Source: a virus
IMG/VR virus record: IMGVR_UViG_3300044294_000109
Coordinates: 1-42,391 of that record
DNA: 42,391 nucleotides
Reading direction: 5' to 3' (one strand)
How positions within the stretch are numbered: the stretch's first letter is position 1; each line of letters begins with the position of its first letter. The position numbers and the translations under genes are program-made. Shown one piece after another: positions 1-42,391 of this stretch. The notes under the pieces were generated by a model. The model had not been told where the DNA came from. It searched no databases and was given only the letters and a program-made list of their open reading frames with translations.

Positions 1-1582
1 ACACTGCTCCACTTCCAGTGTTTCCGTTACCAGGAGTATTTCCAACAATAACAGTGGGAGTTCCTTGATATCCAGATCCTGGATTTACAATGTCTCCCCC
101 AATAATTCCTCCACCAGCACCACCACCAGGACCACCTCCACCACCAGGAGGTGTAGCACCACTTGGCGGAGGTTGTATAATTGGATTAATTTCTGCTGGT
201 ACTAATGGATTTCCACCAATTATATAAATTGAAGGTGGTCCAGCTTGTGCGGGCCCAGTATTGCATGGAGGAACAGATCCATCTAAACCTAATGAATTTC
301 CTGCTTGTTCTAAAATGCTTCCCAAAGGTCCAGAAAGAGGATCCTGAATATTAATTCCACCCCAAGGACTCCATTCTTTAATTTCTGGAATACTTCCACC
401 AGGATCACAAGATAAAAATTGTAGGACACCAGCAATTTTATCAATAAGTCCACTTATGCTTCCAAGTGCTCCACCAATTGCACCAGTAATTCCTGATAGG
501 ATAGAGTTAATTGGACCAAAGATACTATCTAATGCATTTGATATTTGACCAAGTGCCTTGTCAATAATTTTTCCAACCATACTTTCGATAGCACACATTG
601 GAGCATTTACATACTTATTGATTAACTCTTTTAAAAATGCAGTCAAAAGTTTTAGAAGCCCATCAATAATTTTATTTATTATACAGGCCAACGTATCTGT
701 TCCTTTGTTTTGTGCTTCATTTAATTTTGGTCTTTCATTCGGCATCAATAAATCAACAGTATCTTTTACAAGATTATTCAAAGCAGTTACCACAGCTCCA
801 CGAATTTTTGAAATCAAAGATTTCATAAATCCAGCAATCATGGATGCGGATTTGTTTAGTTCAGCTTGAAGAATCTTTGTCGGAGCAGTTGCAGCACCAA
901 AGAATGATGATTGTGCCGACTTAATTTTATTGACAACTGCAAGCAAATTTTTAATCACAACTTGCATCGAATCCATTTCACTTGAAGACTTCTTGTCTGC
1001 ATTTGTCAGAGCAGTTGATTCATTTCCACTCAATGCTTGTTTTACATCACCAACTGATGCAACGTTTACTCCCGTGCCTTCTCGAATCGGCATCGATCCT
1101 GGACTAAGTGACTGATCCTTATCTGCTACTGGAACTTGTCCCGACAATCCTGCCATTCCTGTTCTTGGGACAAATCCCTCCTGAGGATCATCACCATACA
1201 ATTCTGTGTTGTCATTCGTTCCCAAACACCCAAGGATGACGGGTTGCTGCCTGTCTAACCCGTCTTTATAGAACCCCATCACAAAGTTACCTTGACGGAT
1301 GTTGGGGGTCATTCTAGACCCTCCAAGACCAGATCCAGCAGTTACTGGATAAAGAACCTCGCACATTGGGAGTTCTTCATCAGAAACCTCGTCTGTTTTA
1401 TTTTTAGTCTGATTACCGAATATTCTTACTTTATAGCGATAACCAAATCCTTTTACATCATCTTTATCCTGTCGGAGTTTTGGATTGATGTTATCTCTCC
1501 ATGTTGAATCATCAACAACTTGACCCAACCAAAGATTGAGTCCACCTCCTCCAAAAGTTTGTTGATCAAATAATCCGCTCAT
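1..1582 (-). CDS. gp5: gp5-like baseplate hub protein (3' part outside window)
   Basis: The frame is open from its ATG at 1582 to the window edge, so 527 codons are visible and the C-terminus is missing. Residues about 40-130 resemble the OB-fold of T4 gp5: the segment with YRYKVRIFGN, the acidic stretch ending ELPMCEVLYP, and the run VILGCLGTNDN. The middle is a long amphipathic helical region (about 190-350). The visible end is Gly/Pro-rich. I see no lysozyme domain in the visible part, unlike T4 gp5, where it follows the OB-fold. The ATG overlaps the stop of the upstream CP12-like gene as TAATG, suggesting translational coupling. Its place after the hub gene fits a spike/hub protein. The family call is good; loss of lysozyme is inference because the C-terminus is unseen. 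Confidence 0.82.
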   Translation of the reverse strand, partial: MSGLFDQQTFGGGGLNLWLGQVVDDSTWRDNINPKLRQDKDDVKGFGYRYKVRIFGNQTKNKTDEVSDEELPMCEVLYPVTAGSGLGGSRMTPNIRQGNFVMGFYKDGLDRQQPVILGCLGTNDNTELYGDDPQEGFVPRTGMAGLSGQVPVADKDQSLSPGSMPIREGTGVNVASVGDVKQALSGNESTALTNADKKSSSEMDSMQVVIKNLLAVVNKIKSAQSSFFGAATAPTKILQAELNKSASMIAGFMKSLISKIRGAVVTALNNLVKDTVDLLMPNERPKLNEAQNKGTDTLACIINKIIDGLLKLLTAFLKELINKYVNAPMCAIESMVGKIIDKALGQISNALDSIFGPINSILSGITGAIGGALGSISGLIDKIAGVLQFLSCDPGGSIPEIKEWSPWGGINIQDPLSGPLGSILEQAGNSLGLDGSVPPCNTGPAQAGPPSIYIIGGNPLVPAEINPIIQPPPSGATPPGGGGGPGGGAGGGIIGGDIVNPGSGYQGTPTVIVGNTPGNGNTGSGAV

Positions 1583-1794
1583 TAGTCGTCAAAGATTTTA
1601 CATTCTGGTGCATCTGGATTTGTGTCACAGTAGAGTTCAAGTGACGTTGGATCATAATGATCTTCTGGATGACGCTCATGATATGATTCCAACCCTTTTA
1701 GTTCTCCCTCAATATGCCTACGTTGTTGAGAAGAGATAGTTAGATCTTCGAGAATCTTTTTATCTTGTTCAATATGTTTTTCGATACTTTCCAT
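1582..1794 (-). CDS. cp12: CP12-like Calvin-cycle regulator
   Basis: A 70-aa protein whose C-terminus, SLELYCDTNPDAPECKIFDD, is a near-textbook CP12 tail: a Cys pair (C56, C65) with the intervening Pro-Asp and a terminal acidic DD. In cyanobacteria CP12 binds GAPDH and phosphoribulokinase under oxidising conditions and switches off the Calvin cycle. Cyanophages are known to carry cp12. Here the N-terminal Cys pair and the usual AWD-VEEL core are absent; the first 50 residues are a charged helix. The C-terminal pair is the part that docks on GAPDH, so GAPDH binding seems possible while PRK locking is doubtful (inference). It lies between the hub gene (4-nt gap) and gp5 (1-nt overlap), so it is probably expressed with baseplate genes. 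Confidence 0.8.
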   Translation of the reverse strand: MESIEKHIEQDKKILEDLTISSQQRRHIEGELKGLESYHERHPEDHYDPTSLELYCDTNPDAPECKIFDD

Positions 1795-1798
1795 AGTT

Positions 1799-3070
1799 TT
1801 ACTTATCGTAAGAATCTCTTACGAGAATTAGTTTACTTACTGTTCTTGATGGTGTCAACTTATGACATAATTCCGATATCATATATAGTCCACTATTTGT
1901 CTTTTCTGCTTTTGGAGTATTCCCTGCGGAAACTTCTGGTATTTCTATGTATACCATATCTCCAACATTTACTCCTAAATTTCCTGCAATTGTAATGGAA
2001 AGTTGAATTGTAAATGCTTGCTGATATCTCATTGCTGCCTGAGCAGCTGTGTCTGTCAGTTCCAAATTTGGTTCATCAACTTTTTTAAGTTGTTCCTTTA
2101 AATTAGATCCTGCCGGAAGAGTTCCAATGTCTTTAATATAGTTAAAGTATCTAGAAGGACTTTCAATGAAAGTTGGATTTACTCTTTTTGATATATTAGT
2201 TTTTGCTGCTTTTTTAATTCCACCCTCTTGATCATCTACTGAGAAACCATTCTCTTCGTATTTTTGATCATATGGATTGTAATCATATGTCTCAGTATTA
2301 TATGTTCCCATTTGAAGATTTTTTTGAAATTCGATGTTGGAATCAAAAGAATAATCTATGATTTTAGCATCAAACCCCGATGGAATTTGATCCGTAGTTT
2401 CCGTGTATATTAACTTTACTTTTTTTTCTTGTTTGAAGAGTTCATCAACTGACTTAAAATTGTATCCATAATAAGTTTCAAAGAAAAGATAACCAGCTAC
2501 TTGTCCTTTTTTGAAAGGAACTGCTTTCTTTGCAAGAGATAAACACCAATAAAATGGTTTATAACCTACTCCAAGAAAATTGAATTTATTAACAGTCTCG
2601 TCGGCATTCAGCGCTTTTGATGTTCCCAAATCTCTATCAAGTATAGTCCCCACGCTTTCGGAAATTTTTCCTTCAAATTTCTTTCTAACTCTTTTACTTT
2701 CATTCATTAAAAGTTCTTTTGAGCACATTGTTATTGTGTATTGCTGAACTTTGGTTGAATTACTTAATCCAATAATTTCATCGATATACATCTCCAAATT
2801 ATATTGATTGTTATAATTGTCAGTGAAACCAATTTGAACTTTCTCGCCGCCAGCAAGTTTGAGACTATCAAAGACACTCGAAACGTTACCTCCACCAGGT
2901 TCTGCACCAGCGTCAAGAACTGTTGCTGTTGCTCTCAGTGACACATCAAAAACACTTTCTTCATAAGTAAATTCCATCACAAGTCTTCTGATATCTTTTT
3001 CACCAGAGGTGTTAGAAGTTATCAGAAATTTTGTAATATCAGAACTTGAAAGTGCAACATTAACGCCCAT
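1799..3070 (-). CDS. Baseplate hub protein, gp27-like
   Basis: A 423-aa protein with no signal peptide, beta-rich and without Cys motifs. Its length (T4 gp27 is about 390 aa) and its place between the tape-measure-like genes and gp5 match the hub protein that holds the gp5 spike. The first 130 residues alternate beta strands and polar loops (FEFTYEESVFDVSLRATATV-like pattern) as expected for a tail-tube-type fold, and the end (GDMVYIEIPEVSAGN followed by GLYMISELCHKLTPSRTV) is a pattern often seen in phage hub proteins, where a barrel closes with a 'G-Y-I-x-x-V-x-H' strand. The call rests on position and this pattern, not on clear similarity that I can align. The ATG follows the upstream stop by 3 nt. 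Confidence 0.6.
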   Translation of the reverse strand: MGVNVALSSSDITKFLITSNTSGEKDIRRLVMEFTYEESVFDVSLRATATVLDAGAEPGGGNVSSVFDSLKLAGGEKVQIGFTDNYNNQYNLEMYIDEIIGLSNSTKVQQYTITMCSKELLMNESKRVRKKFEGKISESVGTILDRDLGTSKALNADETVNKFNFLGVGYKPFYWCLSLAKKAVPFKKGQVAGYLFFETYYGYNFKSVDELFKQEKKVKLIYTETTDQIPSGFDAKIIDYSFDSNIEFQKNLQMGTYNTETYDYNPYDQKYEENGFSVDDQEGGIKKAAKTNISKRVNPTFIESPSRYFNYIKDIGTLPAGSNLKEQLKKVDEPNLELTDTAAQAAMRYQQAFTIQLSITIAGNLGVNVGDMVYIEIPEVSAGNTPKAEKTNSGLYMISELCHKLTPSRTVSKLILVRDSYDK

Positions 3071-3073
3071 ATT

Positions 3074-6000
3074 TTATCCAGCAAAAAGATTGTCTGCCAT
3101 ACTATTTACCTCACCAGAAGCAACCACAACCTTAGTTCCTCCTCTCATTGGCATTGGAATTGGAACTTCTTTTTCAATAATCATTGGTTGAACAACAACT
3201 TTGGTTTTTGCCTTATCATAATTCATGGTTTGTTGAAGTCCCTTGAATGCACCTGGAACAACCCCACCACCATGAGCGGCACCAACAATCTTTGCTGCTT
3301 TATATGATAAATCATAATCTCCTTTTCCAATTGGGCCAGATCCATATGTTGCCCAAGGTATATCAAATGCAGTTCCGTCTGTTGGATCACTATAAGTTGG
3401 TTTACCACCAACTGGACCATAGTGCCCACCTGTTGCAGAGTGTTTTCCAACACTCGTAAATCCCTCAAATTCATATGGTTTATAACCAGATGATTTTAAT
3501 TTTTTAAATGCATTAACAGCGGCAGATCTAGAATTAAAACCGAAATGATCGTGAGCATTAATTTGTCCAGCGTGTCCAGCATCATATCCCTTTCTGTTTG
3601 GATTTCCGTGCAACCATTGAACTACTGATCCTTTTGGAACATCCCCCGCAGGACCTTGCTGCTCTTGCCCACCACCTTCTTTTGCTCCTTTGTTTATATC
3701 TTTTTGATTCCAATTCATGGTTTGTTGAAGTCCCTTGAATGCATCTGGAACAACCCCACCACTTGCAAATTTTGCAGTTAAAACATTTTTTACCTGAACA
3801 TTACTCAACCAATCTGCTTCCGATGCCTGAGCTCTATTTTGCAACAGTCCAAGATGCAAATGTGGAACTTTATTGGCAACACCCATTGATCCTATTGTTT
3901 GTCCTGCTTTAATTGGAATCCCAGATTTATTCTCAACTGCACCAGAAAGTGAAGAAAGGTGAGTTCCATAAGCATATTTGATTGTTTTTCCCCCATATTG
4001 AAATGGTTTAGATAATTGAACCAGAAATGAATGTTGCGGTTGATAACCGGGTTTATTTGGATTAGAATCATCCTTCCAAGAGGTATGCCCTGTTTCTGCA
4101 TAGAGTAGGGTACCACTAACAGGAGAAACAATTGGATCCCCTGTTTTTCCAATAATATCTAAACCACTATCAGCAGCATAACCATAACTTCCTCTAACCC
4201 CTGGTGATGATCTTGGAGTAGGATCTTTTAGTCCAAAAGAACCAGAACTTTCTAATATTTCTGCGGGAAAATTTCTACGGTCTCCACGATCATCAACAGC
4301 ACCGCGGCCTAACATTCTACCCTTTTTAACTTTTGATAGTGCTGCTTTAACTTTTTCAGCAGTCATAGCACTGCTTTGTCCTGGATAATAAAATCTACCT
4401 TGTGCGTTTGGAAGAGATGCAAATTCCTGAGACAAACCTTGCATAAACTGTTCGTCACTGATTTCATTCTTCAACCATCTTTCACCACCTCTTCCTTTGA
4501 TGTTAACATTAATAATAATTTTTTCTTGGTTTTCAGGGCTGTAAAGATCTTTATCTGGATTTAAACCTGCTGTTTTGGCTCTATCAACCAAGAATTGTGG
4601 TAGTTGCTGATATTTTCCTACTGCACCAGTCGCTCTTCTTGCCACATCAGCAATAGTCATTTTTGTTGCACCAGGTAAAGTTGTGCCGGGATACATCGCC
4701 TCATAGTTTCCACCAGATTCTTTACCTGCAATCAAATCTAAAAGTGGACCCCAGGTTCCTTCTGTCATACCACCAGGACCACCTCCACCAGGTTCAGGTT
4801 CTCCACCAGGTTCAGGTTCTCCACCAGGTCCAGGTTCACCGCTTTTCTCTTCTTCAAGTTCAAGTTCTATGGATTTAATTTCTTTATCCAAATAATTTGA
4901 TAAAGACATAACAGATTTTTTATTATCTGATGGATTCAAAGAAACAACAGTTGATACAACTTGACCACCTTTTTCAAACTTTAATGCGGAACTTAATTTT
5001 GAGGCAGATGCTGTAATTCCTTTAAACGCATCAAGGTTTGAAAAATTAGTCAGTTGTCCACCAACAGATTCTAAAACTCTACGATCAACTTTCATTCCCA
5101 ACGCAAGTTGAATCGCAGCAAACATCGATCCACCAATTAATGGAACATCTTTTACTTTGTTTGCGAGATTGATCAGTCCTTTAATATAAGATGGTAGTTT
5201 ACTCTCATCACCACCAAATCCAAAAAATGAAAAGAGTTTTTTAACTCCACCTACGATTGCACCACCTATTGAAGATGGTGTTAGTTTTGCAAGATTAATT
5301 TTTGGTATTGGAGGAAGTCTCATCATTCCACCAATACCTGGTAATCCTGCACTTAATTTACCTAAAAGTCCACCAGAAACGTATGAAGTAGCAATAGAAT
5401 CACCAAGAGAAAATGAATCAATATATCCACCAGATTGTTTTTTCTTTATTTGTGCAGAGGCACCTCCAAATATTCCAAATTTATCCCACCAAGGACGTTT
5501 TTCCTCTAATTTTTGCTTATTTGTCTTGGTTGAACTTGATTTTAATTCAGGTTTTTTATCTCCAAAAATCATATCATATAAGACACCACCAACAGCATCT
5601 CCCGCCATACCACCAGCGAGACCACCAAGAAACGTTCCTGCACCAGGAACAACAGATCCAGCAGCAGCACCAACAGCACCCAAAAGAGTAGCACCAATTG
5701 CTCTAAATGCTGCTCGACCGAGACTTTCACCCAAAGCAACGGCAATTGCAAAATCAACCAATCCACCAATAACAGGAAGTCTCTTAACAAGAGGTCTGAT
5801 AAATTTGCCAGCAGATTTTTTTAGTCCTTGTTCACCAAGTTCACCAGCTGCTGGTAAAAGTTTAGGAGAAGTTGCTCCTGTTATTTTAGGTCTTTGTCTT
5901 AAAGGATTTCTAAGATCTGGTCTTCCAGCAGTAGATCCACCCGTCGTTGTAACTCTTGGACGATCTCTAAGAGGATTTCTAAGATCTGGTCTTCCAGCAG

Positions 6001-6958
6001 TAGATCCACCCGTCGTTGTAACTCTTGGACGATCTCTAAGAGGATTTCTAAGATCTGGTCTACCTGCTGCTTTTCCGCCAGAAGTAGTAACCTTTGGTCC
6101 ACCACCTCTTGTTCCTGCGCCAGGACGACCACCTCTTCCACCACCAAATCCTCCACCAGCGGCACCCGCCATAGCAAGTATTAGAGAAAGATTCATTACC
6201 TGGTTAAAGATCTCACCAAATTTGTCAAATGCTTTTGCAGCATTCTCACCACCAAGTTTTTCAACAAAACCACGAGTTGAGTCGTATGCTTTATATCCCC
6301 AATCTATAAAAGTTACAAGACCATTTAATAAGAATCCAGCGGCATCAATTAAAAATTCAATCGCTGGGGCTATAATTTTTGCAAGATCAATTAATTTTGG
6401 TAATAGGGGAACTAATCTAATTGCAATAAATCCCAGTAGAACAGCGGTTATATAATTTTTAATTCCTTCCCAAATGTTACTAAATGGTTTTTTAACCTTA
6501 TTGCCCATTCCTTTAAGAATTCCACTACCACCTTTTTCATATTTTCCTTCTTTTTTCTTTCTTTCAGTGTCAGAACTTTGTTTTGCGAGTTGTTCTTCTT
6601 CTCTTCTTTTTTGAGAAAAAGATCCTTTTAATAGTTTATCAATCTCAATAACTTTATCTTTGATATATCTTACATCTTCTTCAAGAGTTCCTTTTCCCCC
6701 ACCTGATGATGTTTTTGTTGAAGTTTGTGTTCCTACATTTTTTTCAATAGTTTTAGAAAGAGTAGGTGTTAACAGAGGTGTTAACGGTGCTTTTGGTCGA
6801 ACAATAATTGCCGATGATTTTTTATCACCAAAATTTTGACCTACGGTTTTTTTAGATTTTACTTTTAGTAAATTCTTACCGATATTTGCAGTTTTTGCAA
6901 TTTTTGATCCAGAGGGAATCATTTTACCACCAGATCCAGTGAGTTTAGGAAGTGCCAT
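3074..6958 (-). CDS. Giant tail protein with lysozyme-like and M23-like domains
   Basis: 1294 aa. In order: a charged coiled region (about 90-150); a hydrophobic stretch (about 165-220, KPFSNIWEGIKNYITAVLLG onward); Gly-rich linkers with three 23-aa repeats (about 285-355); a glycine-zipper segment (about 415-450); Gly/Pro/Glu linker (about 705-732); a GH104/lambda-lysozyme-like domain (about 735-880, start LLDLIAGKESGGNYEAMYPG, Glu likely catalytic); an M23 endopeptidase-like domain (about 920-1045) ending in HLHLGL; then a 146-aa module (1081-1226) also present in the upstream neighbour. The first M23 zinc ligand position reads DSGLDI rather than H-x-G-x-D, so peptidase activity is doubtful. 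N-terminal architecture is shared with the 1052-aa protein. Likely role: tape-measure-associated or hub protein that opens the cell wall. A strong ribosome site (AGGAGGT) precedes the ATG. Confidence 0.7.
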   Translation of the reverse strand: MALPKLTGSGGKMIPSGSKIAKTANIGKNLLKVKSKKTVGQNFGDKKSSAIIVRPKAPLTPLLTPTLSKTIEKNVGTQTSTKTSSGGGKGTLEEDVRYIKDKVIEIDKLLKGSFSQKRREEEQLAKQSSDTERKKKEGKYEKGGSGILKGMGNKVKKPFSNIWEGIKNYITAVLLGFIAIRLVPLLPKLIDLAKIIAPAIEFLIDAAGFLLNGLVTFIDWGYKAYDSTRGFVEKLGGENAAKAFDKFGEIFNQVMNLSLILAMAGAAGGGFGGGRGGRPGAGTRGGGPKVTTSGGKAAGRPDLRNPLRDRPRVTTTGGSTAGRPDLRNPLRDRPRVTTTGGSTAGRPDLRNPLRQRPKITGATSPKLLPAAGELGEQGLKKSAGKFIRPLVKRLPVIGGLVDFAIAVALGESLGRAAFRAIGATLLGAVGAAAGSVVPGAGTFLGGLAGGMAGDAVGGVLYDMIFGDKKPELKSSSTKTNKQKLEEKRPWWDKFGIFGGASAQIKKKQSGGYIDSFSLGDSIATSYVSGGLLGKLSAGLPGIGGMMRLPPIPKINLAKLTPSSIGGAIVGGVKKLFSFFGFGGDESKLPSYIKGLINLANKVKDVPLIGGSMFAAIQLALGMKVDRRVLESVGGQLTNFSNLDAFKGITASASKLSSALKFEKGGQVVSTVVSLNPSDNKKSVMSLSNYLDKEIKSIELELEEEKSGEPGPGGEPEPGGEPEPGGGGPGGMTEGTWGPLLDLIAGKESGGNYEAMYPGTTLPGATKMTIADVARRATGAVGKYQQLPQFLVDRAKTAGLNPDKDLYSPENQEKIIINVNIKGRGGERWLKNEISDEQFMQGLSQEFASLPNAQGRFYYPGQSSAMTAEKVKAALSKVKKGRMLGRGAVDDRGDRRNFPAEILESSGSFGLKDPTPRSSPGVRGSYGYAADSGLDIIGKTGDPIVSPVSGTLLYAETGHTSWKDDSNPNKPGYQPQHSFLVQLSKPFQYGGKTIKYAYGTHLSSLSGAVENKSGIPIKAGQTIGSMGVANKVPHLHLGLLQNRAQASEADWLSNVQVKNVLTAKFASGGVVPDAFKGLQQTMNWNQKDINKGAKEGGGQEQQGPAGDVPKGSVVQWLHGNPNRKGYDAGHAGQINAHDHFGFNSRSAAVNAFKKLKSSGYKPYEFEGFTSVGKHSATGGHYGPVGGKPTYSDPTDGTAFDIPWATYGSGPIGKGDYDLSYKAAKIVGAAHGGGVVPGAFKGLQQTMNYDKAKTKVVVQPMIIEKEVPIPMPMRGGTKVVVASGEVNSMADNLFAG
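3220..3762 (-). repeat. 51-bp direct repeats flanking the shared module
   Basis: Bases 3220-3270 and 3712-3762 are 51-bp direct copies that differ at one position (C versus T, near 3252/3744). They encode the peptide around FKGLQQTMN and lie 492 bp apart (164 codons), bracketing the module that is also found in the neighbouring gene. This is the expected product of a tandem duplication or of recombination that inserted the cassette in frame. Confidence 0.85.
3279..3718 (-). repeat. 440-bp module, copy 1 (partner at 7695-8134)
   Basis: Nearly identical without indels to 7695-8134. The encoded module of about 146 residues begins at MNWNQKDINKGAKEGG and ends at SYKAAKIVGA. Conserved polar residues cluster in HDHF, GGHYGPVGG and DPTDGTAFDIPW, which hints at a metal site or hydrolase but is not a motif I can name. 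Differences between the copies are scattered substitutions concentrated around the segment before GGHYGPVGG. Confidence 0.85.
5890..6105 (-). repeat. Three tandem 69-bp (23-aa) repeats
   Basis: A unit of 69 bp recurs with starts near 5903, 5972 and 6041. It encodes GRPDLRNPLR-D/Q-RPRVTTTGG-type linker peptides inside the 1294-aa protein. The two central units are virtually identical in DNA, which suggests recent slippage or unequal recombination. The repeats probably form a flexible linker. Confidence 0.85.
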
Positions 6959-6970
6959 TTATTTTACCTC

Positions 6971-9900
6971 CTATACAAGACCATACATGGTTTTTGCATT
7001 TCTTCTAGAAGAGTTAGAAGAAACACTGACACTTGGAACTTTGGTTGCAAATCCTGCTCCTCCGCCGCCGGGCCCTCCACCCATGGATTGAACAATTGGA
7101 GGTAAAGTGGAAATAATAGAATCATCAGACATTACTGGTTGACCAACTGCCATCGATGATCTAGAAAGAGTCCCAAGTTTAGCAGCAGTTGAGTTACTAT
7201 CTGTTGAAGCAACCAATCTGTCGATTGCATTTGGTCCACCAAGTCTTGTTACTGTATCGACAGGAAGAATATATTCACCAGGTTGAGTTAAAACTGCTTG
7301 TCTATCTGCTGTTGCACCAGGAATACTCATTCCAGTATTTTCAGTAATTCCACCACCCTGATATCCAAGTTCTTTCATCATTGCTCTTCTTCGAGCTAAA
7401 TTAGCACCAAGACCTTGTTGATTGGCATAGTCTGTTGGTTTTGAAGATCTATGCTTTTCCACGACTTTACCCCAGTTCCATGGCATCCAAGATGGACCCA
7501 CCATTCCACCACCCTGATATCCAAGTTCTTTCAGCATTGCATTTCTTCGAGCCCAATTAGCACCAAGACCTTGTTGATTGGCATAGTCTGTTGGTTTTGA
7601 AGATCTATGCTTTTCCACGACTTTACCCCAGTTCCATGGCATCCAAGATGGACCCACCATTCCACCACCTTGCATTTTTTTAACTTGTGCAGAAGCACCA
7701 ACAATCTTTGCTGCTTTATATGATAAATCATAATCTCCTTTTCCAATTGGGCCAGATCCATATGTTGCCCAAGGTATATCAAATGCAGTTCCGTCTGTTG
7801 GATCACTATAAGTTGGTTCACCACCAACTGGACCATAGTGCCCACCAGTTGGAGAGTGGCCTCCAACACGGCCAAATCCCTCAAATTCATTTGGGTCATA
7901 ACCAGATGATTTTAATTTTTTAAATGCATTAACAGCGGCAGATCTAGAATTAAAACTGAAATGATCATGAGCATTAATTTGTCCAGCGTGGTCAGCATCA
8001 TATCCCTTTCTGTTTGGATTTCCATGCAACCATTGAACTACTGATCCTTTTGGAACATCCCCCGCAGGACCTTGCTGCTCTGGTCTACCACCTTCTTTTG
8101 CTCCTTTGTTTATATCTTTTTGATTCCAATTCATCTTGACTTGTCCAGTTTTTGGATCAACAATTGATGAAAAACGATTGATAGCATCCTCAATCATTTT
8201 GAGTGGTTTGGTTTTGTCAGTTAATCCACTCTTACCCATAGTTCTCTCTATGGTTTGCTGTGGTCTACCTATGGGTCCTGGTGCTGCTTTCTTCGGCAAA
8301 TTAGCAGATTGAATAATTGATAATGCAGTATTACCAACCTTTAATGCTTGATCATAAAGTCCAGCACCAAATTGCGTACCAGACTGCATAAGTTTTGATA
8401 CATCTTTTTGTAGTCTATCTCCTTTTAAATAATTTTGACCTTGTACAATTAAATTTTGTCCTTGATTTGCTAATCCTTGTGCAAATCCTTGTCTTTGATT
8501 TGCAAATCTTTGTCTCTGGGCATTGTATCTTTGCGTTCTATACTCATCTACAGTATGAATATTACCACCAGGTTGAACATTTTTAGATACAAATTGACTA
8601 GGTTGTTGAGATATACTGTCATACATTCTTTTAAGTTTATTTCCCCTTTCACCCATGTAAGTTCCACCAGCAGGAACTTCATTTCCCTCCCCTATCATTC
8701 CACCATTTGCAAAAGCAGGAAGAACTAATCCACCACCAGAAGCAGTCTGAACATTCTTTGCTAGTTTAGGTTTATTTGCATTAGAACCACCATACTTTTT
8801 GTTTAATGACAGGAAGAAATTAGATCCTAATGCATCTACTGTTTCCTTGTTAATAACAACTTCACCTGGTCGAGCAGCAATCAACTGAGTATCAACTCCT
8901 GCTCCTCTAATATCAGTTCCACTTGCTGTGGTAACTTTTCCACCTTTACGGAAACCATAAGACTTAGTTTGTCCTGTATCCATTCGATACAGTTGCTCTT
9001 TTGCCTCTGCGTCTTGTCCCGTTAATCTCTCATAGAAATTTGGATTATTTGCTTTTCTTTCAAGATCTGCTCTTACTTTATTCGTTCCTTTTTCTGCAAC
9101 TGCTTTATCGGTCTTTCTTTCTTGCTCATCAACTGTTTGTGGGAATAGCTTAGGTATTACTGCACCAGCAGAAAACAATGCTGCCCCAGCTAACAATGGA
9201 TTTTTTGCCATCGCGGTGAGTAATTTTGGAACAACCGAAATTGCCATTCTGGCTGTCCACATTCCAATCTTAGCAATAAATCCTATGGCAAATCTAGTAA
9301 ATGAATTACCAAAAATTAAATATGCTCCAAGAAGTGCTGGCCACCAATCCTTTAAGAATCTACCAATACTTTGTATTTTACCTTGATTTGATGGATCTCC
9401 AATCCAATCCATCAATTTAACAAACGCTCTTCCTAAAAAGAGAGCAGTCAAATAATTCAAAATTCCATCCAGTATATTACTGAATGGTTTTACAGTTTTG
9501 TCAAATGCCTTTTTAATTTTATTATCTTTCTCTTTCTCAACCTCTTCTTCTTTTCCTGAACGTTTTTTATTTTCTGCCCCTAGTCTTTGAAGTTCTGCTT
9601 GTTTGCCAAAGAACTTATTTTGATCACTTAGAGTGTTGAAGATTGAATCAACAGTTTTTCTAATTGCTCTAACATTTTTTTCAAGACTATCAGATTCCAA
9701 AAGACCAGTTGCTCGTTTTAGAGTTACATCTTTTACATTAACCTTTATGACCTCTGGATCTTCTTTTGTTGGTGGTTTAAGTGCAAGAGGAGAAACTCTT
9801 GTTCCTGGCAACATTTTAATACTTGGGCCACCTGGTGGTGGAGTTCCAGTTCCATCAGTCCCAGATCCACGACCTACCTGTGTTTTTGGTCCACTTTCAA

Positions 9901-10129
9901 CACCTAAGAAATTTTCTATAAAATTCTTAAAAGCAACTTTATCTCGACTTGCTTTAAAGGCTTTCTTTCTCTCTTCGGGTGTTAATTGCTCACCAGCAAT
10001 AGTTCCCTCAGTAGCAATTTCTTTACGAAGTCTTTCAAAATTTTCAGCACCAAAAAACTCTTTGGGATCAACTGCACCGCCCCTAACGGTAACTTTTCTT
10101 TTTGGTGGACGACCCCTAAAACTTGCCAT
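6971..10129 (-). CDS. Tape-measure-like tail protein (1052 aa)
   Basis: Directly follows the gp26/gp51-type chaperone pair, the usual place of the tape measure gene in tailed phages. Order: Gly/Pro-rich head; charged helical segment (about 145-215); KPFSNILDGILNYLTALFLG and further hydrophobic helices (about 220-325); then Gly-rich linkers. Two motifs of the type PGE-x-V/I-(N/P)-x-x-x-V-x-x-L/G (RPGEVVINKETVDALG near residue 415 and QPGEYILPVDTVTRLGGPN near 945) are common in tape measure proteins. A module of 146 aa (666-811) is shared with the 1294-aa neighbour, followed by two 52-aa tandem repeats (823-926). The ATG overlaps the upstream stop as TAATG. The tape-measure call is inference from position and motifs; T4's gp29 is shorter (590 aa). 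Confidence 0.65.
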   Translation of the reverse strand: MASFRGRPPKRKVTVRGGAVDPKEFFGAENFERLRKEIATEGTIAGEQLTPEERKKAFKASRDKVAFKNFIENFLGVESGPKTQVGRGSGTDGTGTPPPGGPSIKMLPGTRVSPLALKPPTKEDPEVIKVNVKDVTLKRATGLLESDSLEKNVRAIRKTVDSIFNTLSDQNKFFGKQAELQRLGAENKKRSGKEEEVEKEKDNKIKKAFDKTVKPFSNILDGILNYLTALFLGRAFVKLMDWIGDPSNQGKIQSIGRFLKDWWPALLGAYLIFGNSFTRFAIGFIAKIGMWTARMAISVVPKLLTAMAKNPLLAGAALFSAGAVIPKLFPQTVDEQERKTDKAVAEKGTNKVRADLERKANNPNFYERLTGQDAEAKEQLYRMDTGQTKSYGFRKGGKVTTASGTDIRGAGVDTQLIAARPGEVVINKETVDALGSNFFLSLNKKYGGSNANKPKLAKNVQTASGGGLVLPAFANGGMIGEGNEVPAGGTYMGERGNKLKRMYDSISQQPSQFVSKNVQPGGNIHTVDEYRTQRYNAQRQRFANQRQGFAQGLANQGQNLIVQGQNYLKGDRLQKDVSKLMQSGTQFGAGLYDQALKVGNTALSIIQSANLPKKAAPGPIGRPQQTIERTMGKSGLTDKTKPLKMIEDAINRFSSIVDPKTGQVKMNWNQKDINKGAKEGGRPEQQGPAGDVPKGSVVQWLHGNPNRKGYDADHAGQINAHDHFSFNSRSAAVNAFKKLKSSGYDPNEFEGFGRVGGHSPTGGHYGPVGGEPTYSDPTDGTAFDIPWATYGSGPIGKGDYDLSYKAAKIVGASAQVKKMQGGGMVGPSWMPWNWGKVVEKHRSSKPTDYANQQGLGANWARRNAMLKELGYQGGGMVGPSWMPWNWGKVVEKHRSSKPTDYANQQGLGANLARRRAMMKELGYQGGGITENTGMSIPGATADRQAVLTQPGEYILPVDTVTRLGGPNAIDRLVASTDSNSTAAKLGTLSRSSMAVGQPVMSDDSIISTLPPIVQSMGGGPGGGGAGFATKVPSVSVSSNSSRRNAKTMYGLV
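7351..7662 (-). repeat. Two tandem 156-bp (52-aa) repeats
   Basis: Copies at 7351-7506 and 7507-7662 differ at only a few bases. Each encodes a unit starting QGGGMVGPSWMPWNWG and ending near MKELGY. The Trp-rich start and basic helix look like a small folded or surface-binding element rather than plain linker. The period is a multiple of three, so the frame is kept. Confidence 0.9.
7695..8134 (-). repeat. 440-bp module, copy 2 (partner at 3279-3718)
   Basis: Second copy of the module shared with the 1294-aa protein. Same length, no indels. In this gene it is not bracketed by the 51-bp direct repeats and is followed by the tandem 52-aa units, so this copy may be the donor (inference). Confidence 0.85.
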
Positions 10130-10314
10130 TAGAATGTTGAATGCTTCGCGTGTTCCTGCTTCATTTTCTCTTCTTCAATATGATTTTTAAGGAAAGTGAC
10201 GTAAATATCCCGTTCCCAGGGAATCATATTTTCAATTTCAGTCAAAGAATATTTATGGAACTGCATTAAGGAAAAATTCAACTCATAGTAGTTCATCAGA
10301 TCCATGTGGATCAT
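10129..10314 (-). CDS. gp51-like small ORF, probable frameshift extension of gp26
   Basis: 61 aa, acidic-to-basic helical, with the patch SLTEIENMIPWERDIYVTFL followed by EEEKMKQEH. This pattern resembles C-terminal extensions of tail assembly chaperones. It begins 2 nt after the gp26 stop in the -1 frame relative to gp26, and the frame is open back to the slippery site at 10323-10329. It may be made alone: the ATG at 10305 (Met4) has TAGGA about nine bases upstream, whereas the ATG at 10314 has the AGGA too close. In T4, gene 51 follows gene 26, so gp51 is the positional equivalent although T4 gp51 is about 250 aa. The stop overlaps the next gene's ATG. Confidence 0.7.
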   Translation of the reverse strand: MIHMDLMNYYELNFSLMQFHKYSLTEIENMIPWERDIYVTFLKNHIEEEKMKQEHAKHSTF

Positions 10315-10316
10315 TC

Positions 10317-11036
10317 CTAACCGAAAAAACTGGCAAGACCCTCCAATACGACAACACTACTTTTTCCCGTGTTTGGATTTTTTACTTTCACATCATGACT
10401 GAGTTTTGGCATTGTTTCAAAGAATGATTCAATACCTTTAAACTGAGTAGAATTCATTGATTCAAGGAAATCAACAATTTCTTGTTTTGTACAATCAGCA
10501 GCCGCCCATGCCTCCTCCTCGGTATAGATTTTATCTACACATGAAGCAATTAGTTCAAAGGATTGATCCATTTGATTTCCTTCTTTGAAATCAAAGTTTG
10601 CTTTTATAAATTGATCAAGAGATGGATACTTCATTTCCACCATGATTGAATCATCAACCTTAAACTTGGTTGTATGTTTTGGATCTTTTTTAACCTTAAT
10701 ATCTTCCAGATTAATCTTTATTGGAACCTGAGTCTCTTCATCATCGGGACAAATAATATTAACTTCAACTTCTTCTCCAACAGATTTTCCACGAATATTA
10801 AGGAAGAGATATTCAATATCAAAAGTTGGCAGATCTTCTACCTTAATTCCTTTTGTTTGAATACAATTTTCGATAACAGTTTTTACTGCTCTTGTAATTT
10901 CCTTTGTGTCTTCTGTTTCCATTGCCAGAACAAGAAGTTTCTCCTCTTTAACAAGAAAAGGTCTGAATTCGATCTTTTGTTCTGTGGATGGCAAAGTCAA
11001 CTCGTATGATGGTGTTGCAATTTGTGGTAAAGGCAT
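10317..11036 (-). CDS. gp26: gp26-like baseplate/tail assembly chaperone
   Basis: 239 aa. Features of the T4 gp26 family: N-terminal strand-rich start (LTLPSTEQKIEFRPFLVKEE then KLLVLAMETEDTKEI), a central IPxFDIEYLFLNIRGKSVGE-like segment and an alpha-helical C-terminal half ending GLASFFG. Homologues are annotated as baseplate hub assembly proteins, and the family is thought to be the T4 counterpart of lambda gpG-type chaperones. It is the first gene after a T4-type late promoter (11064-11071). The last codons contain a slippery heptamer, so part of the product is probably extended by the following ORF. Confidence 0.85.
   Translation of the reverse strand: MPLPQIATPSYELTLPSTEQKIEFRPFLVKEEKLLVLAMETEDTKEITRAVKTVIENCIQTKGIKVEDLPTFDIEYLFLNIRGKSVGEEVEVNIICPDDEETQVPIKINLEDIKVKKDPKHTTKFKVDDSIMVEMKYPSLDQFIKANFDFKEGNQMDQSFELIASCVDKIYTEEEAWAAADCTKQEIVDFLESMNSTQFKGIESFFETMPKLSHDVKVKNPNTGKSSVVVLEGLASFFG
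10323..10329 (-). promoter_or_regulatory. Slippery heptamer T-TTT-TTC for -1 frameshifting
   Basis: In the gp26 frame the last codons are AGT TTT TTC GGT TAG. The heptamer T TTT TTC fits X-XXY-YYZ exactly in phase. A -1 slip continues CGG TTA GGA ATG straight into the 61-aa ORF, giving a fusion of about 300 aa. The arrangement matches the conserved G/GT frameshift of tail assembly genes in other tailed phages. I did not fold the downstream RNA. Confidence 0.7.
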
Positions 11037-11063
11037 GATGTCTTATAGAATGTTCGGTGTGAT

Positions 11064-11071
11064 TATTTATA
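11064..11071 (-). promoter_or_regulatory. T4-type late promoter TATAAATA for gp26 operon
   Basis: A perfect TATAAATA on the minus strand, 28 bp from the gp26 ATG, in the only non-coding gap of this block. It would drive gp26 through gp5. Confidence 0.75.
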
Positions 11072-11137
11072 GAGGTTGTGCCAGAAGGTCAAGTGTCCAC
11101 TTTACTTTCCATTAGGACAATTGATGCAGTATAATAT

Positions 11138-11398
11138 ATGAGTAAACAAACAACTCTTATGCGTCAAATCTTTTTCGGTCTTGTTTTTCTTTATGGAGTC
11201 GGTTTGTCTTCTTACTTTGGATCTTGGGGAATCCGTGATATGGTTGCCCTAGAAAAAGCCGTCTCTGTTGGTGCTCAGCATGAAGAAATGCGTCATCGAA
11301 TGAATGTTGCTGCTGAGGGTAACTGGTTCTTGTTGGCAAACTTAATTGCTGTTACTGGTGCTCTTGGAATGATTGGTTCGGTAAAAAAAGATGATTAA
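11138..11398 (+). CDS. Small two-helix membrane protein
   Basis: 86 aa with two hydrophobic segments: about residues 10-30 (IFFGLVFLYGVGLSSYFG) and 62-80 (WFLLANLIAVTGALGMIGSV), separated by a charged loop of about 30 residues. Both ends are short and polar, so it should be an inner or thylakoid membrane hairpin. I do not recognise a family. It lies on the strand opposite to the tail genes, and its stop overlaps the next small gene by 8 nt, so the two form a unit. The sequence TATAAT sits only 3 bp before the ATG, too close for a normal leader; if it is the -10 box, translation would begin at Met8 (11159). Confidence 0.7.
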   Translation: MSKQTTLMRQIFFGLVFLYGVGLSSYFGSWGIRDMVALEKAVSVGAQHEEMRHRMNVAAEGNWFLLANLIAVTGALGMIGSVKKDD

Positions 11399-11528
11399 AA
11401 TCTTAAAATATGCTGCCATCTCTTACGCTTTATTACTTGCGATAGTTTATCTAATTGCAATGATTATTCCAACACCATCAGCTGATATTCGTGAAGGATT
11501 TGCCCCAGAATTTTCATCAAAACAGTGA
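11391..11528 (+). CDS. 45-aa membrane-anchored or secreted peptide
   Basis: Starts MIKILKYAAISYALLLAIVY: two lysines followed by about 20 hydrophobic residues, then a polar tail (PTPSADIREGFAPEFSSKQ) with no cysteine. This is a signal-anchor or signal peptide layout with a short exposed tail. The ATG lies inside the end of the preceding gene and the stop is the first base-pairs of the terminator hairpin. No family recognised. Confidence 0.6.
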   Translation: MIKILKYAAISYALLLAIVYLIAMIIPTPSADIREGFAPEFSSKQ

Positions 11529-11552
11529 GGGTTATCAAGACCCTCTTTTTTT
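11527..11552 (+). terminator. Rho-independent terminator of the plus-strand cassette
   Basis: GAGGGT and ACCCTC form a 6-bp stem around a 7-nt loop, followed by seven T. The hairpin begins within the stop region of the 45-aa ORF and the T-run overlaps the stop codon of the convergent minus-strand gene. It works only for plus-strand transcription. Confidence 0.85.
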
Positions 11553-12384
11553 ATGCAAAATCGGAAAGAGTAAAGTTCGTTGCATCCTGTGGTTTTTGTC
11601 CAGGTCCTTGCTTAAATTGAATGTTTCCACTACCGTCAACAGACCTTATAATACCATTATTATAATATTCATTTGTGACCACAATAGACGTTTTAGAAGT
11701 ATCAGATGGTTGTGGTGGAGTTGGTGTCGGTGCTGTCGGTGTCGGTGCTGTCGGTGTTGGTTCTGTTGGACGAGGAGCGTTAACTGGATTAAGAAGATAA
11801 CGAGTAAAGTTAAAGTTTATTGTACATTTTAAAAGTTGTGATGAATCATAACTCAGAGACATTGAATTAATTGAAGCAGGATATGCATCTAAGAATTTAT
11901 ATCTTGTATAAACAGATCCATAATCTTTTTCAAATTTATTGATGTAAATTGTTGAAGCATATTGAGATCTAAATCTAAATCTATGATTGTATGTGGACAA
12001 TTCAACAGTACTAGAAGTGGATTCACCAACCATTGGTTCACCAGCAATATAACGAATCCATCCTTCAAAAAATTTTATTTGAGCATGATCATGATTTACA
12101 TAAAACGTGAGACTTAAACTGTCGTCATATGACTTTCTATATGCAATTTTTTCAGTGACTCCAATATAATCATCTGTTAACTCATGAGTCATTAAAGCAG
12201 AACCAGGCAAAGAAGCTTCTGAGCAGGATAAATTTATGATATCTTGAAGATATGCATTCGAGTAAAACTTTTGTGGTGCTTTCCAAGAAGGAGGTTGTAT
12301 TTCAACCGCATAATGTGAAGTGAGTGAGGGATTAAGCAGTTTTGTTTTAATCTCACTCATGAGTTTAGCGACTGGTGCTGCCAT
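11551..12384 (-). CDS. Baseplate tail-tube initiator, gp54-like
   Basis: 277 aa. The N-terminal 200 residues have a tail-tube-like pattern: SHYAVEIQPPSW near 23, a loop with EASLPGSAL near 57, paired strands with DSLSLTFYVNHDHAQIKFFE near 90-105, and a closing strand CTINFNFTRYLL near 190. Such an order is typical of gp19/gp54 family tube proteins. The C-terminus carries a Pro-Thr repeat (TPTAP units at about 210-225) and a short domain. It faces gp4/gp48/gp53 across a 36-bp divergent gap. T4 gp54 is 320 aa and is located near gp48. Alternative: another tube or neck protein. Confidence 0.6.
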   Translation of the reverse strand: MAAPVAKLMSEIKTKLLNPSLTSHYAVEIQPPSWKAPQKFYSNAYLQDIINLSCSEASLPGSALMTHELTDDYIGVTEKIAYRKSYDDSLSLTFYVNHDHAQIKFFEGWIRYIAGEPMVGESTSSTVELSTYNHRFRFRSQYASTIYINKFEKDYGSVYTRYKFLDAYPASINSMSLSYDSSQLLKCTINFNFTRYLLNPVNAPRPTEPTPTAPTPTAPTPTPPQPSDTSKTSIVVTNEYYNNGIIRSVDGSGNIQFKQGPGQKPQDATNFTLSDFA

Positions 12385-12420
12385 CTAAATACTACTGTTC
12401 CCTTTATATTATATGTAGGC

Positions 12421-12873
12421 ATGAGAGAGGAAGGTAAATTCAGGCAAGGACGATTTCATTTACAAAACCCTGAAAAGTACCTTGGAAATGTTAATAATAT
12501 CATTTATAGAAGTTCATGGGAGTTGAAATTTTTGAGATGGTGCGATCAGAACATCAACATCTTAGAATATGGATCGGAAGAATTCTTCATACCTTACATA
12601 TCTCCAATTGATAATCGGATTCATCGTTATTATCCAGATTTCATCATTAAAGTTAGACATAAAGATGGATCTATAAAAAGATATGTGATTGAAGTAAAGC
12701 CAGATAAACAAACTCGACCACCAAAACAAGGAAAAAGAGTCACCAAGTCGTTCATATATGAAACAAAAACATACGCCATCAATCAAGCAAAGTGGACTGC
12801 TGCACAAGAATGGTGTAAAGATAGATTATTAGAATTTAAAGTAATCACAGAAAAAGAATTAGGTATCAAATAA
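12421..12873 (+). CDS. gp4: gp4-like head completion protein
   Basis: 150 aa, the same length as T4 gp4. It carries a TnsA/PD-(D/E)XK-like core: SSWELKFLRWCD (Glu), YPDFIIK (Asp) and YVIEVKPDK (E-x-K), with the surrounding basic residues of a DNA-binding nuclease fold. In T4, gp4 (with gp2/gp50) completes filled heads before tail joining. It starts a plus-strand run and the next gene begins 1 nt after the stop. Confidence 0.85.
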   Translation: MREEGKFRQGRFHLQNPEKYLGNVNNIIYRSSWELKFLRWCDQNINILEYGSEEFFIPYISPIDNRIHRYYPDFIIKVRHKDGSIKRYVIEVKPDKQTRPPKQGKRVTKSFIYETKTYAINQAKWTAAQEWCKDRLLEFKVITEKELGIK

Positions 12874-12874
12874 A

Positions 12875-13225
12875 ATGTCAGCAAGATTTGATCTACTATC
12901 TAAAAAAATTGATAGAAAATTAGATCCAGACGATATCATGCTTGATATTATGGAAATTTACAATGAGACTGAACTGATACCAGAAGTTGGAAAACATTAT
13001 ACTTTTGTTTACTCTCCAAAAACATCAGACATCATATATGATGAATATCCGTTAGTTGCTGTTTTCTCTGTTGAGAAATGGGGATTCAAAGCTCTCAATT
13101 ATCATTGGGGTGCAATGAGAAACTATACATGGGTGGAAGTTGCTGGATATTTACACATCATTCCAAGCGAAGATGTTGGAAAACTTCGAGCAGTTCCATA
13201 TCGTAATTTCAAAACATCACTATAA
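12875..13225 (+). CDS. Conserved protein of unknown function between gp4 and gp48
   Basis: 116 aa, soluble, beta-rich after residue 40 (KHYTFVYSPKT, PLVAVFSVEKWGF, YTWVEVAGYLHIIP). No motif I recognise. Its place between head completion and baseplate genes suggests a virion or assembly role. A late promoter overlaps its last codon. Confidence 0.7.
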   Translation: MSARFDLLSKKIDRKLDPDDIMLDIMEIYNETELIPEVGKHYTFVYSPKTSDIIYDEYPLVAVFSVEKWGFKALNYHWGAMRNYTWVEVAGYLHIIPSEDVGKLRAVPYRNFKTSL

Positions 13226-13228
13226 ATA
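13221..13228 (+). promoter_or_regulatory. T4-type late promoter TATAAATA for gp48-gp53
   Basis: Perfect TATAAATA overlapping the last codons of the preceding gene, 18 bp before the gp48 ATG. Confidence 0.7.
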
Positions 13229-13246
13229 AAACAAAAACCTCATAAA

Positions 13247-14086
13247 ATGGCAGAGAATTTACGATACCCAAAGAGACAACTCAATTCGGGTAATTTTCAG
13301 AGTGATTATATACGATTTTCAATCTTCGAATACAAGGGCAGTGCGGTCACTATCGCTGATACCTTCGCAACTGTAACTGCAAGAAAAGGAGCACCAAAAG
13401 GAACAATCGCTTTACCAATCCAATCAACAATTTCGGATCAAAACCTTGTAGATTGGCAAGACGATAGATTAGATTTTATTAAAGTAGCAGCAGCTGATGC
13501 CGGTTTAGAGTTCATGACAACTGGCGGAGTAAGAAAAAGTGCATCTTATATTTCAGCTGCAATAAAAAAAGCAACTGGTCAGACCAAAGACGGACAAACT
13601 CCTGCTGGTAGGTTAGTATCAACAGCACTATTAGAGAATGCTCTTGGTGCAAATTTACGTTCAAGATTTTCAGGAGAAGTTATGAATCCTAACTTAGAAC
13701 TCCTGTTTACTGGACCAACATTGAGAACTTTTAATTTTAGTTTTTTTATGTCAGCAAGAAGTCCAGAGGAAGCAACTGAAATTAAAAAAATTATAAACGC
13801 TTTTAAGAAAAATATGGCACCAAAAACAACTGAGTCTCTTTTCTTAAAATCTCCAAATATTTTTGAAATAAAGTATATGAATGGAGAAGGGAAAGTCCAC
13901 AAATCTTTAAATCAAATAAAAATTTGTGCGCTTCAAAATTGCAGTGTTAATTATACCCCAGCAGGAACTTACAGTACGTTTGGAGACACTGATAACACAA
14001 TGACTGCTTATAGTATGATTCTACAATTTGTAGAACTTGATCCTATCTACGATAAGGATTATGATACTCATCCAATAGGTTACTAA
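13247..14086 (+). CDS. gp48: gp48-like baseplate tail-tube cap
   Basis: 279 aa. The N-terminus (LRYP then SDYIRFSIFEY) and the central NLELLFTGPTLRTFNFSFFM followed by SPEEATEIKKIINAFKKNMAP are characteristic of T4 gp48, the protein that caps the baseplate and starts the tail tube. The middle third has an Ala/Gly-rich helical insert. Length is shorter than T4 gp48 (364 aa). The stop is 1 nt from the gp53 ATG. Confidence 0.85.
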   Translation: MAENLRYPKRQLNSGNFQSDYIRFSIFEYKGSAVTIADTFATVTARKGAPKGTIALPIQSTISDQNLVDWQDDRLDFIKVAAADAGLEFMTTGGVRKSASYISAAIKKATGQTKDGQTPAGRLVSTALLENALGANLRSRFSGEVMNPNLELLFTGPTLRTFNFSFFMSARSPEEATEIKKIINAFKKNMAPKTTESLFLKSPNIFEIKYMNGEGKVHKSLNQIKICALQNCSVNYTPAGTYSTFGDTDNTMTAYSMILQFVELDPIYDKDYDTHPIGY

Positions 14087-14087
14087 G

Positions 14088-14753
14088 ATGGCATACTACT
14101 TTCGATCAATTCCAGATATTGAGTATGTCAATCGTTTTCCGAATGCAAAACTATCGGAATATATTCGTTCAAAAAATATTTTTACAAGAGTCAAAATAAG
14201 AGATGAAATCTTTCAAAATATGATGTACTTTACTAAGTACAGTATTATTGGTGACGAAAGACCAGATAATGTTGCATACAAATATTATAATGATCCTACT
14301 TTTGATTGGATGGTTCTTTTATCCAATAATATCACTAACGTTTATAATGAATGGCCTTTAACTCAACAAGCGTTTGATACATTTCTTCTTGAAAAATATG
14401 GAACATATGATAAGATGAACGAAGTTCATCATTATGAGACGGAAGAAGTTTTAAATTCGATCGGGTTAAGAATCTTAGAAAAAGGACTTAGAGTCCCATC
14501 AAATTATTCAGTATCATTTTTTGATTCTGGTCTTGGCACTGAGGTTATAAAAACTGGAATTACAAATCCAGTGACTAATCTGGACTATGAAATCAAAAAA
14601 GAAGAAACAAAAAGAAATATCTATTTGATTCGAGACACCTATGTAAGTATGATCGTTGATGATCTTGTAAATGCTCTTGAATACAAAGAAGGTTCCACCC
14701 AATTTGTGAGTGAAACCTTAAAGAGAGTCGATAATATCAGACTATTTCAGTAA
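14088..14753 (+). CDS. gp53: gp53-like baseplate wedge protein
   Basis: 221 aa. The signature of gp53 is present: a mixed start, then DERPDNVAYKYYNDPTFDWM and VLLSNNITNVYNEWPL, which in T4 gp53 carries the LysM-like wedge domain. T4 gp53 is 196 aa. Its last base is adjacent to the last base of the convergent gp32 gene. Confidence 0.85.
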   Translation: MAYYFRSIPDIEYVNRFPNAKLSEYIRSKNIFTRVKIRDEIFQNMMYFTKYSIIGDERPDNVAYKYYNDPTFDWMVLLSNNITNVYNEWPLTQQAFDTFLLEKYGTYDKMNEVHHYETEEVLNSIGLRILEKGLRVPSNYSVSFFDSGLGTEVIKTGITNPVTNLDYEIKKEETKRNIYLIRDTYVSMIVDDLVNALEYKEGSTQFVSETLKRVDNIRLFQ

Positions 14754-15692
14754 TTAACTGTCTGCCAGTTTTTGGAAATAGGAAAGAGTATCGTCGTCAT
14801 CTTCTTCAACCGCAGAACGAGACAGAGAACTTATTTTTTGACTCAGTTCTTCGGGAAGTTCAGATTCTTCGGAACGATTGAACTTAGGAGTGAAAGACCT
14901 TGCTTCAACTTCCTCTTCTTCAACGTCCTCATTGTAGGAACTTGAATTAGAACCCTTTTGACCAAGAACATCTTTCAGACGTGCTTCAAGTTGCTCATAC
15001 GTCTTGAATGAAGAAGGAGAAACAAACTCATCGAGTGAGTATTCTTTTTTCCAAAGTGCTTCCAGAGCATCATCATCATCCAGCAGCGGAGAAACACGAT
15101 CAAACTCAGACTTGTCGTAGTTCCAATAGCCGTCAACCTTTCGGATTTTCAGTTTAAAGTTAGCACCTTGCCAGAAATCAAAAGGATTGATAGGAGTTTC
15201 ATCTTCAAACTCAGGTTGCATCGATGCCATGATCTTATCAAAGATCTTCTTGCCGTATTTGAAGAGAAATACTTTACCCTCATTTGAAGGATTGGCATTA
15301 TCTTGCACAACATAGATGTTTGAATAGTAAGACAGTTTACGCTTCTGCTTACGCACAACTTCTTTGTTTGCTTCGCTTCCAGTATTCCAAAGTTCGCGGT
15401 TGTATTCACCCACAGGATCCTTCTGACCAATCGTGGTCAGAGAGTTCTCAATATACCAACCACCAGGACCTTGGAAAGCGTGAGAGTATACCTTTGCCCA
15501 AGGAAGATCTTCACCCTCAGGTGCAGGCAGGAAATGAATCACAGCATAACCATTACCAGTCTTATCCAGTTCTGGTTTCCAGAGACGCTCATCTGCACCA
15601 CTGGTAGTATTGCTCATCTTCTCTACTTCTTTGACCAGTTTCTGAGTCAGATTACCGAGAGAAGATTGTTTTTTAAGAGCAGCAAAAGACAT
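14754..15692 (-). CDS. gp32: gp32 single-stranded DNA-binding protein
   Basis: 312 aa from the ATG at 15692, chosen because GAGG lies about eight bases upstream and the promoter at 15739-15767 starts transcription after the longer in-frame ATG. The N-terminal basic helix (MSFAALKKQSSLGNLTQKLV) is the cooperativity arm; the core has YAVIHFLPAPEGEDLPW and SNIYVVQDNANPSNEGKVFL, typical of gp32. The zinc-binding Cys/His set of T4 gp32 is not visible. The C-terminal 60 residues are strongly acidic (EDVEEEEVEARS, EEDDDD), the interaction tail for replication proteins. Confidence 0.9.
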   Translation of the reverse strand: MSFAALKKQSSLGNLTQKLVKEVEKMSNTTSGADERLWKPELDKTGNGYAVIHFLPAPEGEDLPWAKVYSHAFQGPGGWYIENSLTTIGQKDPVGEYNRELWNTGSEANKEVVRKQKRKLSYYSNIYVVQDNANPSNEGKVFLFKYGKKIFDKIMASMQPEFEDETPINPFDFWQGANFKLKIRKVDGYWNYDKSEFDRVSPLLDDDDALEALWKKEYSLDEFVSPSSFKTYEQLEARLKDVLGQKGSNSSSYNEDVEEEEVEARSFTPKFNRSEESELPEELSQKISSLSRSAVEEDDDDTLSYFQKLADS

Positions 15693-15738
15693 TCGGATTA
15701 CCTCGTATTTGATGGATTTGGTTTTTGTGTACCCTGTT

Positions 15739-15767
15739 ACTATATCAGGAAACTTCGCCTTTGTCAA
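15739..15767 (-). promoter_or_regulatory. Sigma-70 promoter for gp32
   Basis: TTGACA (15762-15767), 17-bp spacer, TATAGT (15739-15744). It lies in the last codons of the upstream gene and would start RNA near 15732, giving gp32 its own transcript. Confidence 0.7.
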
Positions 15768-16086
15768 TCTGACCACGCATGACGCTGATCATTTTACTCA
15801 TGTTAGCAAAGATCACATTCATGTCAACATTTTCAGGAAGTCCCATCAAAATTGCGGATTCAATAATTTGTTTTTTCATGCGAATCGCTTCTGGATCATC
15901 AGAAAGGATTAAACGAGTATACATAATCCTTTGCTTTTCAAGAAGTTCTTCAAGCAAATTCACATGTTTAATTTTATCTTTCGTGGTCATACCAGGAAAC
16001 TTAAACACACTCTCATAAATTTCTTCTTGAAGTTCCGTAATTTTAGCAATTTCAGCGCGAATTACTGCTGAATCAAAAAAACTCAT
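15745..16086 (-). CDS. DUF1825-like small protein
   Basis: 113 aa, all-helical. The start MSFFDSAVIRAEIAKITELQ and the central EELLEKQRIMYTRLILSDDPEA resemble DUF1825, a family found in cyanobacteria and cyanophages whose function is unknown. It overlaps the gp59 stop by 4 nt (ATGA), so it is translated with the replication genes. Confidence 0.6.
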   Translation of the reverse strand: MSFFDSAVIRAEIAKITELQEEIYESVFKFPGMTTKDKIKHVNLLEELLEKQRIMYTRLILSDDPEAIRMKKQIIESAILMGLPENVDMNVIFANMSKMISVMRGQIDKGEVS

Positions 16087-16682
16087 TTTCCTCCTAGAAC
16101 AAATTCCTTTAAAATATGAGTATAACGTTGTATATCAATATTTAGAAAGGGTTTATACTTTTTTATTCGTCTTGATACTAAGTTCCAAACAGGATCATCA
16201 AGTCTTTTATCATAAACACTCGAAAAATCTAAAATACTATTTAAAATCATAAAAGTTTCAAGTGAAATATTTGATTGTAGATACTCTTTAAGAATCGGTG
16301 GATGTCTTCCTCTTTCAATAGCAAACATTTTATCAAAATTCTTAGAGTCAAAAATTGACTCCGATTCTTCCTTAAAAGTATATGCGAGAGATTGAACTCT
16401 CTTTCTCCAAGAAACATAATTAGTTTCTCCGTTCTTGATAATTTCACCTATCCACATTCTTTCGGGATCATCGCAAGAAACAAAATTGGCAACAAAAAAG
16501 TCTAAAATCTCTCGATCTGGTTTTTGTCTTGATAACTTTTCAAACCAATAGCGATCTCTCCTTTTATAAAAGGATTGAAGAGATGCTCGACTTTTTCCGC
16601 AATACTTATGATAGTCGTAATTATCTTTGCAGAAGTGTTGCTTCATGGAAAGATAAGTCTTATAGCAATCAAATGGAGACAT
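16083..16682 (-). CDS. gp59: gp59 helicase loader
   Basis: 199 aa (T4: 217). It shares the T4 gp59 pattern: a start with YKTYLSMKQHF, then KRRDRYWFEKLSRQ, a MWIGEI segment, LQSNISLETFMILNSILDF and DDPVWNLVSRRIKKYKPFLNID. gp59 loads the gp41 helicase onto gp32-coated forks, consistent with the nearby gp32 gene. A 58-bp non-coding gap separates it from gp33. Confidence 0.9.
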   Translation of the reverse strand: MSPFDCYKTYLSMKQHFCKDNYDYHKYCGKSRASLQSFYKRRDRYWFEKLSRQKPDREILDFFVANFVSCDDPERMWIGEIIKNGETNYVSWRKRVQSLAYTFKEESESIFDSKNFDKMFAIERGRHPPILKEYLQSNISLETFMILNSILDFSSVYDKRLDDPVWNLVSRRIKKYKPFLNIDIQRYTHILKEFVLGGK

Positions 16683-16740
16683 TATGAAAAAACTAATAGA
16701 GGCAAATTTTTTCTGGGAATTTTTTTCGACCTAAATGGAA

Positions 16741-16998
16741 TTAAAGAGGCAATTTTGCTCGCGAGGACCTCTTCAAGTAGTTAAATCGCATGGCTTCACC
16801 ACGAATCTTTTCTTTGAGTGGTTTCGAAATCAGTTTAGGAACAGATTCGATGTCCAAACTATTTTGCTCACAAAAATAAACGATAGCATCAATGTATGTC
16901 ATGTTCTTATCGTTTTGAACAATTTTTTCAATCTCTTGTGCAAATCTAGACGGGCAATAAAACTTGCTCTCTAAAACTTTTTCAAGTTCTTTTTCCAT
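16741..16998 (-). CDS. gp33: gp33-like late transcription co-activator
   Basis: 85 aa from the ATG at 16998 (a GGAAA lies just upstream); longer in-frame starts would overlap the exonuclease gene by over 100 nt. The core MTYIDAIVYFCEQNSLDIES followed by KPLKEKIRGEAMRFNYL fits the gp33 family, which bridges RNA polymerase and the sliding clamp at T4 late promoters. The short length is usual for cyanophages. The late promoters seen here agree with such a protein. Confidence 0.7.
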   Translation of the reverse strand: MEKELEKVLESKFYCPSRFAQEIEKIVQNDKNMTYIDAIVYFCEQNSLDIESVPKLISKPLKEKIRGEAMRFNYLKRSSRAKLPL

Positions 16999-17671
16999 AG
17001 GTTTCCAGTTTGTATTCCACAAACTCTCTAATGTACTGAGCGAGTAATTTAATGTATTTGGTTTTATCATATTCTTCATAAACAACGCATTCTCCGTTTT
17101 CACATGCCATAAGGATTAAAAGTTTTTTTACTGGTATGTTCGTCAACTCATAGAACATACAGGCATAAGCTGCCGCTTGAACAAAATAATGATCAATCCA
17201 ATTTCTTGGTTTTGGTTTCTTAGAAGTTTTAAAGTCAATGATTGCTAGTTCACCATTATATTCAGCAATACAATCGACTGTTCCAGCAACTCCAAGTTTT
17301 TTACTAAACAAAGACTTTTCAAGAGCATGAATATTATTAATTTTGTTCAATTCCTTTTTTGAAATACGAAAAAGCATTTCTGAAATGGGAAGAACATCAG
17401 TTGGCAAATTATCATTCTTTAAATACATCTCAGTAAGTGAGTGCATATCAGTTCCACGACTTGTTGCCTGACGTGTAATTTTGTCTGCTTCTTCTTGACC
17501 GATCTTTCTTCGCCACTCAGCAAAGAATTCTCTATTTTTGTGACTCGTAACTGATGTGATTGATACTAAGCGAAGGAGTTCGTTACCATTTGGAATTTTA
17601 TAGTAACGAACTCCATCGATTGTTTCTCTTTCAAGACTCGGAAGATCACATTCTACATGATTAAATTTCAT
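16982..17671 (-). CDS. PD-(D/E)XK (RecB/Cas4-like) exonuclease
   Basis: 229 aa. Nuclease motifs: RGTDMHSLTEMYL (H for the first helix), GVAGTVDCIAEYNGELAIID (Asp), DFKTSKKP (D-x-K) and the QAAAYACM helix. This is the layout of MGME1/RecB-type single-strand exonucleases. Probable roles are recombination or host DNA breakdown. The start is 2 nt from the phoH stop. Confidence 0.8.
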   Translation of the reverse strand: MKFNHVECDLPSLERETIDGVRYYKIPNGNELLRLVSITSVTSHKNREFFAEWRRKIGQEEADKITRQATSRGTDMHSLTEMYLKNDNLPTDVLPISEMLFRISKKELNKINNIHALEKSLFSKKLGVAGTVDCIAEYNGELAIIDFKTSKKPKPRNWIDHYFVQAAAYACMFYELTNIPVKKLLILMACENGECVVYEEYDKTKYIKLLAQYIREFVEYKLETYGKRT

Positions 17672-17673
17672 AT

Positions 17674-18429
17674 TTAAGTAGTTTCGCTTTTGGCAAGAAG
17701 ATATTCTTTAACAATTCCTGATCTTACAATATCATCAAGATTAAATTCTATTATATCAAAAGAAGGCATTTTACGCAAAATTTTGATGAAGTCAATAATA
17801 CCGTTTCTCTCATTTGTTTTGATAAGATCACTCTGAGTGGCATCACCGCAGAACATGATCTTACAATTCTCACCAACACGAGTGATAATAGAATCGAGCT
17901 CGTGAAAATTCAGATTCTGAAATTCATCGACGAGAATAATTGAACTGTCAATAGTTGTGCCACGAAGAAATGATGTGCTCCAAAACTTGATTGTCTCTTG
18001 ATTTTTTAGATTACCATAGAGCATTTCAAATTCTGCATCGGATGTCATCTCAAACATGTATTTCACCATGTTTTTGTAAGGAATTTGATAAAGTGAGGAC
18101 TTGTCTTCATGATCACCAGGAAGAAACCCAATTTCACGAGTAGAAACAAGAGACCTAACAATATAAACTTTTTCGTAAGGTAACGTTTCATCTAAAACAT
18201 CTGCAATCGCATTGTAAAGAGTGATAAATGTTTTACCAGTTCCTGCTGCTCCATAGGCAACAATATTTTGACCATTTTTGTATGCATCAAACAGTAGTTG
18301 TTGATTTTTGGTAATCGGATCAATATCAATGAGGAAATTATGGTTAATTGGTTTTCTTCTCTTCATCTGTTTCGCTGTCATTCCAACGCCAATATTTTCG
18401 CTGGAAACACTTGTTTTCCTTCTTGCCAT
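17674..18429 (-). CDS. phoH: PhoH-like ATPase
   Basis: 251 aa. Walker A GAAGTGKT (about residue 58-65), Walker B SIILVDEFQNL and sensor motif IMFCGDATQSD are all present. PhoH is very common in cyanophages and in hosts is linked to phosphate stress; biochemical role (RNA/DNA helicase or ribonuclease link) is not settled. Confidence 0.9.
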   Translation of the reverse strand: MARRKTSVSSENIGVGMTAKQMKRRKPINHNFLIDIDPITKNQQLLFDAYKNGQNIVAYGAAGTGKTFITLYNAIADVLDETLPYEKVYIVRSLVSTREIGFLPGDHEDKSSLYQIPYKNMVKYMFEMTSDAEFEMLYGNLKNQETIKFWSTSFLRGTTIDSSIILVDEFQNLNFHELDSIITRVGENCKIMFCGDATQSDLIKTNERNGIIDFIKILRKMPSFDIIEFNLDDIVRSGIVKEYLLAKSETT

Positions 18430-18434
18430 AATTT

Positions 18435-18686
18435 CTAACCAATTTTCTTGACAGTGGATCCAGGTGCCTTAGATGCCTTTTCGAGGACATCATTCCACCC
18501 TGGATTTTTTTGAATCAACTTATCTCTCCACTCTCCAACCTCTCCGACACCTGGAATAGTTGATAGGTCAGACCAATCTCTATCCCAATCAGGATTATCT
18601 TTTTTCCACTGGTCCCAATCATGAACACTCAAAACTACTTCTTTGCGTTCACCAGTTTGTTTGTTAAAAACAGGATAAGTTGCCAT
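18435..18686 (-). CDS. Conserved small protein, unknown function
   Basis: 83 aa. Reads MATYPVFNKQTGERKEVVLS then DWDQWKKDNPDWDRDWSDLS and a C-terminal WRDKLIQKNPGWNDVLEKAS. The start resembles FmdB-type zinc-ribbon proteins but no Cys is present. It is preceded by a late promoter. Confidence 0.65.
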   Translation of the reverse strand: MATYPVFNKQTGERKEVVLSVHDWDQWKKDNPDWDRDWSDLSTIPGVGEVGEWRDKLIQKNPGWNDVLEKASKAPGSTVKKIG

Positions 18687-18708
18687 TCTTTCTTATAATA
18701 TGTGTGTT

Positions 18709-18716
18709 TATTTATT
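18709..18716 (-). promoter_or_regulatory. T4-type late promoter AATAAATA
   Basis: AATAAATA on the minus strand overlapping the last bases of thyX, 22 bp before the ATG of the 83-aa gene. It could also express phoH and the genes after it. Confidence 0.55.
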
Positions 18717-19353
18717 AAGTCCACTCAAGTGCTTTTGAAACGGTTGGAAAATGTTCGCAGAAAATTGCTTTGCACATACTAGCAATTTTCATATGCTCCT
18801 GTTGTGTTTCATGCCCACTACGAAGGTCAATATATGTTATCCATGACCTGCAAGATCCGCTCATATAGATGCGTGTGGGCGTCGCTAAGGGCAGTACAAA
18901 CCTTGCACATTCCTTAGCAACTCCCTGAGTCAATAGAAAATTATATACATCTTGAGCATCACGAAACAAATCTTGTATCATTTTATTCATGGCAAATACT
19001 TTTTCTTCCTCAAGGTCATCAGTAGAATTTTGACGATTCTTTGTATCCTGACGACGCAACTCTGGAATTGGGATGTCTGATGCTAAGAGATTAGTATCTG
19101 CATAGTGTTGTGAAAATTCTTGGAATGTAAAAGACCTATGATGCAAAATTTGAGCTGCGATTGCTCTCGATGTCTCAATTTCAAGAGTCATAAAAGATTG
19201 TTCAAATACAGACCAGTGCTCATGAACAATACAATATTTGAGTAGACCTTCAAATGAAGGATTGTCTTGATTATTTGGATTAGAAACACGAGCAATATAT
19301 GCCATGTTTTCCTCAGGATTGGGTGTACATTGCACAAATTTAACACTATTCAT
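18715..19353 (-). CDS. thyX: Flavin-dependent thymidylate synthase ThyX
   Basis: 212 aa. The ThyX motif appears as HHRSFTFQEFSQHY, i.e. HHR-x7-S instead of RHR-x7-S. Other family marks: HWSVFEQSFMTLEIETSRAI (dUMP/FAD helix), ECARFVLPLATPTRIYMSG and RSWITYIDLRSG. It makes dTMP for phage DNA using FAD and NADPH. Its ATG directly follows the stop of the broken 62-aa ORF. Confidence 0.9.
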   Translation of the reverse strand: MNSVKFVQCTPNPEENMAYIARVSNPNNQDNPSFEGLLKYCIVHEHWSVFEQSFMTLEIETSRAIAAQILHHRSFTFQEFSQHYADTNLLASDIPIPELRRQDTKNRQNSTDDLEEEKVFAMNKMIQDLFRDAQDVYNFLLTQGVAKECARFVLPLATPTRIYMSGSCRSWITYIDLRSGHETQQEHMKIASMCKAIFCEHFPTVSKALEWT

Positions 19354-19550
19354 TCAACACTCCTCACAGTTACTTCTTTTGTATTCCTTACGAATTTTTT
19401 TGAGTTGTTTTAATTCTTCTTTGATAAGTTGATAAGTTTATAGGCAGCGTCGCTATCAATTTTATCTCCCATTTCCATAGCAATGATTACATCTACTCTG
19501 GTTCCAAAATGAGATAGAGCTTTTTCAAAACAGTCTAAATCTTCATACAT
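19354..19550 (-). pseudogene. Small gene broken by an 8-bp tandem duplication
   Basis: From the ATG at 19550 the frame runs 46 codons and stops at 19410. GATAAGTT occurs twice in tandem at 19423-19430 and 19431-19438; removing one copy restores a 62-aa protein (189 nt) that ends with TGA immediately before the thyX ATG. The restored C-terminus continues YKLIKEELKQLKKIRKEY and ends CEEC, in keeping with the helical N-terminus. Function unknown. Either a slipped-strand mutation or a sequencing error. Confidence 0.7.
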
Positions 19551-19758
19551 TTTTTGATCCTCTACACTGTTCAGCAAGAATGTCTATACGAGCATCTAAG
19601 GAATTTTCCATTCGATAAAGTTCATTTGTAGTTCCTACATTTTCTCTTTCCAATTTCTCGATTCTATTTTCCAACTCAATGAGTTTTGTATAAACATTAA
19701 TATCTTCGACTATTGGTTTTTGTGATGGAGAGAAAAACCACCTAATAAGTTTAATCAT
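19543..19758 (-). CDS. Small coiled-coil protein with N-terminal hydrophobic segment
   Basis: 71 aa. Starts with a short hydrophobic basic helix (MIKLIRWFFSPSQ) and continues as a heptad-like coil (YTKLIELENRIEKLERENVG). Unknown function; overlaps neighbours on both sides, as usual in this operon. Confidence 0.65.
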   Translation of the reverse strand: MIKLIRWFFSPSQKPIVEDINVYTKLIELENRIEKLERENVGTTNELYRMENSLDARIDILAEQCRGSKNV

Positions 19759-19999
19759 TCCAACTTTGTTCGTTCAGGTACATTCTAAAATACTTATCGA
19801 TGTTTGTACAGTCCTTGTTTCCTTGACTGACCCAGAAATCACAAAACTCAAATACTGCTCTACAATGATCATTTAAGTAATGCATCAAAGCTCGTAAACA
19901 TTCTGCTCTAATTTGCAATCTTTCCTCTGAATATCTCCAATCGTTTATTGTATTTTCGTTTTTTGTATAAAGACTCTCATTGTTAATCGGGTGCGCCAT
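19751..19999 (-). CDS. Small soluble protein, unknown function
   Basis: 82 aa, charged and helical, with C34, C46, C53 and C64 in the body and a final NEQSWND. No motif recognised. Its start lies inside the end of the upstream 58-aa gene, so it is probably coupled to it. Confidence 0.65.
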   Translation of the reverse strand: MAHPINNESLYTKNENTINDWRYSEERLQIRAECLRALMHYLNDHCRAVFEFCDFWVSQGNKDCTNIDKYFRMYLNEQSWND

Positions 20000-20159
20000 C
20001 GTCCTCGTCGTAAGTTGAGTAGTTTGTTTTGAAACCAGGAAGTTTATTTAAATCTACTGACGTTTTATAAGAATCAACATCAGAGTACACCTCAGATTCT
20101 AACGCTTCTACGACAGATTTCAATTGTTTTACAATTTCTTTTAGTTTTTGACGATCCAT
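19983..20159 (-). CDS. 58-aa acidic small protein
   Basis: Starts MDRQKLKEIVKQLKSVVEAL and ends in an acidic tail (YDEDDGAPD). Its 17-nt overlap with the next gene and helix-then-strand composition support that it is real. No family known. It heads the genes after a 105-bp intergenic gap. Confidence 0.6.
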   Translation of the reverse strand: MDRQKLKEIVKQLKSVVEALESEVYSDVDSYKTSVDLNKLPGFKTNYSTYDEDDGAPD

Positions 20160-20264
20160 AATAACGCCTCACTCTTATTAGTTATACAAGATGAACGTTA
20201 GAGGATTATTATATCTCTACACATATTATATAGGAAGTTTTGTGTGTATTTCCTGATACAATTT
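20160..20264. other. 105-bp AT-rich intergenic region
   Basis: Contains several TATAAT-like boxes on the minus strand (near 20178, 20205 and 20226) but no convincing -35 partner and no NATAAATA. The last bases of the upstream gene form an AT-rich inverted repeat (20258-20274) without a T-tract. A promoter for the following small genes is plausible but unproven. Confidence 0.35.
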
Positions 20265-20483
20265 TTAAAATTGTTCTGGATTCTCTTCCAATTCTTTTAG
20301 AAGTTCACTAATAATCTCTTCCGTCCCATACATTTGCTTTAACTCAAACATTAGAGACTTCATATATTTTTTAAGTTTCTTATACTTTTTGGTTAGTTTT
20401 GCAATCTCATCAAAGTCAACGGTGATTTTTGCATCTTTTCCAACTCTTCCCTCATTAGGAACTCCACCAAATCCCGCACTCAT
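20265..20483 (-). CDS. 72-aa helical protein, unknown
   Basis: Gly-rich start (MSAGFGGVPNEG) followed by a lysine-rich helical region (LTKKYKKLKKYMKSLMFELK) and acidic end. ATG overlaps the upstream stop by 4 nt. No family known. Confidence 0.65.
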   Translation of the reverse strand: MSAGFGGVPNEGRVGKDAKITVDFDEIAKLTKKYKKLKKYMKSLMFELKQMYGTEEIISELLKELEENPEQF

Positions 20484-20743
20484 CTTGATTTATTTCCTTT
20501 ACTAATTTTCTTATCAGAACTCCCCCATACTTTTGGATTTACTCTACCTTCAGATTGTTTAAATCCCTTAAATCCTTCTCTATATCTGTCCCAGTAATAA
20601 TCAAAAATTTCAACTTGTTTATCTGGAATTACTAGGTCATAACACATTCTACCTTCGTCTTCATACCAAACCAGGTAGCAAGTATGTGGCAAATTTCGAT
20701 CATTTGCCACAGACGGATCACAATCCTGATGCAAAATTTTCAA
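20480..20743 (-). CDS. Conserved cyanophage-type protein with TTG start
   Basis: 87 aa. Reads CDPSVANDRNLPHTCYLVWY then RMCYDLVIPDKQVEIFDYYW and EGRVNPKVWG; it looks like a conserved cyanophage family but I cannot name a function. The first codon is TTG, overlapping the preceding TGA as TTGA with GGGGG upstream; the first ATG would remove a third of the protein. Confidence 0.7.
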   Translation of the reverse strand: MKILHQDCDPSVANDRNLPHTCYLVWYEDEGRMCYDLVIPDKQVEIFDYYWDRYREGFKGFKQSEGRVNPKVWGSSDKKISKGNKSR

Positions 20744-21327
20744 GTCCTATTCCCCCATTTAATATCTGGATAAGCTTCCTGAACAACTATAAATGAAATA
20801 TTATACTTATCAGTTAGTTTTTTGTCCTTAACCAGGATAAGGATTTCTGCTTCTTTTGGGTGAAGCATTTCAAGAATGTTAATAAACATCGTCTCTCTTC
20901 TGAGACTCGAAAGTTGATCGTTACCGCCTTTTACAAAGTTGAAAAGTTTTGTCCATTCTTTTCTGAGACTTGAACGAAGACGACCCTTTTTATCCTCATT
21001 CATTGAAGATGAACTGGACCTATCCAAAGCATCCACTGCAAAGTTAATCTTATCACTCAGACTTCCGCTTTGAGTTGCTCCCTCATTAAAAGTATTATAT
21101 GGAACTGGACCCTCTGGAATAGCAGAGAGAATACTTTCATCAAAATTCCAAATAAAAAGTGATTTAATAGAATCGTGAGAGTAGTTTTTAAGAACCTCCA
21201 CCTTTTTGGCATTGCTTCTTTGTTTCGATGCTAATTCAAGCACCTCGTATGCCATTGGATTTTGTGGAAGAATTTTAATAGTTTCAGTCTTCTTCTTCGT
21301 CGTCGTCGTTGATGTTGTCATAGTCAT
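20740..21327 (-). CDS. DUF6433-like conserved phage protein
   Basis: 195 aa from the ATG at 21327 (the next upstream start is TTG). Helical, with NPMAYEVLELASKQRSNAKK, SLRRETMFINILEMLHPKEA and VKDKKLTDKYN, as in a family seen across T4-like cyanophages and annotated without function; I associate it with DUF6433 from memory. The first 25 residues are a Thr/Lys-rich tail encoded in the same DNA as the acidic C-terminus of the upstream membrane protein, so the true start may be later. Confidence 0.6.
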   Translation of the reverse strand: MTMTTSTTTTKKKTETIKILPQNPMAYEVLELASKQRSNAKKVEVLKNYSHDSIKSLFIWNFDESILSAIPEGPVPYNTFNEGATQSGSLSDKINFAVDALDRSSSSSMNEDKKGRLRSSLRKEWTKLFNFVKGGNDQLSSLRRETMFINILEMLHPKEAEILILVKDKKLTDKYNISFIVVQEAYPDIKWGNRT

Positions 21328-21511
21328 TTTCAAATCTTACTGCTAAAATTTCGTCAGGTATAATGTTTCCATTAGAATCGAACATCTCAGGATGTGTATA
21401 AACTGGTGCTGTCTGGTAAAAATGTTCTTTTGCCATCCATCCGATTACACCACCTAAAAAGAAGAACATGATTGAAACTAATGTTCCGATGGTGAGGGTT
21501 GCTGCTAACAT
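21284..21511 (-). CDS. Small membrane protein with acidic tail
   Basis: 75 aa. One N-terminal hydrophobic helix (about residues 2-26, TLVSIMFFFLGGVIGWMAKE), then a polar region and a poly-acidic end (NDDDEEED). Single-pass type. It overlaps the next gene by 44 nt. Confidence 0.65.
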   Translation of the reverse strand: MLAATLTIGTLVSIMFFFLGGVIGWMAKEHFYQTAPVYTHPEMFDSNGNIIPDEILAVRFENDYDNINDDDEEED

Positions 21512-21515
21512 TGTT

Positions 21516-21743
21516 CTACTCCCGAGATTTACTTTTTCTAATATCTAAAAAAGTGTCAAAGTGAAAGTGTATTTCTCGGTTGAAAAAAGAAATCACTTTT
21601 CCAAAAGTCACTCTGAAACTTTTTGGTTTTTCCTGATTTCTTCTCCTTTTTTTATTTCGTAAGAGCAATTCAAATCCACGATTGATTTGAGGATCTTGTT
21701 CTTCTTTATTTAGATCTAAATCAGATTCGTTGTCGCTCATCAT
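21516..21743 (-). CDS. Basic small protein, conserved in appearance
   Basis: 75 aa. An acidic start (SDNESDLDLNKEEQ) followed by INRGFELLLRNKKRRRNQEK and FRVTFGKVISFFNREIHFHF. Unknown function. It starts with two Met codons and overlaps the glutaredoxin gene by 4 nt. Confidence 0.65.
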   Translation of the reverse strand: MMSDNESDLDLNKEEQDPQINRGFELLLRNKKRRRNQEKPKSFRVTFGKVISFFNREIHFHFDTFLDIRKSKSRE

Positions 21744-21979
21744 ACATGATTGTTCTCCTTCAAGTATTTAATTGTCTCAGAACATCCACCAATCGCTTCA
21801 TCATCTACAACGACTTGCGGAAAAGTAGAACCATTTCCAAATTTACGATAAAACTCTTCACGAGTGAAGTCTTGATCTAATTTATAGATTACATGCTGCA
21901 ACTCTGCCAATTGTAGCACCTGTTCAACTTTTGTGCAATACGGACAACCATCCTTTGAATAAACTGTGAATTTTTTCAT
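21740..21979 (-). CDS. nrdC: Glutaredoxin
   Basis: 79 aa. Active site CPYC at residues 13-16, the TFPQVVVDDEAIGGC segment (cis-Pro and glutathione-binding GG) and the usual beta-alpha-beta order. It likely reduces ribonucleotide reductase for dNTP synthesis. The symbol follows the T4 thioredoxin gene and is by analogy. Confidence 0.85.
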   Translation of the reverse strand: MKKFTVYSKDGCPYCTKVEQVLQLAELQHVIYKLDQDFTREEFYRKFGNGSTFPQVVVDDEAIGGCSETIKYLKENNHV

Positions 21980-21982
21980 ATC

Positions 21983-22354
21983 TCAATATGCAACGTTTTT
22001 TCTTGGTTTATATCGATACAAGGCAGTATTATTTTCTGCATTTACCCATCTTAGTATATCATCTTTTCTCTGTTGAGTAAAGAATTCTTGTTTCTCGTAC
22101 CACTCTTCCCATGGAGTATGACTTTTATCTTGATTGCAGTCATGGCAGCAACAAACAACATTTGTTGCAAAGTCTGTTCCGCCTTTTGATCTAGGAATCA
22201 CATGGTCTATTGTGAGATTTTTAGTTTCTCTACAATACGCACATTGATTTCCCCATTTACTTTTTATCATTTTTCTCCACTCTCGTTTAGCTTCTGACGG
22301 GCAACAAGTCTGTAAATCGAACAGATACTCGTCGGGAGTGAAGTATTTCAGCAT
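21983..22354 (-). CDS. HNH endonuclease
   Basis: 123 aa from the first ATG (22354). Two Cys pairs (CAYC and CCHDC, with N-x-x-x-K) bracket LTIDHVIPRSKGG, the HNH active site with His of 'DHV'. Such free-standing HNH enzymes can be homing nucleases or packaging-linked. The surrounding region shows no intron. A late promoter lies 22 bp upstream. Confidence 0.85.
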   Translation of the reverse strand: MLKYFTPDEYLFDLQTCCPSEAKREWRKMIKSKWGNQCAYCRETKNLTIDHVIPRSKGGTDFATNVVCCCHDCNQDKSHTPWEEWYEKQEFFTQQRKDDILRWVNAENNTALYRYKPRKNVAY

Positions 22355-22375
22355 AAGCAAGATTCGTCTTACTAA

Positions 22376-22383
22376 TATTTATT
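22376..22383 (-). promoter_or_regulatory. T4-type late promoter AATAAATA
   Basis: AATAAATA at the very end of the preceding gene, 22 bp from the HNH ATG. It would serve the HNH, glutaredoxin and later genes. Confidence 0.5.
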
Positions 22384-22513
22384 CATTTTCAAGTTCTTTT
22401 AAGTGATTAATCCACCACTGAGGATCTTTTTGTACTTTCCAATTAGGAACTTCCATTCCCTTTTCAGAGTAGTACTCAAAAAGAGTGCTATCGATAATCT
22501 GTGCGATCTCCAT
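22379..22513 (-). CDS. 44-aa protein of unknown function
   Basis: From the ATG at 22513, which has GAGGAAGAGGA just upstream, it reads MEIAQIIDSTLFEYYSEKGM and ends WWINHLKELENE. Longer frames reach back through the upstream gene and look like shadows. Amphipathic, no motif. Confidence 0.55.
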   Translation of the reverse strand: MEIAQIIDSTLFEYYSEKGMEVPNWKVQKDPQWWINHLKELENE

Positions 22514-22712
22514 ATTCCTCTTCCTCCTCATCAACGTCTGCATATGGATTGTCCAAATATGGTCCTCGTTTCCTAAATGGTTCTTGTCGTACATATGAAG
22601 ACTCTGTATTAACAGCAGACATCCACACAGCAAGTTTCATTGCTATGTAAATCACTGCTATTGGTGTAAAACAAGCAGCAAGGACGATTGGTTTCAATCG
22701 CGTTGCCTCCAA
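22488..22712 (-). CDS. Single-pass membrane protein with TTG start
   Basis: 74 aa. Starts at TTG overlapping the upstream gene; the next ATG (MKLAVWMSA) would cut away the hydrophobic segment KPIVLAACFTPIAVIYIAMK. The tail is acidic (EEEEEYGDR). The start choice follows the membrane segment, so it is inference. Confidence 0.6.
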   Translation of the reverse strand: MEATRLKPIVLAACFTPIAVIYIAMKLAVWMSAVNTESSYVRQEPFRKRGPYLDNPYADVDEEEEEYGDRTDYR

Positions 22713-23050
22713 TCATCTGGTTTATCTTTACCCTCAGTCCACCAATCAACCATATCATCAACGCTATTAAAACTATGCTTTCCAAAACGCTCGTGTCCAA
22801 GACCACCAATATCAAGTTGGTTTAAAAAATCGTCCATATCTCCCTCCTGCATGTCGGGATTTTCAGCAGTTCTTCTTGCTTGCCTTAGCATTGTAGCAGC
22901 AGTTCTATTTGCCTTTGCAAGTTTCTCTGCCCAAATCATATCTTCCAAACTGACTTCTTCGTGTTTTGCAATTTTCTCACAGATTGCTTCTAACCTAAGT
23001 CTATATTGTGTAGAGAGCATATGCAATCTCCATATAGGGTTATTTAGCAT
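22694..23050 (-). CDS. Conserved acidic protein, unknown
   Basis: 118 aa, helical start (MLSTQYRLRLEAICEKIAKH) and an acidic C-terminal part (DMDDFLNQLDIGGLG, DDMVDWWTEGKDKPDDW). Met1 and Met11 are both possible. Function unknown. Confidence 0.7.
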   Translation of the reverse strand: MLNNPIWRLHMLSTQYRLRLEAICEKIAKHEEVSLEDMIWAEKLAKANRTAATMLRQARRTAENPDMQEGDMDDFLNQLDIGGLGHERFGKHSFNSVDDMVDWWTEGKDKPDDWRQRD

Positions 23051-23240
23051 TAATCATTGATTCTAAATCATGGATTTTACTGAATTCTTCGTATGCTTTT
23101 TCGGATCTTTCAGATAGAATGTCAGAAATATCATCAAGAATTACTTCATTATCAATGTATTCATCCAAATAATTATCCAACGCTTCTTTTAGATAGCGTT
23201 TCCGATGCCACTCTGGTGAGTATGGTTTGTAGTGTGCCAT
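23040..23240 (-). CDS. Small helical protein, first gene after strong promoter
   Basis: 66 aa, acidic, with MAHYKPYSPEWHRKRYLKEA and a series of Ile/Asp-rich helices. Unknown. It is the first gene after the sigma-70 promoter at 23263-23290. Confidence 0.7.
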   Translation of the reverse strand: MAHYKPYSPEWHRKRYLKEALDNYLDEYIDNEVILDDISDILSERSEKAYEEFSKIHDLESMINAK

Positions 23241-23262
23241 AACAAAAAGATTATATGTGATT

Positions 23263-23290
23263 ATTATACAACACTTTATCGTATTGTCAA
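23263..23290 (-). promoter_or_regulatory. Strong sigma-70 promoter
   Basis: TTGACA (23285-23290), 16-bp spacer, TATAAT (23263-23268), both boxes perfect, ending 22 bp before the ATG at 23240. It sits just after the stop of the upstream gene and likely drives the small-gene block towards 16741. Confidence 0.8.
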
Positions 23291-23291
23291 G

Positions 23292-23414
23292 TCAAGAGTG
23301 ATTATGATTTTTATGAGTATGATGTATACCCAGGATCGGAAGAACAATAATACCAAAACCACAAAGTCCCAACCACACTGGACTTGCTGCTAAAACTTCG
23401 ATTAGGTGAAACAT
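23292..23414 (-). CDS. 40-aa membrane peptide with His-rich tail
   Basis: One hydrophobic helix (about residues 4-29, VWLGLCGFGIIVLPILG) followed by GIHHTHKNHNHS, with five His in the last twelve residues. Metal binding is possible but unproven. TAATG overlap with the upstream gene. Confidence 0.6.
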   Translation of the reverse strand: MFHLIEVLAASPVWLGLCGFGIIVLPILGIHHTHKNHNHS

Positions 23415-23635
23415 TAGTATCCTCTCCAAGTTTTGAATTCGTGATAGAAATACAAGTCAAGAACTTTATCGTCTAGTGGGGGATTCTCCTCTCTATGTGC
23501 CCACTCAACACAAAAATCTACAATACGATGATCGTGTAATGAACTGTGACCCCACATTCTTACAAAAGAAGAAGCAACAAATCCATATCGTTGCTTAATG
23601 TGCGGTTCCGTTTCCTTTATAATCTTTGGAGTCAT
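23414..23635 (-). CDS. Small soluble protein, unknown
   Basis: 73 aa with many aromatic and His residues (KQRYGFVASSFVRMWGHSSL, HDHRIVDFCVEWAHREENPP). Looks conserved but is not recognised. It overlaps a membrane peptide gene upstream by 41 nt. Confidence 0.65.
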   Translation of the reverse strand: MTPKIIKETEPHIKQRYGFVASSFVRMWGHSSLHDHRIVDFCVEWAHREENPPLDDKVLDLYFYHEFKTWRGY

Positions 23636-23717
23636 AGTATCCTCCTCTTGTTCCGAAATAAAGTGTTGCTAAAACAAACGGAATTGAAACAAATAAAAGT
23701 GCTTTTGTTAATAACAT
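23595..23717 (-). CDS. 40-aa membrane peptide
   Basis: MLLTKALLFVSIPFVLATLY forms a signal anchor or signal peptide, followed by a short polar tail (FGTRGGYYDSKDYKGNG). It overlaps the next gene by 41 nt. A reading in this frame is supported by the tight packing of four such peptides in a row. Confidence 0.5.
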   Translation of the reverse strand: MLLTKALLFVSIPFVLATLYFGTRGGYYDSKDYKGNGTAH

Positions 23718-23721
23718 AATT

Positions 23722-23811
23722 TTATCGTGAATATGCGTGATTAAGTCCCCAAAAAACAAATATTCCTATAACACCGAAAATAGTCATAGCAAGGTAAATT
23801 GTTTTGCTCAT
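23722..23811 (-). CDS. 29-aa membrane peptide
   Basis: MSKTIYLAMTIFGVIGIFVF then WGLNHAYSR: a single transmembrane helix with a basic end, like the small photosystem or cytochrome subunits in size but without any sequence I can identify. It begins with TAATG overlap to the gene upstream. Confidence 0.5.
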   Translation of the reverse strand: MSKTIYLAMTIFGVIGIFVFWGLNHAYSR

Positions 23812-23939
23812 TAGAGTCCTCCTCCACCGTTTCTAAATCCAGCTATGTAACCAATAATTATTCCACACATGAATGCAACAAACATATAAAGAACATGAGA
23901 AACAAAGTCAAAAAAGATTAACCAGTCACTCGTAGTCAT
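23811..23939 (-). CDS. 42-aa membrane peptide
   Basis: Reads MTTSDWLIFFDFVSHVLYMF and continues VAFMCGIIIGYIAGFRNGGGG. The hydrophobic stretch of about 30 residues ends in an Arg-Asn-Gly tail. No family recognised. Confidence 0.5.
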   Translation of the reverse strand: MTTSDWLIFFDFVSHVLYMFVAFMCGIIIGYIAGFRNGGGGL

Positions 23940-23964
23940 TGTGATTATGTTTCTCTTTGATTAA

Positions 23965-24123
23965 TTATTCCATTCTGAGATGCATTCTATCAGAGTCTCT
24001 TTGATACATTTTTTGAGAATAACCACGTTGTTGAAATAAAATCATCGTGCCTTGATAGAACATCGTGACAGCAAACACCAGCAAAAATACTATTCCGATT
24101 ATTTCAATGTAATGTTGAGACAT
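23965..24123 (-). CDS. 52-aa membrane peptide with Met/Arg-rich tail
   Basis: Reads MSQHYIEIIGIVFLLVFAVT; one helix, then a Gln/Arg/Met-rich tail (QKMYQRDSDRMHLRME). Its ATG lies inside the end of the 72-aa gene, which supports translational coupling. Confidence 0.5.
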   Translation of the reverse strand: MSQHYIEIIGIVFLLVFAVTMFYQGTMILFQQRGYSQKMYQRDSDRMHLRME

Positions 24124-24317
24124 GGAAATATGGGTGGAATAATGCCTATAAGTCTTAAAAGTCTCTCAGAAAATAAAGCCAGGACAACCCATCCTACACA
24201 CATACTAATAATGGAAGCATTACGATTGTGCTTTCGTATAGCAGCATCAATCATTTTCTGACATTCTTTTTTTGTTACCAGGTGTTCTGGTTCTATTTGA
24301 TTCATTCTGTGCGCCAT
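24099..24317 (-). CDS. Small membrane protein, first of the row
   Basis: 72 aa, polar N-terminus (MAHRMNQIEPEHLVTKKECQ) and two hydrophobic stretches (SIISMCVGWVVLALF, LLRLIGIIPPIFP). It heads the run of five small membrane genes and has a promoter with a palindrome upstream. Confidence 0.65.
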   Translation of the reverse strand: MAHRMNQIEPEHLVTKKECQKMIDAAIRKHNRNASIISMCVGWVVLALFSERLLRLIGIIPPIFPCLNITLK

Positions 24318-24348
24318 GGCACTACTGTACGATCTATGTATGATATTG

Positions 24349-24377
24349 ATTATAGTGTAAACACTATTTTTTGTAGA
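24349..24377 (-). promoter_or_regulatory. Promoter with palindrome over the -10 box
   Basis: TATAAT (24349-24354) with TCTACA 17 bp upstream (4 of 6). The 16-bp inverted repeat ATAGTGT-AA-ACACTAT (24352-24367) overlaps the -10 box, and a second AGTGTTTAC lies near 24385. This is a possible operator. Confidence 0.45.
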
Positions 24378-24427
24378 GTTTTGCTAGTGTTTACTGACAT
24401 TTCTTCAAAGTTTGTTATAATTAATAC

Positions 24428-25321
24428 CTAGTTAATATTTGCTCTAAGTTTCGCGTAATCAAATATTTTTTGTGGTAAGTTAATTCCTAATACTATTTCA
24501 AATCCTTTAAATCCTGGGGATGAGTTTGCTTCACAGATTCGATATCCATCTGGATGAAATAGTAAATCAATGCCAGCAATATCAAGATCAAGAACTTTTG
24601 CAACTTGAACGGCAAGCATTTCCATTTGTTCATCAACTTTATATGCTTCACCTAGTCCTCCACGAGAAATATTTGCCTTAAATGATCCATCAGTTGCTTT
24701 TCTCTGCATAGCACCAATAACTCTGCCGCCAACGACAATAACTCTAAGATCTCTTCCCTCAGACTCCTTCACATACTCTTGGACGATCATAGAGTTTTTG
24801 AAATCTAATGCGGAGATCAATTCCGACAAATTATTGAATTGTTTTTTATCCTCACACAAATACACACCAGCTCCATACGATCCCGTTACCACTTTAACAA
24901 CACAAGGAAATCCTACTTGTTTTTCGATTAAATCAGAATCACTTGGAAAACGAGTGAGCATTGTTTTGGGGATAGGAAGTCCTGCCTGTGCCATAATCTG
25001 ATTGGCATACATTTTATCTTTGGCAGCGATAATGGCATCAGAGTTAGGTAAAGTAGGAACATTCAATCTTTCAAATTGTCTTATGACCGAGAGGTTATAA
25101 TTACCAGTAGCAGACCCAGTACGAGCGAGTAAAACGTCAGGTAAACTAACAATGTTATTTTGGTAGCGAATTGATTTTCTGTCATCACGGGAAACAATTA
25201 GATCAATTTCATCAGCATATACTACGGAAAAATCGACTCCAAGTCGATCAGATTCTTCTATGAATCTATCTCTTTCATAAATTTCTTTTGATTTTCTATT
25301 AGCAAGCATCCATATCTTCAT
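24428..25321 (-). CDS. rimK: RimK-type ATP-grasp ligase
   Basis: 297 aa from the ATG at 25321; an upstream extension would overlap the neighbour. The ATP-grasp core is intact: GFPCVVKVVTGSYGAGVYLC (phosphate loop), IVQEYVKESEGRDLRVIVVG, RKATDGSFKANISRGG and IAGIDLLFHPDGYRICEANS. E. coli RimK (300 aa) adds glutamates to ribosomal protein S6; related ATP-grasp enzymes ligate other amino acids. The partner gene encodes a secreted protein and both share one promoter. Why a phage needs a RimK is not known to me. Confidence 0.85.
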   Translation of the reverse strand: MKIWMLANRKSKEIYERDRFIEESDRLGVDFSVVYADEIDLIVSRDDRKSIRYQNNIVSLPDVLLARTGSATGNYNLSVIRQFERLNVPTLPNSDAIIAAKDKMYANQIMAQAGLPIPKTMLTRFPSDSDLIEKQVGFPCVVKVVTGSYGAGVYLCEDKKQFNNLSELISALDFKNSMIVQEYVKESEGRDLRVIVVGGRVIGAMQRKATDGSFKANISRGGLGEAYKVDEQMEMLAVQVAKVLDLDIAGIDLLFHPDGYRICEANSSPGFKGFEIVLGINLPQKIFDYAKLRANIN

Positions 25322-25323
25322 AC

Positions 25324-25707
25324 TCAATCCCAAGAAACATTTTGTACCAAGAAACCAGGCATCACATAAGTCCAAAAACCAGCACTTTGACTTCCACCAA
25401 CTTTATACTCCCATTTATATTCAAACTTGTTGTGACTATCCCAGGTCACATATCCTTTCTCTTTATCAAACCTTCCCTTGATTGTGAGACCATGTTTATT
25501 AGAGAAGATGTTACGAGTACGCAGAGCACCACCAGTCTCACGAGTTTCTACAACTTTACATACATCAGGATAAGTTTGAAGTTCTACTTCCAATAGACAT
25601 GGGGTTTCATATGTAAAAGGACGATACACCTTGGGGCGCGGGGGTGCAGTCTGTGCAAATGTTGGTGCAGCAAACAAAATAGTAGCAAGAATCAAAAGTT
25701 TTTTCAT
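25324..25707 (-). CDS. Secreted/periplasmic protein
   Basis: 127 aa. Signal peptide MKKLLILATILFAAPTFAQ with AFAQ-like cleavage near residue 19. The mature part is beta-rich and has two Cys (C37, C50) that may form a disulfide. GGAGAAAG lies about eight bases before the ATG. The stop is 2 nt before the rimK ATG. No family recognised. Confidence 0.75.
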   Translation of the reverse strand: MKKLLILATILFAAPTFAQTAPPRPKVYRPFTYETPCLLEVELQTYPDVCKVVETRETGGALRTRNIFSNKHGLTIKGRFDKEKGYVTWDSHNKFEYKWEYKVGGSQSAGFWTYVMPGFLVQNVSWD

Positions 25708-25750
25708 TTAATTACTTTCTCCCAATGTTCAAAACAATCATAAGCAATCC

Positions 25751-25779
25751 ATTTTAGTTGCTCCTTGAATCAAAGTCAA
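25751..25779 (-). promoter_or_regulatory. Sigma-70-like promoter for the secreted protein and rimK
   Basis: TTGACT (25774-25779), 17-bp spacer, TAAAAT (25751-25756). It lies between the psbD terminator and the gene start, so the pair is transcribed independently of the psbD remnant. Confidence 0.6.
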
Positions 25780-25809
25780 GGTCCTTGCAAGGATTATTTT
25801 CTTCTATAT

Positions 25810-25834
25810 AAAAAAAGGAGTTCAGAGAACTACC
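25810..25834 (-). terminator. Terminator of the psbD remnant
   Basis: Minus-strand hairpin GG(T)AGTTC-TCT-GAACTCC, seven pairs with one bulged T, followed by seven T. It lies 10 bp after the psbD stop codon, the position expected of a native psbD terminator. Confidence 0.8.
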
Positions 25835-25843
25835 TTATTTAGA

Positions 25844-25963
25844 TCAGAGTGCGTTGCCTCTTGGTAAGACTTTCTTAGGGAACACAAAGTTCTCGTGAGG
25901 TTGATCCACAGGAGTCATCCAAGCCCGTAAGCCTTCATTATGTTTGGGTTCCGTAACATTTGT
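25844..25963 (-). pseudogene. psbD: psbD (photosystem II D2) 3' remnant
   Basis: The frame ends with [20 protein letters not shown] and [12 protein letters not shown], then TGA. This is the C-terminus of D2, whose family sequence ends NEGIRAWMAPQDQPHENF and [12 protein letters not shown]; about 31 residues match. The frame is stopped by TAA at 25964-25966 and has no start codon before codon 24, so the first roughly 320 residues are gone. D2 is a reaction-centre core protein that many cyanophages carry. The remnant retains a promoter upstream and terminator downstream. Confidence 0.9.
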
Positions 25964-25968
25964 TTACT

Positions 25969-26002
25969 TATTTATCATACTACGGTCTTGGTCTACTGTC
26001 AA
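25969..26002 (-). promoter_or_regulatory. Sigma-70 promoter plus late motif ahead of psbD remnant
   Basis: TTGACA (25997-26002), 17-bp spacer, TATGAT (25974-25979), overlapping GATAAATA (25969-25976), a T4-type late motif. RNA would begin near 25967 and end at the terminator, giving about 155-160 nt. Confidence 0.7.
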
Positions 26003-26068
26003 GTAGTCCTTACTTCAAAATCTGTGCAGATGTGGTTGTGAAGTATCCAAAGATTGAGGCAGTGGTCA

Positions 26069-26182
26069 ATGCCAATAGATCCAGTAAGTAATGCCAACGG
26101 AATCACCAATATAGGAATAAACGCCAACCAAATCGCAAATATTGGCGTTTCTGGACACATCAATCAAATATCCAGTCATTGA
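26069..26182 (+). CDS. 37-aa ORF, probable true start of the following gene
   Basis: Reads MPIDPVSNANGITNIGINAN and then QIANIGV before diverging. GAGG lies nine bases before its ATG. It overlaps the next ORF in another frame; skipping one base at 26150 would continue GV into LDTSIKYPVIDVP and produce one 212-aa protein. As it stands it ends at 26182. Confidence 0.45.
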   Translation: MPIDPVSNANGITNIGINANQIANIGVSGHINQISSH

Positions 26183-26708
26183 TGTTCCAACTCAAGAAGA
26201 GTTTGATGCTGCTGTAAGAGCAGAGCAAAAGAAACAAGAAGAAGAAAAACAAGAGAAGACCAGGGGACTTCCTGATAGTAAACCTGTATTACCACAAGTC
26301 CAAGTTCCTGTTCAGGAAACAAAGGATAATCGGAATAATTCCGATGATACCTCCAATACTAACCTAGGAGTGCCCGTCATTGAAGTACCAATCATCGGAC
26401 AAGTTCCCATTCCACCTAAGGAGCAGGTTATTCTTGCTGGGACTACTGCTACTGCCTCTGTTGCTGCGGCTCTTATTGGCAAATCTTTTGTGGAATGGAT
26501 GGTAGCTAAGATGAAACCTATCGTTCAACAGATATTTGTAAGGGGTAAGAAACTCCTGAATAGAGACCTCACCCCATATGAATTTCAAATATTTTTTGGA
26601 TTTGAAAAGCAACAACAAATGAAAAAGGTTGTTAAACTACTTAAAAAAGAACAGAGAAAAGATAAACAAAGACAATACAAAGAGTTTCACGATAAGGGGT
26701 CCATTTGA
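26142..26708 (+). CDS. Conserved phage protein with TTG start or frameshift
   Basis: 188 aa if begun at TTG (26142), which lacks a ribosome site. Features: acidic-Gln-rich region (about 20-45), Pro/Val-rich stretch (VPVIEVPIIGQVPIPPKEQ), hydrophobic Ala/Thr-rich helix (about 97-118) and a lysine-rich C-terminus (KKVVKLLKKEQRKDKQ). It is the only plus-strand gene between minus-strand groups and ends 22 bp inside the convergent gene. No function known; likely joined with the ORF at 26069. Confidence 0.65.
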   Translation: MAFLDTSIKYPVIDVPTQEEFDAAVRAEQKKQEEEKQEKTRGLPDSKPVLPQVQVPVQETKDNRNNSDDTSNTNLGVPVIEVPIIGQVPIPPKEQVILAGTTATASVAAALIGKSFVEWMVAKMKPIVQQIFVRGKKLLNRDLTPYEFQIFFGFEKQQQMKKVVKLLKKEQRKDKQRQYKEFHDKGSI

Positions 26709-26881
26709 TTTTTTAGTTTTTCAAAGTGCTCTCTGCTCACAATTCTACCCTTATATCCAGGGTAAAACTGCTTAACAATTGCAGGAATACCCATCGCGGT
26801 AATTGCACTATCACAAATCACACAGACTTCTTGAGTCTCATAATTGACTACGTGCTCAAGTGGAAATTTAGTATTCTTCAT
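26687..26881 (-). CDS. 64-aa protein, unknown
   Basis: From the ATG at 26881: MKNTKFPLEHVVNYETQEVC then VICDSAITAMGIPAIVKQFY. A Cys pair (CVIC) is present. Overlaps the 185-aa gene by 14 nt. No family recognised. Confidence 0.6.
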   Translation of the reverse strand: MKNTKFPLEHVVNYETQEVCVICDSAITAMGIPAIVKQFYPGYKGRIVSREHFEKLKNQMDPLS

Positions 26882-27425
26882 AAGTAAATGTTTTGTTTTT
26901 AACTTTTGTATCAAATTCACCAGTTCTACCTGGTTTCATTTTTCCAACTCCAACATTCTTTCCTTTACCGGGCCAAGATGTTTTAGAAGTTCCTTTCAGT
27001 GTAGCAAATCCTTTTGGTTTACGTTGAATGAGAACTGTATCTTGGTCATCTTTGGATGAACCTTTGACGTTTCTTTTGTGTTTTAATCCACCCTCAGTTC
27101 CAAGTTTTTCAATGGTCTTTTTGAATTTACGTTTACCCATTTTACCAGAAGAAACAACGTGAGATTTTTCTCCCACTTTTTTCTCATCTGGTGTTCCTGG
27201 GTTTTCAGTGTATCTACCAGAAACTTTGGTTGGACCAGGAAGACCAGCTCCTCTGATTCTTCTTTCAGTTCTAGCAGACCTTGCCTTATTTTCTGCCTTT
27301 GACTTATCTCCCCGTTGTCCAGAAAGAATCGCCATACCACCCTTTTCAGATTTACTCATTACACGGGTAAGAGAAGTCTCTTGGATAGAATAGCATTCTA
27401 CCATAAATTCCTGAAAAGTCTTCAT
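26868..27425 (-). CDS. Basic conserved phage protein, unknown function
   Basis: 185 aa, very basic (Lys/Arg/Gly-rich). It begins MKTFQEFMVECYSIQETSLT and has SARTERRIRGAGLPGPTKVS and KMGKRKFKKTIEKLGTEGGL; WPGKGKNVGVGKMKPGR lies near the end. I recall similar proteins as common in T4-like cyanophages, but no function is known. The character suggests nucleic acid binding. Confidence 0.75.
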   Translation of the reverse strand: MKTFQEFMVECYSIQETSLTRVMSKSEKGGMAILSGQRGDKSKAENKARSARTERRIRGAGLPGPTKVSGRYTENPGTPDEKKVGEKSHVVSSGKMGKRKFKKTIEKLGTEGGLKHKRNVKGSSKDDQDTVLIQRKPKGFATLKGTSKTSWPGKGKNVGVGKMKPGRTGEFDTKVKNKTFTYEEY

Positions 27426-27470
27426 ATCTTTATGTTTTTAGTTATTTAGTTTTTTATATAAGTTTTTAGA

Positions 27471-27487
27471 GGCAACATTCAGTTGCC
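27471..27487 (-). other. Stem-loop after hli
   Basis: GGCAAC-TGAAT-GTTGCC on the minus strand, 6-bp stem, 16 bp after the hli stop. No T-tract follows, so it is a hairpin of uncertain role, perhaps protecting the hli mRNA end. Confidence 0.5.
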
Positions 27488-27502
27488 CGAGAATTCAAGC
27501 AC

Positions 27503-27622
27503 TCAAAAAATTCCAGGAATGATTTGTCCAGTGGTGAGATAAGAAACCACTGCTGCAACAAAACCAAGCATTGCCAGGCGGGAGTTGGGGATTTCTGCCT
27601 CAGGGGTGAATCCGAATTTCAT
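27503..27622 (-). CDS. hli: High-light-inducible protein (Hlip)
   Basis: 39 aa. MKFGFTPEAEIPNSRLAMLG and FVAAVVSYLTTGQIIPGIF. The chlorophyll-binding signature E-x-x-N-x-R-x-A-M-x-G-F is present as EIPNSRLAMLGF (S replaces the usual G). Phage Hlips protect the photosystem during infection. AAGGAGA lies 7 nt before the ATG. It is too short to be seen in longer-ORF surveys. Confidence 0.92.
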   Translation of the reverse strand: MKFGFTPEAEIPNSRLAMLGFVAAVVSYLTTGQIIPGIF

Positions 27623-27633
27623 AGTTGTTCTCC

Positions 27634-27726
27634 TTATTTTACGTTAGAGTAGATTGAAGTGTCACCATAATCGCGGTGAATTTTATATCCGACGACAGCA
27701 CCTTTGGTGTTTATCAGAGAAGGCAT
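27634..27726 (-). CDS. 30-aa ORF upstream of hli (tentative)
   Basis: Reads MPSLINTKGAVVGYKIHRDY then GDTSIYSNVK, with no ribosome-binding site visible. It begins just after the glycan-cluster terminator and ends 12 bp before hli. Coding-like composition only. Confidence 0.35.
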   Translation of the reverse strand: MPSLINTKGAVVGYKIHRDYGDTSIYSNVK

Positions 27727-27737
27727 AAAAACATAGG

Positions 27738-27765
27738 AAAAAGAAAGGGGGGTGTCAAGCACCCC
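27738..27765 (-). terminator. Terminator of the glycan cluster
   Basis: GGGGTG-CTTGA-CACCCC (6-bp stem) followed by CCTTTCTTTTT on the minus strand, 6 bp beyond the last glycosyltransferase gene. Confidence 0.8.
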
Positions 27766-27771
27766 AAAGTA

Positions 27772-28578
27772 TCAACCGTTACCGTTACTAGGATTTGTTA
27801 CTCTTCCAAGATATGGATCATAATCCATGAGTTCTTGAATGGACATGTCAGATCCTCTTTGCTGCCACCAATTCCAAATTGCTACGTGATTATTTTGATG
27901 AAAGACATCAACATGATCTTGATGAATAGCAGATGGAAACTCAACCTTATACATTAACAATGGAATAGCATATGCATTACCCGAGTTATAAATTAGATCA
28001 TCTGCAACTGCTCTGGGTTTTACTCCTTGATCAATTTTATATTTTCCGTCTCTACAATGAAGTCTTATCAACTTTTCAGCATGATGACGATTGATTACAT
28101 AACAAGCAGTAGAAAAGTCATTAACAAATCTTTTGTGAAGTTTGATATGCAAATCCCCTGTACAAATAATAGCCATTTGAACTACGTCCCAATCGTATGG
28201 AAAGTATGCTATAAATTCTGACCATGTAAAGTTCCAGTGTTTTACAACTGAAAGATCGCAATCATCTTCCATAATGACGGCGTAAGGAGAATCAGAAGTT
28301 TCCAAATAGTGTTTAATTGCTTTTAAATGAGAAGTGGTACATCCAACTTCCCCCGATGACATCATATCAGGATAAGTTCCTCGAAGAATAGTTCCAAGAT
28401 CATCATCTCTGCCATCATAAGCAGAAACACGTTCATAGTTTTTAACTTGCCAGTATTTAAACTGCTGCTCCATCCAACTCCAACGATCTACTTCATCATC
28501 TAAATTGATGCAGTAAATTGGACCAAAGTTTTGAAGTTTATGCGCGGACTTATTTTTTTCTGTAAAATCTAGTTCCAT
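27772..28578 (-). CDS. GT25-type glycosyltransferase
   Basis: 268 aa. IYCINLDDEVDRWSWM is the N-terminal nucleotide-sugar loop; SSGEVGCTTSHLKAIKHYL and YAVIMEDDCDLSVV carry the family GE-x-GC-x-x-SH and the MEDD metal motif of LPS GT25 proteins. It probably adds galactose or a related sugar to an LPS-type glycan. Last gene before the terminator. Its ATG overlaps the upstream stop (TGATG). Confidence 0.8.
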   Translation of the reverse strand: MELDFTEKNKSAHKLQNFGPIYCINLDDEVDRWSWMEQQFKYWQVKNYERVSAYDGRDDDLGTILRGTYPDMMSSGEVGCTTSHLKAIKHYLETSDSPYAVIMEDDCDLSVVKHWNFTWSEFIAYFPYDWDVVQMAIICTGDLHIKLHKRFVNDFSTACYVINRHHAEKLIRLHCRDGKYKIDQGVKPRAVADDLIYNSGNAYAIPLLMYKVEFPSAIHQDHVDVFHQNNHVAIWNWWQQRGSDMSIQELMDYDPYLGRVTNPSNGNG

Positions 28579-29522
28579 CAGTGCTCAGTTAACTTTTGAA
28601 TGTTTTTAAGATAATAGTTTTTAATGATATTTTCCCAAGAAAATTGTTTGGCATATTGCCTTATTTCTTCTCTATAAGACCAAGACTTCTTTCTGTTTTC
28701 ATCAATTACTTTTGAAACATACTCAATATCATTGCATTTTTCTTCTGGGATAACATCAATAAATGGTTTAGTAAGGTCCAGATTTGACTTGCCCCATTCA
28801 GAAACAACCACTCCAAGACCAGCAGCAAAAGCTTCCATACAGACAAGAGGATGAGCCTCACCGTCGCTTAGAAGAACTAAATTACCATAATTAGTAAGAT
28901 TAGCATGGAGATATTCTTTTGTCCACTCACCAAGATACCTAGAAGATTGTTTGAATCGAGAATCTGCAATATTTCCTGCAAAGTATAAATTTGGGATATC
29001 ATGGTACAAGTATTGCCTCTTTCGTTCATCAATCTTTGCCAAATAGATTGATTTACCCACCATTCCTGGTGCCATAGTAAATTTAAATTTATCCAAAGCA
29101 ACTCCATTTGGATTCAAAAACAAACGTTCTTTTGGAATTCCACAGAGTTTTTGATACACATCATTAATACCGTCAGATAAACCAAAAACATTTGGTTTAA
29201 TTCTTGTAAAGTGATCAAAGACTCTTTGCTTATATGGACCCATCATTTCAGGTCTTTCAATGTAAGCAAAGTGAGTTGTCACTGCACAGGGATACTGAAT
29301 ATATTCGTATAGAGGAACCCAGTCATCATAATTGATGTGAACAAAATGAGGACGAAATTCATTAATCATATCAATGATCTTTCTGGGATCACCAATATTA
29401 ATGATTTGAACCTTATGACCAAGATTACTCAAAGTAAGTTTATAATCCCAGATCAGAGATTCAACAGCACCCCAACCAACTGGTGGAATAGGAGTATTAG
29501 GACCAATAATACTAATTCTCAT
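28578..29522 (-). CDS. GT4-type glycosyltransferase (second of a pair)
   Basis: 314 aa. PIPPVGWGAVESLIWDYKLT (loop of GT4 acceptor side), IVPF-like hinge replaced by KSIYLAKIDERKRQYLYHDI, and GEAHPLVCMEAFAAGLGVVV, the GT-B donor E-x7-E region. Very similar in plan to the neighbour at 29519-30490, so the two are paralogues. Confidence 0.8.
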   Translation of the reverse strand: MRISIIGPNTPIPPVGWGAVESLIWDYKLTLSNLGHKVQIINIGDPRKIIDMINEFRPHFVHINYDDWVPLYEYIQYPCAVTTHFAYIERPEMMGPYKQRVFDHFTRIKPNVFGLSDGINDVYQKLCGIPKERLFLNPNGVALDKFKFTMAPGMVGKSIYLAKIDERKRQYLYHDIPNLYFAGNIADSRFKQSSRYLGEWTKEYLHANLTNYGNLVLLSDGEAHPLVCMEAFAAGLGVVVSEWGKSNLDLTKPFIDVIPEEKCNDIEYVSKVIDENRKKSWSYREEIRQYAKQFSWENIIKNYYLKNIQKLTEH

Positions 29523-30490
29523 TTGATAATATTTTCGATATTCTCAACGTATCTTGCAATTAACTTTGTAAGAGAAAACGTTTCCATTCCATATTCTCTA
29601 ATCTCTTTTCTACTTTTAACAGAAACTTTTCTATTCTTTTCAATAGCTTTCTGAATATATTCTAAATCATGCATTTTATCATCGGGGATTACCGTAATGT
29701 AGGGTTTAGATGTATCAAGTTCACTTGCACTATGCCGAGAGATTACAACACCAAGTCCATTTACCAATGCTTCTTTAATTGCGAGTGACGTGCCATTTTC
29801 ACCATCACTAAGTAAAACCATATTAGCATACTTCGTCAGATCACGGCAAAGATCTGATCGACTCCACTCACCCCTGTAATTTGAATTAGTCTTATCAAAG
29901 GAAGTGCCTGGTTCATACTTTCCAATGTAATCAATACCTGGAATAGATTGATACACATGTTGCATCTTCCTTTCCGAAATCTTTCCAAGATAAATTGACT
30001 TATCTGGATATTCACAGACTTCATTATAGGTAAACTCAGGATCATTAGTTCCTTCCATTAACCAGAAAAGTCTATCCTCAGGAACTCCTTTCTCCTTAAA
30101 AAAATCATAATCTTTTGGGGATACTGCAAAGTTATAAAACTTTTCAGTATTATTCAACATAAAATCAAGGATGCGATCATATCCATCACGACGATGCATA
30201 TTCGGTTGATCAATGTACGGATAGTGACTACTGAATAGAATAGGACACTTTACTTTTCCATACAGATATTCAACAACAGGATAAAAGACATCATAGTGAA
30301 CATGAATCACATCATAATCTCCTTCAAGACATTCCTCAATAATTTGATTCATATCTGGAACATTGATGATTTCTCCCTCATGTCCCATCTCAGATAAAAC
30401 ACAAGCTCTGTCCCACATCTGTCTTTCTAATGCACCCCATCCATCAGGAGGAATGGGCATGATTCCTGGACCAACTAAACAGAACTTCAT
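29519..30490 (-). CDS. GT4-type glycosyltransferase (first of a pair)
   Basis: 323 aa. PIPPDGWGALERQMWDRACV, KSIYLGKISERKMQHVYQSI and NGTSLAIKEALVNGLGVVIS mirror the downstream paralogue in order. The start overlaps the FkbM gene stop by 4 nt. Substrate unknown; divergence suggests different sugars or linkages. Confidence 0.8.
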   Translation of the reverse strand: MKFCLVGPGIMPIPPDGWGALERQMWDRACVLSEMGHEGEIINVPDMNQIIEECLEGDYDVIHVHYDVFYPVVEYLYGKVKCPILFSSHYPYIDQPNMHRRDGYDRILDFMLNNTEKFYNFAVSPKDYDFFKEKGVPEDRLFWLMEGTNDPEFTYNEVCEYPDKSIYLGKISERKMQHVYQSIPGIDYIGKYEPGTSFDKTNSNYRGEWSRSDLCRDLTKYANMVLLSDGENGTSLAIKEALVNGLGVVISRHSASELDTSKPYITVIPDDKMHDLEYIQKAIEKNRKVSVKSRKEIREYGMETFSLTKLIARYVENIENIIK

Positions 30491-31179
30491 TTCACTGCCT
30501 CATCATACTTCTTTCTATATGCTTTAATCTCATTTTCACAAGAAATATAATTGCCATCTGGAATTTTTGAAAATAAAACGTCAATCTGATGAACTACTTT
30601 CACAGGCAAATCAATACCAGGTCTCGACCAATGTTCTTCAAGAATTGCCTTAGGATAAAATCCACTCGCATTTGCAAATTCAAGAATCTCTTCAATTTGA
30701 GGAGAACCTACATTAAAGTTTGAAAAAGAACATTCGAGAAGAATATTCTTTGTTCTTGCCAAAGTCTCAGGAGCCCCTTCAAGAATATCTTTTTCTGATC
30801 CTTGAACATCAATTTTTAAGAGATCAACTCCCTCTGGATAAAGATCTCCTTCATCAAGAGTATGAGTTTCCACTTCAATCTCAACACAGTCTTCATAAAA
30901 TTCAGTATCTTCTTTGTAAAGAGATGCTCCACAGCAAACATCATCATTCTTATTGATATAAAAAGTTACTTTCTCCTTTGCTTTATTTGAAAGTGCAGCA
31001 ATTGCATAAGGATATCCAACTTGTGATAGTTTTTCCTCACAGTTTGGATTAGCTTCAATCATTATAATGTTTACATTGGGGCAAACTTGACCAAGGCAAG
31101 ATGCAAACCATCCAGTATTTGCTCCAACATCAATTACAGTTTTTGGATTTACAAGTTGTCGAATACCGTTAAAGTTCAT
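30487..31179 (-). CDS. FkbM-family methyltransferase
   Basis: 230 aa from the ATG at 31179 (ATGA overlap with the upstream gene). SAM motif KTVIDVGANTGWFASCLGQ, the family motif LKIDVQGSEKDILEGA and IMIEANPNCEEKL. FkbM enzymes O-methylate sugars or polyketides; here a sugar hydroxyl is likely. Confidence 0.85.
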   Translation of the reverse strand: MNFNGIRQLVNPKTVIDVGANTGWFASCLGQVCPNVNIIMIEANPNCEEKLSQVGYPYAIAALSNKAKEKVTFYINKNDDVCCGASLYKEDTEFYEDCVEIEVETHTLDEGDLYPEGVDLLKIDVQGSEKDILEGAPETLARTKNILLECSFSNFNVGSPQIEEILEFANASGFYPKAILEEHWSRPGIDLPVKVVHQIDVLFSKIPDGNYISCENEIKAYRKKYDEAVK

Positions 31180-32021
31180 GGATGATACTCCTCCCAATAC
31201 ATTTCTTTTTTGATTTCTTCAAGGTATTCAGATTCAAGTGTATGAAGATACTCATACGAACTATGAAAAACAAACACTGGTTTATACTCATCTTCATATG
31301 AGTTTTTTCCCATCCAGATACCATTCTCTTTAATAAGAGGCATTGATTTTGGATGTGCTGTGTGATTCAAAGCACCGCTTGTGAATTTCCAATCATCAAA
31401 TTGATTGAAAGATAGACACAAAATTAACTCATCAGTCACATTCATCGGAGCAGATCCATCACCATGAATTTCATCATAAATTTCCTGATACTTTTTGAAG
31501 ATATGATCATGAGATTCCTTCTTAAATAAGAAACATCCTGATGCACCATAAAAGTATTCCGTTCCAGTAGGAGGTAGAAAAGGACGCACTTTTGATAAGT
31601 CCACTCTTACATTAGAAAGAAAAGAATTCAAAGTTGGAACCCACCAGTGCTGAGCAAGCATAAACTGATCTTCCGATTCATCAATGAGTTCATCAGTTCG
31701 ATCATTAATTAGAACTGTATCAACATCCATGTAGAAACAATAATCAGTTTCTACATGTTTATAGAGTTCATATCTCTTTGCCCAGACATGTGGTTGAAGC
31801 CAATTTCGATTGAGTTCATCACCATCATTGTCAATCTTATTGACACTTTCATTAACAACTTTTATATTAGACTCATCTGCATAAAATCTTCCATCCATAT
31901 CGATGACTAAGACTTCATACTTATCCTTTACTCTTTCTTCCAAAGACTTTAAAGATCTCATGAGGTTGGTGTAATACTTATCATCTCCACCAACAATATA
32001 ACCAAAAGTTTTAGTCGTCAC
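31176..32021 (-). CDS. GT-A glycosyltransferase (GT6-like) with GTG start
   Basis: 281 aa from GTG at 32021, which forms a GTGA overlap with the stop of the epimerase gene; the alternative is TTG at 32033. DVDTVL (D-x-D in YMDVDTVLIND) marks the metal site and YFYGASGCFLFKKESHDHIF fits the acceptor loop of GT6-like enzymes. Donor sugar not predicted. Confidence 0.7.
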   Translation of the reverse strand: MTTKTFGYIVGGDDKYYTNLMRSLKSLEERVKDKYEVLVIDMDGRFYADESNIKVVNESVNKIDNDGDELNRNWLQPHVWAKRYELYKHVETDYCFYMDVDTVLINDRTDELIDESEDQFMLAQHWWVPTLNSFLSNVRVDLSKVRPFLPPTGTEYFYGASGCFLFKKESHDHIFKKYQEIYDEIHGDGSAPMNVTDELILCLSFNQFDDWKFTSGALNHTAHPKSMPLIKENGIWMGKNSYEDEYKPVFVFHSSYEYLHTLESEYLEEIKKEMYWEEYHP

Positions 32022-32932
32022 AAAGACCTCCAATAATCAAGTGTATCACTAATAGTTTGTTCTAGGGATATTTTCGGTTCCCATTCTAACCAAGACTTCG
32101 CTCTATTTATATTTCCCCAAATAATCTGCTCATTTGTTGGTCTAAAAAATTCTGGTTCAACATAAATTTCTCGGTCTCCAATAATTTTATTGACGATATC
32201 TACACATTTATAAGTTTGAGTTCCTCCAAGATTGATCGTAGTATTCTTGATATCAGAACAAAAAATCAATCCTTCAATTAAATCTCGAACATCAACTATT
32301 GTTCTTATTGTTTCTAGGTTTCCAACAGGAATTTTACCTTTCTCAAAAACAACTCTCTGACAAATATCAGAAATCAAATCATTCTTTTTTCTTGGTCCAG
32401 TGCAGTTAAAAATTCTCACATTGACATAATCAATATTCCCCATTTCATGATAATTTCTTATCAAATGTTCTTGGGCAAGTTTACTTGTCCCATATGGAGA
32501 AATTGGACGAGTTGGAGAGTTTTCGTCGGGAGGAGTGCTCCAATCAATATCGCCATATACAGCAGATGATGATGCATTAACAATCAGAGGTTTGTAATCT
32601 AATTTTCTACATGCTTCCAAGAGATTGCAAGTTCCGATTATATTAGTTTCTAATGTGTACTTAACATGATTGAAAGAAACATCAGGTCTACTTTGAGCTG
32701 CCAAATGATAAATTACTTTTGGTTTATACGCACTAATAATTCTTTCGGTATGAACAGATGAAAGTAGATTCATTTCAACATGATTATCTTTCAAATCTTT
32801 TAAGATTGGATCTCTTTCATCAATTGTTGGGTGATAATAAGTTGCCAACACATCACACCTTCGATTACGAAGAGATTCATAGAGATGAGTTCCCATCATC
32901 CCCGCAGAACCAGTAATTAAACACTGAACCAT
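32018..32932 (-). CDS. NAD-dependent sugar epimerase/dehydratase (GMD/Rmd-like)
   Basis: 304 aa. NAD-binding ITGSAGMMGTHLYESL, catalytic Ser/Tyr/Lys as NASSSAVYGD and PYGTSKLAQEHLI. Length and the PYGTSK motif fit GDP-mannose dehydratase or GDP-6-deoxy-hexulose reductase; in heptose clusters the same fold acts on GDP-heptose. The upstream nucleotidyltransferase overlaps by 16 nt. Confidence 0.75.
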   Translation of the reverse strand: MVQCLITGSAGMMGTHLYESLRNRRCDVLATYYHPTIDERDPILKDLKDNHVEMNLLSSVHTERIISAYKPKVIYHLAAQSRPDVSFNHVKYTLETNIIGTCNLLEACRKLDYKPLIVNASSSAVYGDIDWSTPPDENSPTRPISPYGTSKLAQEHLIRNYHEMGNIDYVNVRIFNCTGPRKKNDLISDICQRVVFEKGKIPVGNLETIRTIVDVRDLIEGLIFCSDIKNTTINLGGTQTYKCVDIVNKIIGDREIYVEPEFFRPTNEQIIWGNINRAKSWLEWEPKISLEQTISDTLDYWRSL

Positions 32933-33564
32933 AGTTTAAACCTCTCCAATCTTTCTGGTGTTCCGATATCAAATCTACTAGTATTCAAGACCCTGTATTC
33001 TAAGGGTATATTATTCAGTATATCATATTCAATACTAATAGGAAACCCCTCTGGTAGAACCAAATCTTTTTTATAGATTTTATAAATTCCAAGATTTACT
33101 AGATGCTTCTCGCCAGAGGAATTAATATTTTTTTCTACATACGACTCAACTTTTCCCCCTTTACCAAGGATGTATCCCTCATCTCCTTTTACAATTTCTT
33201 CGGTAACAAAAATAGTAGATGCATTGCAATCTAAATTTAAATCACCAGAATGAAAAGTGTCTCCATTCATTACATAGAAACACTCGGGAGGATCTATTTT
33301 GGATAAGAATCCTCCTGTTCCAGATGGTTCTCCTTCATTGAAAACATCAACTTCAAGATTCTTGAAATGATTGTAATTAAGATTAGAACAAATTAAGGTA
33401 ACATCAAACCCAGAAAGATTTTCAAGGACTCTTGCGATAAACGGTTTTCCATGAATATCAACAAAAGGTTTTGGAAGACCATTTGTTACTGCGGAAAGTC
33501 TTGTTCCCTTTCCCCCAACTAAAAGGTATAATTTAATCCCCTTTGATAACTCTGTAACTATCAT
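32917..33564 (-). CDS. hddC: Nucleotidyltransferase, HddC-like
   Basis: 215 aa from the first ATG at 33564. KLYLLVGGKGTRLSAVTNGL is the G-G-x-G-T-R-L signature, LPKPFVDIHGKPFI the PKP, and MNGDTFHS the metal-binding D. HddC makes GDP-D-glycero-alpha-D-manno-heptose. Neighbouring HddA-like kinase supports this over a hexose NTase, though a hexose NTase is not excluded. Confidence 0.7.
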   Translation of the reverse strand: MIVTELSKGIKLYLLVGGKGTRLSAVTNGLPKPFVDIHGKPFIARVLENLSGFDVTLICSNLNYNHFKNLEVDVFNEGEPSGTGGFLSKIDPPECFYVMNGDTFHSGDLNLDCNASTIFVTEEIVKGDEGYILGKGGKVESYVEKNINSSGEKHLVNLGIYKIYKKDLVLPEGFPISIEYDILNNIPLEYRVLNTSRFDIGTPERLERFKLWFSV

Positions 33565-33931
33565 CCTCAAAATGTTGTGTAGAAAATTCAATCAATTCTG
33601 TGTCTTCATAGGCTTGCATCTGGTGTCTTAGTCCTGGGTATACGTGAAATCTATCTCCTTTATCTAAGATAACCTGTTTTGCTTTGGTAATGTCATCATC
33701 TTCACCATATGTGAGCATGATAGATCCACTTTGAATAAAAAAGGTTTCATCTTTAATTTTATGATAGTGCCAAGAGCATTTTTTGCCTGCTTCAAAAAAG
33801 AGAACTTTACCACAATAAAGAGGATTATTGACAATCCAATTTTCATATCCCCATCCCTTTGGGTGGATTTCTTGTTTCTTTTGAGGAAGTTCTATCATCT
33901 TTTGTAAGAAATTATCGCTTAGTATTCCCAT
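33533..33931 (-). CDS. Cupin sugar isomerase
   Basis: 132 aa. A single cupin: SWHYHKIKDETFFIQSGSIM (H-x-H-x5-E) and HVYPGLRHQMQAYED (second H). It is of the mannose-6-phosphate isomerase C-terminal/NDP-sugar epimerase group. Met12 is an alternative start. It lies between the methyltransferase and HddC-like genes. Confidence 0.7.
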   Translation of the reverse strand: MGILSDNFLQKMIELPQKKQEIHPKGWGYENWIVNNPLYCGKVLFFEAGKKCSWHYHKIKDETFFIQSGSIMLTYGEDDDITKAKQVILDKGDRFHVYPGLRHQMQAYEDTELIEFSTQHFEDDSYRVIKGD

Positions 33932-33935
33932 ATGA

Positions 33936-34631
33936 TCACTCTACTCCCAAGTGGCCACTGGCAATAAGAGAATTTCTATCCCAAAGACCAATCATGGGAC
34001 ACTCTCTTTGGGGAATTTCATCTTTCTCAAAGCATACAATGCTATCATAAATGTGCATACTGAAAGTAGTATTTGTAAACTCATTTGGTTCAATAACACC
34101 ACGAGTATGATGAGCATTGATAAGATCAATAAAGTCTTTGCATCGGTTTGTAAATGTTTCTGGATTAATAATCCCACCATCAAATTCTTCCCAATAACAA
34201 GTGTGAGTATCTTCAACCATGTAGATACTACCAAGTTTCATTTTTGGATAAATGTAATCAAAAGTGATATTCATTTGATCCATCGTGTGGCCACCATCGT
34301 CAAGTAGAATGTCTGGGACACCAAATTCATCAATTACATCTTGAAGGTAGACAGTATCTGCCTGATCTCCAATCCGAATTTGAATTTTTGAATCTTCGTA
34401 CTTATAATTCTTATACTCAGGTACAATATCTAAACCAACAATTGTTGCTTTATCTCCAAAGTAGTCCTTCCACATTTGTAGAGATCCACCTTTATCGACA
34501 CCAATTTCCCACATGGTGATCTTCTTTCCGATGAAACGAGAAAAATGCTTCTCATAAATGGCGGGATAATGAAGCCATTTACTGATTCCCTTTCCTTTGT
34601 TTGTCAGAATATAAGTCGTTAAATCTTTCAT
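33936..34631 (-). CDS. Class I SAM methyltransferase (sugar O-methyltransferase)
   Basis: 231 aa. MWEIGVDKGGSLQMW (SAM loop), IVGLDIVPEYKN, and DILLDDGGHTMDQM, as in the CmcI/MycE-type O-methyltransferases, in which DDGGH binds metal. It begins after a late promoter motif. Confidence 0.75.
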   Translation of the reverse strand: MKDLTTYILTNKGKGISKWLHYPAIYEKHFSRFIGKKITMWEIGVDKGGSLQMWKDYFGDKATIVGLDIVPEYKNYKYEDSKIQIRIGDQADTVYLQDVIDEFGVPDILLDDGGHTMDQMNITFDYIYPKMKLGSIYMVEDTHTCYWEEFDGGIINPETFTNRCKDFIDLINAHHTRGVIEPNEFTNTTFSMHIYDSIVCFEKDEIPQRECPMIGLWDRNSLIASGHLGVE

Positions 34632-34650
34632 AATTTTTTATCAATCAGTG

Positions 34651-34658
34651 TATTTATT
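34651..34658 (-). promoter_or_regulatory. T4-type late promoter AATAAATA
   Basis: AATAAATA in the only 49-bp gap within the glycan cluster, 20 bp from the methyltransferase ATG. It suggests late transcription of at least the downstream half of the cluster. Confidence 0.5.
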
Positions 34659-34680
34659 CTAAATTGGATGAGGGGTGATG

Positions 34681-35838
34681 TCAAACTAAACTTATCTCTA
34701 CACTTGGAAGCATGGTAATAATATTACCTTCAAAATTAAATTCCCTAAGAGATTTGACAATATGATCTTTAAAATTGTGTGCAAGAATAATGATGTTATC
34801 TACTGATTTATCAACCAGAGTTTGACGATTGCAAATTTCAAATCCTGTTCCTGGGAAAAACAATCCTTGCTTTTCAGTCGTGTCGTCGATGACATAAGAA
34901 TCAGGCATGTTATGCACTGAAATTTCAAGTGCATTTAAAAATACACAACCCTTAGCTGCTGCTCCAAAGAAAGCAGTTTTTCCGTGCAAGTTAAGGATAA
35001 AGTCCTTCGATTTGTCAACATACTTTTTGACATTCAAATCAAAAGTTGATAGAGAAAGTTTAAACTCTTTCCATTTATAATCTTCCAAAGATTTTGCAAC
35101 AGGAAAAGATGAACTTTCTTTTGCAATCCACAGTCTCATAGTTCCACCATGAATGTTCTGCTCAGAAATATCAACAATTTTCAAACCATATTCGTGAAAT
35201 AATTTTTGAAGAGGAGTTAAAAGCCAATAATAATAGTGCTCATGATAAAATTGATCAAATTGGAGAGTTAATAAAGTAGTTAAAGTGTAAGGAAATTCCA
35301 ATACCCAAACACCATTTGCATCCAAATGTCTTTGAACTCCACGCACAAAAGATCTAATGTTTGCAGTATGTTGGAATACGTTAGTAGAAGTAATAATGTT
35401 TGCCTTTGGTAGACTTATTTCCTCATTAAAGAATCCACAAATATATTCAATTCCAGCATCCTCATTTTGTTTTTGAAAACTCTCACTTGCATCGACATTA
35501 ATCAGTCTCTCAAACTGATTTGATTGCTGCTTAAACGTCTTCAATAACGTTCCATCATTGCCACCAACATCAATCACAACATCTGTATTCAGATGTTGAA
35601 TAGACTCAAACATTTTTTTGCAGTGTTCAATGTAGGGTTTACTCACCCCACTATGATAAAGATAATTTTTATACAAAATATCAGGAGAAATTTCAGTATC
35701 CAAGTGAATAGTAAGATCTTCCTGATATTCTGCTTTCAGCGGATATCTCTTCGCACTTAAAGATTCTTCTCTCGAAGAACAAAGATTATTCACTAATGGT
35801 TGTGTACCCAAATCTAATAATGTATCAGTCATATTCAT
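34681..35838 (-). CDS. C-methyltransferase-like (NDP-sugar)
   Basis: 385 aa from the ATG at 35838 (ATGA with the hddA stop). DLGTQPLVNNL at the start, DVVIDVGGNDGTLLKTF (SAM motif), and QFYHEHYYYWLLTPLQKLFH belong to the TylC3/NovU C-methyltransferase family. The zinc-binding Cys pairs of the usual N-terminal domain are absent. It would methylate a keto-sugar. Confidence 0.75.
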   Translation of the reverse strand: MNMTDTLLDLGTQPLVNNLCSSREESLSAKRYPLKAEYQEDLTIHLDTEISPDILYKNYLYHSGVSKPYIEHCKKMFESIQHLNTDVVIDVGGNDGTLLKTFKQQSNQFERLINVDASESFQKQNEDAGIEYICGFFNEEISLPKANIITSTNVFQHTANIRSFVRGVQRHLDANGVWVLEFPYTLTTLLTLQFDQFYHEHYYYWLLTPLQKLFHEYGLKIVDISEQNIHGGTMRLWIAKESSSFPVAKSLEDYKWKEFKLSLSTFDLNVKKYVDKSKDFILNLHGKTAFFGAAAKGCVFLNALEISVHNMPDSYVIDDTTEKQGLFFPGTGFEICNRQTLVDKSVDNIIILAHNFKDHIVKSLREFNFEGNIITMLPSVEISLV

Positions 35839-36854
35839 TGTCTCCAAACATCAACGCCGTATTTAACAAACTTAAAAGGAACAACTCTTCCATGCGATCT
35901 TTCCTTTAATGCAGTCAATAACTTGTGTCTCTTCTCAAAATCAGTGAAGAAGATCATATGTCCACCACCACCAGCACCTGATATCTTAGCAGCAGTAGCA
36001 CCATTTTGCATAGCGTAATCATATACGTCAAGCATTTGTTGAGAAGCCACTTTGCTACTTGTTTTTAGTTTATGCAACCAATATTCATTCATCAGGTCAG
36101 ATATTTTTTTGACATCTCCTACCAATAAACTTTGTTTAAACTCAATACATGCATCCTTAATTTTATGAGTTGCTTCTAAGGTTGACTTATTAGTTTTCAA
36201 GTTTTCAGAGGTTGCATCGATGACTCGCACATCGTCACGAGGACTTCCAACATAAAAAAGAACAGTGTTAAGTTCTAACATGTTCCTGACTTTATAGTTT
36301 AGTCGAAGAGGATTTACAATCGTTCTCCCATCTTTCAAAAATTCAATATAATTGAATCCACCAAAAGAAGCAGAATATTGATCTTGTAAACCACCAGGAA
36401 GATCACAGATAACTCTCTCAACATGAACGGCTAGATTTGCTATTTCATACTCATCTTTTGGTATGTTCTGAAATTCGCAAAGAGCAGAAATTACTGCCAC
36501 AACCAATGCGCTAGAACTTCCCAATCCACTACCAGGAGGAGCCTCAACATAGGTTGTAACTTTAAGAGGTGTCCTATAACTAAAACTACCCATGAGGTGC
36601 TTATATGGCGCTATAAGAAGTTTTAGAGGAGAAAAAGAGTCAATGGACTCATAGAATTCATAAGTCTCTTCTAGGTCCAAATCAACGCTTTTAAAACACC
36701 AATCATCCCAAGGTTCAACCTTACAGTATGCATACTGGTCAATAGTTCCACTAAGGACAACTCCGCCATACTCTTGTCGATATGGTTGAAGATCTGTTCC
36801 ACCACCAGCTAGTCCTAAGCGTAATGGTGCTTTTGCAAAAACAACTTTTGACAT
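35835..36854 (-). CDS. hddA: GHMP kinase: D-glycero-D-manno-heptose 7-phosphate kinase (HddA)
   Basis: 339 aa. APLRLGLAGGGTDLQPYRQE, PPGSGLGSSSALVVAVISAL (GHMP motif 2) and KISGAGGGGHMIFFTD (motif 3). Length and PLRLGLAGGGTD fit HddA, which phosphorylates heptose 7-phosphate at C1. It provides the substrate for the HddC-like NTase. Confidence 0.88.
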   Translation of the reverse strand: MSKVVFAKAPLRLGLAGGGTDLQPYRQEYGGVVLSGTIDQYAYCKVEPWDDWCFKSVDLDLEETYEFYESIDSFSPLKLLIAPYKHLMGSFSYRTPLKVTTYVEAPPGSGLGSSSALVVAVISALCEFQNIPKDEYEIANLAVHVERVICDLPGGLQDQYSASFGGFNYIEFLKDGRTIVNPLRLNYKVRNMLELNTVLFYVGSPRDDVRVIDATSENLKTNKSTLEATHKIKDACIEFKQSLLVGDVKKISDLMNEYWLHKLKTSSKVASQQMLDVYDYAMQNGATAAKISGAGGGGHMIFFTDFEKRHKLLTALKERSHGRVVPFKFVKYGVDVWRQ

Positions 36855-36856
36855 GT

Positions 36857-37588
36857 TTAATGTGTGTATCCAAAATGTTCGTAGTGTTCTTTATACTGAT
36901 GAACAATCGCATAATTTGGATCTCTCCAATTTGGATTAATTGTAGTTTCAGTAAAGTATGGATTTACTGTATATTGTTTTCCGCAAAGATAATAATAAAC
37001 AGTCATCCAAACATCAACCCAAGCAAAATTACCACATAAATTTTGCTTAATATAATCAAATTCTTCATCAAATATTTTTACTATTCTATCATAATTTTCA
37101 ACAAAAGTACTTGTTTTAAAGATAGAACCTCCTGGAATTCCATACCAATTATTGTGGAATTTAGCTCCATACTTTTGAGTTAGATAGTCAATAAATTCTT
37201 GCTGAATGAAATTTCCTGGGGCATAAAGACCACAAAACTCAACTTCTTCGTCCACTTCAATTCTTCCTCGAATAAGAACATCATCCTCCATCATAATAAT
37301 GTGATTAGATTCTGCAACAGTACATGCCTGATAAAATCTATTCAACCATTCTAAGACTTCTTGTTTCTCCATTCCATATATTCCAGATGGATGATTGTGA
37401 TCTCTTAGTTCCAAATTCCAATCGGAATGATAGTAATAGCAATTGTATTTGTTTGCAATATCGGAGAAATCATCTCCTCCATCAGATACCAGAAAATAGG
37501 GACCATCGTTGTGTTCCCTAAAACTTTTAATTGCCTCTTCTGTTGCTTTTTTATTTTTATAAGCTTGATGATATGCTGCTAAAATCAT
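36857..37588 (-). CDS. GT-A-like glycosyltransferase
   Basis: 243 aa from the ATG at 37588 (ATGA with the upstream stop). SDGGDDF, and HIIMMEDDVLIRGR as metal site. N-terminal MILAAYHQAYKNKKATEEAI resembles glycosyltransferase 2 start, but the family is not certain. Confidence 0.6.
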   Translation of the reverse strand: MILAAYHQAYKNKKATEEAIKSFREHNDGPYFLVSDGGDDFSDIANKYNCYYYHSDWNLELRDHNHPSGIYGMEKQEVLEWLNRFYQACTVAESNHIIMMEDDVLIRGRIEVDEEVEFCGLYAPGNFIQQEFIDYLTQKYGAKFHNNWYGIPGGSIFKTSTFVENYDRIVKIFDEEFDYIKQNLCGNFAWVDVWMTVYYYLCGKQYTVNPYFTETTINPNWRDPNYAIVHQYKEHYEHFGYTH

Positions 37589-38499
37589 AGTAGTTTTACC
37601 AATCCTTCGACACGATTTAACCAAGTATGTTTTTCTTGAACAACTCTCATTTGATGCAAAATTCTTTCTTTGTCATTCATATACTTCAATCCAAGTTCAA
37701 ATAATTCGGGAATACTTTCTGAATAAAGAACAGAGTCATCGATAAACTCCTGACTGATTTTGGAATTTGTCATTCCAATTTGACCAAAACTAATGGCCTT
37801 CATGAGTCTACATCCAATATATCCCCATTTTTTGTGAGTTTCGTTTCTAAAATCAGGACACATGAATGATTTTTGTGTCAGAATTTTATTTGTTTCATCG
37901 TCAATTGGATTTACCCAAGGATTATTGACGACAGTTTTGACTCCTACCTTAGCACAACATTCTGCAAACTGTTCGATATATGGAGCATTTACAAATCTTC
38001 CAGTGGTTGAAATGCTTCCCAAGAAATAATATGTCTTATCTCTTTCAATATTTACCCAGTCAAAATCAATTTCATGAGGAAGTAGATTTGTTCCCCATGC
38101 AACATAGGTAATGTCATACTCTTTATGAGTACGATCATAAAGAACACCAGTATCTAAAACATCACAATCATCTCGATTCAAAACAAAATCATAATTGTCA
38201 TTATCCATCGATTGCTGCAAATATCTTACATCGATTAATTTCTTGACTTTACCAAGATACTTTTGAGGATTAACGCAAACATGAACATAGTAAATGCTTG
38301 TATCTTTTAAAGGAATGTTCTTATCTGCAAATCCCTCAGTAAAGAATACACAATTATCATAGTCAAAGTCTTCTGGATATTCATCATCATGAAACCAGTA
38401 TGTCTCATATCCTAGGTGTTCAAATGCTCGATACACTGCAATGTGTGTATATGAATGAGTATGGGTATGTAATGGATATCCCCAGATAACTATTTTCAT
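37585..38499 (-). CDS. CgeB-like GT-B glycosyltransferase
   Basis: 304 aa. KIVIWGYPLHTHTHSYTHIA, and the C-terminal GCRLMKAISFGQIGMTNSKI that corresponds to the donor E-x-x-x-C-G region of CgeB-type enzymes. Its ATG overlaps the upstream stop by 4 nt. Acceptor unknown. Confidence 0.65.
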   Translation of the reverse strand: MKIVIWGYPLHTHTHSYTHIAVYRAFEHLGYETYWFHDDEYPEDFDYDNCVFFTEGFADKNIPLKDTSIYYVHVCVNPQKYLGKVKKLIDVRYLQQSMDNDNYDFVLNRDDCDVLDTGVLYDRTHKEYDITYVAWGTNLLPHEIDFDWVNIERDKTYYFLGSISTTGRFVNAPYIEQFAECCAKVGVKTVVNNPWVNPIDDETNKILTQKSFMCPDFRNETHKKWGYIGCRLMKAISFGQIGMTNSKISQEFIDDSVLYSESIPELFELGLKYMNDKERILHQMRVVQEKHTWLNRVEGLVKLL

Positions 38500-39230
38500 T
38501 TTCTATCTTTTAGCAGGTTTCCAAAATAATGAGATGTACTTGGGGTGCCAACATGAAATTCAAATGGTTGAATACCATAAGGCTTTCCAACATTTTCAAT
38601 AATCTTATGCATATGAATTATACCGTCTTTAAAATGATCTTCAACTTTAGCGAGTTCTTCATAGAATTGAATATGCTTGATAGGCACAACAAAAAACCAA
38701 TCAGAAAAGTGCCTGTCTCCACCTGCAACATATCCATTTTGATTCATTACAATATCAGATTCTAAATTCTCCATATTAATTTCGCTATGAAAAATCAAAT
38801 CTGTCCTCATACGAACAATGTATTCATAATCATTAAGATTTTTTATGAGTTTAACGCAATCATATATTCCCTGATATTGAGATTTAACCCTGTATAGAAT
38901 ATCTTTCGATTTCTCTGAGGTGAGAACCATGTCTGGTTCTACAGACAGCATTTCATAATTGGAAACATCAAACACAAATGGGTCATTGACCTGAAGTTTT
39001 TTCAGATTCAATGGCGTATATAATTCTTTAAAATCTTCTAGTTCATTATTCTCAAACTTATCGTTGAATTCGTGATGAATTTGAAGATTTTGCCAATCAG
39101 AATCCCACTGAAGATTAGCGTATATATCGTAACTCCCAAGACCATCTAGAAAATTTTCTTTAATTTTATCGAAGGTATTTCTAACAAACCTAGGATAACC
39201 AGAAAAACAAACAGCAAACTTTTTTTTCAT
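38496..39230 (-). CDS. Glycosyltransferase-like, family with SGYPRF
   Basis: 244 aa. KKKFAVCFSGYPRFVRNTFD at the start and YEYIVRMRTDLIFHSEI (R-x-R-x-D) in the middle. Shares this plan with the 248-aa protein at 39674-40420. Predicted cytosolic GT-A fold; sugar not predicted. Confidence 0.65.
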   Translation of the reverse strand: MKKKFAVCFSGYPRFVRNTFDKIKENFLDGLGSYDIYANLQWDSDWQNLQIHHEFNDKFENNELEDFKELYTPLNLKKLQVNDPFVFDVSNYEMLSVEPDMVLTSEKSKDILYRVKSQYQGIYDCVKLIKNLNDYEYIVRMRTDLIFHSEINMENLESDIVMNQNGYVAGGDRHFSDWFFVVPIKHIQFYEELAKVEDHFKDGIIHMHKIIENVGKPYGIQPFEFHVGTPSTSHYFGNLLKDRK

Positions 39231-39325
39231 AGTAAAATTTCAGAAATTCTTTTATGTATAGTTATATTTATTTCCTCATCCAAAAGGTTAGTGTATGAAC
39301 CCCAAGGTTTTGTAACAGTATTCAT
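39227..39325 (-). pseudogene. Remnant of a cupin (mannose-6-phosphate isomerase-type) gene
   Basis: 32 codons: MNTVTKPWGSYTNLLDEE followed by unrelated residues to TGA. The KPWGSY-x-x-L start is the N-terminus of type II phosphomannose isomerase cupins, which normally run over 100 aa; the metal-binding region is missing. ATGA overlaps on both sides keep it coupled to the HAD gene and the next GT, so it is a truncated frame rather than spacer. Confidence 0.6.
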
Positions 39326-39674
39326 AATTCTTTAAGTTCCCCTATACCAGTATTACGAACAACATTATAACACCATGCTCTCATTTCACCACCATCTTTA
39401 ACATCATTCACAACAATTCTTGGACCATTTGGGAGACCCATAACAAGTTTATCCCAGAATAATCCAGCTCTTTTTAATTGACCTTCTAATTCTGCTCTAT
39501 GGGATTCTCTTCTTCCCGTTACCAAAACAATTTTATATTGTTTCTTTTCCCACTCCTTAAAAACCTCAATAGTTTCTGGTAGCAAAATAAGTTCTTGGGA
39601 ATATTGTTTTGAAATATCTCCATGACATGATGAAAACATAGTGTTCCATCAATATCACAAAAAATTGTTTTCAT
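39322..39674 (-). pseudogene. HAD phosphatase gene broken by a 5-bp duplication
   Basis: From the ATG at 39674: MKTIFCDIDGTLCFHH, the HAD D-x-D-G-T start. The frame then fails at 39621-39630, where CATGA occurs twice in tandem. Without one copy the 348-nt frame continues to 39322: HHGDISKQYSQELILLPETI, VTGRRESHR and RIVVNDVKDGG, a 115-aa HAD family protein. Without repair the start half ends early and the rest lacks its catalytic D. Alternatively a sequencing error. Confidence 0.7.
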
Positions 39675-40420
39675 CAGAACCTCGGTAATGTAATTTGAAT
39701 TGGTTGCCCCTGAATTCCAATACCAAATGTATCCAGCATTTTACGATGCATTAATTCGTGACACCAGGCACCAGTTTCATTCATACACTTTTCAAGCATG
39801 AGTTGCCAAACTGGAAAGACACTCATAAAGACATCCATTTGCTTTGATCCACCAAAATCAAACCAATCATTAACCATACCATCTGGTTGATTTTGCAAAT
39901 TAGAATAATGAACAATTTCTGGATCAAGCATTTCAAATGGAATCTTAGTGTGTAAAACTGTGTCTGTTCTACATCTAACAACCCAATCGTATTTAAAGTC
40001 ATGAGCATATTCATACTCTTTCTTTAACTTATTAACTTCACTCAAACTATAAAAGTATGAAAGACAATTATTGATAGTTCTAGATTTAAACAGTTCTGGT
40101 TCTGGATCATTCAGAGATCCATACCAATATCTTTCTAAGGATTGCTGAAAAGGAACTTTTGAATCGATAAAAGTTTTGCTCTTCTCAATACTATAACATA
40201 CTGGTTTATAAATTTCCAACGCTTTCTCAACAGCATTAGATGCAATTCTTTGACTTGGCCATTCGCCGCCAAACTTATAAGGTTCAGTTTGAAGTTTTTC
40301 ATCAAACCAGAAGTGAATAAACGTATCTACGTCATATCCTTCACATACATTTTTTAGAATATATGGTGCAACTTCATCAATAAATCTTGGTTGCCCAGAA
40401 AGGCATAATGCTATTTTCAT
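39674..40420 (-). CDS. Glycosyltransferase-like, family with SGQPRF
   Basis: 248 aa. KIALCLSGQPRFIDEVAPYI and YDWVVRCRTDTVLHTKI; paralogue of the 244-aa protein at 38496-39230. The TGATG overlap couples it to the HAD gene. Substrate unknown. Confidence 0.65.
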   Translation of the reverse strand: MKIALCLSGQPRFIDEVAPYILKNVCEGYDVDTFIHFWFDEKLQTEPYKFGGEWPSQRIASNAVEKALEIYKPVCYSIEKSKTFIDSKVPFQQSLERYWYGSLNDPEPELFKSRTINNCLSYFYSLSEVNKLKKEYEYAHDFKYDWVVRCRTDTVLHTKIPFEMLDPEIVHYSNLQNQPDGMVNDWFDFGGSKQMDVFMSVFPVWQLMLEKCMNETGAWCHELMHRKMLDTFGIGIQGQPIQITLPRF

Positions 40421-41406
40421 TTTAATTGTAAAGCAACTTTTTTAACGAGTGACTCAATGTCAGTATTTGGTTCCCAACCCAAAATATCTTTGGCTTTTTG
40501 CCAAGAACCCTTAGAGTATCTAATCGTTTCTTTGGCAACGATTTCTTTGTTTAGAGGATATTGACCTTCGAACATTTTTGGATAACGACTCCAAAGTTCT
40601 TGTGCTGGTTTGTGTTCAAGTCCAAGATGTTGACATTCAAGTGCTTCTGCAACCCAAGTAGAAAGTTGATTGACACTTACGGTCACACCAGTGCAAACAT
40701 TAAAAACATCATTAGGTTGTTTCTGCAAACAAAGTTCCAGCATAGAAACAACATCATTTACCCAAATAAAATCTCTAACCTGCTCACCATCTCCACTCAA
40801 AACAGGAGCAATTCCTTTTTTCAACTCTCTTACTACAAAGTTTAAGAGTGGTGGATTGGGACGAGTTTGATCTCCATCTGGACCAAACACATTAAAAAAT
40901 CGAAGAACTGTAATCTTACTGCCGTAATTTTCACGATAAGACTCAATCAGATCTTCTGCCATCTTTTTGGATAGAGAATAATATAACCGAGGATTGACTT
41001 CTAGATCTTCGGTAAAAATATCCGCATCTGTGTTTTCATAAACAGCACTTGTGCTGGCAAAAATAACATGAGGAATATTATACTTCCTTGCAAACTCTAA
41101 AACATTTGCAGTTCCCGAAACATTAATACGGAGTGTTTCCAAGGGATTGCTTTCACAATCAGGCAGAGAAGTAATAGCAGCAAGATGGATGATAGCATCG
41201 TATTTCTTTCCACACCATTCATACAAAGCCTCAGTTGCAATATCAACGTGGAAAAATGGCGCGATAACGTTTCCATTGACTGTTAAGTTAGAAACATATC
41301 CATTTCTAAGGTTATCACAAAGAACCAATTCATGACCTTTTTCGATTAAAAGTTTTGAAAGACCAGAACCAATCTGCCCAGCAGATCCCGTAATCATTAT
41401 TTTCAT
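40417..41406 (-). CDS. NAD-dependent sugar epimerase (GalE-like)
   Basis: 329 aa. NAD site ITGSAGQIGSGLSKLL, catalytic FASTSAVYEN and YYSLSKKMAEDLI (Y-x-x-x-K), and substrate region FFNVFGPDGDQTRPN. Extended SDR of the UDP-glucose 4-epimerase type. It differs from the other SDR (32018-32932), so two sugar conversions are encoded. Confidence 0.8.
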   Translation of the reverse strand: MKIMITGSAGQIGSGLSKLLIEKGHELVLCDNLRNGYVSNLTVNGNVIAPFFHVDIATEALYEWCGKKYDAIIHLAAITSLPDCESNPLETLRINVSGTANVLEFARKYNIPHVIFASTSAVYENTDADIFTEDLEVNPRLYYSLSKKMAEDLIESYRENYGSKITVLRFFNVFGPDGDQTRPNPPLLNFVVRELKKGIAPVLSGDGEQVRDFIWVNDVVSMLELCLQKQPNDVFNVCTGVTVSVNQLSTWVAEALECQHLGLEHKPAQELWSRYPKMFEGQYPLNKEIVAKETIRYSKGSWQKAKDILGWEPNTDIESLVKKVALQLK

Positions 41407-42391
41407 TTCAAAAATTCCCTCAAATTATTTTGATTCCTTGGAATATTTATTGCCACACAGGATGGATACGGATTACTCTTGGCAAAATCATTGATGATAA
41501 CTCTCTGGCAGTGCGGAAGGTTCATCACAATTTCATCATAAGGTATACCTTTTTCTTCTAACTCTTTAATTGTGGTATTGCGATATCTTTCTGGTCTACT
41601 TGTAGTCAAGACAATTTTAACTTTACCTGTTGAATAAAGTTCTTTTAGCACTTCAATATTATCTTCCAGAGATTCTCCTGATCCAATATATGGAGGAAAC
41701 TGATGAGAAGAATTAGTAACCAGTGTTCCATCAATATCTACAAATAAACATTTATATTGAGACTTATATTTGTTCCAAGCGTCCAAGGTTCCCCAGTCTT
41801 TAAAGTTAGAAGTTTTGAGTCCAATAAATTTTGATCCAGATAACATCATTTGAAAAATCACATCACTTACATAGCATTCATCTCTACTGCTATAAATCTG
41901 CGAATAAGTTTCAACAAATTCTCTGGCGTTAGCAAATCCATATCCACCAGAGGAAAATGTAGAGCTAATGACACGTTTTTCTACGATATTTGTAAGAACT
42001 CCATTAATATCAAGTTGAATGTAACTCTTTGATCTTGCATTGATATCATCCATATCGTTTAGATCAAAATATGCAACCTGATTGTCTTCACTATAAATTT
42101 TACATTCATAGTATCCATCAGAATCTTTGATAAAGACAAATCCTTCAATATTCTTTTTTTCAATCAATTTACAAACCGTTTCCGACTGGGAAGATGTTTG
42201 CTCGTGCAGAAATACAATTTCAGATTTATCTTTGATCCCATACATATCAAGTTCCTCTAAGAATCCAGACTCAAACTTATACTTAGTCTGATGTTCTTGA
42301 AGAGCAACAAAATATATTTTATCAAAAAATTCTAAGTTTAATCCTAGAATAGAAGCAATCCCCATGAATGTATTTGTCATTGGATGAGATA
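41403..42391 (-). CDS. Sugar nucleotidyltransferase-HAD fusion (5' end outside window)
   Basis: The frame continues past the window edge; the ATG at 42380 is preceded by in-frame SHP and is probably internal. Visible residues 1-220 resemble the middle and C-terminal part of GT-A-type nucleotidyltransferases (IYFVALQEHQTKYKFESGFL, NGVLTNIVEKRVISSTFSSG). Residues 225-325 are a HAD phosphatase: KCLFVDIDGTLVTNSS, IVLTTSRPERYRNTTIKEL and RVIINDFAKSNPYP. The HAD part resembles the broken 115-aa HAD gene at 39322-39674. Confidence 0.7.
   Translation of the reverse strand, partial: SHPMTNTFMGIASILGLNLEFFDKIYFVALQEHQTKYKFESGFLEELDMYGIKDKSEIVFLHEQTSSQSETVCKLIEKKNIEGFVFIKDSDGYYECKIYSEDNQVAYFDLNDMDDINARSKSYIQLDINGVLTNIVEKRVISSTFSSGGYGFANAREFVETYSQIYSSRDECYVSDVIFQMMLSGSKFIGLKTSNFKDWGTLDAWNKYKSQYKCLFVDIDGTLVTNSSHQFPPYIGSGESLEDNIEVLKELYSTGKVKIVLTTSRPERYRNTTIKELEEKGIPYDEIVMNLPHCQRVIINDFAKSNPYPSCVAINIPRNQNNLREFLK

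Follow-up and report, generated by a model that had tools for sequence, protein, structure and literature searches.

Bacteriophage lambda makes its tail assembly chaperone in a short and a long form, gpG and gpGT, by a -1 slip of the ribosome shortly before the first gene ends, with the extension of gpGT encoded in an overlapping frame (Levin 1993; Xu 2004, 2013), and neither product is present in virions (PMC5009743). The -1 cassette of Escherichia coli dnaX combines a slippery heptamer with an upstream Shine-Dalgarno (SD)-like stimulator and a downstream stem-loop (PMC5009743). A poly-T site that closes the TAC-N gene is the predicted place of a -1 slip in Pseudomonas phage Adele, and the same paper states that poly-T slippery signals are known in the TAC-N genes of T4-like phages (PMC12846349). 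The PRFect paper reports that some T4-like phages dispense with frameshifting and carry the short form and the fused long form as genes of their own.

The locus analyzed here lies on the minus strand of a 42,391-nt sequence from a T4-like cyanophage, referred to as the window. For this gene family, Vladimirov, Gautam and Davidson (2022, Virology 566:9) reportedly found several T4-like groups to have conserved the frameshift, with T4 itself using the separate genes 26 and 51, and papers citing that work are in agreement. The central idea for T4-like phages is therefore prior art, while the stimulators and the non-canonical site in Ackermannviridae described below may be new details; no cyanophage-specific report of a gp26 frameshift was found in the literature searched.

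From its sequence, we consider it highly probable that a -1 slip at this locus gives rise to two forms of a tail assembly chaperone, namely gp26 itself and a 302-aa fusion, TAC-NC. Such an arrangement would resemble lambda gpG/gpGT in its short and long forms, slip position late in the first gene and overlapping extension frame; it differs in having another slippery sequence and an SD-like element, and the two show no sequence homology as far as tested. The same three elements as in dnaX are found, but dnaX shifts at about 50% to yield a shorter product, whereas the slip predicted here would yield a longer one. Like Adele, the locus has its poly-T at the end of TAC-N, although Adele carries a GTTTTT motif and belongs to another phage family.

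A conserved heptamer at the end of gp26

The gp26 gene (10317-11036, minus strand) encodes the 239-aa zero-frame product, assigned as the short chaperone TAC-N by its matches to PF12322 (E 7e-77; 258 bits against a cut-off of 24.5) and phrog_150 (E 3e-82). Its 3′ end reads in frame GAG GGT CTT GCC AGT TTT TTC GGT TAG, with the stop codon used in the absence of a slip at 10317-10319. An earlier note on this DNA had proposed a programmed -1 frameshift joining gp26 to a 61-aa open reading frame (10129-10314, ATG at 10314), and its reading of the site agrees with the sequence: the heptamer T_TTT_TTC occupies 10323-10329 in the phase X_XXY_YYZ, and after a slip that rereads the C at 10323 the -1 frame continues as CGG TTA GGA ATG ATC CAC ATG..., open to the stop at 10131-10129. 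The 64 codons added in this way (TAC-C, 10129-10323, minus strand) contain the 61-aa ORF, which matches phrog_634 (E 6e-25), a family labelled 'baseplate hub assembly catalyst'. The predicted TAC-NC would span 10129-11036 on the minus strand as a join of 11036-10323 and 10323-10129. In the proposed mechanism, the majority of ribosomes would end at the TAG and release gp26, while a minority would slip on U_UUU_UUC, with two tRNA-Phe re-pairing one base back, and would go on to make the 302-aa form with its additional helical domain.

Upon counting, we found about 50 in-phase X_XXY_YYZ heptamers in the 30 kb of coding sequence of the window, and we rejected the heptamer by itself as evidence. 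Its conservation in relatives, which the earlier note had set beforehand as a test, is well above chance expectation. The pattern T_TTT_TT[C/T/G] is kept 10 or 7 bases ahead of the stop in 182 of 184 distinct loci, a set that takes in annotated cyanophages, Ochrobactrum phage OC, Pseudomonas phage Milchi, Aeromonas phage 65.2 and Sinorhizobium phage phiM9, and T_TTT_TTC stands ten bases upstream of the gp26 stop in all 80 of the closest IMG/VR relatives. Thinning the relatives to less than 90% identity left 121 loci, 119 of which keep the heptamer; these loci share ancestry, so their counts are not independent, and the controls on the same loci carry equal relatedness. By comparison, just 0.05% of codons in gp26 bodies have an in-phase T6, and the 3′ end of the tail-tube gene, the upstream neighbour, has any in-phase heptamer in only 6 of 86 loci. 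The codon 5′ of the heptamer ends in T throughout the dereplicated loci (AGT, TCT, GCT, AAT, GAT, GGT or ACT), while specifying any of six amino acids (Ser, Ala, Asn, Asp, Gly and Thr), and the first Phe codon of the heptamer is TTT in 119 of 119 loci against a background of 73% (TTC makes up 27% of Phe codons in the family).

A homopolymer of this kind could also change the frame in the transcript and not on the ribosome, given that a single U added to the run of six T's gives the same frame. Slippage by bacterial RNA polymerase generally needs longer runs, however, and here the run is exactly six in 110 of the 119 loci, with lengthening rare. The selection on the SD-like element and the hairpin, described below, likewise suits a ribosomal event, and we regard transcriptional slippage as extremely improbable.

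The -1 frame and its missing starts

Along the aligned loci, codon-position entropy and variability change from the gp26 pattern to a -1 pattern, with the switch at the heptamer. Past the slip, the -1 frame is open for a median of 63 codons (minimum 44), and the +1 frame is closed after a median of 8. Some loci have a -1 frame that extends just 6 bases beyond the reread base in the upstream direction, which places the slip within the heptamer. Most loci conserve R-[IVL]-[AGS] right after the slip, ahead of any ATG, followed downstream by a TAC-C motif that reads about H..L..YY..NFALMQ.HKYSLTE.ENM.PWERE.Y.

As an alternative, gp51 could arise as a 61-aa protein of its own, through reinitiation at the ATG at 10314 just past the gp26 stop, with the SD-like sequence retaining the 30S subunit. 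The ATG does come right past the stop in the window, many relatives have one nearby, and SD sequences ahead of gene ends may help coupled restarts (PMC5009743). In 36 of the 119 loci (approximately 30%), however, the first ATG of the -1 frame comes at least 11 codons in, inside the conserved domain, and with so many late or missing ATGs a separate start cannot account for the family. A well-placed start of its own for the 61-aa ORF, which the earlier note, in combination with a lack of fusion peptides, had named as speaking against frameshifting, is thus not a conserved feature. Reinitiation also leaves both the heptamer and the T-ending codon before it unexplained, and the conservation begins at the slip, ahead of the ATG. 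Furthermore, about 24 bases separate the SD-like core from the ATG, a spacing too wide for ordinary initiation. We consider reinitiation very improbable; judging from these sequence patterns, a one-base backward slip of the ribosome shortly before the gp26 stop, with some of the longer fusion as its product, is very probable.

Existing annotations vary at this position. The records of S-CAM1, Aeromonas phage 65.2 and VmeM-32 have no annotated gene at the -1 frame. Among five annotated cyanophage records, gp51 appears as a separate gene with differing starts and is omitted in one, and no joined CDS is given. With a frameshift at this site, gp51 would be mis-annotated as a separate gene, or overlooked, in many cyanophage records.

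Putative stimulators on both sides of the slip

Upstream of the heptamer, the SD-like sequence GGAGGG (10339-10344, minus strand) has a predicted duplex energy of -9.8 kcal/mol with the anti-SD, and its GAGG lies 14 to 11 bases 5′ of the heptamer (14 to 10 for GAGGG). Codon choice across the family favors this pairing: the Glu codon of the element is GAG in 72% of cases versus a background of 27%, and the mean pairing energy to the 16S tail is -7.13 kcal/mol versus -5.63 kcal/mol in a synonymous null (sd 0.136), a difference of approximately 11 sd. A scan for 16S pairing farther upstream in gp26 gave |z| of at most 3.3 everywhere. This codon choice supports an SD-like stimulator, which would pair with the 16S rRNA of the translating ribosome and so aid the slip.

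Downstream, we folded a 36-base stretch that begins 12 bases past the heptamer start, at the end of the stop codon. Its family folding energy has a z of about -13 against the synonymous null, and the signal is local to the site; elsewhere the scan reaches at best about -6 in gp26 and -4.6 farther along the -1 frame. In the window, the stem-loop GATCC-ACAT-GGATC (10299-10312, minus strand) follows the heptamer by 10 bases. Within the window's clade, its 5-pair stem GATCC/GGATC is paired in 80.5% of cells, with double changes in 4 of the 5 pairs; no shuffle reached the observed pairing or the observed covariation score, and slid versions of the stem scored lower. The relatives of P-SSM2 have an 11-pair hairpin instead, and hairpins differ from clade to clade. 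A single in-register hairpin common to all clades was rejected, as RNAalifold gave one only in the P-SSM2 group. The window's own 5-bp hairpin, taken alone, was not significant against synonymous or shuffled versions (z -0.7 and -1.2), and it was set aside as evidence. The downstream folding called for in the earlier note therefore gave a clear signal family-wide but not in the window's own hairpin. Backed by the synonymous-codon bias of the family, a downstream hairpin is supported as a second stimulator, and it would aid the slip in most relatives. The gp26 cassette offers a testable frameshift system for marine cyanobacteria.

Counterparts in T4 and other phages, and the neighboring genes

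Focusing on T4, we found that its gp51 (249 aa) carries a PF12322 domain at residues 1-201 (E 4e-52), while residues 208-248 match the 61-aa ORF at 35% over 46 aa, a similarity also detected by profile and through phrog_634. The TAC-N profile matches T4 gp26 along its length, with the alignment reaching the same terminal FF. Because T4 gp51 thus joins a gp26-like domain to a homologue of the 61-aa ORF, the separate T4 genes appear to encode what these phages would make by slipping; by sequence, T4 gp26 is the counterpart of the short product and gp51 that of the predicted long one. The earlier note had held that T4 gene 51 follows gene 26 in the same way, which is wrong: genes 26 and 51 of T4 are divergent, and gp51 has its own gp26-like domain. 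Its functional comparison, in which cyanophages would slip where T4 has two genes, was right even though the gene arrangement it described was not, and its analogy to lambda G and GT gains support from the two-part composition of T4 gp51. No slippery site is present at the end of gene 26 in OLB35, a close relative of T4. The correspondence also bears on a puzzle noted in 2010 by Sullivan et al.: at only about 20% of the T4 gp51 length, its cyanophage counterpart is missing the first ~200 residues (PMC3037559). The cyanophage protein would be short because gp26 supplies the missing part through the slip.

Several phages lack the U6 heptamer, including the Ackermannviridae S118, Magnus, XF4, SD25 and Kuja, the Vibrio phages K369 and K364, and Pseudomonas phage Cygsa01. 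These have [ACG]TT TT[CT] NNN TAA at the homologous place and a TAC-C-like -1 frame, with the TAC-C match below threshold for K364 and Kuja, and a start codon for that frame is often absent. In the 15 S118-like loci, the -1 frame extends upstream for just 9-21 bases, and its first ATG lies 13 codons in. A scan for relatives of Vibrio phage K369 found none. The pattern suggests, for Ackermannviridae and for certain Vibrio and Pseudomonas phages, a non-canonical -1 site at which a single tRNA-Phe could slip on [ACG]UU_UUY before the last sense codon. Tentatively, and with slightly less than even confidence, we propose that the SD-like element, U6 and hairpin form an ancient signal, lost in T4 as the fusion turned into a stand-alone gene 51 and reshaped in Ackermannviridae and in some Vibrio and Pseudomonas phages.

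The occurrence of slipping, its rate and the role of the products as tail chaperones are inferred from lambda G/GT and T4. On the lambda model, gp26 and TAC-NC would each coat the tape measure protein and be absent from the finished virion, and recruitment of tail tube subunits would fall to the extension. The slip could also be real and the pair serve as a baseplate hub chaperone, in a role other than tape-measure coating: hub assembly chaperone is the catalogued role of T4 gp26 and gp51 (PMC3004832), and the gene after the pair in the window has no tape-measure match. The two-form architecture is nevertheless the same as that of lambda G/GT, and tail assembly chaperones in T4-like phages have already been assigned in publications, which makes a hub role unlikely in our estimate.

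Structure predictions were compared with the tail assembly chaperone reading. For the AlphaFold model of gp26 (pLDDT 88), the HK97 tail assembly chaperone 2ob9 had the top probability among the listed PDB hits (0.60; E 1.4, TM 0.22/0.45), a likeness that is only a hint. The AF2 model of TAC-C is helical (pLDDT 84), and a fold search with it returned no structural match. In a sequence search of solved structures, gp26 had no match and those of TAC-C were at chance level only.

Immediately 3′ of TAC-C, a 1052-aa ORF (6971-10129, minus strand) has a start that overlaps the TAC-C stop (TAATG) and is, by position, a plausible candidate for the tape measure gene. It matches unknown-function families only (phrog_35029) and has no membrane segment above threshold. 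Its translation includes a near-perfect tandem repeat of about 52 aa (GGGMVGPSWMPWNWGKVVEKHRSSKPTDYANQQGLGAN...). A 1294-aa ORF at 3074-6958 has a Peptidase_M23 match slightly below the Pfam cut-off along with PHROG matches to endolysin, tail-lysin and tape-measure families, and this ORF could be the true tape measure or a tail lysin. On the other side of the locus, the gap of about 500 bp between gp26 and the tail tube gene (11037-11550) contains two small opposite-strand ORFs, 11138-11398 and 11391-11528; the corresponding spacing in S-SM2 and P-SSM2 is about 40-55 bp.
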